This document shows positions 1 to 33,523 of a DNA stretch of 33,523 bases, one piece after another. The DNA comes from Terriglobales bacterium. Lineage in GTDB: Bacteria; Acidobacteriota; Terriglobia; Terriglobales; Acidobacteriaceae. The notes below the pieces were generated by a model, which had not been told where the DNA came from, did no database searches, and saw only the letters and a list, made by a program, of their open reading frames with translations. The translations under genes were made by a program, and so were the position numbers. Every line of letters begins with the position of its first letter. Position 1 is the first letter of the stretch. Location: NCBI GenBank assembly GCA_035457425.1, contig DATIBR010000143.1, positions 1-33,523 of the forward strand, given 5' to 3'.

Positions 1-347
1 GTCTCGCCGGTCTGGTTGGCCGGCACCGGCGGATGCGGGTTCCTGCGGCTGAAGTCGAGCTCCGACAGGCCGGCTTCGGCGAGCTTCTGCTTGGCCGCGG
101 CGATGCGTTGCCCCAGGTCGGTCGCCGTGGTGCGGTCCGGGTCGACCGCGGGCACCGTCCCGGGCGCCGGGATGGCGCTCCCGTTGCGCACCAGCCCGTC
201 GGCGATCGACCACTCGAACAGCGGCAGCGCCAGGTCGCAGCACGCCGCCCGCAGCAGCGCCAGCGCGCGCGCTTCTTCCACCGTCTCCATGACGATGATC
301 GGAGTCGAGGAGTTGATCAGGACCTTGATGCGGGTGAGGGTGTCCAT
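1..347 (-). CDS. Ycf46-like AAA+ ATPase, N-terminal part (cut by window edge)
   Basis: The minus strand is open from an ATG at 345-347 to the window edge, giving about 115 residues. It begins MDTLTRIKVLINSSTPIIV, followed by METVEEARALALLR and then LPLFEWSIADGLVRNG. In Ycf46-type AAA ATPases the N-terminal domain has the same layout: a leading helix, a strand (here TPIIVMETVEE), then a strand leading into a W-S-x-x-x-G-L motif. The ATPase core (Walker A and B) would lie outside the window, so it cannot be checked. The role of these proteins in bacteria is poorly defined. The gene is divergent from rpsT and shares its 95-base upstream region. No clear Shine-Dalgarno is visible. The family call rests only on the N-terminal pattern. 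Confidence 0.6.
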   Translation of the reverse strand, partial: MDTLTRIKVLINSSTPIIVMETVEEARALALLRAACCDLALPLFEWSIADGLVRNGSAIPAPGTVPAVDPDRTTATDLGQRIAAAKQKLAEAGLSELDFSRRNPHPPVPANQTGE

Positions 348-360
348 TGCGTGGGCGCGT

Positions 361-389
361 TTGACCGGTCCTAGGGGATGCCGTAAAAT
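361..389 (+). promoter_or_regulatory. sigma70-type promoter of rpsT
   Basis: TTGACC at 361-366 and TAAAAT at 384-389 are separated by exactly 17 bases. Each matches the -35 or -10 consensus at five of six positions. The leader to the rpsT ATG is about 45-50 bases and contains an AGAAGGA Shine-Dalgarno-like stretch at about 421-427. This is the clearest two-element promoter in the window. Confidence 0.7.
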
Positions 390-442
390 ACTACATTCGG
401 CTTCAATCCTGATTCTTTTCAGAAGGACCAGCTAAGACACAC

Positions 443-706
443 ATGGCAAACCATTTTTCGGCGCTCAAGCGCGCCCGTCAGACCGAGAAGCGCACCGCAG
501 TCAACGTCGCGAATACCTCGCGCTTCCGCACCGCCCTGCGCAAGTTCCGCACCGCCCTGGCCTCCGGGGACAAGAAGGCCGCCCAGGGCATGTTCCGCGA
601 GACCGTGTCGGCCATCGACAAGGCCATCCAGAAGGGTACTCTTCACCGCAACACTGCCTCGCGCTACAAGAGCCGCCTCTCGGCGCGACTGGCGGCGATG
701 AAGTAA
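443..706 (+). CDS. rpsT: 30S ribosomal protein S20
   Basis: This 87-residue protein is typical in length and composition for bS20. It starts [17 protein letters not shown] and ends [12 protein letters not shown], with many Lys and Arg residues along long helices that bind 16S rRNA at the base of the 30S subunit. The middle [18 protein letters not shown] and the [10 protein letters not shown] stretch near the end match the family pattern. It is a single-gene unit with its own promoter at 361-389 and a Rho-independent terminator at 741-776. The ATG follows an AGAAGGA stretch by about 15 bases, rather far for a standard ribosome binding site. Confidence 0.97.
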
Positions 707-712
707 ACCAGT

Positions 713-740
713 CGTCAGACGTCAGTCTTCAGACTTCAGG
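713..740 (+). repeat. heptanucleotide array after the rpsT stop
   Basis: There are four consecutive heptads: CGTCAGA (713-719), CGTCAGT (720-726), CTTCAGA (727-733) and CTTCAGG (734-740). They follow the pattern C[G/T]TCAG[A/T/G]. The array starts 6 bases after the rpsT TAA and runs directly into the terminator stem. Confidence 0.75.
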
Positions 741-776
741 AACGGCAGGCCAAACGGCTTGCCGTTTTATTTTTTC
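741..776 (+). terminator. Rho-independent terminator of rpsT
   Basis: An 11-base stem (741-751 with 756-766, one G-T wobble) encloses the loop AAAC and is followed by a T-rich tail TTATTTTTT. The tail overlaps the stop codon of the convergent minus-strand gene at 767-769. Confidence 0.88.
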
Positions 777-1576
777 TTGTCTGGTTGAGGCTGCGGACGA
801 GAGAAGACATCGTCCTTGATATCTCCGTTGATCTGAACGTCCTGCACCTGGCTCTTGAAGTAACCGGACCCTGTTTCCCATGCGCCGGCCCAGCGGGAGT
901 TGGCCTCGCCTTCGACGTGATAGGGGATCATCAGGCCATCGACGTTCCTGTAGTCGGAGTAGGTGACAAGCGTTCCGCCTGACCAGCCGAGCGGGGCTGC
1001 ACAACTGCTCTTGATCTCTAGAAATGTCTTGGCGTCGAAGTAGCCGTAGCAAGTCGAGCCCCGGGCGGGCGCGAACTTCAAGACGTGAGCAGGCTGCTCT
1101 TTCGAATCGTCGAATTCGTGATATGTGATCTTCTCGTACCACTTCGGCCGATCGAGCAGGCCGTAAAGGTCGGCGTCTTTCTTCAACTCGCGCAGTTCGT
1201 CTTCCTTCAAAACGCGGGGCGCCCCGCCATCGACCTGCTCCCAACCGTCTTTGCCGTCGAAACCCCTGCGATATTCGTGTCCCTCCATTCGCTGGACCGC
1301 CAGATACTTGTCCGGCGCCTTGCGAAAGGTCGCGACCGCGCCAGTGGACGGCGGGCGATTGATATCACCGGTGCGAATACCCATCTTCAACTCTCGGATG
1401 ATGGCTAGCGTCCGGACTTGCCGGATGGCTTGTTCCCCTCCACTCGCTTCGATGTTGCGCTTGAGCACTTCCTCGGCACTGAGAGAAGGGCGCTCTCCTG
1501 CAAACGCCACGACTGCGGCCATCGCAAGAGTGGCGAGAAAGACAGGCCTTACAGCGTGAGCTCGTGTTGCTGCCAT
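767..1576 (-). CDS. secreted outer-membrane-lipoprotein-sorting-like protein (LolA/LolB-like fold)
   Basis: This 269-residue protein is read from an ATG at 1574-1576, chosen because AAGGAG lies 8 bases upstream. The N terminus (MAATRAHAVRPVFLATLA) is a signal peptide ending near AFAGERPS. After it come SAEEVLKRNIEASGGEQAIR, typical of the first helix of secreted LolA-like carriers, and a beta-rich body (FRKAPDKYLAVQRMEG, YRRGFDGKDGWEQVDGG). Two cysteines near 160 and 175 could pair. The last residues are PQPQPDKKK. Such periplasmic proteins are common in Acidobacteria; their ligands are unknown. The gene overlaps the end of holA by 28 bases and is probably co-transcribed with it, although the functions look unrelated. 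Specific function is not assignable. Confidence 0.7.
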   Translation of the reverse strand: MAATRAHAVRPVFLATLAMAAVVAFAGERPSLSAEEVLKRNIEASGGEQAIRQVRTLAIIRELKMGIRTGDINRPPSTGAVATFRKAPDKYLAVQRMEGHEYRRGFDGKDGWEQVDGGAPRVLKEDELRELKKDADLYGLLDRPKWYEKITYHEFDDSKEQPAHVLKFAPARGSTCYGYFDAKTFLEIKSSCAAPLGWSGGTLVTYSDYRNVDGLMIPYHVEGEANSRWAGAWETGSGYFKSQVQDVQINGDIKDDVFSRPQPQPDKKK

Positions 1577-2679
1577 GAGGGCAGCTCCTTTACTGCCGCT
1601 TCGGCGCACAGGTCAAGCACCAGCTTCTCCAGCACCAGCCGCTTCGAGATGGGGTTGGAGCGCAGGGCGAGGTCGGCCTTGGCGATCAGGCGCAGCGCGC
1701 GCGTCAGGTCGCGGCGCGACTTGTAGCGCCGCGCCTGCCGGATCACGTCCTCGGCGGCGAACGGCGGCAGCCGGAAGCCCTGCCACAGCGCCTGCCAGAT
1801 GGCGCGCGAGTCGCGCACGTTCTTCTCCAGGATCACCAGCATCTGGCGAAACGTCTTGGCCAGCATGTGCAGGTGCCCGATGGCGGCGTCTTCCCCGTCG
1901 CCCGAGCTCAGGATGGCGTCGAGGTTGGCGAGCGCGCGCGGCCGGTCCTTCGCGCTGATGGCGTCGGTCAGCTCGTAGAGCGAGCGCTGCTTGGCGGCGA
2001 GCACCATGGTCTCGACGTCGGCCAGCGTGATCCGCTTCTTCTCCCCCACGAACAGGAACAGCTTCTCCAGTTCGTTGGCGACCAGCAGCATGTCGGCGCC
2101 GAGCGAATCGACCAGCTCGCGCGCCGCCTCGCTCTCGACCTTCACGCCCTGGGCCGCGGCGCTGTCGACCACCCAGCGCATGCCTTCGCTCTCGTCCACG
2201 CGCGCGAACTCGATCACCGTGCAGAACTCGCCCAGCGTCTCGCGGATGCGCTCGTAGCGCTCTTTGTCCTGCAGCTCCATGCGGCGCACATCGGCGGGGA
2301 TGGAGATGTGGTCGGCGACGAAGATGAGCACCGCGTCCGGGTTCGGCGACTTCACGTACTGCTCAATGGCGTCGTAGTCGGCCTGGTGCGAGCCGCGTCC
2401 GTAGAGCGCCTTAAGATTGCGGATGAAGAAGACCTGGAACGGCGCCATCAGCGAGGGCGTGCGCGCCCGGTCCAGGATCTCGGCGACCTCGGTCTCCGCC
2501 AGGTCCAGTTCGTAGAAGCTGAACTCGCGCAGGTCGCGCGGCACCAGGTGCTCCAGGAGCGCCGCGCGGCAGCGGTCGCGGAAGAACCCTTCGTCGCCCA
2601 TGAAGATGTAGGCGGGCGAGAGTTTGCGCGACTTTACTTCGCTCACAAAACGCTCCGTGGGTGCGAAGCGCCCGGGCAA
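1549..2679 (-). CDS. holA: DNA polymerase III delta subunit
   Basis: This 376-residue protein has the normal length for HolA, the clamp-loader subunit that opens the beta sliding clamp. The start FAPTERFVSEVKSRKLSPAY followed by IFMGDEGFFRDR matches the family's opening, and the middle VDSLGADMLLVANELEKL and C-terminal RRYKSRRDLTRALRLIAKADLALR match the collar region. The start codon is TTG at 2677-2679, immediately after the lptE TAG; GGAGG eight bases upstream supports it. The gene sits directly behind lptE, as in many bacteria (including E. coli, where lptE precedes holA). Certain for family, good for start. Confidence 0.93.
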   Translation of the reverse strand: MPGRFAPTERFVSEVKSRKLSPAYIFMGDEGFFRDRCRAALLEHLVPRDLREFSFYELDLAETEVAEILDRARTPSLMAPFQVFFIRNLKALYGRGSHQADYDAIEQYVKSPNPDAVLIFVADHISIPADVRRMELQDKERYERIRETLGEFCTVIEFARVDESEGMRWVVDSAAAQGVKVESEAARELVDSLGADMLLVANELEKLFLFVGEKKRITLADVETMVLAAKQRSLYELTDAISAKDRPRALANLDAILSSGDGEDAAIGHLHMLAKTFRQMLVILEKNVRDSRAIWQALWQGFRLPPFAAEDVIRQARRYKSRRDLTRALRLIAKADLALRSNPISKRLVLEKLVLDLCAEAAVKELPSWQQHELTL

Positions 2680-3180
2680 CTAGAAGCCCTCCAAGACATT
2701 GGCCACCAGCGAGCGCGCGAAGTCGCGGGCCAGGCGGTCCTGCGCCGGCGATTCTTCTTCGAAGAACGACGACACCTCGCGCGAGATCTGGTACTGCTCA
2801 CGATAGACGTAGTTCGGGTTGTCGAACAGCACCTTGCCGCCGCGGTCGACCAGCTGCACCTTCATCGTCACGGTGATGAGCGCCGAAGACGCGCGGCCGG
2901 TGCGCGAGTCGTAGGTGAGCGGCGCCAGCTCGGCGGCGACCACGGTGCCGCGCAGCGTGGCGTCCGCCTCCTGCGACTCCCGGTTCGCGATGTGGTAGTT
3001 GGTGCGCGTGGTGAACTCGCGCACCACCGCCGCCGTCAGCACCTGCTCGATCTTGTAGGTCTGCGTCTTGTTCTCGAACGCCGGGACCGCGATGGTGTGG
3101 ACCTCGGTCGGCAGCCTGGCCGCGTGCCCCGCGGTGGAGTAGCCGCAGCTTGCGGTTAGCACCGCGAGGATAGCGATCAT
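2680..3180 (-). CDS. lptE: LPS-assembly lipoprotein LptE
   Basis: The protein has about 166 residues. It starts MIAILAVLTASCGYSTAGHA, where LTAS-C12 is a lipobox. LptE plugs the LptD barrel and guides LPS to the outer leaflet. The body has the family signature LPTEVHTIAVPAFENKT, then YKIEQVLTAAVVREF, TLRGTVVAAELAPLTYD, and FDNPNYVYREQY near the C terminus. The ATG at 3178-3180 gives a very short, uncharged n-region and lacks a Shine-Dalgarno. An in-frame TTG at 3211-3213 would add MRLETRNLKLA, a more usual charged n-region, but that stretch is repeat sequence. Next to holA, which supports the call. Confidence 0.88.
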   Translation of the reverse strand: MIAILAVLTASCGYSTAGHAARLPTEVHTIAVPAFENKTQTYKIEQVLTAAVVREFTTRTNYHIANRESQEADATLRGTVVAAELAPLTYDSRTGRASSALITVTMKVQLVDRGGKVLFDNPNYVYREQYQISREVSSFFEEESPAQDRLARDFARSLVANVLEGF

Positions 3181-3183
3181 CGC

Positions 3184-3254
3184 AAGTTTCAGGTTTCGGG
3201 TCTCAAGTCTCAAGACCCGAGGCCACGCGAAACCCGAAACACGAAACTTGAAAC
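3184..3254. repeat. inverted heptanucleotide arrays between the Asd-like gene and lptE
   Basis: The left half reads AAGTTTC, AGGTTTC, GGGTCTC, AAGTCTC (3184-3211). The right half reads GCGAAAC, CCGAAAC, ACGAAAC, TTGAAAC (3227-3254). The halves are inverted copies with exact 7-base periods and can fold into a long hairpin. The right half begins directly after the TGA of the Asd-like gene (3255-3257). Confidence 0.8.
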
Positions 3255-4265
3255 TCACCGTGCTCTCCTGAGCTCGATCGCCTGCTGTGCCGCCTCGACC
3301 GCGGTCACCGACTGTACCCGAAGATTGTCGGCCGCGGCCCACAACCAGAACGCGTTGTCCTTCTGCAGGTCGCGGCGCAGCCCGATCATGATCTCGTCCT
3401 GCCCCGCCGCCCCCACGTTGCTCGGCGACTCGCCCGCGCGCGCCACCGCCACGTGCGCCCCCGCCAGCGCCTGCGCGAAGTCCCCGACCGCGGCCTTCTT
3501 TTCGAGCTCAATGTAAACCGAGAACACGTGCCCGTGAAAGACGGGCGCCTGCACGAGCATCAGCGAAGGTATTGGCAGCCGCGGCGACGCGATCTTCTGG
3601 AAGTGCTCGAGGATGCGACGCTCGGTGGCTTCCAGCGCGGCCGGCGCGTTGGCGCCGTAGCGCGCCAGCATGTTGAAGGCGAGCTGCGCGTCGTAGATCC
3701 CGGTGGGCATCGGCTGGAAGCTCAGCAGGTTCACGGTCTGCTGGTGCAGCTCGTCCATGCCGCGGCGGCCCTGCTCGCTCGCCGGCTCGTACACCGTCGC
3801 GACCACGCTGCGCATCTCCGCCACCGCCCGCGCGCGCTCCAGCAGCAACGCCAGCACGACCGCCGCCGGATGCGCCGGCACGATGACCTGCGCGCCCAGT
3901 TCCTCCTCCGGGACTTCCTTCGCCGTCCACGGCGACCGCAGCGCCGCGCCCGGCTCGCCTTCCAGCGCGTACGACAGATCGACGACCAGCACGCCGCCGT
4001 CGCGCGCCAGCGTCCAGTGCTTCCGCGTGAAGACGTGGTCGGAGGCGAAGAACGCCACCTTCACGTCGCGGAAGCTCTCGGCGGTCACCGCCTGGACGAA
4101 TGTGGCCTCGTCGCCGACGGCGTCGAGCTGCCCGAGCGATTCGTCGTCGTCGAGCAGGCGGATGTCGATGGCGGGAAAGTCGCTCCCGTTCAGCGTGTCC
4201 TTCAGCTCTTTGCCTTTGAGCGTGGCGGCGCCCACGATGGCCACGCGATAGAGCTTGTCGCTCAT
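3255..4265 (-). CDS. cysteine-free aspartate-semialdehyde dehydrogenase-like protein (USG-1/Asd family)
   Basis: This 336-residue protein has the Asd architecture. A Rossmann start KLYRVAIVGAATLKGKELK is followed by a dimerisation/substrate region with YEPASEQGRRGMDELHQQT, QAPVFHGHVFSVYIELE and GLRRDLQKDNAFWLWAAADN. In active Asd a Cys in a P-N-C-S/T motif attacks the semialdehyde; here the aligned stretch is PAHPA (residues 130-134), and the whole protein contains no cysteine. It therefore cannot be a normal dehydrogenase and resembles the USG-1 paralogue class. The ATG overlaps the pssA TGA (ATGA), so it is translationally coupled in the psd-pssA unit. A structural or regulatory role in the envelope is inference. 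The true asd must lie elsewhere if lysine, Met and Thr are made. Confidence 0.8.
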   Translation of the reverse strand: MSDKLYRVAIVGAATLKGKELKDTLNGSDFPAIDIRLLDDDESLGQLDAVGDEATFVQAVTAESFRDVKVAFFASDHVFTRKHWTLARDGGVLVVDLSYALEGEPGAALRSPWTAKEVPEEELGAQVIVPAHPAAVVLALLLERARAVAEMRSVVATVYEPASEQGRRGMDELHQQTVNLLSFQPMPTGIYDAQLAFNMLARYGANAPAALEATERRILEHFQKIASPRLPIPSLMLVQAPVFHGHVFSVYIELEKKAAVGDFAQALAGAHVAVARAGESPSNVGAAGQDEIMIGLRRDLQKDNAFWLWAAADNLRVQSVTAVEAAQQAIELRRAR

Positions 4266-5137
4266 GGCGTGGGCACGGCTTCCTGCGCCGGCGGCGGAGG
4301 CGGCGCGCTCCTCGGGCGGAAGATCCACACCAGCCGCGCCAGCACCCCCGAGAGCATGTACGTGAGCGCCAGCAGGAACAGCGCATAGTGCGAGAAGAAA
4401 TAGATCCCGCCGATGAGCGCGGCGATCAGGATGATGGTGCGGAACGGCACGCGCTTCCGCCAGTCCAGCCCTTTCAGGCTGAGGTAGCGCCATGTGCTCA
4501 CCATCAGGAAGCCGCACGTCAGCATGAGCGCGGCGAAGATGGTCGAGAGCCACCACGCGCTGAGCGGCCGTCCCGAGCTGAAGTGCACGGTCGCCGCGAT
4601 CACGCCCGCGCCCGCCGGGATCGGCATCCCCACGAAATACTTGCGGTCCGGCCGCCCCGGGTTCGATGGCACCGCGTTCTTCGTGATGTTGAAGCGCGCC
4701 AGCCGGCTCGCGCCCGCGATCAGGAAAAGGAAACTGGCGATGGCGCCGATCTGCACCAGCCGCGTGCGCCAGTCGCCTTCCGCGAAAGGCATGAGCGAGA
4801 GCCAGCGGAACCCCCAGACCCACCCCAGTATCGCCGGCGCCAGCCCGAACGAGATGACGTCGGCGAGCGAATCCAGTTCCTTGCCGAAGTCGCTCGCCGT
4901 CTGCGTGAGGCGCGCGATCATGCCGTCCAAAAAGTCCATCACGATGGCGATCCCGATGGCCTTGGCGGCGTTGTCGAGCCGCCACGCCGTCTCCGGCGTC
5001 GCCAGCAGCGTCTGCGCGATGGCGTAGTAGCCCAGCGCGATGTTGCCCGCGGTGAACAGCGACGGCAGGATGTGCATGCCGCGGCGCAGCTTCCGCGTCC
5101 GGGCGGGATCGTTGAAGCGGCGCAGTTGCATCGTCAT
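4262..5137 (-). CDS. pssA: CDP-diacylglycerol--serine O-phosphatidyltransferase
   Basis: This 291-residue inner-membrane enzyme joins CDP-diacylglycerol and L-serine to make phosphatidylserine. The CDP-alcohol phosphotransferase motif is intact: D71-G72-x2-A75-R76-x8-G85-x3-D89-x3-D93. Several hydrophobic segments follow ([57 protein letters not shown]), and the C terminus is Pro-rich. The start [20 protein letters not shown] is typical of the short soluble lead. ATG at 5135-5137 overlaps the psd stop in ATGA, and its own TGA overlaps the next ATG the same way. Its product is the substrate of Psd encoded just upstream. Confidence 0.93.
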
Positions 5138-5796
5138 CGGCGCGCCTCCGCCGTCTGGGCCGGACCGCGCGCTGGCGTCGCCGCGACCGGCGCGATGGCC
5201 AGCACCGAGCTGCCGCCCGCGACCTTGTCGCCCACCTTCACGCGCAGCTCCGCGCCCGCGTCGAAGATCACGTCGCAGCGCGACCCGAACTTGATCAGCC
5301 CGATGCGTTCGCCACGCGCCACCGTGTCGCCCACCGTCTTGGTGAACACGATGCGCCGCGCCAGCAGGCCCGCAATCTGCTTGAACACCAGCGTCTGCCC
5401 CTCGCCCCGCACCGTCACGATGTTCTGCTCGTTCGCCTCCGACGACACCTGCCCCATCGCGTTGCCGAACTTCCCGCGCCGGTACTCCACCTTCTCCACC
5501 ACGCCACCGATGGGTGTGCGGTTCACGTGCACGTTGAAGACGTTGAGGAAGATGGAGATGCGCGTGCGCGGCCGGCCGTCGAGCTCGACAGTCGCGACCT
5601 CGGTCACTTTGCCGTCCGCCGGCGACACGATCGCGCCCGGTTCCTGCGGGATGGCGCGCTCCGGGTCGCGGAAGAACCACAGGAAGAACGCCGCCAATGG
5701 CAGCGGGATGAGGGCGTACCCCCAGCCGAACAGCCAACCGAGCAACGCGCCGACCGCCGCGAGGGCGAGCGCGTAGTAGATGCCGTCGCGCACCAT
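5134..5796 (-). CDS. psd: phosphatidylserine decarboxylase, short form
   Basis: This 220-residue protein is of the short Psd class. It decarboxylates phosphatidylserine to phosphatidylethanolamine, using a pyruvoyl group made by self-cleavage. Two N-terminal membrane segments (residues about 7-40) precede FFRDPER, then SPADGKV with D61, NVHVNRTP with H90, and the cleavage site IKFGSRCDV with G171-S172. Cleavage between G171 and S172 would give a beta chain and a small pyruvoyl alpha chain. The C-terminal [13 protein letters not shown] tail is low-complexity. It is first in the psd-pssA-Asd-like unit. A TATAAT lies 10 bases before the ATG and no Shine-Dalgarno is visible. Confidence 0.93.
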
Positions 5797-5806
5797 GGAA
5801 TCATTG

Positions 5807-5812
5807 ATTATA
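5807..5812 (-). promoter_or_regulatory. -10-like TATAAT just before psd
   Basis: On the minus strand TATAAT is followed by 10 bases and then the psd ATG (5794-5796). A transcript starting 6-8 bases after the hexamer would have a leader of only a few bases. No convincing -35 is seen at the right distance. Confidence 0.45.
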
Positions 5813-5837
5813 GCTGCGCCTTGAGAGTGGCCCCAGC

Positions 5838-5865
5838 AAACAAAACCCCGGCGCGCGGCCGGGGT
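5838..5865 (-). terminator. Rho-independent terminator of the ydcH-like gene
   Basis: Read on the minus strand, ACCCCGGC pairs with GCCGGGGT (5858-5865 with 5845-5852) around a 5-base loop, followed by TTTTGTTTG. It separates the DUF465 gene from psd. Confidence 0.8.
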
Positions 5866-5891
5866 CTCGGCTATCTCGGAGACTGGATTGC

Positions 5892-6116
5892 TTATGCTAC
5901 CTGGTGCGCGGTCCGCCGGTGCTGCTGCTCGATGATCTCCATCTGGTCCTTCAGGCGGAGTTTGAGCTTCTTCAGACGGACCTCTTCCAGCTTCTCGTCT
6001 TCGCTTAAGTATCTTTTTTGGATGAGTGAATCGAGGCGTTGTGCGTACTGCTGATGCTCTTGCGCCAACCGACGAAATTCTTCGTGGTTGGCAATGAGGT
6101 CATCGTGGAGTGCCAT
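5892..6116 (-). CDS. YdcH-like DUF465 small coiled-coil protein
   Basis: This 74-residue acidic and basic helical protein begins [21 protein letters not shown] and continues [20 protein letters not shown], then [15 protein letters not shown]. The spacing of the H-x-x-Y/L-x-x-x-L and L-K-x-K-L-x-L-K-D motifs is that of the DUF465/YdcH family, which forms a helical hairpin of unknown function. The start is backed by AGGAGG eight bases upstream. It is a single gene with its own terminator (5838-5865). Family call is good; no function is known. Confidence 0.85.
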
Positions 6117-6238
6117 CCAGAAGTCCTCCTACCAAGACTTGGACAGGCAACGCTAGCACAGGGGTTTTCCCCGATTCAACGGTTTTCGGCTCCGAGAGAG
6201 TTTGCACCGAGGATGGTGCAATAGTCGCTCCTTGCAAT

Positions 6239-6302
6239 GGTGGTCGGCTGGTGGTCGGTGGTCGAAAAATCAGATCACCGACCACCACCGACCACCGACC
6301 AC
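6239..6302. repeat. inverted heptanucleotide arrays after rimI
   Basis: The left half holds GTGGTCG at 6240-6246, 6251-6257 and 6258-6264. The right half holds CACCGAC at 6276-6282, 6286-6292 and 6293-6299, with an extra CAC between. The halves are inverted, separated by AAAAATCAGAT-type sequence, and can form a strong hairpin. The array ends 4 bases from the rimI stop (6307-6309). Confidence 0.8.
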
Positions 6303-6306
6303 TTGT

Positions 6307-6777
6307 TCAGGCGAACGTGAACTTATAGAGGACCGCGTCCTCTTCCGGCTGCCGGTAGTACCCAGGCCGGCGCCCGCCCTCCACGAACGCCCACTTCTCG
6401 TAGAGCGACCGCGCCGCGGCGTTCGACGCCCGCACCTCGAGGAACACAGCCGACGCGCCCTGCGCCCGCGCCCTGTCCAGCAGCTCCCCGACCAGGCGCG
6501 TGCCGTGGCCCCGCCGCCGCGCCTCGGGCTCGATGGCCAGGTTCTCGATCTCCCACTCGCCGCCCACCGTCTGTGCGACCAGGAAACCCTCGACCTTGCC
6601 TCCGTTCTCGATGACCAGCGCGATCCGCCGCCAGTCGGTCGCGAGCTCGGGGGCATTGAAGATCTTGTCGTAGTCGGCGGCGGTCCAGTGCGCCGCCGTC
6701 GCGGCATGCTTCTCGATGGCCTGCATCGCGGGCAGGTCCTCGGGCTTGGCGGGACGGATCCTCAAGGAAGGGGTCAT
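6307..6777 (-). CDS. rimI: ribosomal-protein-alanine N-acetyltransferase RimI-like (GNAT)
   Basis: This 156-residue GNAT enzyme transfers acetyl from acetyl-CoA to a protein N terminus; RimI modifies ribosomal protein S18. The start LRIRPAKPEDLPAMQAIEK is followed by the central strand WEIENLAIEPEARRRGHGTR, the acetyl-CoA loop (R-R-R-G-H-G-T), then VFLEVRASNAAARSLYEKWAFVEGGRRPGYY, shared by all RimI proteins. It lies 73 bases behind tsaB, the classical RimI neighbour. The only upstream ATG (6775-6777) falls inside a dispersed repeat and has no Shine-Dalgarno; an in-frame TTG (6763-6765) is an alternative start giving MRIRPAKPED. Function good, start uncertain. Confidence 0.88.
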   Translation of the reverse strand: MTPSLRIRPAKPEDLPAMQAIEKHAATAAHWTAADYDKIFNAPELATDWRRIALVIENGGKVEGFLVAQTVGGEWEIENLAIEPEARRRGHGTRLVGELLDRARAQGASAVFLEVRASNAAARSLYEKWAFVEGGRRPGYYRQPEEDAVLYKFTFA

Positions 6778-6850
6778 GCTGAGGAGCCCGCCGCGGCGGG
6801 CGAGCGAGCGCTTTCTTCAGCGAGCGAGCAGCGACGAAGCATCTTGGTTC
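6770..6850 (+). repeat. dispersed repeat, copy A (GGGGTCATGCTGAGGAGC type)
   Basis: This begins GGGGTCATGCTGAGGAGC and ends GAGCAGCGACGAAGCATCTTGG, with a variable palindromic middle containing CCCGCCGCGGCGGG. A second copy lies at 23805-23876 with the same ends and a different middle. Copy A fills the gap between tsaB and rimI and contains the rimI ATG. Confidence 0.75.
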
Positions 6851-7570
6851 TCATGGCTTCGCGAATATCTCCGCGTCGGAGCGCCGAATGTAGTTGGCGT
6901 CGAGCTGCTCGACCGTGACCGTCTCGCCGCGCGCCAGCTTCCCCGCCCCGATGCGCGCGACGTCCGCGGCACTTGGACGCGGCACCGCCGTCCACTGCAC
7001 GCCGACCTCGCTCAGCAGCCGCGAGACGCTCCCGTCCGAGGTCACGACCGGCAGCGCCGGCTTCGACTCCCCGCGCAGGTGCGCGATGAAGTCCGCCTGC
7101 GAGAGCAGCTCCTCCCGCAGCGTCCTCCCCCGCCCGTCGGCGACCTCGTATTCCCCGAAGAACACTTCCTGCCGCTGCGCGTCGAGCGCGGTCGCCACTC
7201 TCTTCGGCAGGGACGGCCTTCTGGCCGTCTCTGGAGACGCGGATAACGGCGTCGCTACTGTTGAACCCGAGAGCGCCAGCGCCTCGAGCACGGACACCAC
7301 CGCGATCGGCTTGCCGAGTATCTCCGCCAGGCCCTTGACCGCGGCCAGCCCGACGCGCAGCCCGGTGAACGAGCCCGGGCCGCTCGCGACCGCGAATCCG
7401 CCGACGTCTTCTTTCTTCAGCTTGTGTTTCGCCAGCAGCTCGGCGACCTGCGGGATGAGCTGCGCGGAGAACGTCCCGCCCGCGATGGGCGCCGCCTCCA
7501 GCAGCGCGCCCTCGCGCCACAGCGCGATGCCGCCCTGCTTCCCGCTCGTGTCTATGCCGAGAATAAGCAA
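6851..7570 (-). CDS. tsaB: tRNA t6A37 threonylcarbamoyltransferase subunit TsaB
   Basis: This protein of about 239 residues has the ASKHA fold. TsaB binds TsaD and is needed for N6-threonylcarbamoyl adenosine at position 37 of ANN-decoding tRNAs. It starts LLILGIDTSGKQGGIAL and contains the signature ASGPGSFTGLRVGLAAVKGLAE, then ALDAQRQEVFFGEYE. The start used is TTG at 7568-7570, which puts the first strand at the terminus as usual. A GTG at 7595-7597 would add nine residues encoded by repeat sequence. Between SVLEALALSG and ALDAQRQ there is an extra stretch, SASPETARRPSLPKR, encoded by a palindromic repeat (see 7210-7240). It lies between mce and rimI. Confidence 0.9.
   Translation of the reverse strand: MLILGIDTSGKQGGIALWREGALLEAAPIAGGTFSAQLIPQVAELLAKHKLKKEDVGGFAVASGPGSFTGLRVGLAAVKGLAEILGKPIAVVSVLEALALSGSTVATPLSASPETARRPSLPKRVATALDAQRQEVFFGEYEVADGRGRTLREELLSQADFIAHLRGESKPALPVVTSDGSVSRLLSEVGVQWTAVPRPSAADVARIGAGKLARGETVTVEQLDANYIRRSDAEIFAKP
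7210..7240. repeat. palindromic repeat inside tsaB
   Basis: GGGACGGCC, loop TTCT, GGCCGTCTC (7210-7231) is followed by GAGACGC at 7234-7240. The reverse complement matches the second hairpin and part of the first hairpin of the intergenic element at 21577-21621. It stays in frame in tsaB and encodes an extra loop. Confidence 0.75.
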
Positions 7571-7655
7571 AAAGTCCAACGCAGAGACGCCGAGCACGCG
7601 GAGGATTCAAGGAAGAAGTACCTGCTCGGCGTCCTCTGCGCCTCGGCGTTAGATT
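7571..7655. repeat. inverted degenerate 7-9 base repeats between mce and tsaB
   Basis: The left part reads AACGCAG, AGACGCCG, AGCACGCGG (about 7579-7602). The right part reads CTCGGCG, TCCTCTGCG, CCTCGGCG, TT (about 7624-7650). Reverse-complementing the right part gives AACGCCGAGGCGCAGAGGACG, a match to the left with one inserted unit. It begins within about 10 bases of the mce stop and reaches the tsaB start. Confidence 0.65.
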
Positions 7656-7658
7656 TTT

Positions 7659-8066
7659 TCAAACTCCTTGCGGCGGATCTTCACACAGTTCCAGCAGCAC
7701 GCCGCCGGTCGACGACGGGTGCAGGAAGACATACAGATGTCCCCCCGCGCCGACCTTGATCTCTTCCGTGATGAACTTCGCGCCCGTCTTCTTCAGCCGC
7801 TCGACCGTCCCGGCCAGGTCGGCCACGCGCAGCGCTACGTGGTGCAGCCCTTCGCCGCGCTTCGCGATGAAGCGCCCCACCGGCGAATCGGCCTCGGTGG
7901 CCTCGAGCAGCTCGATGCGGCTCTCGCCCACCGGCAGCATCGCGACCTTCACCTTCTCGTGCGCCACCACCTCTTCGCCCACGACCTCGAGCCCGAGCGC
8001 GCGGTAGAACGCCTTCGCCTGCTCCAGCGACTTCACCGCGATGCCGAGATGATCGATCTCCGCCAT
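7659..8066 (-). CDS. mce: methylmalonyl-CoA epimerase
   Basis: This 135-residue VOC-fold protein starts MAEIDHLGIAVKSLEQA. Metal ligands are placed as in the family: H6 in DHLGIAV, E52 in RIELLEA, H76 in GLHHVALRV and E126 in LLELCED. It interconverts (R)- and (S)-methylmalonyl-CoA, supplying the mutase in propionate and branched-chain breakdown. The ATG at 8064-8066 is preferred: AGAAGG lies 10 bases upstream; an in-frame GTG two codons earlier is possible. It follows meaB by 15 bases, which strongly supports the role; the mutase itself is outside the window. Confidence 0.92.
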   Translation of the reverse strand: MAEIDHLGIAVKSLEQAKAFYRALGLEVVGEEVVAHEKVKVAMLPVGESRIELLEATEADSPVGRFIAKRGEGLHHVALRVADLAGTVERLKKTGAKFITEEIKVGAGGHLYVFLHPSSTGGVLLELCEDPPQGV

Positions 8067-8081
8067 CAACACCCTGCCTTC

Positions 8082-9044
8082 TTATTCCCGGGGCTTCTTC
8101 ACGGAACCCACGATCTCTTCCACCAGCGCGTACGGGTCGCGCTTGTGCTCGGCGACCTCGGCGGCCAGCTTCCCCAGCTGCCCGTCGCCCAACTGCTCGC
8201 GCAGCAGGCGCTCCATCAGCGCCTCGCGCAGCATCTCGAGCAGGCGCTCGCGCCAGTTCTCGGCGCGCTTCTTCGCCGCCAGCCCCGCCTTGGACTGGAA
8301 CTTCTCATACTCCGCGATGGCGGCGGCGAGCTCGCCGATGCCCTGACCTTCGCTCGCGACCGTCTTCACGATGGGCGGCGTCCAGTTGTCCTTGCGGATG
8401 GCGAGCGTCTGCATCGCGCGGATCTCGCGCTCCACGCGCTCCGCGCCCTCGCGGTCGCTCTTGTTGATCACGAAGACGTCGGCGATCTCCATGATGCCGG
8501 CCTTGATGGTCTGCACGTCGTCGCCCATGCCGGGCACCAGGATGACTACGGTGACGTCGGCGAGCCGCACGATGTCGATCTCGTCCTGCCCGACGCCCAC
8601 CGTTTCGACCAGCACCACGTCTTTGCCGGCGGCGTCGAGCACCGAGGTCACGTCCGCGGTGGTGCGCGCCAGCCCGCCGAGGAAGCCGCGCGTCGCCATC
8701 GAGCGGATGAAGATGCCTTGGTCGGCATGATGCGCCTGCATCCGGATGCGGTCGCCCAGGATGGCGCCGCCGGTGTAGGGCGACGTGGGGTCCACCGCGA
8801 CGATGCCGATGGTTTTGCCCGCCTTGCGGTACTCGCGCGCGAGCTGGTCGACGAGCGTGCTCTTGCCCGCGCCCGGCGCGCCCGTCAGTCCGATCACGCG
8901 CGCTTTGCCGGAGTGTGGGAACAGCGCCTTCAGCAGCTCGACCGAGTCGGCCTCGCGGTTCTCGATCGAGGTGATGGCGCGCGCCAGCGCGCGCACCTCG
9001 CCCTCGCGGATGCGCGAGACCCAGTCCTGGAGATGGGAGGCCAT
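8082..9044 (-). CDS. meaB: methylmalonyl-CoA mutase-associated GTPase MeaB
   Basis: This 320-residue G3E GTPase is a chaperone that gates cobalamin loading and protects methylmalonyl-CoA mutase. The P-loop GAPGAGKST starts at G55. Other motifs are VAVDPTSPYTGGAILGDRIRM, the switch region IRSMATRGFLGGLA, VLVETVGVGQDE and the guanine-specificity motif NKSD. The C-terminal helical tail (AENWRERLLEMLREALMERLL) is the dimerisation arm. It is co-oriented with mce, 15 bases apart. A TACACT hexamer lies 9 bases before the ATG and there is no Shine-Dalgarno, so the transcript may be leaderless. Confidence 0.95.
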   Translation of the reverse strand: MASHLQDWVSRIREGEVRALARAITSIENREADSVELLKALFPHSGKARVIGLTGAPGAGKSTLVDQLAREYRKAGKTIGIVAVDPTSPYTGGAILGDRIRMQAHHADQGIFIRSMATRGFLGGLARTTADVTSVLDAAGKDVVLVETVGVGQDEIDIVRLADVTVVILVPGMGDDVQTIKAGIMEIADVFVINKSDREGAERVEREIRAMQTLAIRKDNWTPPIVKTVASEGQGIGELAAAIAEYEKFQSKAGLAAKKRAENWRERLLEMLREALMERLLREQLGDGQLGKLAAEVAEHKRDPYALVEEIVGSVKKPRE

Positions 9045-9053
9045 GAACTGGTC

Positions 9054-9059
9054 AGTGTA
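9054..9059 (-). promoter_or_regulatory. -10-like TACACT before meaB
   Basis: On the minus strand TACACTGACC is followed after five more bases by the meaB ATG (gap of 9 after the hexamer). The same TAnA[A/C]TGACC string precedes fabF and lpxB. Confidence 0.4.
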
Positions 9060-9110
9060 AATGATGGTGGACGCACCGTCAGGCTCGTGGAATAGTTCGG
9101 GACGGAGGGA

Positions 9111-9431
9111 ATGGTGAGGACCTTTCCGAGAGAGTTAGCCGAATTCCGAGAGATTGTTGAAGCGCGCGGGAAGCAGCTCCGGACTATGTCTTTCTCTCAA
9201 TTAGTCGGGCTGAAGGATAGGCCGACAGAGTACCTAAAGGTTCAGTCCCGCGAAGCCACAATCGATATCATCATCTTGTCTTCAGAGTCTCAGCCGGATG
9301 CGCTTCGTGTGGTCGTGCAAGGGTTCCTAGGACAGCGAGTGGGCAAGAGCGTGGCCCTCGATGGATTCCACAAGCATCGCGACGGTACGGTGCGCCCGAT
9401 GAGTGCCAGCGAACTGTGCCAGTTCGACTAA
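9111..9431 (+). CDS. hypothetical protein, low-GC orphan
   Basis: I do not recognise this 106-residue protein. It starts MVRTFPRELAEFREIVEARGK, has a predicted helix followed by strands (ATIDIIILSSESQPDALRVVVQGFL), and ends ASELCQFD. No signal peptide, membrane segment or catalytic motif is visible. A GGAGGGA stretch directly before the ATG is a possible ribosome binding site, though close. It lies alone on the plus strand between divergent meaB and convergent acyl-CoA dehydrogenase. GC content is low for the window: 29 of 60 bases at 9181-9240. Low GC and isolation suggest a recent arrival, but there is no mobile element next to it. Coding status is likely, not certain. Confidence 0.55.
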   Translation: MVRTFPRELAEFREIVEARGKQLRTMSFSQLVGLKDRPTEYLKVQSREATIDIIILSSESQPDALRVVVQGFLGQRVGKSVALDGFHKHRDGTVRPMSASELCQFD

Positions 9432-9440
9432 GCCGGTTAC

Positions 9441-10583
9441 CTATCCCTTGAGCAGCTGCCTTGCGATCACCAGCCGCTGGATCTCGCTGGTGCCCTCGCC
9501 GATGGTGCACAGCTTGACGTCGCGGTAGAACTTCTCCGCCGGGTAGTCCTTGATGAAGCCGTAGCCGCCGTGGATCTGGACACTCTCGTTGGCGCAGCGC
9601 ACCGCGACCTCCGAGGTGTACAGCTTCGCCATGGAGGACTCGAGCGTGGTCTTCATGCCCTTGTCCTTCATGTCGGCGGCGCGCATGGTGAGCAGCCGCG
9701 CGGCCTCGATCTCGGTGGCCATGTCGGCCAGCTTCCACTGGATGGCCTGGAACTCCGAGATGGCCTTGCCGAACTGCTTGCGCTGCTGCGAGTACTTGAG
9801 CGCCGACTCGTACGCGCCCTGCGCCATGCCCAACCCGAGCGCCGCGATCGAGATGCGTCCGCCGTCGAGCACGCGCATCGCGTCCACGAAGCCGTCGCCT
9901 TCCTTGCCGCACAGCGCCTCGGCCGGCACCCAGCAGTCTTCGAAGATGAGTTCGCTCGTGTCCGACGCGCGCAGCCCCAGCTTGTTCTCCTTCTTCCCCG
10001 CGCGAAAACCTTTGGTCCCTTTGTCCACGATGAAGGCAGAGAGGCCGTGCGTGTGCGCCGTCTTGTCGGTCACGGCGATCACCACCGCGCAGTCGGCGTA
10101 GTGGCCGTTGGTGATGAATGTCTTGGTGCCGTTCAGCACCCAGCCTTTGTCTTTCTTCACCGCGGTCATGCGCGCGGAGCCGGCGTCGGAGCCCGAGCCC
10201 GGCTCGGTCAACCCCCACGCGCCGATGAACTCGCCGGTCGCCAGCTTCGGGATGTACTTCTTCCGCTGCGCGTCGTTGCCGGCGATGAAGATGTGGTTCG
10301 AGCACAGCGAGGTGTGCGCCGCCACGATGATGCCGACCGAGCCGTCGATGCGCGACAGCTCTTCGATCGCGATCACGTACTCCACGTAGCCCAGCCCCGA
10401 GCCGCCGAGCTCCGCCGGGAAGATCACGCCCATCAGCCCGAGCTTGCCGAGCTCCTTGACGGTCTCCATCGGGAAGCGCGACTCCTCGTCCCACTTCATC
10501 ACGTTGGGCAGGATCTCGCGCTCGGCGAACTCACGCACGCTCTTGCGCAGCTGTAGCTGCTCGTCGTTCAACTGGAAATCCAA
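9441..10583 (-). CDS. acyl-CoA dehydrogenase (short-chain type)
   Basis: This 380-residue flavoenzyme oxidises acyl-CoA to trans-2-enoyl-CoA and passes electrons to ETF. It has the family order: [20 protein letters not shown], the FAD motif [17 protein letters not shown], then [32 protein letters not shown], and a C terminus [20 protein letters not shown]. The catalytic Glu is E363 in [12 protein letters not shown]. Length and the EGT motif fit short-chain or butyryl-CoA dehydrogenases; the exact chain length cannot be read. The start is TTG at 10581-10583 with GGAG seven bases upstream. With the hydroxybutyryl-CoA dehydrogenase at 31778 it could serve beta-oxidation, but they are far apart. 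Confidence 0.93.
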
Positions 10584-10653
10584 CGGAGACTCCTGCGGAC
10601 ACCGCGGACCGCGGTGGGATAGGAACCCACGGTTATAACACGCTGGTAAAAGC

Positions 10654-10813
10654 AGTCGCTAGTCGCTCGCTGCTCGTCGCTGGGGTTTCGGGCGGCAGTC
10701 GCCAGTCGCTAGCGGCTGGTCGCCAGGGTTTCGCGGAAATGAAAAGCCCTCCTATGAGGAGGGCTTTTCGTCTTTCGATTCTTCCCTAGCGACTAGCGAC
10801 TGACGACAGCGAC
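10654..10813. repeat. inverted heptanucleotide arrays flanking a terminator
   Basis: The left array starts AGTCGCT, AGTCGCT (10654-10667) and decays through CGCTGCTCGTCGCT and CAGTCGCCAGTCGCTAG. The right array is TAGCGAC, TAGCGAC, TGACGAC, AGCGAC (10787-10813), the reverse complement of the left. Between them lies a perfect terminator hairpin. The right array ends 2 bases from the stop of the receiver gene (10816-10818). Confidence 0.8.
10742..10768 (-). terminator. Rho-independent terminator behind the receiver gene
   Basis: AAAAGCCCTCC, loop TATGA, GGAGGGCTTTT is a perfect 11-base inverted repeat. Its flanking A and T tracts let it act on both strands. It most likely ends the receiver-domain gene. 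Confidence 0.9.
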
Positions 10814-10815
10814 TT

Positions 10816-11226
10816 CTACGCCACCGCGCCTTCCGCGGCGGTCGTGCCGAGCGCGCTGATCTTCGCGCTGTCGGGCTTGGCGAGCATCTCGGCGACCTTG
10901 TCCACCAGTTGCTGCGCGCCGTCGGCCTTCACGTGCAGGCCGTTGACCAGCTTGAGCGCCGCTTCCGGCGGCCACCAGTACGCGCCGCACAGCATGAGGA
11001 TGGGCACGTCGGGCCGCAGCGTGCGCATGCGCAGCGCGACTTCGCCGCCGTACACCTCGCGCGCCCGGTAGTCGAGCACGATGAGGTCGAGCTCCGATTG
11101 CACGAACAGTTCGAGGGCGCGCTTGCCGCTCGCGGTGGAAAGCACGTTGTGACCGGCGGATCGCAGCGCGGCAGTCCACTTCTCCAGCAGGACCGGGTTG
11201 CAATCGACGCAGAGTACCTTCGCCAT
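10816..11226 (-). CDS. atypical response-regulator receiver domain protein
   Basis: This 136-residue single-domain receiver starts MAKVLCVDCNPVLLEKW. The phospho-acceptor D52 is in DLIVLDYR. Of the acidic pair only D8 remains, the second place being C9. The Ser/Thr of strand 4 is replaced (MLCGAYWW, C80-G81), and the conserved Lys is K100 in HVKADG without the usual Pro. No output domain follows; the tail ISALGTTAAEGAVA is low-complexity. With these changes, normal phosphotransfer is doubtful and it may be a pseudo-receiver. GGAGG six bases before the ATG fixes the start. It stands alone, with no kinase nearby. Confidence 0.75.
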   Translation of the reverse strand: MAKVLCVDCNPVLLEKWTAALRSAGHNVLSTASGKRALELFVQSELDLIVLDYRAREVYGGEVALRMRTLRPDVPILMLCGAYWWPPEAALKLVNGLHVKADGAQQLVDKVAEMLAKPDSAKISALGTTAAEGAVA

Positions 11227-11328
11227 CAGGAGCCTCCAGGGGCCAGATCCTGAACGTTCCAGGAACTACTCTGCCTAAGATGCAATCCGGGGGCCGAGCG
11301 CGGGGCGAAAAGTGCCGTTGATAGCTGT

Positions 11329-11595
11329 CTAGTTACCTCGTCCGAGCAGGCGCCGCACCAGCCACACCGGCGCCACCAGCACGTGCAGCGGGTTCCTCAC
11401 CGTAGCCGGCTGGTTCCCCTCGATCAAGTGCCCGGTCCAGGCCAGCGCGAACGCTGCCGGGATGAGCAGCAGCGCGATGCCCCAGTGGAACCACACCACG
11501 ATCAGCGACGAGAAGCCCACCGGGATGGCCAGCATGTGGAGGGCTCGGTTTACTGGATGGTTATGAGCGTTGTCGTAACTCGCGTACCAGCTCAT
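11329..11595 (-). CDS. short Mpo1-like (DUF962) membrane protein
   Basis: This 88-residue protein begins MSWYASYDNAHNHPVNRALH, then LAIPVGFSSLIVVWFHWG and ends in GHLIEGNQPATVRNPLHV. The H-x-x-x-N-x-x-x-H opening, the G-H-x-x-E-G-N motif and the Pro-Ala pair match the DUF962/Mpo1 family (iron dioxygenases of 2-hydroxy fatty acids in yeast). Candidate metal ligands are H11, H13 or H20, and H56. It is shorter than the yeast protein, with about two membrane segments. A GGAGG lies 13 bases upstream, which is far. Neighbours give no hint; enzymatic activity in this short form is inference. Confidence 0.7.
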   Translation of the reverse strand: MSWYASYDNAHNHPVNRALHMLAIPVGFSSLIVVWFHWGIALLLIPAAFALAWTGHLIEGNQPATVRNPLHVLVAPVWLVRRLLGRGN

Positions 11596-11664
11596 CGGTA
11601 AATTTGGGCCTCCGGGAGCAAAAAAGACTCGCTAGTGTACCGGGTTCTTCGGAAAGCGCAACCA

Positions 11665-12714
11665 CTAGGCCCGTAGGGTCGCCGCCAGCAACTCCAGCGC
11701 GCGCTCGCACGCGGCCCGGTCCACGTCCAGGTGCGTGACGAAGCGCAGCGACTGCGCGCTCGTCGCCGGATTCACCAGCAGCCCGCGCTCGGCGAGCTTG
11801 CGCGAAAGCTCCGCCGCCGTCCCAAACTTCGCGTCGATCTCGAACACCACGATGTTGGTCTGCGGCGGATTGGGGATGGTCACGCCCGGGATCTTCGCCA
11901 GACCCTCCGCCAGGAACCGAGCGTTCGCGTGGTCGTCTTTCAGGCGCTTCGGCATCTCCTCCAGCGCAAGCAGTCCCGCAGCTGCGAGGATGCCGGCCTG
12001 CCGCATGCCTCCGCCGAGCGCCTTGCGCACCGAGCGCGCGCGCGCGATGAACTCGCGGCTGCCGGCCAGCATCGACCCCACCGGCGCCCCGAGTCCCTTC
12101 GACAGGCAGAACATCACGGAGTCCGCCTTGCCCGCGACCTCGCGCACCGGCTTGCCCAGCGCCTCGGCAGCATTGAAGATGCGCGCGCCATCGAGATGCA
12201 CCGGGATCCCGGCTGCGCGCGCGCGCTCGCAGATCTCGTCCGCCACCGCCTGCGGATACACCACGCCGCCCGCCATGTTGTGCGTGTTCTCGATCGCGAT
12301 CAGCCCGGTCTGCGCGAACGCGTAGTGCTTCGCGCGGATGCGCGGCGCGATCATCTCCCACGTCAGGATGCCGTCCGCCGTCGGGATGGTCCGCGTGATG
12401 CACCCGGAGAACGCGCCGATCATCGCCATCTCCCAGTCCAGGATGTGCGCGCGCGCGTCGCAGATCACCTCCTGCCCGTGGTGCGTGTGCAGCTTGATGG
12501 CGATCTGGTTCCCCATCGTCCCGCTGGGGACGAAGATGGCCGCTTCCCTGCCCAGCACCTCGGCCGCGCGCTGCTCCAGCCGGTTGACCGTCGGGTCTTC
12601 CGCATAGACGTCGTCGCCGACCTCGGCCTCCGCCATCGCGCGCCGCATTGCCGGCGTCGGCTTGGTCACGGTGTCGGACCGCAGATCGATGACGGGCGCG
12701 GGCTGCGAAGTCAC
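11665..12714 (-). CDS. ltaE: low-specificity L-threonine aldolase
   Basis: This 349-residue PLP enzyme cleaves threonine or allo-threonine to glycine and acetaldehyde. It starts [20 protein letters not shown] and has [30 protein letters not shown], and [10 protein letters not shown]. The PLP-binding motif is [16 protein letters not shown] with K206 as Schiff-base lysine, and [12 protein letters not shown] carries the pyridine-nitrogen Asp. The length is normal. The start used is GTG at 12712-12714; no strong Shine-Dalgarno is seen. It is a single gene whose 5' side borders the TGTCATCCCGAGCG-type repeats. Confidence 0.95.
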
Positions 12715-12760
12715 GTAAGAACTTCTACCAGAATCGATTTCCCGTGACTACCACATCGCT

Positions 12761-12845
12761 GCTCCCCCCACACTGTCATCCCGAGCGAAGCGCGAGTCCG
12801 CCGCGGTCCGCCGCGGACGAGCGCGAGTCGAGGGACCACGCCTTG
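12761..12845 (+). repeat. TGTCATCCCGAGCGAAG repeat, copy 1
   Basis: This runs GCTCCCCC..CACTGTCATCCCGAGCG, then GC-rich CCGCCGCGGTCCGCCGCGG, and ends GAGGGACCACGCCTTG. It is a direct repeat of copy 2 (12885-12965) and inverted to copy 3 (13266-13320). The 248-base gap between ltaE and the GIY-YIG gene holds these two copies and a short spacer, no gene. Confidence 0.85.
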
Positions 12846-12884
12846 TGCCACTATCTGTGACCACCCTCACTGCATAAGAATCTC

Positions 12885-12965
12885 GCTCCCCCACACTGTC
12901 ATCCCGAGCGAAGCGCGACTCCGCCGTGGTCCGCCGCGGCGGACGAGTCAAGGGACTACGCCTTG
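12885..12965 (+). repeat. TGTCATCCCGAGCGAAG repeat, copy 2
   Basis: Nearly the same as copy 1 over about 80 bases, with CGACTCCGCCGTGG in the middle. It ends AAGGGACTACGCCTTG, where the last TTG is the start codon of the GIY-YIG gene and AAGGGA is its only plausible ribosome binding site. Confidence 0.85.
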
Positions 12966-13316
12966 CAAAAAGAGCACGTCTACTACGTCTACATCCTAGC
13001 CAGCGCCGCGCGCGTGCTCTACATCGGCATGACCAGCGGCTTGCCCCGCCGCATCTGGAAGCATCAGCACAAAAACTACCCCGGATTCACCTCGCACTTC
13101 CACTTTCGCCGGCTGGTGTATTACGAGATGTACGACCGCGTCGATCGCGCGATCGCGCGCGAGAAGCAGCTCAAGCGCTGGCGGCGCGAGAAGAAGATCT
13201 GGTTGATCGAGCGTGCGAATCCTGACTGGACCGACCTGAGCCTGGACTGGTTCAAGGAAGAACCGAGGCTTGGTCTTTCGACTCCGGCCGCCGTTGGCGG
13301 CCTTCGCTCGGGATGA
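12963..13316 (+). CDS. GIY-YIG nuclease family protein (YhbQ/UPF0213-like)
   Basis: This 117-residue protein is a single GIY-YIG domain. The motif is YYVYIL (8-12) and LYIGMT (20-22), with catalytic R30 in LPRRIWKH and E55 in VYYEMYD. REKQLKRWRREKK and RANPDWTDLSLDW complete the fold. The start is TTG at 12963-12965, the last codon of a dispersed repeat. The last residues (EPRLGLSTPAAVGGLRSG) are encoded by an inverted copy of that repeat. Stand-alone proteins of this kind cut DNA, but their cellular role is unclear. It overlaps the 3' end of hemW by 65 bases, convergently. The arrangement suggests a mobile cassette. Confidence 0.9.
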   Translation: MQKEHVYYVYILASAARVLYIGMTSGLPRRIWKHQHKNYPGFTSHFHFRRLVYYEMYDRVDRAIAREKQLKRWRREKKIWLIERANPDWTDLSLDWFKEEPRLGLSTPAAVGGLRSG

Positions 13317-14490
13317 CAGGCTGGGGTTGCGGCGCGACAAACTCAGCAAAGACTTCGTTCGATAGAAGCCTTCCCGGCTCCGTCAGCCGAATGGCCTTGC
13401 CCTCGCGTTCCAACATTCCGTCCTGCACGAACTGCTCGACTACGCTCAAGAACGGCGCTAGCTCGGCTACGCCGAACTCCGCGCGCAGCTTCTCCACGTC
13501 CACGCCGCGATTCAATCGCAGCCCGAGGAAGAACGACTCTTCCAGCGCCTGCCCGCGGCTGACGCGAGCGACCGTGGCCGCTCCGACACGCGTGTAGTCT
13601 TCCAGGTTGTCGGGCGTCGCGAGGCGCACTGCGCCCTCGCGCGCACACAACATCGAGTGCGCGTCCACCCCGAACCCCAGGTACGGCTGCCTGGTCCAGT
13701 ACTTCAGGTTGTGCCGCGACTCGCTGCCGGCGCGCGCGAAGTTCGAGATCTCGTACTGCGCGATCCCCGCGGCGTTCAGCCGCTCGAGCGCCAGCTCGTA
13801 AAGCGCGGCGGTCGTCTCCTCGTCCGGGACGTGATGCGCGTGGTAGCGCGCGCCGCCGGCGATCAGTTCCCGGCCCAGCCGCGAGTCGTCGTCGACTTCC
13901 AGCATGTACACGCTCGCGTGCGGCACGCCGGTCGCGATGGTCTCAGCCAGCGACTGCTCCCACGAATCCGGCGTCTGGTGCGGCAGCCCGGCGATGAGGT
14001 CGAGCGAGAGGTTCTCGATGCCGGCCGCGCGCAGCCGCGCGATGTCGGCGAGCGCGATGGCGCGCGTGTGCAGCCGCCCGACCGCGCGCGCTTCCTCATC
14101 GACGAACGACTGCACGCCCAGGCTCACGCGGTTCACGCCGCACTCGCGCAGCGTCGCCAGCAGCGGCTCGCTCAGCGTCCCTGGCGCGACCTCCACGGTG
14201 ATCTCCGCATTCGTCGCGACCTCGAACACCCGACGCACCGCCTCGAACATCCGCCGTAACTGCTCCGGCGCGAGCACCGACGGCGTCCCGCCGCCGAGAT
14301 ACACCGAATCCACGGCGCGCTGGAACTCTCCGCCCGCATCGGTGGCCATCTGCTCGGCGCGCGCGATATCCGCGCAGACCCGTCCCACGTACTCATCGAA
14401 CCGCGCCGCCGAGAACACGTCCGACGCGAAATTGCAGAACGAGCACTTCGTCCGGCAGAACGGCACCGAGATGTAAAGGCCCAGGGCCAT
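13252..14490 (-). CDS. hemW: radical SAM heme chaperone HemW
   Basis: This 412-residue protein starts MALGLYISVPFCRTKCSFCNF, with the radical-SAM cysteines C12, C16 and C19 spaced as in HemW. Further motifs are VYLGGGTPSVL, VEVAPGTL, RVSLGVQSF, LDLIAGLPHQTPDSW, YEISNFARAGSESRHNLKYW and YLGFGVDAHS. HemW binds heme and delivers it to respiratory proteins; it is often mislabelled coproporphyrinogen oxidase. After EVFAEFVAPQPQP the family ends, and the last 20 or so residues (VIPSEGRQRRPESKDQ) are read through a dispersed repeat. The start chosen is ATG at 14488-14490, with TACAAT 6 bases upstream. Confidence 0.93.
   Translation of the reverse strand: MALGLYISVPFCRTKCSFCNFASDVFSAARFDEYVGRVCADIARAEQMATDAGGEFQRAVDSVYLGGGTPSVLAPEQLRRMFEAVRRVFEVATNAEITVEVAPGTLSEPLLATLRECGVNRVSLGVQSFVDEEARAVGRLHTRAIALADIARLRAAGIENLSLDLIAGLPHQTPDSWEQSLAETIATGVPHASVYMLEVDDDSRLGRELIAGGARYHAHHVPDEETTAALYELALERLNAAGIAQYEISNFARAGSESRHNLKYWTRQPYLGFGVDAHSMLCAREGAVRLATPDNLEDYTRVGAATVARVSRGQALEESFFLGLRLNRGVDVEKLRAEFGVAELAPFLSVVEQFVQDGMLEREGKAIRLTEPGRLLSNEVFAEFVAPQPQPVIPSEGRQRRPESKDQASVLP
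13266..13320 (-). repeat. TGTCATCCCGAGCGAAG repeat, copy 3 (inverted)
   Basis: On the minus strand it reads CCTGTCATCCCGAGCGAAGG, a palindromic CCGCCAACGGCGG middle, then GAGTCGAAAGACCAAGCCT. The ends match copies 1 and 2. It supplies the C terminus of both the GIY-YIG protein and HemW. Confidence 0.8.
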
Positions 14491-14496
14491 CGAATC

Positions 14497-14502
14497 ATTG
14501 TA
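14497..14502 (-). promoter_or_regulatory. -10-like TACAAT before hemW
   Basis: On the minus strand TACAAT, six bases, then the hemW ATG (14488-14490). No Shine-Dalgarno fits in between; a leaderless transcript is suggested. Confidence 0.45.
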
Positions 14503-14537
14503 CCGGCGCGTTACCGGCTGCCGGCTCGCGCATCGAA

Positions 14538-14543
14538 TAGAAT
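14538..14543 (+). promoter_or_regulatory. -10-like TAGAAT before fabF
   Basis: TAGAATGACC is followed by the fabF ATG, 14 bases after the hexamer. It is the divergent partner of the hemW hexamer at 14497-14502; no clear -35 is seen. Confidence 0.4.
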
Positions 14544-14557
14544 GACCGCCTCCTCTC

Positions 14558-15805
14558 ATGCCCCGCCGCGTCGTCATCACCGGGATGGGCTCTCTCTCGC
14601 CGAACGGCGTGGGCAACGAGGCCTTCTGCCGCGCGCTGCTCGGCGGCGCCTCCGGCGTCCGCCGCGTTACGCGCTTCGACCCCAGCGACCTGCCCGTCCA
14701 GATCGCCGGCGAGGTCGACTTCGACGAATCGCGGTTCTACGACGCGCGCGAGCGCAAGCACGTCTCCCGCGTCGTCCCGATGGCCATCGCCGCCGCCACC
14801 GAAGCGCTCCGCGAAGCCGGCGTCGAGCACGAGGCGCTCTCGCTCGACGACAAGCGCGCCATCGGCGTCGTGCTCGGCTCGGGCGGCGGCGCGCAGGAGT
14901 TCAGCGAGGAACAGTACCGGCTCTGGCTTACCGGCCAGATCAAGAAGGTCTCGCTCTTCTCCATCCCCAGCGGCACCATGGGAACGCTCTCCTCGGAAGT
15001 CAGCATGCGCTTCGGCTTCCGCGGGCCCAGCCACGTAGTGACGACCGGCTGCACCTCCTCGACCGACGCGCTCGGCTACGCCCTCGACCAGATCCGCCAC
15101 GGCCGCATCCCGGCGATGCTCGCCGGCGGCGTCGACGCCCCCATCGCCCCCGGCATCATGAAGGGCTTCACGCTCATGCGCATCATGACGCCGAGCTGGA
15201 ACCACGCCCCGGAGCGCGCCTCGCGGCCCTTCTCCGCCGACCGCGACGGCTTCGTCGTCGCCGAGGGCGCCTGGATGTTCCTGCTCGAAGAGTACGACCG
15301 CGCCCGCGCCCGCGGCGCGCGCATCCTCGCCGAGATCGCCGGCTACGGCTCCACCTGCGAGGCCTTCCACCGCGTCCGCCTGGAGGAGTGCGGCGAAGAG
15401 CCCGCCCGCGCCATCGCGCTTGCCCTCGCCGACGCCGGCATCGCCCGGGAACAGGTGGACTACGTGAACCTCCACGGCACCTCGACGCAGCTCAACGACC
15501 GCATCGAGACGCGCGCGCTCAAGCTGGTGCTGAATTCGCGCGCCGCCCAGACGCCGATGTCCGCGCTTAAGTCACAGATCGGCCACCCCCAGGGCGCATG
15601 CGGCGCCGCCGGCGTCGCCGCCACCCTGGTCGCGATGCGCCACGAGCAGCTCCCGCCCACCCTCAACCTCGACCAGCCCGACCCGGAGTGCGACCTCGAC
15701 TACGTCCCCGCCCCGGGCCGCAAGCACGCCATCGAGCACGCGGTGTGCAACTGCATCGCCTTCGGCTCCAAGAACTCCGCGCTCGTCCTGCGCCGGTTAG
15801 TCTAG
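14558..15805 (+). CDS. beta-ketoacyl-ACP synthase II-like (FabF family)
   Basis: This 415-residue condensing enzyme has the Cys-His-His triad: C165 in VTTGCTSSTDA, H306 in NLHGTST and H343 in SQIGHPQGACG, with K338 nearby. It starts MPRRVVITGMGSLSPNG. ASRPFSADRDGFVVAEGA and LAGGVDAPIAP fit FabF. It would extend acyl-ACP using malonyl-ACP. The usual G-H-x-x-G-A-A-G loop is GHPQGACG and the order of residues around the active site departs from housekeeping FabF. It stands alone, without acpP, fabD or fabG. It may therefore be a specialised or secondary KAS rather than the main fatty acid enzyme. Confidence 0.88.
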   Translation: MPRRVVITGMGSLSPNGVGNEAFCRALLGGASGVRRVTRFDPSDLPVQIAGEVDFDESRFYDARERKHVSRVVPMAIAAATEALREAGVEHEALSLDDKRAIGVVLGSGGGAQEFSEEQYRLWLTGQIKKVSLFSIPSGTMGTLSSEVSMRFGFRGPSHVVTTGCTSSTDALGYALDQIRHGRIPAMLAGGVDAPIAPGIMKGFTLMRIMTPSWNHAPERASRPFSADRDGFVVAEGAWMFLLEEYDRARARGARILAEIAGYGSTCEAFHRVRLEECGEEPARAIALALADAGIAREQVDYVNLHGTSTQLNDRIETRALKLVLNSRAAQTPMSALKSQIGHPQGACGAAGVAATLVAMRHEQLPPTLNLDQPDPECDLDYVPAPGRKHAIEHAVCNCIAFGSKNSALVLRRLV

Positions 15806-15869
15806 CCACGGCACTGTTCCGAAAACAGAACAAGAAACACTTTGCCTGCACACCGCAGCGGGGCTGTGC

Positions 15870-15875
15870 TTAAAT
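15870..15875 (+). promoter_or_regulatory. -10-like TTAAAT before the NDC-repeat protein
   Basis: TTAAAT is followed by nine bases and the ATG at 15885. No Shine-Dalgarno lies between. The assignment is weak because the hexamer is only a moderate match. Confidence 0.3.
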
Positions 15876-15884
15876 CCGCGCATC

Positions 15885-16958
15885 ATGAAGCGCTTATTCG
15901 TACTTTCCCTTCTTCTTCTCGCCTTCCCTGCGGCTTTCGCGCAAGAGAGCACCCTCGCCAAGCTGTATGTCGTCCGACTGCAGCGCACCACGCCCTATGA
16001 GAGCGTGTGCGCCCTGGTGCGCGCCGACGGCAGCTATCGCTTGGAAGAGACGCACCAGAAGCGCGTCTTCGAGGGTCTGCTGTTGAGCGACGCTCTAGCC
16101 ACTCTGCGCAAGGCGCTCAACGACCCGGCGATGGTCTCGCTCTCCCAGGCGCAGATCGAGATGCCGAACATCGAAGCGGCAAGCTTCGACCACATGCAGG
16201 TCACGATCGCGCGCGACAACGGCTGGCAGGACCTGCGGTTCCGCAGTCCGGATCGCAAGCCGGCGAAGGACCAGGTGGAAGCCCTGCAGGATTTCCTCGG
16301 TGATCTGCGCAAGGTGCCGAAGGCCCGCCTCGCCGATAGCGACGCCAACGACTGCATCCCCCCGCCCGCCGTCATCAAGCGACCGGTCACAGTGGCCGCC
16401 GGCGTTCCGGCGATTCAGCGGCCCGCGATGAGCTGGGTCGTGTGGCTGAGGCAGAACCACACCACGGATGACCTCAATTCGTTCTCGATGCGCGCCGAGC
16501 GCAAGTGCATCCTCGTCACCGAGGACGGCACCTTTCGTTACGAAAAGACGAGCCAGGTGAGCGGAAGCAAGATCGAGGGCAAGGCTTACCAGGGCAAACT
16601 ACCGGACGAAAGCGTCCAGCGGCTGCAAGCGATTCTGGCGGATCCGCAACTGGTAAATGCGCAGAACGGCGAGCAACCAGACGCACTCACGTATCAGGGC
16701 GACATGGACGGCCTCGATGTGGATGTTCCCCGCAGCGAAGGCCACCAGATCCTGCGTACGCGCGTCGTCACCGGCGTCTCAACGAAGAACAACCGGCAAC
16801 TTGGCGCCGGTGGCTTCGTGCACCGCAACTACGCCTTTGGGCCGATCAAACAGTTGAAACCCCTGGAATCGTGGTTCCATAGCGCCGAGAAACTGAAGAT
16901 GCAGCAGATCAAGGGCGCCGTGCTCAATGACTGCAAGAGCGTCACGGTGGGACCATAG
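15885..16958 (+). CDS. secreted protein of unknown function with an internal duplication
   Basis: This 357-residue protein has a signal peptide (MKRLFVLSLLLLAFPAAFA, cleaved about residue 19). I do not recognise the family. Two similar modules are visible. Module 1 has C42-A-L-V-x-x-D-G-S-Y-R-L-E-E, LLLSDALATLRKALNDPAMVS and ends N-D-C157. Module 2 has C208-I-L-V-T-E-D-G-T-F-R-Y-E-K, LPDESVQRLQAILADPQLVN and ends N-D-C (about 351). The paired cysteines suggest one disulfide per module (inference). A spacer IPPPAVIKRPVTVAAGVPA joins them. It lies between fabF and an ABC exporter, each with its own likely promoter. Confidence 0.7.
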   Translation: MKRLFVLSLLLLAFPAAFAQESTLAKLYVVRLQRTTPYESVCALVRADGSYRLEETHQKRVFEGLLLSDALATLRKALNDPAMVSLSQAQIEMPNIEAASFDHMQVTIARDNGWQDLRFRSPDRKPAKDQVEALQDFLGDLRKVPKARLADSDANDCIPPPAVIKRPVTVAAGVPAIQRPAMSWVVWLRQNHTTDDLNSFSMRAERKCILVTEDGTFRYEKTSQVSGSKIEGKAYQGKLPDESVQRLQAILADPQLVNAQNGEQPDALTYQGDMDGLDVDVPRSEGHQILRTRVVTGVSTKNNRQLGAGGFVHRNYAFGPIKQLKPLESWFHSAEKLKMQQIKGAVLNDCKSVTVGP

Positions 16959-17009
16959 GTCCTCGCGGTTCAACCTTTTTCGCATCCCAACGCCATCCGC
17001 GCGCGTCTG

Positions 17010-17015
17010 TAGAAT
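17010..17015 (+). promoter_or_regulatory. -10-like TAGAAT before the ABC exporter
   Basis: TAGAAT is followed by 12 bases and the ATG at 17028, leaving room for at most a short leader. No -35 match at 16-18 bases. Confidence 0.35.
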
Positions 17016-17027
17016 GTTACCCAGCGC

Positions 17028-18929
17028 ATGGCCGAATCCCACCACGACGAAGAAGTCCTCGGAAAAGCCTACGACGCGCGGCTGATGAAGCGCCTGCTCG
17101 GCTACCTGCGGCCTTATCGCTGGCAGGTCGCCCTGGCGCTCGGCTCCATCGTCATCAAGGCCGCGGCCGACGTCCTCGGTCCCGTCCTCACCATGATCGC
17201 CGTCGACCGCTACCTCGGCGGCCGTCTCGGCCAGGGCGCCGGCTATCGCTGGATCTTCACCCGCATCACCGATCTCCTCAGCTCCGAGCCGCTGGTCGGA
17301 GTCGCCCAGATCGCCGGCGTCTACGTCGGGCTGCTCGCGCTCAGCTTCGTCCTGGAATATCTCCAGACCTACTACATGCAGTGGGTCGGCCAGATGGCGA
17401 TGTTCGACCTCCGCAGCCAGATCTACCGCCACCTGCAGCGCATGCACGTCGGCTTCTACGACCGCAATCCCGTCGGCCGCCTGGTCACCCGCGTCACCTC
17501 CGACGTCGACGCCCTCAACGAGATGTTCACTGCCGGCGTCGTCTCCATCTTTGAAGACATCTTCGTGCTTATCGGCATCGTCGCCATCATGCTCTTCATC
17601 GACTGGCGGCTGGCGCTCATCGCCTTCTCCGTGCTGCCGCTCATCTTTGTCGCCACTTTGATCTTCCGCAAGTTCGTGCGCGACAGCTACCGCCGCATCC
17701 GCACCGCCATCGCCCGCATCAACGCCTACCTCCAGGAGCACGTCTCCGGCATCGTCGTCCTCCAGCTGTTCAACCGCGAAGACCGCTCCTACCGCGAGTT
17801 CGAGCAGGTCAACCGCCAGCACATGGACGCTTTCAAGGACGCCATCCTCGCCCACGCCATCTACTACCCCGTGGTCGAAATCCTCTCCGCCACCGCCATC
17901 GCCAGCGTCATCTGGTTCGGCGGCTTGCAGACCTTCACCGGCGCCGTCGGCATCGGCATCCTCGTCGGCTTCATGCAGTACGCCCAGCGCTTCTTCCGCC
18001 CCATCCAGGACCTGAGCGAGAAGTACAACATCCTGCAATCCGCCATGGCCTCGAGCGAGCGCATCTTCAAGCTGCTCGACACGCCGGCGGCGATCGTCTC
18101 GCCTGCGCAGCCCAGGCAGCCCGAAGGGCCCGGCCGCATCACCTTCGAGAACGTGTGGTTCGCCTACGGCACGAACAAGGAGACCGGCGAGCCCGACTGG
18201 GTCCTGCGCGACGTGAGCTTTGCCATCGAGCCGGGCGAGACCGTCGCCATCGTCGGACACACCGGCGCCGGCAAGACCACCATCATCTCCCTGCTGCTGC
18301 GCTTCTACGACGTCCAGCAGGGCGCGGTGAAGCTCGATGGCGTCGACGTCCGCGAGCTCGACCTCTCCGCGCTCCGCCGCCGCTTCGGCGTCGTGCTGCA
18401 GGACCCGTTCCTGTTCACCGGCACCATCGCGCAGAACATCCGGCTCGGCTCCGAGTGGATCACCGACGAGCGCATCGCGCGCGCCGCCGAAGAAGTCAAC
18501 GTCGCCGACTTCATCCGCACGCTTCCCGCCGGATTCCAGGAGCAGATGCGCGAGCGCGGCTCCAACCTCTCGACCGGGCAGAAGCAGCTCATCAGCTTCG
18601 CGCGCGCCCTCGCCCACGACCCCAGCATCCTGGTGCTCGACGAGGCCACCTCCTCGGTCGACACCGAGACCGAGTTCCGCGTGCGCGACGCGCTCTCCCG
18701 CATGGTCGAGGGACGCACCTCGGTCATCGTCGCGCACCGCCTCTCCACCATCCAGCGCGCCGACAAGATCATCGTGATGCACAAGGGCAAGGTGCGCGAG
18801 GTCGGCTCGCACCAGCAGCTGCTCGCGCAGCGCGGTATATACTGGAAGCTCTACCAGCTCCAGTACAAGGACCAGGAAGTGCCTCCGCCGGTCGCGCGGC
18901 CGGATGTCTCCGTCAGCGCCGACGACTAG
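17028..18929 (+). CDS. ABC exporter, fused permease and ATPase (MsbA/multidrug type)
   Basis: This 633-residue half-transporter has a type I export domain of six membrane segments (residues about 35-330) and a nucleotide-binding domain. The ATPase motifs are complete: Walker A GHTGAGKTT (about 410), Q-loop VVLQDPFLF, signature LSTGQKQL (about 515), Walker B ILVLDEATSSVD (about 535) and the switch His in IVAHRLSTI. It probably works as a homodimer, flipping lipids or pumping hydrophobic compounds. MsbA-like function is possible because lpxB lies downstream, but many exporters look alike. The tail EVPPPVARPDVSVSADD is disordered. The next gene starts 18 bases later. Confidence 0.93.
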   Translation: MAESHHDEEVLGKAYDARLMKRLLGYLRPYRWQVALALGSIVIKAAADVLGPVLTMIAVDRYLGGRLGQGAGYRWIFTRITDLLSSEPLVGVAQIAGVYVGLLALSFVLEYLQTYYMQWVGQMAMFDLRSQIYRHLQRMHVGFYDRNPVGRLVTRVTSDVDALNEMFTAGVVSIFEDIFVLIGIVAIMLFIDWRLALIAFSVLPLIFVATLIFRKFVRDSYRRIRTAIARINAYLQEHVSGIVVLQLFNREDRSYREFEQVNRQHMDAFKDAILAHAIYYPVVEILSATAIASVIWFGGLQTFTGAVGIGILVGFMQYAQRFFRPIQDLSEKYNILQSAMASSERIFKLLDTPAAIVSPAQPRQPEGPGRITFENVWFAYGTNKETGEPDWVLRDVSFAIEPGETVAIVGHTGAGKTTIISLLLRFYDVQQGAVKLDGVDVRELDLSALRRRFGVVLQDPFLFTGTIAQNIRLGSEWITDERIARAAEEVNVADFIRTLPAGFQEQMRERGSNLSTGQKQLISFARALAHDPSILVLDEATSSVDTETEFRVRDALSRMVEGRTSVIVAHRLSTIQRADKIIVMHKGKVREVGSHQQLLAQRGIYWKLYQLQYKDQEVPPPVARPDVSVSADD

Positions 18930-18946
18930 CGCGGGCCTCCGCGCCC

Positions 18947-20260
18947 ATGCCGCGACTCGCCACTCTGGCCTTTATCTTCGCGCTCTCCGGCGCGCTCGCC
19001 GCTCAGGCTCCCGGGACCATCAAGGAATACAACGACCCCGACGCGCCCGCGCCCGTCGCTGACCCTGCGCCCGCGGCGCAGCCGCAGGCCGAGCAGAAGC
19101 CTGCGGAAAAGAAGATTCGCGACTACAGCGACGCTCCCGCGCCCGTTGCTCCCGAGCCCGCGAAGCCCGCGGCTCCCGCCGCCAAGCCACTTCCTGCGCA
19201 GCTCTCCGCCCGCGAGGCCGAGATGCGCGCCGTCGCCGAGCGCTTTGCTCCCGTGCTGCATCACCGCATGGCCGGCAACGCCGACCAGCACCGCTTCGAC
19301 TGGCCCACCTCCTTCGACTTCGACAAGGACTGGGTCGGCAACAACAACTGGGAACACGCCGCCGACCCGCAGTTCAAGCTCTGGTGCTACGTCTATTACT
19401 CCGTCATCGAGAGCGAGGACCATTACTTCATCCACTACGCGCTCTTCCACCCGCGCGACTGGTCCGTGGTCGAGCCCTCCTACTCCGGCGTGCTCGACAC
19501 CATCCAGGAACAGTACAAGCAGATCATGGGTCAGAAGACGCGCGAGGAGGTCGAGTTCAACCACGAGAACGACCTCGAGGGCGCCCTCGTCATCGTGGAC
19601 AAGTGGGCGCAAGGCGGGCCGCGCGTCGTCGCGCTCGAGACCGTCGCGCACAATCACCTGCTGCGCTCCATCGCCGACGACGCCGCCGGCCTCCGGCTCA
19701 CCAACTCGCAGGAGCCCATCCCGCTGCTCACCGAGGAGGGTCGCCCCATCCTCTACGTCGAATCGCAGAAGCACGGCATCCACCCGCTGACCAGCGAGGT
19801 CTCCGAGCCCGACAACCCCATCGTCGTTCTGCGCTACGGGAAGGCGGTGGAGTTCTCCCAGGCCAAGGGCGCGACCGAATCCACCTACGAGCTTGTTTCC
19901 TTGCCCAAGACCATCTGGGTGCAGGCGAAGAAAGCCACCGAGCCCAACACCACCTTCGGCACCACGTTCGATTTCGGCGACAGCTTCTGCAAGGTGGAAG
20001 GCGCGCAGCGGCCCGCGTGCGAACTCGGACCCATCGGCGACGCCTTCCTCGGCGCCTACGGCCGTCCCAACTCCGCGCACGGTCCCTGGGGCTGGGTGGA
20101 CAACGACGACAAGCAACTGCCGCAGGGCGCCTGGTTCTTCGACCCCATCTTCATCCTCAAGCGCCACTTCGGCCTGTTCGACACGCGCGAGCGCTACCTC
20201 TACAACCCCTACCTCGGCATCGACCGCGACACCGTCCGGGCGCCCGCCCACAGCGAATGA
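18947..20260 (+). CDS. secreted protein of unknown function, Pro/Ala-rich N terminus
   Basis: This 437-residue protein starts MPRLATLAFIFALSGALAAQ, a signal peptide. A low-complexity Pro/Ala region follows, in which IKEYNDPDAPAPV and IRDYSDAPAPVAP are repeated. The folded part begins MRAVAERFAPVLHHRMAG and continues FDWPTSFDFDKDWVGNNNWEH, YVYYSVIESEDHYFIHYALFHPRDW and ETVAHNHLLRSI; the many His, Asp and aromatic residues suggest metal or substrate binding. A late GPWGWVDNDDKQLPQGAWFFDP motif is distinctive. I cannot name the family; Vps62-like proteins have a similar FHPRDW stretch, but this is a weak guess. It follows the ABC exporter by 17 bases and may be co-transcribed. Confidence 0.7.
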   Translation: MPRLATLAFIFALSGALAAQAPGTIKEYNDPDAPAPVADPAPAAQPQAEQKPAEKKIRDYSDAPAPVAPEPAKPAAPAAKPLPAQLSAREAEMRAVAERFAPVLHHRMAGNADQHRFDWPTSFDFDKDWVGNNNWEHAADPQFKLWCYVYYSVIESEDHYFIHYALFHPRDWSVVEPSYSGVLDTIQEQYKQIMGQKTREEVEFNHENDLEGALVIVDKWAQGGPRVVALETVAHNHLLRSIADDAAGLRLTNSQEPIPLLTEEGRPILYVESQKHGIHPLTSEVSEPDNPIVVLRYGKAVEFSQAKGATESTYELVSLPKTIWVQAKKATEPNTTFGTTFDFGDSFCKVEGAQRPACELGPIGDAFLGAYGRPNSAHGPWGWVDNDDKQLPQGAWFFDPIFILKRHFGLFDTRERYLYNPYLGIDRDTVRAPAHSE

Positions 20261-20280
20261 CATCCCCAACGGAGTTGTAG

Positions 20281-20373
20281 CGCGCTCGCCGTCGAGCGCG
20301 CAGCGTCGGCCGAAGCAGAAGATTAGGACAGCCCGAAGGGCGGCATTCGTTAGCAGGAGATTAGGACAGCCCG
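20281..20373 (+). repeat. hairpin and direct repeats upstream of lpxB
   Basis: GCGCGCTCGCCGTCGAGCGCGC-type palindrome (about 20280-20301) is followed by two direct copies of AGATTAGGACAGCCCG (20320-20335 and 20358-20373). The spacers between them are GC-rich inverted fragments (GCCCGAAGGGCGGC, GCCCCTTTAGGGGC). Confidence 0.65.
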
Positions 20374-20397
20374 GCAGCCCCTTTAGGGGCGGCACCA

Positions 20398-20403
20398 TAT
20401 ACT
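20398..20403 (+). promoter_or_regulatory. -10-like TATACT before lpxB
   Basis: TATACTGACC then the lpxB TTG start, six bases after the hexamer. Same string as before meaB and fabF. Confidence 0.4.
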
Positions 20404-20409
20404 GACCGC

Positions 20410-21564
20410 TTGAAAAGAATCCTCATCTCCGCCGGCGAGGCCTCGGGCGAGCTCTATGCCGTCGGCCTGATGCGCGCACTGCAGAAGCGTATGCCGGACA
20501 TCGAGTTCTTCGGCGTCGGCGGCGAAGCGATGAAGCAGGCCGGCTGCGACGTCGTGGTCGAGTCACGCCACCTCTCAGTCGTCGGCATCACCGAGATCGT
20601 CTCGCACCTGCCCAAGCTCTACGGCGAGTTCCGCAAGCTCATCCGCGAGGCCGACCGGCGCAAGCCCGACGCCGCCATCGTCATCGACTCGCCCGCGTTC
20701 AACTTCAAGGTCGCGAAGGAGCTGCACGCGCGCGGCGTGCCCGTCATCTATTACGTGGTTCCGCAGCTCTGGGCGTGGCGCGAAAAGCGCATCGCGCGCT
20801 TCCACAAGTGGATCAGAAAGGCGCTCGTCATCTTCCCGTTCGAGGAGAGGTGGTACCGCGAGCGCGGCGTGGACGCCGAATTCGTCGGCCACCCGCTGGC
20901 GGAGGAGCAGCCTACGACACGCACCCGGGAAGAATTCACGGAAGTCTTTCGCCTCGATGCACGGAAGGATTGGATCTCACTACTTCCCGGCAGTCGGTCC
21001 AAGGAGATAAAAGCTAACTTCGGAACGATGTTCGTGGGTGCCAGCAACTTCTACCCGGAATGCGAGTTGGCAGTTGTCAAGGCACCCGGCGTGCCGCCCG
21101 ACCTGTTTCAGGAGAGCTTCGACATCCGGGAACCTGCAAGGGGGCCTTCCCGCGCCGCGTACCACCTCGTCAGTGACGCCGCTAGCTTTCTCAAGTTTTC
21201 CCGCGCCGCCGTCGTCGCCTCCGGCACCGCCACCGTCCAGGCCGCGCTCGCCGGGACGCCCTTCGTCATCGTCTACCGCGTCTCGCCGCTCACCTGGCGC
21301 CTCGGGCGTGGTCTCTTGAAGGTACCGTTCGTCGGGATGCCGAACCTCATCCTCGGACGCAAAGCCGTCCCCGAGCTGCTCCAGCACGACTTCACCCCGG
21401 AAAACGTCGCCCGGGAGCTGAGGCCCCTGCTGGAAGACGGCCCCGCGCGTGAGAGAATGGTGCAAGACCTCCAGGAAGTCCGGCAGCGCCTGTTGGCGGG
21501 CTCGAACAGCCTGCCGGCGGCCGAGCGCGCCGCCGAAGCGGTGGTCCGGACCCTGGGATGGTAA
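20410..21564 (+). CDS. lpxB: lipid A disaccharide synthase
   Basis: This 384-residue GT-B glycosyltransferase joins UDP-2,3-diacylglucosamine and lipid X into lipid A disaccharide. The start KRILISAGEASGELYAVGLM is diagnostic, and further motifs are FFGVGGEAMKQAG, SVVGITEIV, DSPAFNFKVAKEL, YYVVPQLWAWREKR, VGHPLAEE, LLPGSRSKEI, VASGTATVQAALAGTPFVIVYRVS and PNLILGRKAVPELLQ. The start is TTG at 20410-20412. Bases 20941-21060 have about 52% GC against 73% at 20641-20700, so part of the gene may have been exchanged. It stands alone, not in the usual lpxD-fabZ-lpxA cluster. Confidence 0.96.
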   Translation: MKRILISAGEASGELYAVGLMRALQKRMPDIEFFGVGGEAMKQAGCDVVVESRHLSVVGITEIVSHLPKLYGEFRKLIREADRRKPDAAIVIDSPAFNFKVAKELHARGVPVIYYVVPQLWAWREKRIARFHKWIRKALVIFPFEERWYRERGVDAEFVGHPLAEEQPTTRTREEFTEVFRLDARKDWISLLPGSRSKEIKANFGTMFVGASNFYPECELAVVKAPGVPPDLFQESFDIREPARGPSRAAYHLVSDAASFLKFSRAAVVASGTATVQAALAGTPFVIVYRVSPLTWRLGRGLLKVPFVGMPNLILGRKAVPELLQHDFTPENVARELRPLLEDGPARERMVQDLQEVRQRLLAGSNSLPAAERAAEAVVRTLGW

Positions 21565-21576
21565 AGATCAATGGTA

Positions 21577-21621
21577 GAGACGCCCTTTTGGGCGTCTCGG
21601 AGACGGCCAGAAGGCCGTCTC
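21577..21621. repeat. twin perfect hairpins after lpxB
   Basis: GAGACGCCC-TTTT-GGGCGTCTC (21577-21598) and GAGACGGCC-AGAA-GGCCGTCTC (21600-21621) are two perfect 9-base stems with 4-base loops. The same element, in reverse orientation and partly truncated, sits within tsaB at 7210-7240. No T-tract follows, so it is not a typical terminator. Confidence 0.85.
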
Positions 21622-21712
21622 TATCCGGCAGTCAGGTACTCTGAAAGCACCCATTCGGCCCCGGTACTCATCCAATCTTAAAGTCCGCAGCAATTCTGGA
21701 GCATTTCTCAAC

Positions 21713-23728
21713 ATGACGCTCGCACATCGGCCCCTGCGACGTGCCGGTCTTCTCTTCCTCGCGGTGCTGTTCGCCCTGCCCGGGTTTGCCGCCGAGAAGG
21801 CGCGCCTTGAGGTCACTAACTACACCATTGACGTCGACCTCATCCCGCAGACCCACCGCCTCACCGCCAAGGCGAAGGTCGAGTTCACCGCCACCGACGA
21901 CATCAACACCGCGGTCTTCGAGCTGCACAACGCCATGCGTGTCAGCAAGGTCACCGACGCCGCCGGCAAGCCGCTCCAGCCCGAGCGCGTCACCCAGGAC
22001 TCCACCGTCCGCGTGCCGCTGCCCTCCGGCCTCAACAAGGGCCAGTCCTCCACGCTCACCTTCGAATACGAAGGCATGATCTCCGACGCCGACGACTCGC
22101 CGGTCGAAGGCCTGCAGCTCGCGCACATCGCCACCGATTCCACCTATCTGCTCTACGCCGGCCGCTGGTTCCCGCTCGTCAACTATGGCATCGACCGCTT
22201 TACCGCCACCATCAACGTCACCGCGCCCACCGGCATGAAGGTCATCGGCTCAGGCGCGACCGCCGCGCGCGCCGCCGCTCCCGCCGGTCCCAAAGCCGCC
22301 GGGGCGGGCAAGGTCACGCACTCCTTCGTCTGGGACAAGCCCAGCTTCCCCGGCACCATCCTCGCGGGGGAATACGAGACCTTCAAGGGCGTCTCCGGCG
22401 GCATGACCGTCAACGTCTTCTTCAAGCCCAACCACAAGGCCGAAGGCCCCGCCTACGCCGACACCGCCGCGCGCGAGCTGGAATACTTCGCCTCGCTTTA
22501 CGGCCCCGCGCCCTCGCGCACGCTGAACCTGGTCGAGCTGCCCACCGACACCGTCCCGACCGCGTGGGCGCCCGAACTCGCCGCCATTACCGGTTTCGCC
22601 GTCAGCCCCAAGACCAACTACCGCCTGCTCGCCAACGTGATCTCGCACCAGTGGTGGGGCGTCTCGGTCAGCCCGGCCTCGAAGGCCGACATGTGGCTCT
22701 CCGACGGCTTCGCGCGCTATAGCGAGATGCGCTACGTCGAGTTCGCCGCCGGGCAGTCCGGCCTGGAAGAAGCCGCCAAGGACATGGCCGTCGGCGCGCT
22801 CGCCTACGACACCACGCCGCTCTCCCAGGTCTCGCGCCTCGACAACTTCTCGCCCGAGTTCCAGTCGCTGGTCTCCGACAAGGGCGGCATGATCCTGCAC
22901 ATGCTGCGCTGGGTGCTGGGCGACGTGCCCTTCGACCGTACCATGCGCGCCTTCGCCCAGCAGTACGCCGGCAAGAGCGCCAGCGCCGCCGACTTCCGCA
23001 CGCTCGCCGAATCGCTCTCCGGCCAGAAGCTCACCGCGTTCTTCACCCAGTGGCTCGATTCCACCGGTGCCCCTGAGTTCCGCAACAAGTACACCATCTA
23101 CCGCCTCGGCGGGAACAAAGGCTTCCGCGTCTCCGGCCAGATCTCGCAGGACCTCGACCTGTTCTCCATGCCGCTCGAGGTCCGCGTCGATACCGACGGC
23201 AAGACCGAGATGAAGCGCATCACCGTCTCCGGCACCGAGTCGCCCTACATCATCGAGACCTTCGGCAAGCCGCGCCGCATCGTCATCGACCCCTACAGCC
23301 GCGTGCTGAAGAACTCGCCCGAGCTCAAGGTGCGCGCCTCCATCCTGCGCGGACAGCAGCTCGTGCGCGAGGGCGACCTCACCGAGGCGCTCAAGGAGTT
23401 CCAGAAGGCGCTCGACTCCAACAAGAGCAGCTCGCTCGCCCACTATCGGATCGCCGAGGTCTTCTTCCTCCAGAAGAACTACCAGTCCGCCGCGAACGAG
23501 TACCGCGAGGCGCTCAACGGCGACGGCGACCCGCGCTGGACCGAGGTCTGGAGCCACATCCAGCTCGGCAAGATCTTCGATATCACCGGCCAGCGCGAGC
23601 GCGCCACCAACGAGTACCGCCAGGCCATCCAGACCAACGACAACACCCAGGGCGCGCTCGACGAGGCCCGCAAGTACCTCCAGGCCCCTTACTCGCAGAA
23701 CAAGGACCGCGAGCGCGACGGCGACTAG
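21713..23728 (+). CDS. secreted M1-like pseudo-peptidase with C-terminal TPR repeats
   Basis: This 671-residue protein has a signal peptide (to about FAAEKA, residue 27), an M1-type N-terminal beta domain (RLEVTNYTIDVDLIPQTHRL; LTAKAKVEF), and a catalytic-like domain. In M1 peptidases the zinc site is HExxH-x18-E. Here it is N308-V309-I-S-H312, and the Glu is D331 in WLSDGFARYSE, at the correct spacing. GAMEN is APELAAITGF. The enzyme should not be a zinc aminopeptidase. After residue about 560 there are TPR-like units (AEVFFLQKNYQSAANEYREAL; LGKIFDITGQRERATNEYRQAI). It may be a scaffold or binding protein (inference). A GGAG lies 11 bases before the ATG. Confidence 0.85.
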   Translation: MTLAHRPLRRAGLLFLAVLFALPGFAAEKARLEVTNYTIDVDLIPQTHRLTAKAKVEFTATDDINTAVFELHNAMRVSKVTDAAGKPLQPERVTQDSTVRVPLPSGLNKGQSSTLTFEYEGMISDADDSPVEGLQLAHIATDSTYLLYAGRWFPLVNYGIDRFTATINVTAPTGMKVIGSGATAARAAAPAGPKAAGAGKVTHSFVWDKPSFPGTILAGEYETFKGVSGGMTVNVFFKPNHKAEGPAYADTAARELEYFASLYGPAPSRTLNLVELPTDTVPTAWAPELAAITGFAVSPKTNYRLLANVISHQWWGVSVSPASKADMWLSDGFARYSEMRYVEFAAGQSGLEEAAKDMAVGALAYDTTPLSQVSRLDNFSPEFQSLVSDKGGMILHMLRWVLGDVPFDRTMRAFAQQYAGKSASAADFRTLAESLSGQKLTAFFTQWLDSTGAPEFRNKYTIYRLGGNKGFRVSGQISQDLDLFSMPLEVRVDTDGKTEMKRITVSGTESPYIIETFGKPRRIVIDPYSRVLKNSPELKVRASILRGQQLVREGDLTEALKEFQKALDSNKSSSLAHYRIAEVFFLQKNYQSAANEYREALNGDGDPRWTEVWSHIQLGKIFDITGQRERATNEYRQAIQTNDNTQGALDEARKYLQAPYSQNKDRERDGD

Positions 23729-23733
23729 AAGCA

Positions 23734-23754
23734 GCAATAAGCGATAAGCAATAA
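23734..23754 (+). repeat. heptanucleotide array after the M1-like gene
   Basis: GCAATAA, GCGATAA, GCAATAA are three exact heptads starting 5 bases after the TAG. They pair in inverted orientation with the array at 23881-23901, with a terminator between. Confidence 0.8.
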
Positions 23755-23757
23755 GCT

Positions 23758-23786
23758 GGGCCGGCTCGCGCCGGCCCTTTTCTTTC
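23758..23786 (+). terminator. Rho-independent terminator of the M1-like gene
   Basis: GGGCCGGC, loop TCGC, GCCGGCCC, then TTTTCTTT. It lies between the two heptad arrays. Confidence 0.9.
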
Positions 23787-23804
23787 CCGCTCCGATATCT
23801 TTGA

Positions 23805-23876
23805 GGGGTCATGCTGAGGAGCGTCGCTAGCGCGGCGCTTTCTCCAGCCGCGCGAGCAGCGACGAAGCACTTTGGT
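23805..23876 (+). repeat. dispersed repeat, copy B (GGGGTCATGCTGAGGAGC type)
   Basis: The start GGGGTCATGCTGAGGAGC and end GAGCAGCGACGAAGCACTTTGG match copy A at 6770-6850. The middle (GTCGCTAGCGCGGCGC) differs. Confidence 0.75.
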
Positions 23877-23880
23877 TTCG

Positions 23881-23901
23881 CTTATCGCTTATCGCTTATC
23901 G
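23881..23901 (-). repeat. heptanucleotide array containing the stop codon of the MidA-like gene
   Basis: CTTATCG three times; on the minus strand GCGATAA units. The gene's own last codons AAG-CGA-TAA provide the first GCGATAA, and two more follow, so the unit equals the gene's last seven bases. Confidence 0.85.
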
Positions 23902-25032
23902 CTTGCTGCTGAACTCCAACCCACTCAACCGCGGCGCTTGCTCCACGCCCTTCCCCAACACCATCACGTGAAACGTCTCGCCCATCCCCGCCGGCGTCAC
24001 TAGGTGCTTGAGCTGGAGCGCGACCTTGGCATGCTCCTGCGGAACGGAGCACCCTTCGAACGCGTCGGCGAACTGCGTCTCTTCTCCGATGCCCAGCAGG
24101 AACTGCGACTGCGTCACGAACCCGAGCTTGTAGAGAAAGGCCTTCTCGGCCCACCCTTCCAGCGCGGTGAAGTTCACGTGCGCGGTGATGTCCTGCTCCC
24201 CCGGAGCTTCGTAGGGGTCCTCGCTCGCCTTGTGCTCCCGGTAGCACATCAGCGTGTCGAGGTGCCGCCCCGCGATCTGCTCTGCCTGTGTGTATCCGTA
24301 GTCGATCACAACCGCGAACCCGCGCTTCATCGCCTCACCTGCAAAGAAGATCTGATCCATTGCTTGCAGGCAGCGCTCCACACGCTCGCCGGCTTGCGGC
24401 CGCACGCTGTATTCCGCCAGGACCTCCTGGTAAGCCTCATCAATCGGCGCGAACGTCTCCACGAACCTCCCTTCCCGCTCTCCGACGCACACCAGCCCGC
24501 GATGGTCGATGATCTCAACCGGCAACGCGTCGAAGAACTCGTTCGCAAAGACGATGGCGTGCTCGCGGGCCTGCGGCAGCTTCTCCGCCACCTCCGCCTT
24601 GCCCGATTTCACATGCGATTGCAGCGTGTCGAACAGCCGCTGCCGCAATCCCGCCGAGCGCTCGACCAGCACGTAATGCAGCGCCTCGAAAAACTTGGGA
24701 AACTTCTTCTGCGACCAGTCCAGCACGTCGCGCGCGAACAGCCCGCGCCCCGGCCCCAGTTCGATCAGCTCCAGCCGCGCCGGCTCGCCCAGCGCGCGCC
24801 ACATCTCCTCGAACTGCCGCGCCTGCAACCGCCCGAACACCGCGTGCACGTCGGAGCTGGTGTAGAAGTCGCCGGCCTTGCCGAACTTCTCCTGCGGCCG
24901 CGCGTAGTAGCCCCACTCCGGGTGATAGAGGCACAGCTCCATGTACTCGGAAAACGGCATCGGCCCATGCTGCCGGATGCGCTCCACGATGAGCTCTCTC
25001 AGTGCCGCCACTCTAGCCGCCGGTGCGCTCAC
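23896..25032 (-). CDS. class I SAM-dependent methyltransferase, MidA/NDUFAF7-like (COG1565)
   Basis: This protein of about 378 residues begins LRELIVERIRQHGPMPFSEY and has the family's YHPEWGYYARPQEKFGKAGDF and YTSSDVHAVFGRLQARQFEEM. The SAM motif is ELIELGPGRG (about 88-97), followed by FANEFFDALPVEII and AVVIDYGYTQAEQIAG, then QDITAHVNFTALEGWA. The mitochondrial relative NDUFAF7 methylates an arginine of complex I; the bacterial substrate is not known. The start is uncertain: GTG at 25030-25032 has GGAG ten bases before it; another GTG follows at 25009-25011. It overlaps the upstream small gene by about 20 bases. Its last codons are part of a heptad array. Confidence 0.88.
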   Translation of the reverse strand: MSAPAARVAALRELIVERIRQHGPMPFSEYMELCLYHPEWGYYARPQEKFGKAGDFYTSSDVHAVFGRLQARQFEEMWRALGEPARLELIELGPGRGLFARDVLDWSQKKFPKFFEALHYVLVERSAGLRQRLFDTLQSHVKSGKAEVAEKLPQAREHAIVFANEFFDALPVEIIDHRGLVCVGEREGRFVETFAPIDEAYQEVLAEYSVRPQAGERVERCLQAMDQIFFAGEAMKRGFAVVIDYGYTQAEQIAGRHLDTLMCYREHKASEDPYEAPGEQDITAHVNFTALEGWAEKAFLYKLGFVTQSQFLLGIGEETQFADAFEGCSVPQEHAKVALQLKHLVTPAGMGETFHVMVLGKGVEQAPRLSGLEFSSKR

Positions 25033-25309
25033 GGCGCTGCCGCTCCTGGTGGTCCTGGGGTGTGCGGAGGAACATCTCGACGAAGTAGTCGTGCAGGCAG
25101 TCATACAGCATCCGCTGGAAGACCCACTCGAAGTTGGGGTGATCGAGGTCCCGCGGATGCAGCGTCGCGGTGTACGTGTGCACCTTCACGCTGGGGTCCT
25201 TGAAGCGGATGAGCAGTTCCACGCCCTCGCCGGCTTCCTGCGCGTCGAACACCAGCAACGGATGCTCGTACAGCGCCAGTTGTGCGCGGACCTTCTCGAG
25301 GCGAGTCAC
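25013..25309 (-). CDS. small hypothetical protein
   Basis: I do not recognise this protein of about 98 residues. From a GTG at 25307-25309 it reads TRLEKVRAQLALYEHPLLVF, then GVELLIRFKDPSVKVHTYTA, LHPRDLDHPNFEWVFQRML and YDCLHDYFVEMFLRTPQ, ending in a charged tail. It looks like a small alpha/beta domain with one cysteine. A longer open frame to 25387 exists but its extra part is repeat sequence. TACAAT lies 7 bases before the GTG, with no Shine-Dalgarno. It is just ahead of the MidA-like gene and overlaps it by about 20 bases, so the two are probably coupled. Confidence 0.6.
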   Translation of the reverse strand: MTRLEKVRAQLALYEHPLLVFDAQEAGEGVELLIRFKDPSVKVHTYTATLHPRDLDHPNFEWVFQRMLYDCLHDYFVEMFLRTPQDHQERQRRERTGG

Positions 25310-25316
25310 GAAGGGG

Positions 25317-25322
25317 ATTGTA
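25317..25322 (-). promoter_or_regulatory. -10-like TACAAT before the small hypothetical gene
   Basis: On the minus strand TACAAT, seven bases, then GTG at 25307-25309. It helps to choose this start over the upstream extension. Confidence 0.4.
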
Positions 25323-25356
25323 AACGTCAAACGCACGGAGCGGGCCCGGCCACTCA

Positions 25357-25390
25357 CAACTCGCAACTCACAACTCGCAACTCGCAACTA
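25357..25390 (-). repeat. heptanucleotide array at a permease stop codon
   Basis: CAACTC[G/A] four times (25357-25384), then CAACTAC, in which CTA is the permease stop (TAG, minus strand). Reading minus: GAG-TAG-TTGCGAG-TTGCGAG-TTGTGAG. Confidence 0.85.
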
Positions 25391-26629
25391 CTCGTACCGC
25401 AGCGCCTCGATCGGGCTCAGGCGCGCGGCCTTGATGGCCGGCAGCATCCCGCTCACGATCCCCACGAAGATCAGGATCCCGGTCGCGACCATCAGGTTGG
25501 CCGGGTCGATGATCAGCCGGATGTCGCCCGCCTCCGCGTTCTTCGCCAGCGCGGAATACAGCGTCAGCCGCCCCACGCCCAGCGACACTATGTACGCCAG
25601 CACGATCCCCGCCAGCCCGCCGGCAAAGCTGATGGCCAGCGCTTCCGCCAGGAACTGCAGCAGGATCGACCGCCGCCGCGCGCCCAGCGCCTTCAGCGTC
25701 CCGATCTCCCGCGTCCGCTGCTGCACCGACACCAGCATGATGTTCATCAGGCCCACGCCGCCGATCCCCAGCGTCAGCGTCCCGATGAACGCCAGCAGGA
25801 CCTGCAGCCCCATCGTGATCACGCGGAACTGCGACAGCCGCTCCAGCGAGTTGAACACGAACACCGCGCGCCGGTCGTCTTCGCGGAAGTTGTGCGCCTG
25901 CCCCAGCGTCGCGCGCACCATGTGCTCCACCTTCTGGTAGTCGAGCCCTTCGTAGTCCAGCCAGATCCCGTCGAGATACTGCGTGTTGTCCAGGTCGCCC
26001 ATTGAGGTGAAGGGCACGTAGATGACCCGGTTGATGTTGTCGTCGCCCTCCTGCATCTTCGGCTCCAGCACGCCGATCACCTGGAAGCTCAACCCGTCCA
26101 GCCGGATGTACTCGCCCACCGCGTACTTCCCGCTGAACAGCTTGGTCTTAGCCTCCGACCCGATCACCGCCACCCGCCCGCGCTGGATGTAATCCTCTTC
26201 GTTGAAGAACCGCCCCATCTCCGGCCGCAGCTTCCGGATGTCGATCATCCCGGTGTTGACCCCCGAGACCGGCAGCGGATAGCTGCGGTTCTCGTAGGCC
26301 ACGTTCGCGCGCTTCCCCACCTCGGGCGACACGTGCTTGATCATCGGCACCGCGTTCACCAGCCGGTCGATGTCGTCGTAGGTGAAACGCACCTGCACGC
26401 CGGCCTTCGCGCCGCCGGCCTGCTTCGAGGTGCGTCCCGGGAACACGCCCAGCACCTTCGATCCGAACGATTCGAAGATGTTGGTGATGGCGACGCCGAA
26501 CCCCGCGCCATAGGCCAGCAGCAGGATCACGGTCGCGATGCCCCACGCCATCCCCAGCATCGTGAGCGTGGCGCGCCGGCGGTCGTGCTGCATCGCGCCG
26601 TAGGCTTCCCGGAGCAGGTCGCGCATCAT
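25388..26629 (-). CDS. MacB-type ABC transporter permease (pair B, second)
   Basis: This 413-residue permease has the MacB layout: an N-terminal membrane helix (GMAWGIATVILLLAYGAG), a large periplasmic domain with GRTSKQAGGAKAG, and three C-terminal helices with GIGGVGLMNIMLVSVQQRTREIG and a final EALRYE. FtsX-like families export peptides or act in cell-envelope work; a separate ATPase is needed. The stop TAG lies in a heptad array. The ATG overlaps the preceding permease TGA by 4 bases, so the two are translated as a unit. It closely resembles the product of 27981-29225. Confidence 0.92.
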   Translation of the reverse strand: MMRDLLREAYGAMQHDRRRATLTMLGMAWGIATVILLLAYGAGFGVAITNIFESFGSKVLGVFPGRTSKQAGGAKAGVQVRFTYDDIDRLVNAVPMIKHVSPEVGKRANVAYENRSYPLPVSGVNTGMIDIRKLRPEMGRFFNEEDYIQRGRVAVIGSEAKTKLFSGKYAVGEYIRLDGLSFQVIGVLEPKMQEGDDNINRVIYVPFTSMGDLDNTQYLDGIWLDYEGLDYQKVEHMVRATLGQAHNFREDDRRAVFVFNSLERLSQFRVITMGLQVLLAFIGTLTLGIGGVGLMNIMLVSVQQRTREIGTLKALGARRRSILLQFLAEALAISFAGGLAGIVLAYIVSLGVGRLTLYSALAKNAEAGDIRLIIDPANLMVATGILIFVGIVSGMLPAIKAARLSPIEALRYE

Positions 26630-27879
26630 GCTTCGTGCCTCAGCGCTTCCACCGGCGGCAGCGCCGCGGCTTTGCGCGCCGGGTAGACGCCCGCCACGAT
26701 CCCCGCCAGCGACAGCGATGCGATGGCCAGCGTCGCGCTTGACGCCACCAGCGTCGGCGGGTCGAACCCAGGCGGCGACGGCAGCTTGCTCAGCGCCGCC
26801 ATCAGCCCGGCGGCCGCTCCCATGCCCACCCCGCCCGACACGATCGTCAGGATCACGCCCTCCAGCAGGAACTGCGTCATGATGTTCCGGTTCGTCGCCC
26901 CCAGCGCCTTGCGCAATCCGATCTCTTTCGTCCGCTCCGCCACCGACACCAGCATGATGTTGATGATGCCGATCGCTCCCAGCGCCAGCGTCACCAGCCC
27001 CACGCTCCCCAGGAACATGTTCATCGCGTCGAAGATCTTCCCCACCATCTCCTGGCTCTTCACCGTGTCCCAGTCCTCGAACGCGTCTTCATTCTTGGGG
27101 TCGAAGCCGTGGTTGCGCGCCACCACGGTGCGCGCTTCCTGCCGCGCCTGCTCGTGGTCCTCCGCCCGCGTCGGCGTGTAGTTCACGAACGAGATCGCCC
27201 CCGGCGCGTTGGTCGCGTCCTTCACCGGGAAGTACGTCGCCATGGTCGAGAACGGGATGAAGCACCGCACGCTCGACGAGTTCCCTTCGTCCTTGGTGAA
27301 GTTCGAGATGAACCCGATCACCTCGAACCGCAGCCCGCCGATGAGCAGGAACTTCCCGATCGGGTTCGGGTCGTCCGGGAACAGGTTCTTCTTCATCTCC
27401 CAGCCGATGACGGTGACCTGCCGCCGCTGCTCCTCGTCGAGCTCGTTCAGCCACCGCCCTTTCGCCAGCGGCAGGAAGCGGATCTGCTTGAACACCGGCA
27501 GCACGCCCGCCACCTGGCCGTTCGAGTTCTGCGTCTCGCTCACCACCCGGATGTCCTGCCGCACCAGCACCGGCGACGCGTACTTCACGTGCGGCTGCCG
27601 CCCGATCTCCATCGCGTCCTCGGAGGTGATCCAGTAGCGCCGCATGCCCGTCGCCTGCCCCTGCACCGCCGGGATGCGCCCGTTGAACATGAACATGATG
27701 TTCTCGCCGATCTCGGCGAGCTCCCGCTTGTTCCCGCTGCGGAACCCTTCTCCCACCCCCACCAGCAGCAGCAGCGATCCCACACCCCACGCGATCCCGA
27801 ACATGGTCAGGAAGGAGCGCAGCTTGTGCGCCCACAGCGTGCGGAAGGTCTGCGCGAGAATGTCCCAGAGCGTGCGCAT
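26626..27879 (-). CDS. MacB-type ABC transporter permease (pair B, first)
   Basis: This 417-residue permease starts MRTLWDILAQTFRTLWAHKL and has the N-terminal helix TMFGIAWGVGSLLLLVGVGEGF, a periplasmic domain with IMFMFNGRIPAVQG, and C-terminal helices with IGIINIMLVSVAERTKEIGLRKALGAT. The end PPVEALRHEA is typical. The two members of each pair are different from each other but like those of the other pair, so each pair probably forms a heterodimer. No ATPase gene accompanies them in the window. The substrate cannot be read. Confidence 0.92.
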   Translation of the reverse strand: MRTLWDILAQTFRTLWAHKLRSFLTMFGIAWGVGSLLLLVGVGEGFRSGNKRELAEIGENIMFMFNGRIPAVQGQATGMRRYWITSEDAMEIGRQPHVKYASPVLVRQDIRVVSETQNSNGQVAGVLPVFKQIRFLPLAKGRWLNELDEEQRRQVTVIGWEMKKNLFPDDPNPIGKFLLIGGLRFEVIGFISNFTKDEGNSSSVRCFIPFSTMATYFPVKDATNAPGAISFVNYTPTRAEDHEQARQEARTVVARNHGFDPKNEDAFEDWDTVKSQEMVGKIFDAMNMFLGSVGLVTLALGAIGIINIMLVSVAERTKEIGLRKALGATNRNIMTQFLLEGVILTIVSGGVGMGAAAGLMAALSKLPSPPGFDPPTLVASSATLAIASLSLAGIVAGVYPARKAAALPPVEALRHEA

Positions 27880-27922
27880 GTTTGGCGGAGCTTCTACTTT
27901 AGCAGGAAAGGTACCGGGCTCT

Positions 27923-27983
27923 GAGTCCCGAGTCCCGAGTCAGGATCGGCCGCTCGCAACTCGCGACTCGAGACTCGGAACTA
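27923..27983. repeat. inverted heptanucleotide arrays between the permease pairs
   Basis: The left array is GAGTCCC, GAGTCCC, GAGTCAG (27923-27943). The right array is GCAACTC, GCGACTC, GAGACTC, GGAACTA (27956-27983). In the last unit CTA is the permease stop. The halves are inverted. Confidence 0.85.
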
Positions 27984-29225
27984 CTCGTAGCGCAGCGCTT
28001 CGATCGGGTCCAGCCGCGCGGCCTTGATCGCCGGCAGCATCCCGCTCACGATCCCCACCAACCCCAGGATGATGGTCGAGACCACCAGCGACATCGGCGA
28101 GATCAGCAGCCGGATGTCGCCCGCCTCCGCGTTCTTCGCGATCGCGCTGTACAGCGTCAGCGTCCCCACGCCGAACGAAACCAGGTACGCCAGCAGGATG
28201 CCCAGCACGCCGCCCAGCGCCGTGATGGTGAGCGCCTCCGCCAGGAACTGCACCAGGATGGACCGCCGCCGCGCGCCCAGCGCTTTCAGCGTCCCGATCT
28301 CCCGCGTCCGCTGCTGCACCGACACCAGCATGATGTTCATCAGCCCCACCCCGCCGATCCCCAGCGTCAGCGTCCCGATGAACGCCAGCAGGATCTTCAA
28401 CCCCGCCGTGATGATGTGGAACTGCGTCAGGTCCTTCAGGATGTTGGCCACGAAGATGGCGCGCTTGTCCGTCGGATTGAAGCTGTGCGCCTGCCCCAGC
28501 ACGGTCCGGATCTGCGTCTCCACCTTCTCGTACTCCATGCCTTCGTAGTCGATCCAGATCCCGTCCACGTACTCCGTGTTCCGCAGGTCGCTCATCGTCG
28601 TGTACGGGATGTACACCTGCGTGTTGATGTCGTCGTTGTTCCCTTCCTGCATCTTCGGCTTCATCACGCCGACCACCTCGAAGCTCAGCCCGTCGATGCG
28701 CACGGACTCGCCCAGCGGATACACGCCGCTGAACAGCTTGGTCTTCGCGTCCGACCCCAGCACCACCACGCGCGCCCGCTGGTTCACCTCTTCCTGGTTG
28801 AAGAAGCGCCCGGAATCCACCGTGAAGTTCCGGATCTGCTGGAACGGCGGCCCCACCGCCGCCACCGACCATTCATAGTTGCGCGAATCGCGCGCGATCT
28901 TCCCCTGCTTCCAGTACGCCGGCGAGATCCGCTTGATCAGCGCCACGTTCGTCCGCAGCCGGTCGATGTCTTCCATCTTGAAGCGGATCTGCTGCCCCGC
29001 CTTCGCCCCGCCTGCCTGCAGCGACGTCCGCCCCGGGAACACCCCGATCAGCTTCGTCCCAAAGTTCGAGAAGATGGCCTCGATCGCGCGCTCGAATCCC
29101 GACCCGTAGGCCAGCAGCAGCACCACCGTCGCGATGCCCCACGCCATTCCCAGCATGGTCAGCGCGGTGCGCCGCCGGTTGAACTTCATCGCGTCGATGG
29201 ATTCGGTGAGCAGATCGCGCAGCAT
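27981..29225 (-). CDS. MacB-type ABC transporter permease (pair A, second)
   Basis: This 414-residue permease is a close relative of that at 25388-26629, sharing TMLGMAWGIATV, GRTSLQAGGAKAG, LGIGGVGLMNIMLVSVQQRTREIG and IEALRYE. The N-terminal helix, periplasmic core and three C-terminal helices are complete. AGGAGG five bases before the ATG marks the start, and the previous gene ends 9 bases away. It is presumably the duplicated counterpart of pair B's second gene. Stop codon is in a heptad array. Confidence 0.92.
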   Translation of the reverse strand: MLRDLLTESIDAMKFNRRRTALTMLGMAWGIATVVLLLAYGSGFERAIEAIFSNFGTKLIGVFPGRTSLQAGGAKAGQQIRFKMEDIDRLRTNVALIKRISPAYWKQGKIARDSRNYEWSVAAVGPPFQQIRNFTVDSGRFFNQEEVNQRARVVVLGSDAKTKLFSGVYPLGESVRIDGLSFEVVGVMKPKMQEGNNDDINTQVYIPYTTMSDLRNTEYVDGIWIDYEGMEYEKVETQIRTVLGQAHSFNPTDKRAIFVANILKDLTQFHIITAGLKILLAFIGTLTLGIGGVGLMNIMLVSVQQRTREIGTLKALGARRRSILVQFLAEALTITALGGVLGILLAYLVSFGVGTLTLYSAIAKNAEAGDIRLLISPMSLVVSTIILGLVGIVSGMLPAIKAARLDPIEALRYE

Positions 29226-29234
29226 GGCTTCCTC

Positions 29235-30485
29235 CTACTCCTGTCGCAGTGCCTCGACCGGCGTCAGCAGCGCGGCCTTCCGCGCCGGATACAGCCCGGC
29301 GACCACGCCGGCGACCGACAGCGAGATCAGCGCCAGCGCCGCCGAGGACGGCACCAGTGTCGGCGGATCGAATCCCGGAGGCGCCGGCAGCGTCCCCAGC
29401 GCGGCCATGATCGCCCACGCCAGGAAGATCCCGATCCCTCCGCTCAAGGTCGTCAGGAACGCGCCCTCGATGAAGAACTGCGTCAGGATGCTGCGGTTCG
29501 TCGCCCCCAGCGCCTTGCGCAGCCCGATCTCCTTCGTCCGCTCCGTCACCGCCACCAGCATGATGTTGATCACGCCGATCGCCCCCAGCACCAGCGTGAT
29601 CAGCCCCACGCTCCCCAGGAACTTGTTCATCGCGTCGAAGATCTTCCCGATCGTCTCCACGCTGTCGGCCGTGTCCCAGTCGAACCAGTAGTCGTCTTCG
29701 TCGGGGTCGATGCCCCCGCCGTGGTTCTGCCCCACCAGCACGCGCACTTCGCGCCGCGCCGCCGCGTGATCGTTCACGTCCTTCGGCTGGAAGTTGAGGT
29801 AGGTGATCGAGTCCGGCTTCTCCGCGTCCTTCAGCGGAAAGTGCTCCCGCATGATGTTGAACGGGATGAACGCGCGCATGTCGGTCGCGCTCGACTCGCC
29901 TCGCATCTTCTTCACTGTCCCGATCACGGTGAAGCGATACCCGTTCAGCAGGATGGTCTGCCCCAGCGCCGGCGCGCCCTTGAACAGGTTCTTGTACAGC
30001 TCATTGCCCAGCACCACCACGTAGTGGTGGTCGTCGTCGTCGGCTTCGTTGATCCAGCGCCCGCTGTCGATCGGCATGTAGCGGATGCGGTCATAGTTCG
30101 CCGTCACTCCGAACACCTGGCCGTTGGTGCTCTCGCTCTCGTAGATCACCTTGATGTCGCCCCGGTTCAGCACCGGCGAGATCTCGCCCACCGTCTTGGC
30201 ATGGTTCTTGATCGTCAGGTAGTCCTGGTAGGTCGGTTGGTAGGTCCGGCTCGCGGTGTGGCTGCCCTCCGCCGCCGGGATGCGCCCGCCGAAGAAGAAC
30301 ATGATGTTCTCCCCGATCTGCGCCAGTTGCTTCTTGTTGCCCGTGCGGAAGCCCTCGCCCAGCCCCACCAGCAGCAGCAGCGAGAACACTCCCCACGCGA
30401 TCCCGAACATGGTGAGGAACGAGCGCAGCTTGTGCGCCCACAGGGTGCGAAGCGTCTGCCCGAAGATGTCCAATAGCGCGCGCAT
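29235..30485 (-). CDS. MacB-type ABC transporter permease (pair A, first)
   Basis: This 416-residue permease starts MRALLDIFGQTLRTLWAHKL and shares TMFGIAWGVFSLLLLVGLGEGF, IMFFFGGRIPAAEG and the C-terminal IGVINIMLVAVTERTKEIGLRKALGAT with the first gene of pair B. It is first in the four-gene run. The 166 bases before it hold an inverted CCGGCACGCCCGGCGGGCACG hairpin but no convincing promoter. Duplication of a two-gene unit (27981-30485 and 25388-27879) explains the run. Confidence 0.92.
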   Translation of the reverse strand: MRALLDIFGQTLRTLWAHKLRSFLTMFGIAWGVFSLLLLVGLGEGFRTGNKKQLAQIGENIMFFFGGRIPAAEGSHTASRTYQPTYQDYLTIKNHAKTVGEISPVLNRGDIKVIYESESTNGQVFGVTANYDRIRYMPIDSGRWINEADDDDHHYVVVLGNELYKNLFKGAPALGQTILLNGYRFTVIGTVKKMRGESSATDMRAFIPFNIMREHFPLKDAEKPDSITYLNFQPKDVNDHAAARREVRVLVGQNHGGGIDPDEDDYWFDWDTADSVETIGKIFDAMNKFLGSVGLITLVLGAIGVINIMLVAVTERTKEIGLRKALGATNRSILTQFFIEGAFLTTLSGGIGIFLAWAIMAALGTLPAPPGFDPPTLVPSSAALALISLSVAGVVAGLYPARKAALLTPVEALRQE

Positions 30486-30651
30486 GCCTGCCTACAGATA
30501 CGGACGGTACCTGCCCCCGGTTCCTTCTTAGACCGGAGAAAGAGAGGAAGGTAACGGTCTTTTTTCCGGCACGCCCGGCGGGCACGCCGGGGCTTACAGC
30601 AGGCGCGGCCCGGTTGCGCGTTCCGCCCTTCGATTCAGCCACTTACGGGTA

Positions 30652-31443
30652 TCAATTCGCGGGGCTGGCTTGCCCGACGTACTCGTTGCTCTGCTGGTAG
30701 TGGCAGGCGCGGCAGAACTGCAGGAGCGAGTTGCTGGCGGGATTGTCCGGCTCGTACCAGCCGCGGAGAAAGAAGCGCGTCGGCTTCATTACCGTGACGC
30801 CGTTGATCTGGTAGCGCGCCCGATTGACCGCGTGGGGGTTGTGGCAAGTGGAGCATTCCACGTACGCCACGCCCGTGGTGTCCGGCGCGCCATAGAACCG
30901 CATCGGCCGCCCATAGGTATTGCTGAAGTGCACCGTGCCCGGGTCGGCGGTGCTGAACCGCACGCGGCCGTTGGTGTCGATCGTACACGGCCAGTGTTCC
31001 CCGTCGCACTCGTAGCGCACGTGCACCGGGTGGTCGTTGGCAAGGCTGGAAGCATCGGCGGCCAGAAAGGTCGAGGCGCCTGCGCCTCCTTCCACCGTCC
31101 GTCCCGTCATGCCGGCGACGGCGACCGCGCCGTCATGACACGAGAGACACGCGGCGCTGTGGAACAGCGGGTCCGAGGGTGTGTAGCTGTTCGGCATCGT
31201 CAGCACGCTGCCATCGTAGAGCGTGTACGAAGTCGCAATGAAGCCGCGGCCCCACAGCCAGCGCGCGCCATTGGCTGGGTCGGCCGCCGCGTCGCTGGCC
31301 GCGCCGCTGTGTGGCATGTGGCAAGACTGGCAGCCCCGGCCGTCCACGTTGTGGGGACCGAGGATGTCGGGCGACTGCGTGGCGGCGAAGGGCGCGATGA
31401 TGAACACCAGCAGCCCCAGCCGGAAGACCAGTGCGCGTGTCAT
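30652..31443 (-). CDS. secreted tetraheme c-type cytochrome
   Basis: This 263-residue protein has a signal peptide (MTRALVFRLGLLVFIIAPFA) and four heme-binding motifs: CQSCH (38-42), CLSCH (99-103), CSTCH (197-201) and CRACH (244-248). Extra His residues (MPHSG, DHPVHVRYE, NPHAVNR) may be distal ligands. It would carry electrons in the periplasm; partner enzymes are not in the window. GGGAGG lies 5 bases before the ATG. An extra Cys pair (about 146 and 153) could form a disulfide. It is a single gene, with a 334-base gap before it (31444-31777). The exact redox role is unknown; a doubled-CxxCH fold is likely. Confidence 0.9.
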   Translation of the reverse strand: MTRALVFRLGLLVFIIAPFAATQSPDILGPHNVDGRGCQSCHMPHSGAASDAAADPANGARWLWGRGFIATSYTLYDGSVLTMPNSYTPSDPLFHSAACLSCHDGAVAVAGMTGRTVEGGAGASTFLAADASSLANDHPVHVRYECDGEHWPCTIDTNGRVRFSTADPGTVHFSNTYGRPMRFYGAPDTTGVAYVECSTCHNPHAVNRARYQINGVTVMKPTRFFLRGWYEPDNPASNSLLQFCRACHYQQSNEYVGQASPAN

Positions 31444-31632
31444 ACCTACCTCCCGAGACTGTTACTTGGGGTATACCGCGCCTCCGCCGAGAGCGAGCGG
31501 GCCGGCGCAAGAATCGGCGGTCCGCGATGCCAGATCGGAACCTCGCAGGAAACCAAGCGCGTTTCGAAGCAGGAAGACCGAACGGATTATTTTTGTCGCC
31601 GGGGGCTTGCTGGCCCAGTAGTGGGGCTGACT

Positions 31633-31692
31633 GGTGGCCCAGGCAACCCGACACCGCGAACCGGAAACGGATTCGCCGTGGGTTACGCCACC
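31633..31692. ncRNA. candidate structured RNA in the gap upstream of the cytochrome gene
   Basis: The 334 bases between 31444 and 31777 contain no supported gene. Within them GGTGGC pairs with GCCACC, AACC with GGTT, CAC with GTG, GCGAA with TTCGC and CCG with CGG around a GAAA tetraloop, 21 pairs in 60 bases. The strand is not known. It may be a leader element for the cytochrome on the minus strand (about 190-250 bases upstream of its start) or a small RNA. Not matched to any family I know. Confidence 0.35.
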
Positions 31693-31777
31693 CCTGATCG
31701 AATGATTCTAATGACGAAGCGGTCGAGACACCCCGGGATGGGATGGCGTCGAAGTAAACGCTAGGAATCTCCGGCGG

Positions 31778-32662
31778 CTAGCGACTCTTCTCCGCCGTCT
31801 TGCCCTGCTCCGGGTAGTCGTACACGCCGCGCCCGGACTTGCGCCCCAGGCGCCCCGCTTTCACGTACTGCACCAGCAGCGGGCACGGCCGGAACTTCTC
31901 GCCTAGCGACTTGTGCAGGTACTCGAGGATGTGGAGCCGGGTGTCGAGCCCGACCAGGTCCACCAGTTCGAACGGGCCCATCGGGTGGTTCAGCCCAAGT
32001 TTGAGGGCTTTATCGATGTCGGCGGCCGAGGCGATGCCCTCTTGCAGCATGTAAAACGCCTCGTTGCCGATCATGGCGTTGATGCGGCTGGTGATGAACC
32101 CCGGCGCCTCGCGGATGACGACGGTCTCTTTCCCCATCTTGCGGCCGACTTCCACCGCCGCCGCGATGGTCTCGTCGTCGGTCTCGAGCGCGCGCACGAT
32201 CTCCAGCAGCTTCATCTTGTGCACCGGATTGAAAAAGTGCATGCCCACGCACCTCTTCGCGCGGTAGGTGACGCTGGCGATCTCGGTCACCGACAGCGAC
32301 GAAGTGTTCGACGCCAGGATGGTCTTGGGCGCGCAGATCTTGTCGAGCAGCGTGAAGATCTCGATCTTCGACTCCAGCTCCTCGGGGACGGCCTCGATCA
32401 CCAGGTCGGCGGCGCGCGCCGCGTCTTCCACCGAGCCGGCAAACTCGATGCGCGCGAACGCCGCGTCGGCCTCCGGTTTCGACACCTTGCCCAGTTCAAC
32501 TGCCTTGTCGAGGTTGGCGCGGATCTCGCTCTCCGCCTTGCGCAGCGAGGCGGGCAGGATGTCTTCCAGGATGGTGCGGAACCCGCCCAGCGCGGCGGCG
32601 TGTGCGATGCCGCGGCCCATGATGCCCGCGCCGATGACGGAAACGGTCTTGATCTCCGCCAT
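31778..32662 (-). CDS. 3-hydroxybutyryl-CoA dehydrogenase
   Basis: This 294-residue enzyme starts EIKTVSVIGAGIMGRGIAHA, with the NAD loop G11-x-G-x-x-G16. The active-site segment is MHFFNPVHKMKLLEIV (H142, N145), and the later TSRINAMIGNEAFYMLQEG and KLGLNHPMGPFELVDLVGLD are family hallmarks. It oxidises (S)-3-hydroxyacyl-CoA to acetoacetyl-CoA or reverse. The length is that of the stand-alone, short-chain enzyme. It follows a 61-residue gene by 3 bases, suggesting one unit. The acyl-CoA dehydrogenase at 9441 could act in the same pathway, but is not linked. Confidence 0.95.
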   Translation of the reverse strand: MAEIKTVSVIGAGIMGRGIAHAAALGGFRTILEDILPASLRKAESEIRANLDKAVELGKVSKPEADAAFARIEFAGSVEDAARAADLVIEAVPEELESKIEIFTLLDKICAPKTILASNTSSLSVTEIASVTYRAKRCVGMHFFNPVHKMKLLEIVRALETDDETIAAAVEVGRKMGKETVVIREAPGFITSRINAMIGNEAFYMLQEGIASAADIDKALKLGLNHPMGPFELVDLVGLDTRLHILEYLHKSLGEKFRPCPLLVQYVKAGRLGRKSGRGVYDYPEQGKTAEKSR

Positions 32663-32665
32663 TCG

Positions 32666-32851
32666 TTAGTGGCCCTTCTCGAGCTTCTCGATCAGCGCCT
32701 TCAGCTCCGCTTCCTGCTTGCGCATGTAGTCGGCGAGCTTCTTCTTTTCCTCGTCGCCCATGAAGGGGATGTTGGCGCTGATGCGGCGCATCGTGGTGCC
32801 GAGGTCGTCGACGTAGTTCATCATGCGGATGATCTCACCGGTCGTGGGCAT
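32666..32851 (-). CDS. small acidic-basic helical protein, 61 residues
   Basis: I do not recognise this protein. From the ATG at 32849-32851 it reads MPTTGEIIRMMNYVDDLGTT, then MRRISANIPFMGDEEKKKLA and ends in a Lys/Glu-rich coiled-coil tail. AGGAG five bases upstream fixes the start; the longer frame to 32995 has no support. It sits 3 bases ahead of the hydroxybutyryl-CoA dehydrogenase and is likely co-transcribed. A partner or assembly role is only a guess from position. Confidence 0.65.
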   Translation of the reverse strand: MPTTGEIIRMMNYVDDLGTTMRRISANIPFMGDEEKKKLADYMRKQEAELKALIEKLEKGH

Positions 32852-32943
32852 GCCAGCTCCTGTCGGCCCGCGTCGGCGGGACGAATCCACTATTTTCGAT
32901 GCCAGCGCGCTTTTAGTAAAGCCGGGAGCGAAGCGAGAAAAGA

Positions 32944-32985
32944 CATCCTTTGCGCCGCGCGTTCTTCGCGGCACAAAGGAGGATG
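32944..32985. repeat. hairpin between the 61-residue gene and the hemerythrin gene
   Basis: CATCC, TTTG, GCCGCG on the left pair with CGCGGC, CAAA, GGATG on the right, around a short loop. It lies in the divergent gap 32852-33048; on the minus strand it is followed by TCTTTTCTC. Confidence 0.5.
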
Positions 32986-33036
32986 GGAATAGCACGAAAG
33001 ACGCGACGTTTCGCGCAGCTCCTCACTCCGTTGCGC

Positions 33037-33042
33037 GATAAT
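33037..33042 (+). promoter_or_regulatory. -10-like GATAAT before the hemerythrin gene
   Basis: GATAAT, six bases, then the ATG at 33049. The position matches other near-start hexamers in this window. Confidence 0.35.
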
Positions 33043-33048
33043 GGCGGG

Positions 33049-33523
33049 ATGCAGCGCGACCAGGCCTTGATCCCGCTCTCGCAGCAGCACCACGACGCGC
33101 TCGCGCTCTGCGTCTACATCGAGCGCGCCCACAAGTCGGGCCATCTCGACCTCGCGCACTGGAACCGCGAGGTCGCCGCAGCCTGGGAGCGCGAGATCCG
33201 CTGGCACTTCCAGTCCGAGGAAGAGCTCGTCTTCCCCGCGGCGCAGAAGGTCGAGGGCCTGCGCGCCCTCGTCGCCGAGCTGCTCGCCGAGCATGGCGAG
33301 ATGCGCGCGAGCTTTGCCCGCTCCGGGAAGAACGCGCTGGCCGCGGACGAACTGCTCCGCTTCCGCCAGCTCTTGCACGACCACGTGCGCAAGGAAGAGC
33401 GCCATCTGTTCGAGCAGATGCAGGCCGCGCTCCCGGCTTCCGAGCTTTCCGCCCTCGGCCAAGCGCTGGACGAGTTCTTCGAGCGCAACACGGGAGGCCT
33501 GGCCTGCGCGCTGCGCCATCCGG
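33049..33523 (+). CDS. hemerythrin-like domain protein (cut by window edge)
   Basis: This partial protein (158 residues seen) is a four-helix bundle with hemerythrin-type ligands: LIPLSQQHHDALALC on helix A, WHFQSEEELVFP on helix B, LLAEHGEMRASF on helix C, and LLHDHVRKEERHLFEQM on helix D. Such domains bind a di-iron centre and sense or carry oxygen or nitric oxide. The first His pair (H14-H15), the EE pair and HDHxxxEE are visible. It is divergent from the 61-residue gene. The likely C terminus is outside the window; the length seen is near that of whole single-domain proteins. Confidence 0.85.
   Translation, partial: MQRDQALIPLSQQHHDALALCVYIERAHKSGHLDLAHWNREVAAAWEREIRWHFQSEEELVFPAAQKVEGLRALVAELLAEHGEMRASFARSGKNALAADELLRFRQLLHDHVRKEERHLFEQMQAALPASELSALGQALDEFFERNTGGLACALRHP

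Follow-up and report, generated by a model that had tools for sequence, protein, structure and literature searches.

The tsaB gene of a Terriglobales bacterium contains a palindromic DNA element within its reading frame, and we asked what this element is, how it came to lie there and what it means for the TsaB protein. The gene was analysed within a stretch of 33,523 nucleotides (the window), together with the rest of the same genome (the own genome) and the genome of the sister species, which was the sole other species of the same genus compared. Both genomes are draft MAGs and incomplete (96% and 90% complete).

Structure of the tsaB element

The features of the window that bear on the element are the following.

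6851 to 7597, minus strand: tsaB ORF, 248 aa as listed, TIGR03725 T6A_YeaZ equivalog
About 7204 to 7260, minus strand: inserted segment in tsaB, placed by an alignment of 30 TsaB, a codon view against the sister and an alignment with MAG TsaB
7207 to 7231, plus strand: tsaB REP A, GCAGGGACGGCCTTCTGGCCGTCTC, perfect core hairpin, outward tag
7234 to 7258, minus strand: tsaB REP B, GTAGCGACGCCGTTATCCGCGTCTC, opposite orientation, outward tag, decayed inner stem
21573 to 21626, plus strand: head-to-head REP dimer downstream of lpxB, the second composite copy in the window, seen by pattern, dimer score and fold

The hairpin GACGGCC-TTCT-GGCCGTC was found in perfect form at 7212-7229 in tsaB, and GACGGCC-AGAA-GGCCGTC, equally perfect, at 21602-21619 after lpxB. 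The original prediction that the two sites share a hairpin was borne out: the 18 bases are identical, and nowhere else does the window contain a match free of mismatches. One and the same element lies on opposite strands at the two sites, which explains why the tsaB copy had been described as lying in reverse. The piece of a neighbouring hairpin that had been noticed beside it is present, but it is actually a complete second REP that occupies 7234-7258 and has partly decayed. The span of 7210-7240 first given for the element was too short, and the pair runs from 7207 to 7258.

The tsaB composite is an inverted REP pair of 52 bp, with a spacer of two bases between REP A and REP B. REP A carries the tag GCAG and shows 2 mismatches against GTAGAGACG..CGTCTC, while REP B carries the tag GTAG and shows 1 mismatch against the search pattern, with 5 of its 25 positions changed. 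The palindrome is in frame, as had been claimed, and contributes the peptide SASPETARRPSLPKR to TsaB, whose ORF is read from the minus strand. The ends of the insertion are approximate, because the nearest empty site has a protein identity of just 67%. The layout of the REP pair after lpxB is that of the tsaB pair, and in scoring against the dimer consensus the lpxB copy reached 45 and the tsaB copy 33, compared with 16 for the best position elsewhere in the window.

The REP family and its distribution

The consensus of the family is GGTA-GAGACGsCC-TTCT-GGsCGTCTC, with compensating changes in the stem. The REP has a stem of 9 bp and the loop TTCT. Copies occur either singly, as many of them do, or as outward-facing dimers; head-to-head dimers were found in tsaB, after lpxB and at about ten more loci, with a spacing within the dimer of 0-3 nt or about 15 nt.

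The own genome (3.1 Mb) gave 45 matches to the 22-mer core with up to 3 mismatches, a count in which a few near-palindromic copies were scored on both strands, and the reversed control gave 0. The pattern including 5' GGTA matched 38 times in the own genome and 32 times in the sister (reversed control 0), with no match in 59 other genomes from the family, order and class. With a looser pattern, two-strand matches rose to 70 and 59, respectively, against 5 and 8 in the controls. Among 399 genomes sampled across the class, sister excluded, three had matches and only the own genome had many; the other two, both from the same family, had one diverged match each. A census of pattern-fetched loci, which misses decayed copies, comprised 70 REP sites (37 own and 33 sister). 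A chance palindrome was ruled out by the genome-wide counts against the reversed controls. As far as searched, the REP family is confined to one acidobacterial genus.

The tsaB element is a GTAG-tagged REP dimer, a REPIN/BIME-like unit. Its copies are dispersed above chance, a GTAG (or GYAG/GTRG) tag stands at the 5' foot of a stem within the 6-13 bp range that is closed by a short loop, and some copies form dimers with their tags outside (HH).

TsaB and its inserted loop

The tsaB ORF scored 134.6 bits against TIGR03725 (cut-off 69.3) and was the only TsaB match in the own genome, where the gene is single and intact. Its real start is probably nearer 7570, because another dispersed repeat encodes the first ~9 residues as listed. 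An AlphaFold2 model of the protein showed the TsaB fold with a mean pLDDT of 75.9, and its best structural matches in the PDB were YeaZ/TsaB (E 1.6e-16). Both the profile score and the fold identify the protein as TsaB.

Alignment with 29 relatives placed the insert between the helix end LEALALSG and the strand VATALDA. The net gain is 17 in-frame residues (51 bp, against 52 bp for the REP pair) relative to the sister, whose TsaB is 67% identical and is without them, and to most relatives. The 17 residues were also absent from the TsaB of eight MAGs found by name, one of which has a loop longer by 4 residues. An alignment with TsaB from relatives had been proposed as the check for a lineage-limited insertion, and among the 30 TsaB aligned the extra loop was limited to the own species. 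The contrary outcome named at the time, the same loop encoded by unrelated DNA in most TsaB, was not what the alignment showed. Four relatives (L036, L037, L038, and L057) have longer loops at the same site that are unrelated to the insert, and the site is therefore naturally permissive. In the AlphaFold2 model, pLDDT was 52-56 over the insert and 86-89 over its flanks, so that the insert is probably a disordered loop.

REP copies in other genes

In-frame REP copies were found in about a dozen genes across the genus, and not in tsaB alone, a spread that was absent from the original prediction. These copies were called from ORFs, codon-position GC on both sides and Pfam/NCBIfam matches, and not from annotation. 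In the own genome they lie in TsaB, MtaB, NadB, ApbE, a family-4 uracil-DNA glycosylase (UDG4), an AlaX-like protein and a spermidine-synthase-like membrane protein, the last of which matched nothing in Pfam or NCBIfam and was named by eye. In the sister they lie in PheT, SMC, XerC/D, LarC, an ankyrin protein and the glycosylase, AlaX-like and spermidine-synthase-like proteins, the sites in these last three genes being common to both species. Within the AlaX-like gene the REP takes the same position in each species (L019 1501-1525, L109 1482-1506) but in opposite orientations; an inversion or two independent insertions are possible.

MtaB with its REP scored 414 bits against TIGR01579, above the cut-off, and NadB, whose copy is a REP dimer, scored above the cut-off of TIGR00551. 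PheT of the sister has 17 residues that are missing from the own species and from the other aligned relatives. PheT and TsaB are the clean cases of a net insert. The REP peptide is missing from relatives of NadB and MtaB as well, but loop length differs among these relatives, and for this reason the net insert lengths in these two proteins are unclean. Five of the six REP reading frames are open, and the in-gene copies use four frames (GRDGLLAVS, VETxxxPS, GDGQKAVST, and ETARRPSLP); the TAG-stop frame and the RRPEGRLY frame were unused in this small sample.

TsaB and MtaB act successively on the same t6A37 nucleotide. It is very unlikely that in-gene copies are biased to tRNA-related enzymes (TsaB, MtaB, PheT, and the AlaX-like editing protein) because these have some property or role in common, as opposed to insertion at random that was tolerated; the presence of these enzymes among about a dozen genes may be coincidence. 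According to the text of a 2013 survey, tRNA enzymes are also among the genes listed with intragenic GTAG REPs (PMC3733652).

Mobilisation

The accepted view is that RAYT/TnpAREP nucleases move REPs in single-stranded form. For the RAYT enzymes that have been tested, recognition depends on the GTAG tag and the stem, and cleavage falls at CT, in one case also at CA (PMC8266576). Several Y1-transposase genes are present in each of the two species, and two proteins of the own genome (L031 and L032) pass the RAYT model NF047646. The REP was absent within 1-1.5 kb of all nine Y1-transposase loci scanned. L031 and L032 lie between long terminal inverted repeats that are not GTAG REPs, and in this they resemble the TIR-flanked transposases reported for Koribacter in the text of PMC3733652. 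A RAYT flanked by the same REP, the usual but optional arrangement of a REPtron, was not seen at the nine loci of these incomplete MAGs. We only infer that a RAYT mobilised the tsaB REP, because no scanned Y1 locus has a REP nearby and the own RAYTs sit in other repeats.

The flanks of single REPs were compared for target-site duplication. In the own genome they matched no better than permuted pairs (p 0.20-0.66). The flanks in the sister matched weakly, with p = 0.008 and p = 0.014 in two of three overlapping ranges, these being among six uncorrected post hoc tests. At single REPs of the sister (for example L116, L112, and L119), the 12-14 nt before the REP are partly repeated 5-45 nt after it, which is a possible flank duplication on insertion.

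Origin and consequences of the tsaB insertion

The account that we hold to be very probable is that a dimer of this genus-confined GTAG REP entered tsaB by a REP-type move after the split from the sister species, and is tolerated in a loop of a normal TsaB. The move would have been a single-strand mobilisation, most likely by a RAYT/TnpAREP HUH nuclease. The copy would have landed in the loop between helix 103-114 and strand 132-141, whose length already varied among relatives, and would have survived there because its length fits the frame, it contains no stop codon, it encodes mainly small or polar residues and the loop is variable. The insert appears to be near-neutral, and TsaB most likely retains its normal role in t6A synthesis.

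We consider it very unlikely that the copy was selected for a regulatory RNA or DNA role in tsaB, such as an mRNA hairpin or a protein-binding site. Roles of this kind have been assigned to REPs elsewhere (PMC6006769, and the text of PMC3733652), and the coding strand of the tsaB copy folds more strongly than its shuffles (-28.2 kcal/mol, z -3.0). However, the intergenic lpxB copy folds more strongly still (-39.2 kcal/mol, z -6.4), the second arm is decayed at the five positions given above, and the genes that bear REPs are functionally varied. The decayed arm and the weaker RNA fold fit a passenger under coding, not hairpin, constraint.

A new property conferred on TsaB by the insert, for example altered contacts with TsaD or TsaE, is highly improbable, as the loop is predicted to be disordered and similar peptides occur in unrelated proteins in several frames. 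An ancestral TsaB-specific loop, palindromic by chance and unrelated to the lpxB element, has next to no probability and was ruled out by the TsaB alignments: although the length of the site varies without REPs, as in the four relatives with longer unrelated loops, the residues are missing in the sister and most relatives, and the tsaB DNA fits the dispersed family over the 52 bp of the composite, at either end of which a GTAG-like tag faces outward.

Comparison with known systems

The text of Di Nocera et al. (2013, PMC3733652) describes GTAG REPs as having a GTAG tag, stems of 6-13 bp, short loops and a preference for head-to-head dimers. The present family is like them, as far as that text goes, in its tag, short perfect stem, short loop and head-to-head dimers, and in being mostly intergenic with a minority of copies in genes, including those of DNA-repair and tRNA enzymes. 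It is unlike them in that the stem here takes in the final G of the tag as a paired base and that a REP-flanked RAYT was not found at the nine loci. Acidobacteria (Koribacter and others) appear in the same text only as holders of TIR-flanked transposases and not of a GTAG REP family. The REP family is new, and the lineage is new for intragenic GTAG REPs as far as the text of PMC3733652 shows.

As in the REPINs of Pseudomonas (Bertels and Rainey, 2011, PMC3116915), the dispersed unit is an inverted REP pair, but here the spacing is 0-3 or about 15 nt, many copies are single and a cognate RAYT cluster was not found. The likeness to Rickettsia palindromic elements (RPE) that had been suggested holds as an analogy, in that both are in-frame palindromes in many protein genes to which they add peptides. 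The phylum and the tag are different, and the two were likened by description. The true relatives are the intragenic GTAG REPs known since 2013, which the text of PMC3733652 describes in several species and phyla, including in-frame cases; the comparison with Rickettsia is drawn there too, with RPE-4 and RPE-6 placed among the CGTC-tagged repeats. For RAYT genes of subclass 2.4, in-frame REPs were reported in 2018 (PMC6006769); the insertion likewise preserves the frame there but only in the transposase gene itself.

Significance and other repeats in the window

These results bring to light, in Acidobacteriota, a genus-level REP family with protein-coding copies, in which the two species permit filled and empty sites to be compared gene by gene. 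The genes for TsaB and PheT are essential in other bacteria. The copies offer a natural experiment for learning which core-enzyme loops can accept an inserted peptide and how REPs move, and they call for caution, since short lineage-specific protein insertions may be mobile DNA.

Two other dispersed repeats were seen in the window. The first, AACGCAGAGNCGCNGAGNACGC, forms an inverted pair at the tsaB start (7578-7650) and matched 34 times in the own genome and 12 times in the sister, against 0 for the reversed pattern. The third dispersed repeat of the window, CTGTCATCCCGAGCGAAGC, has copies at 12773, 12896, and 13301, and the own genome and the sister gave 22 and 12 matches to it, respectively. 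Four related ORFs of about 415 aa follow one another on the minus strand at 25388-30486; with 60-87% DNA likeness over long stretches, they look like duplicated permease genes.
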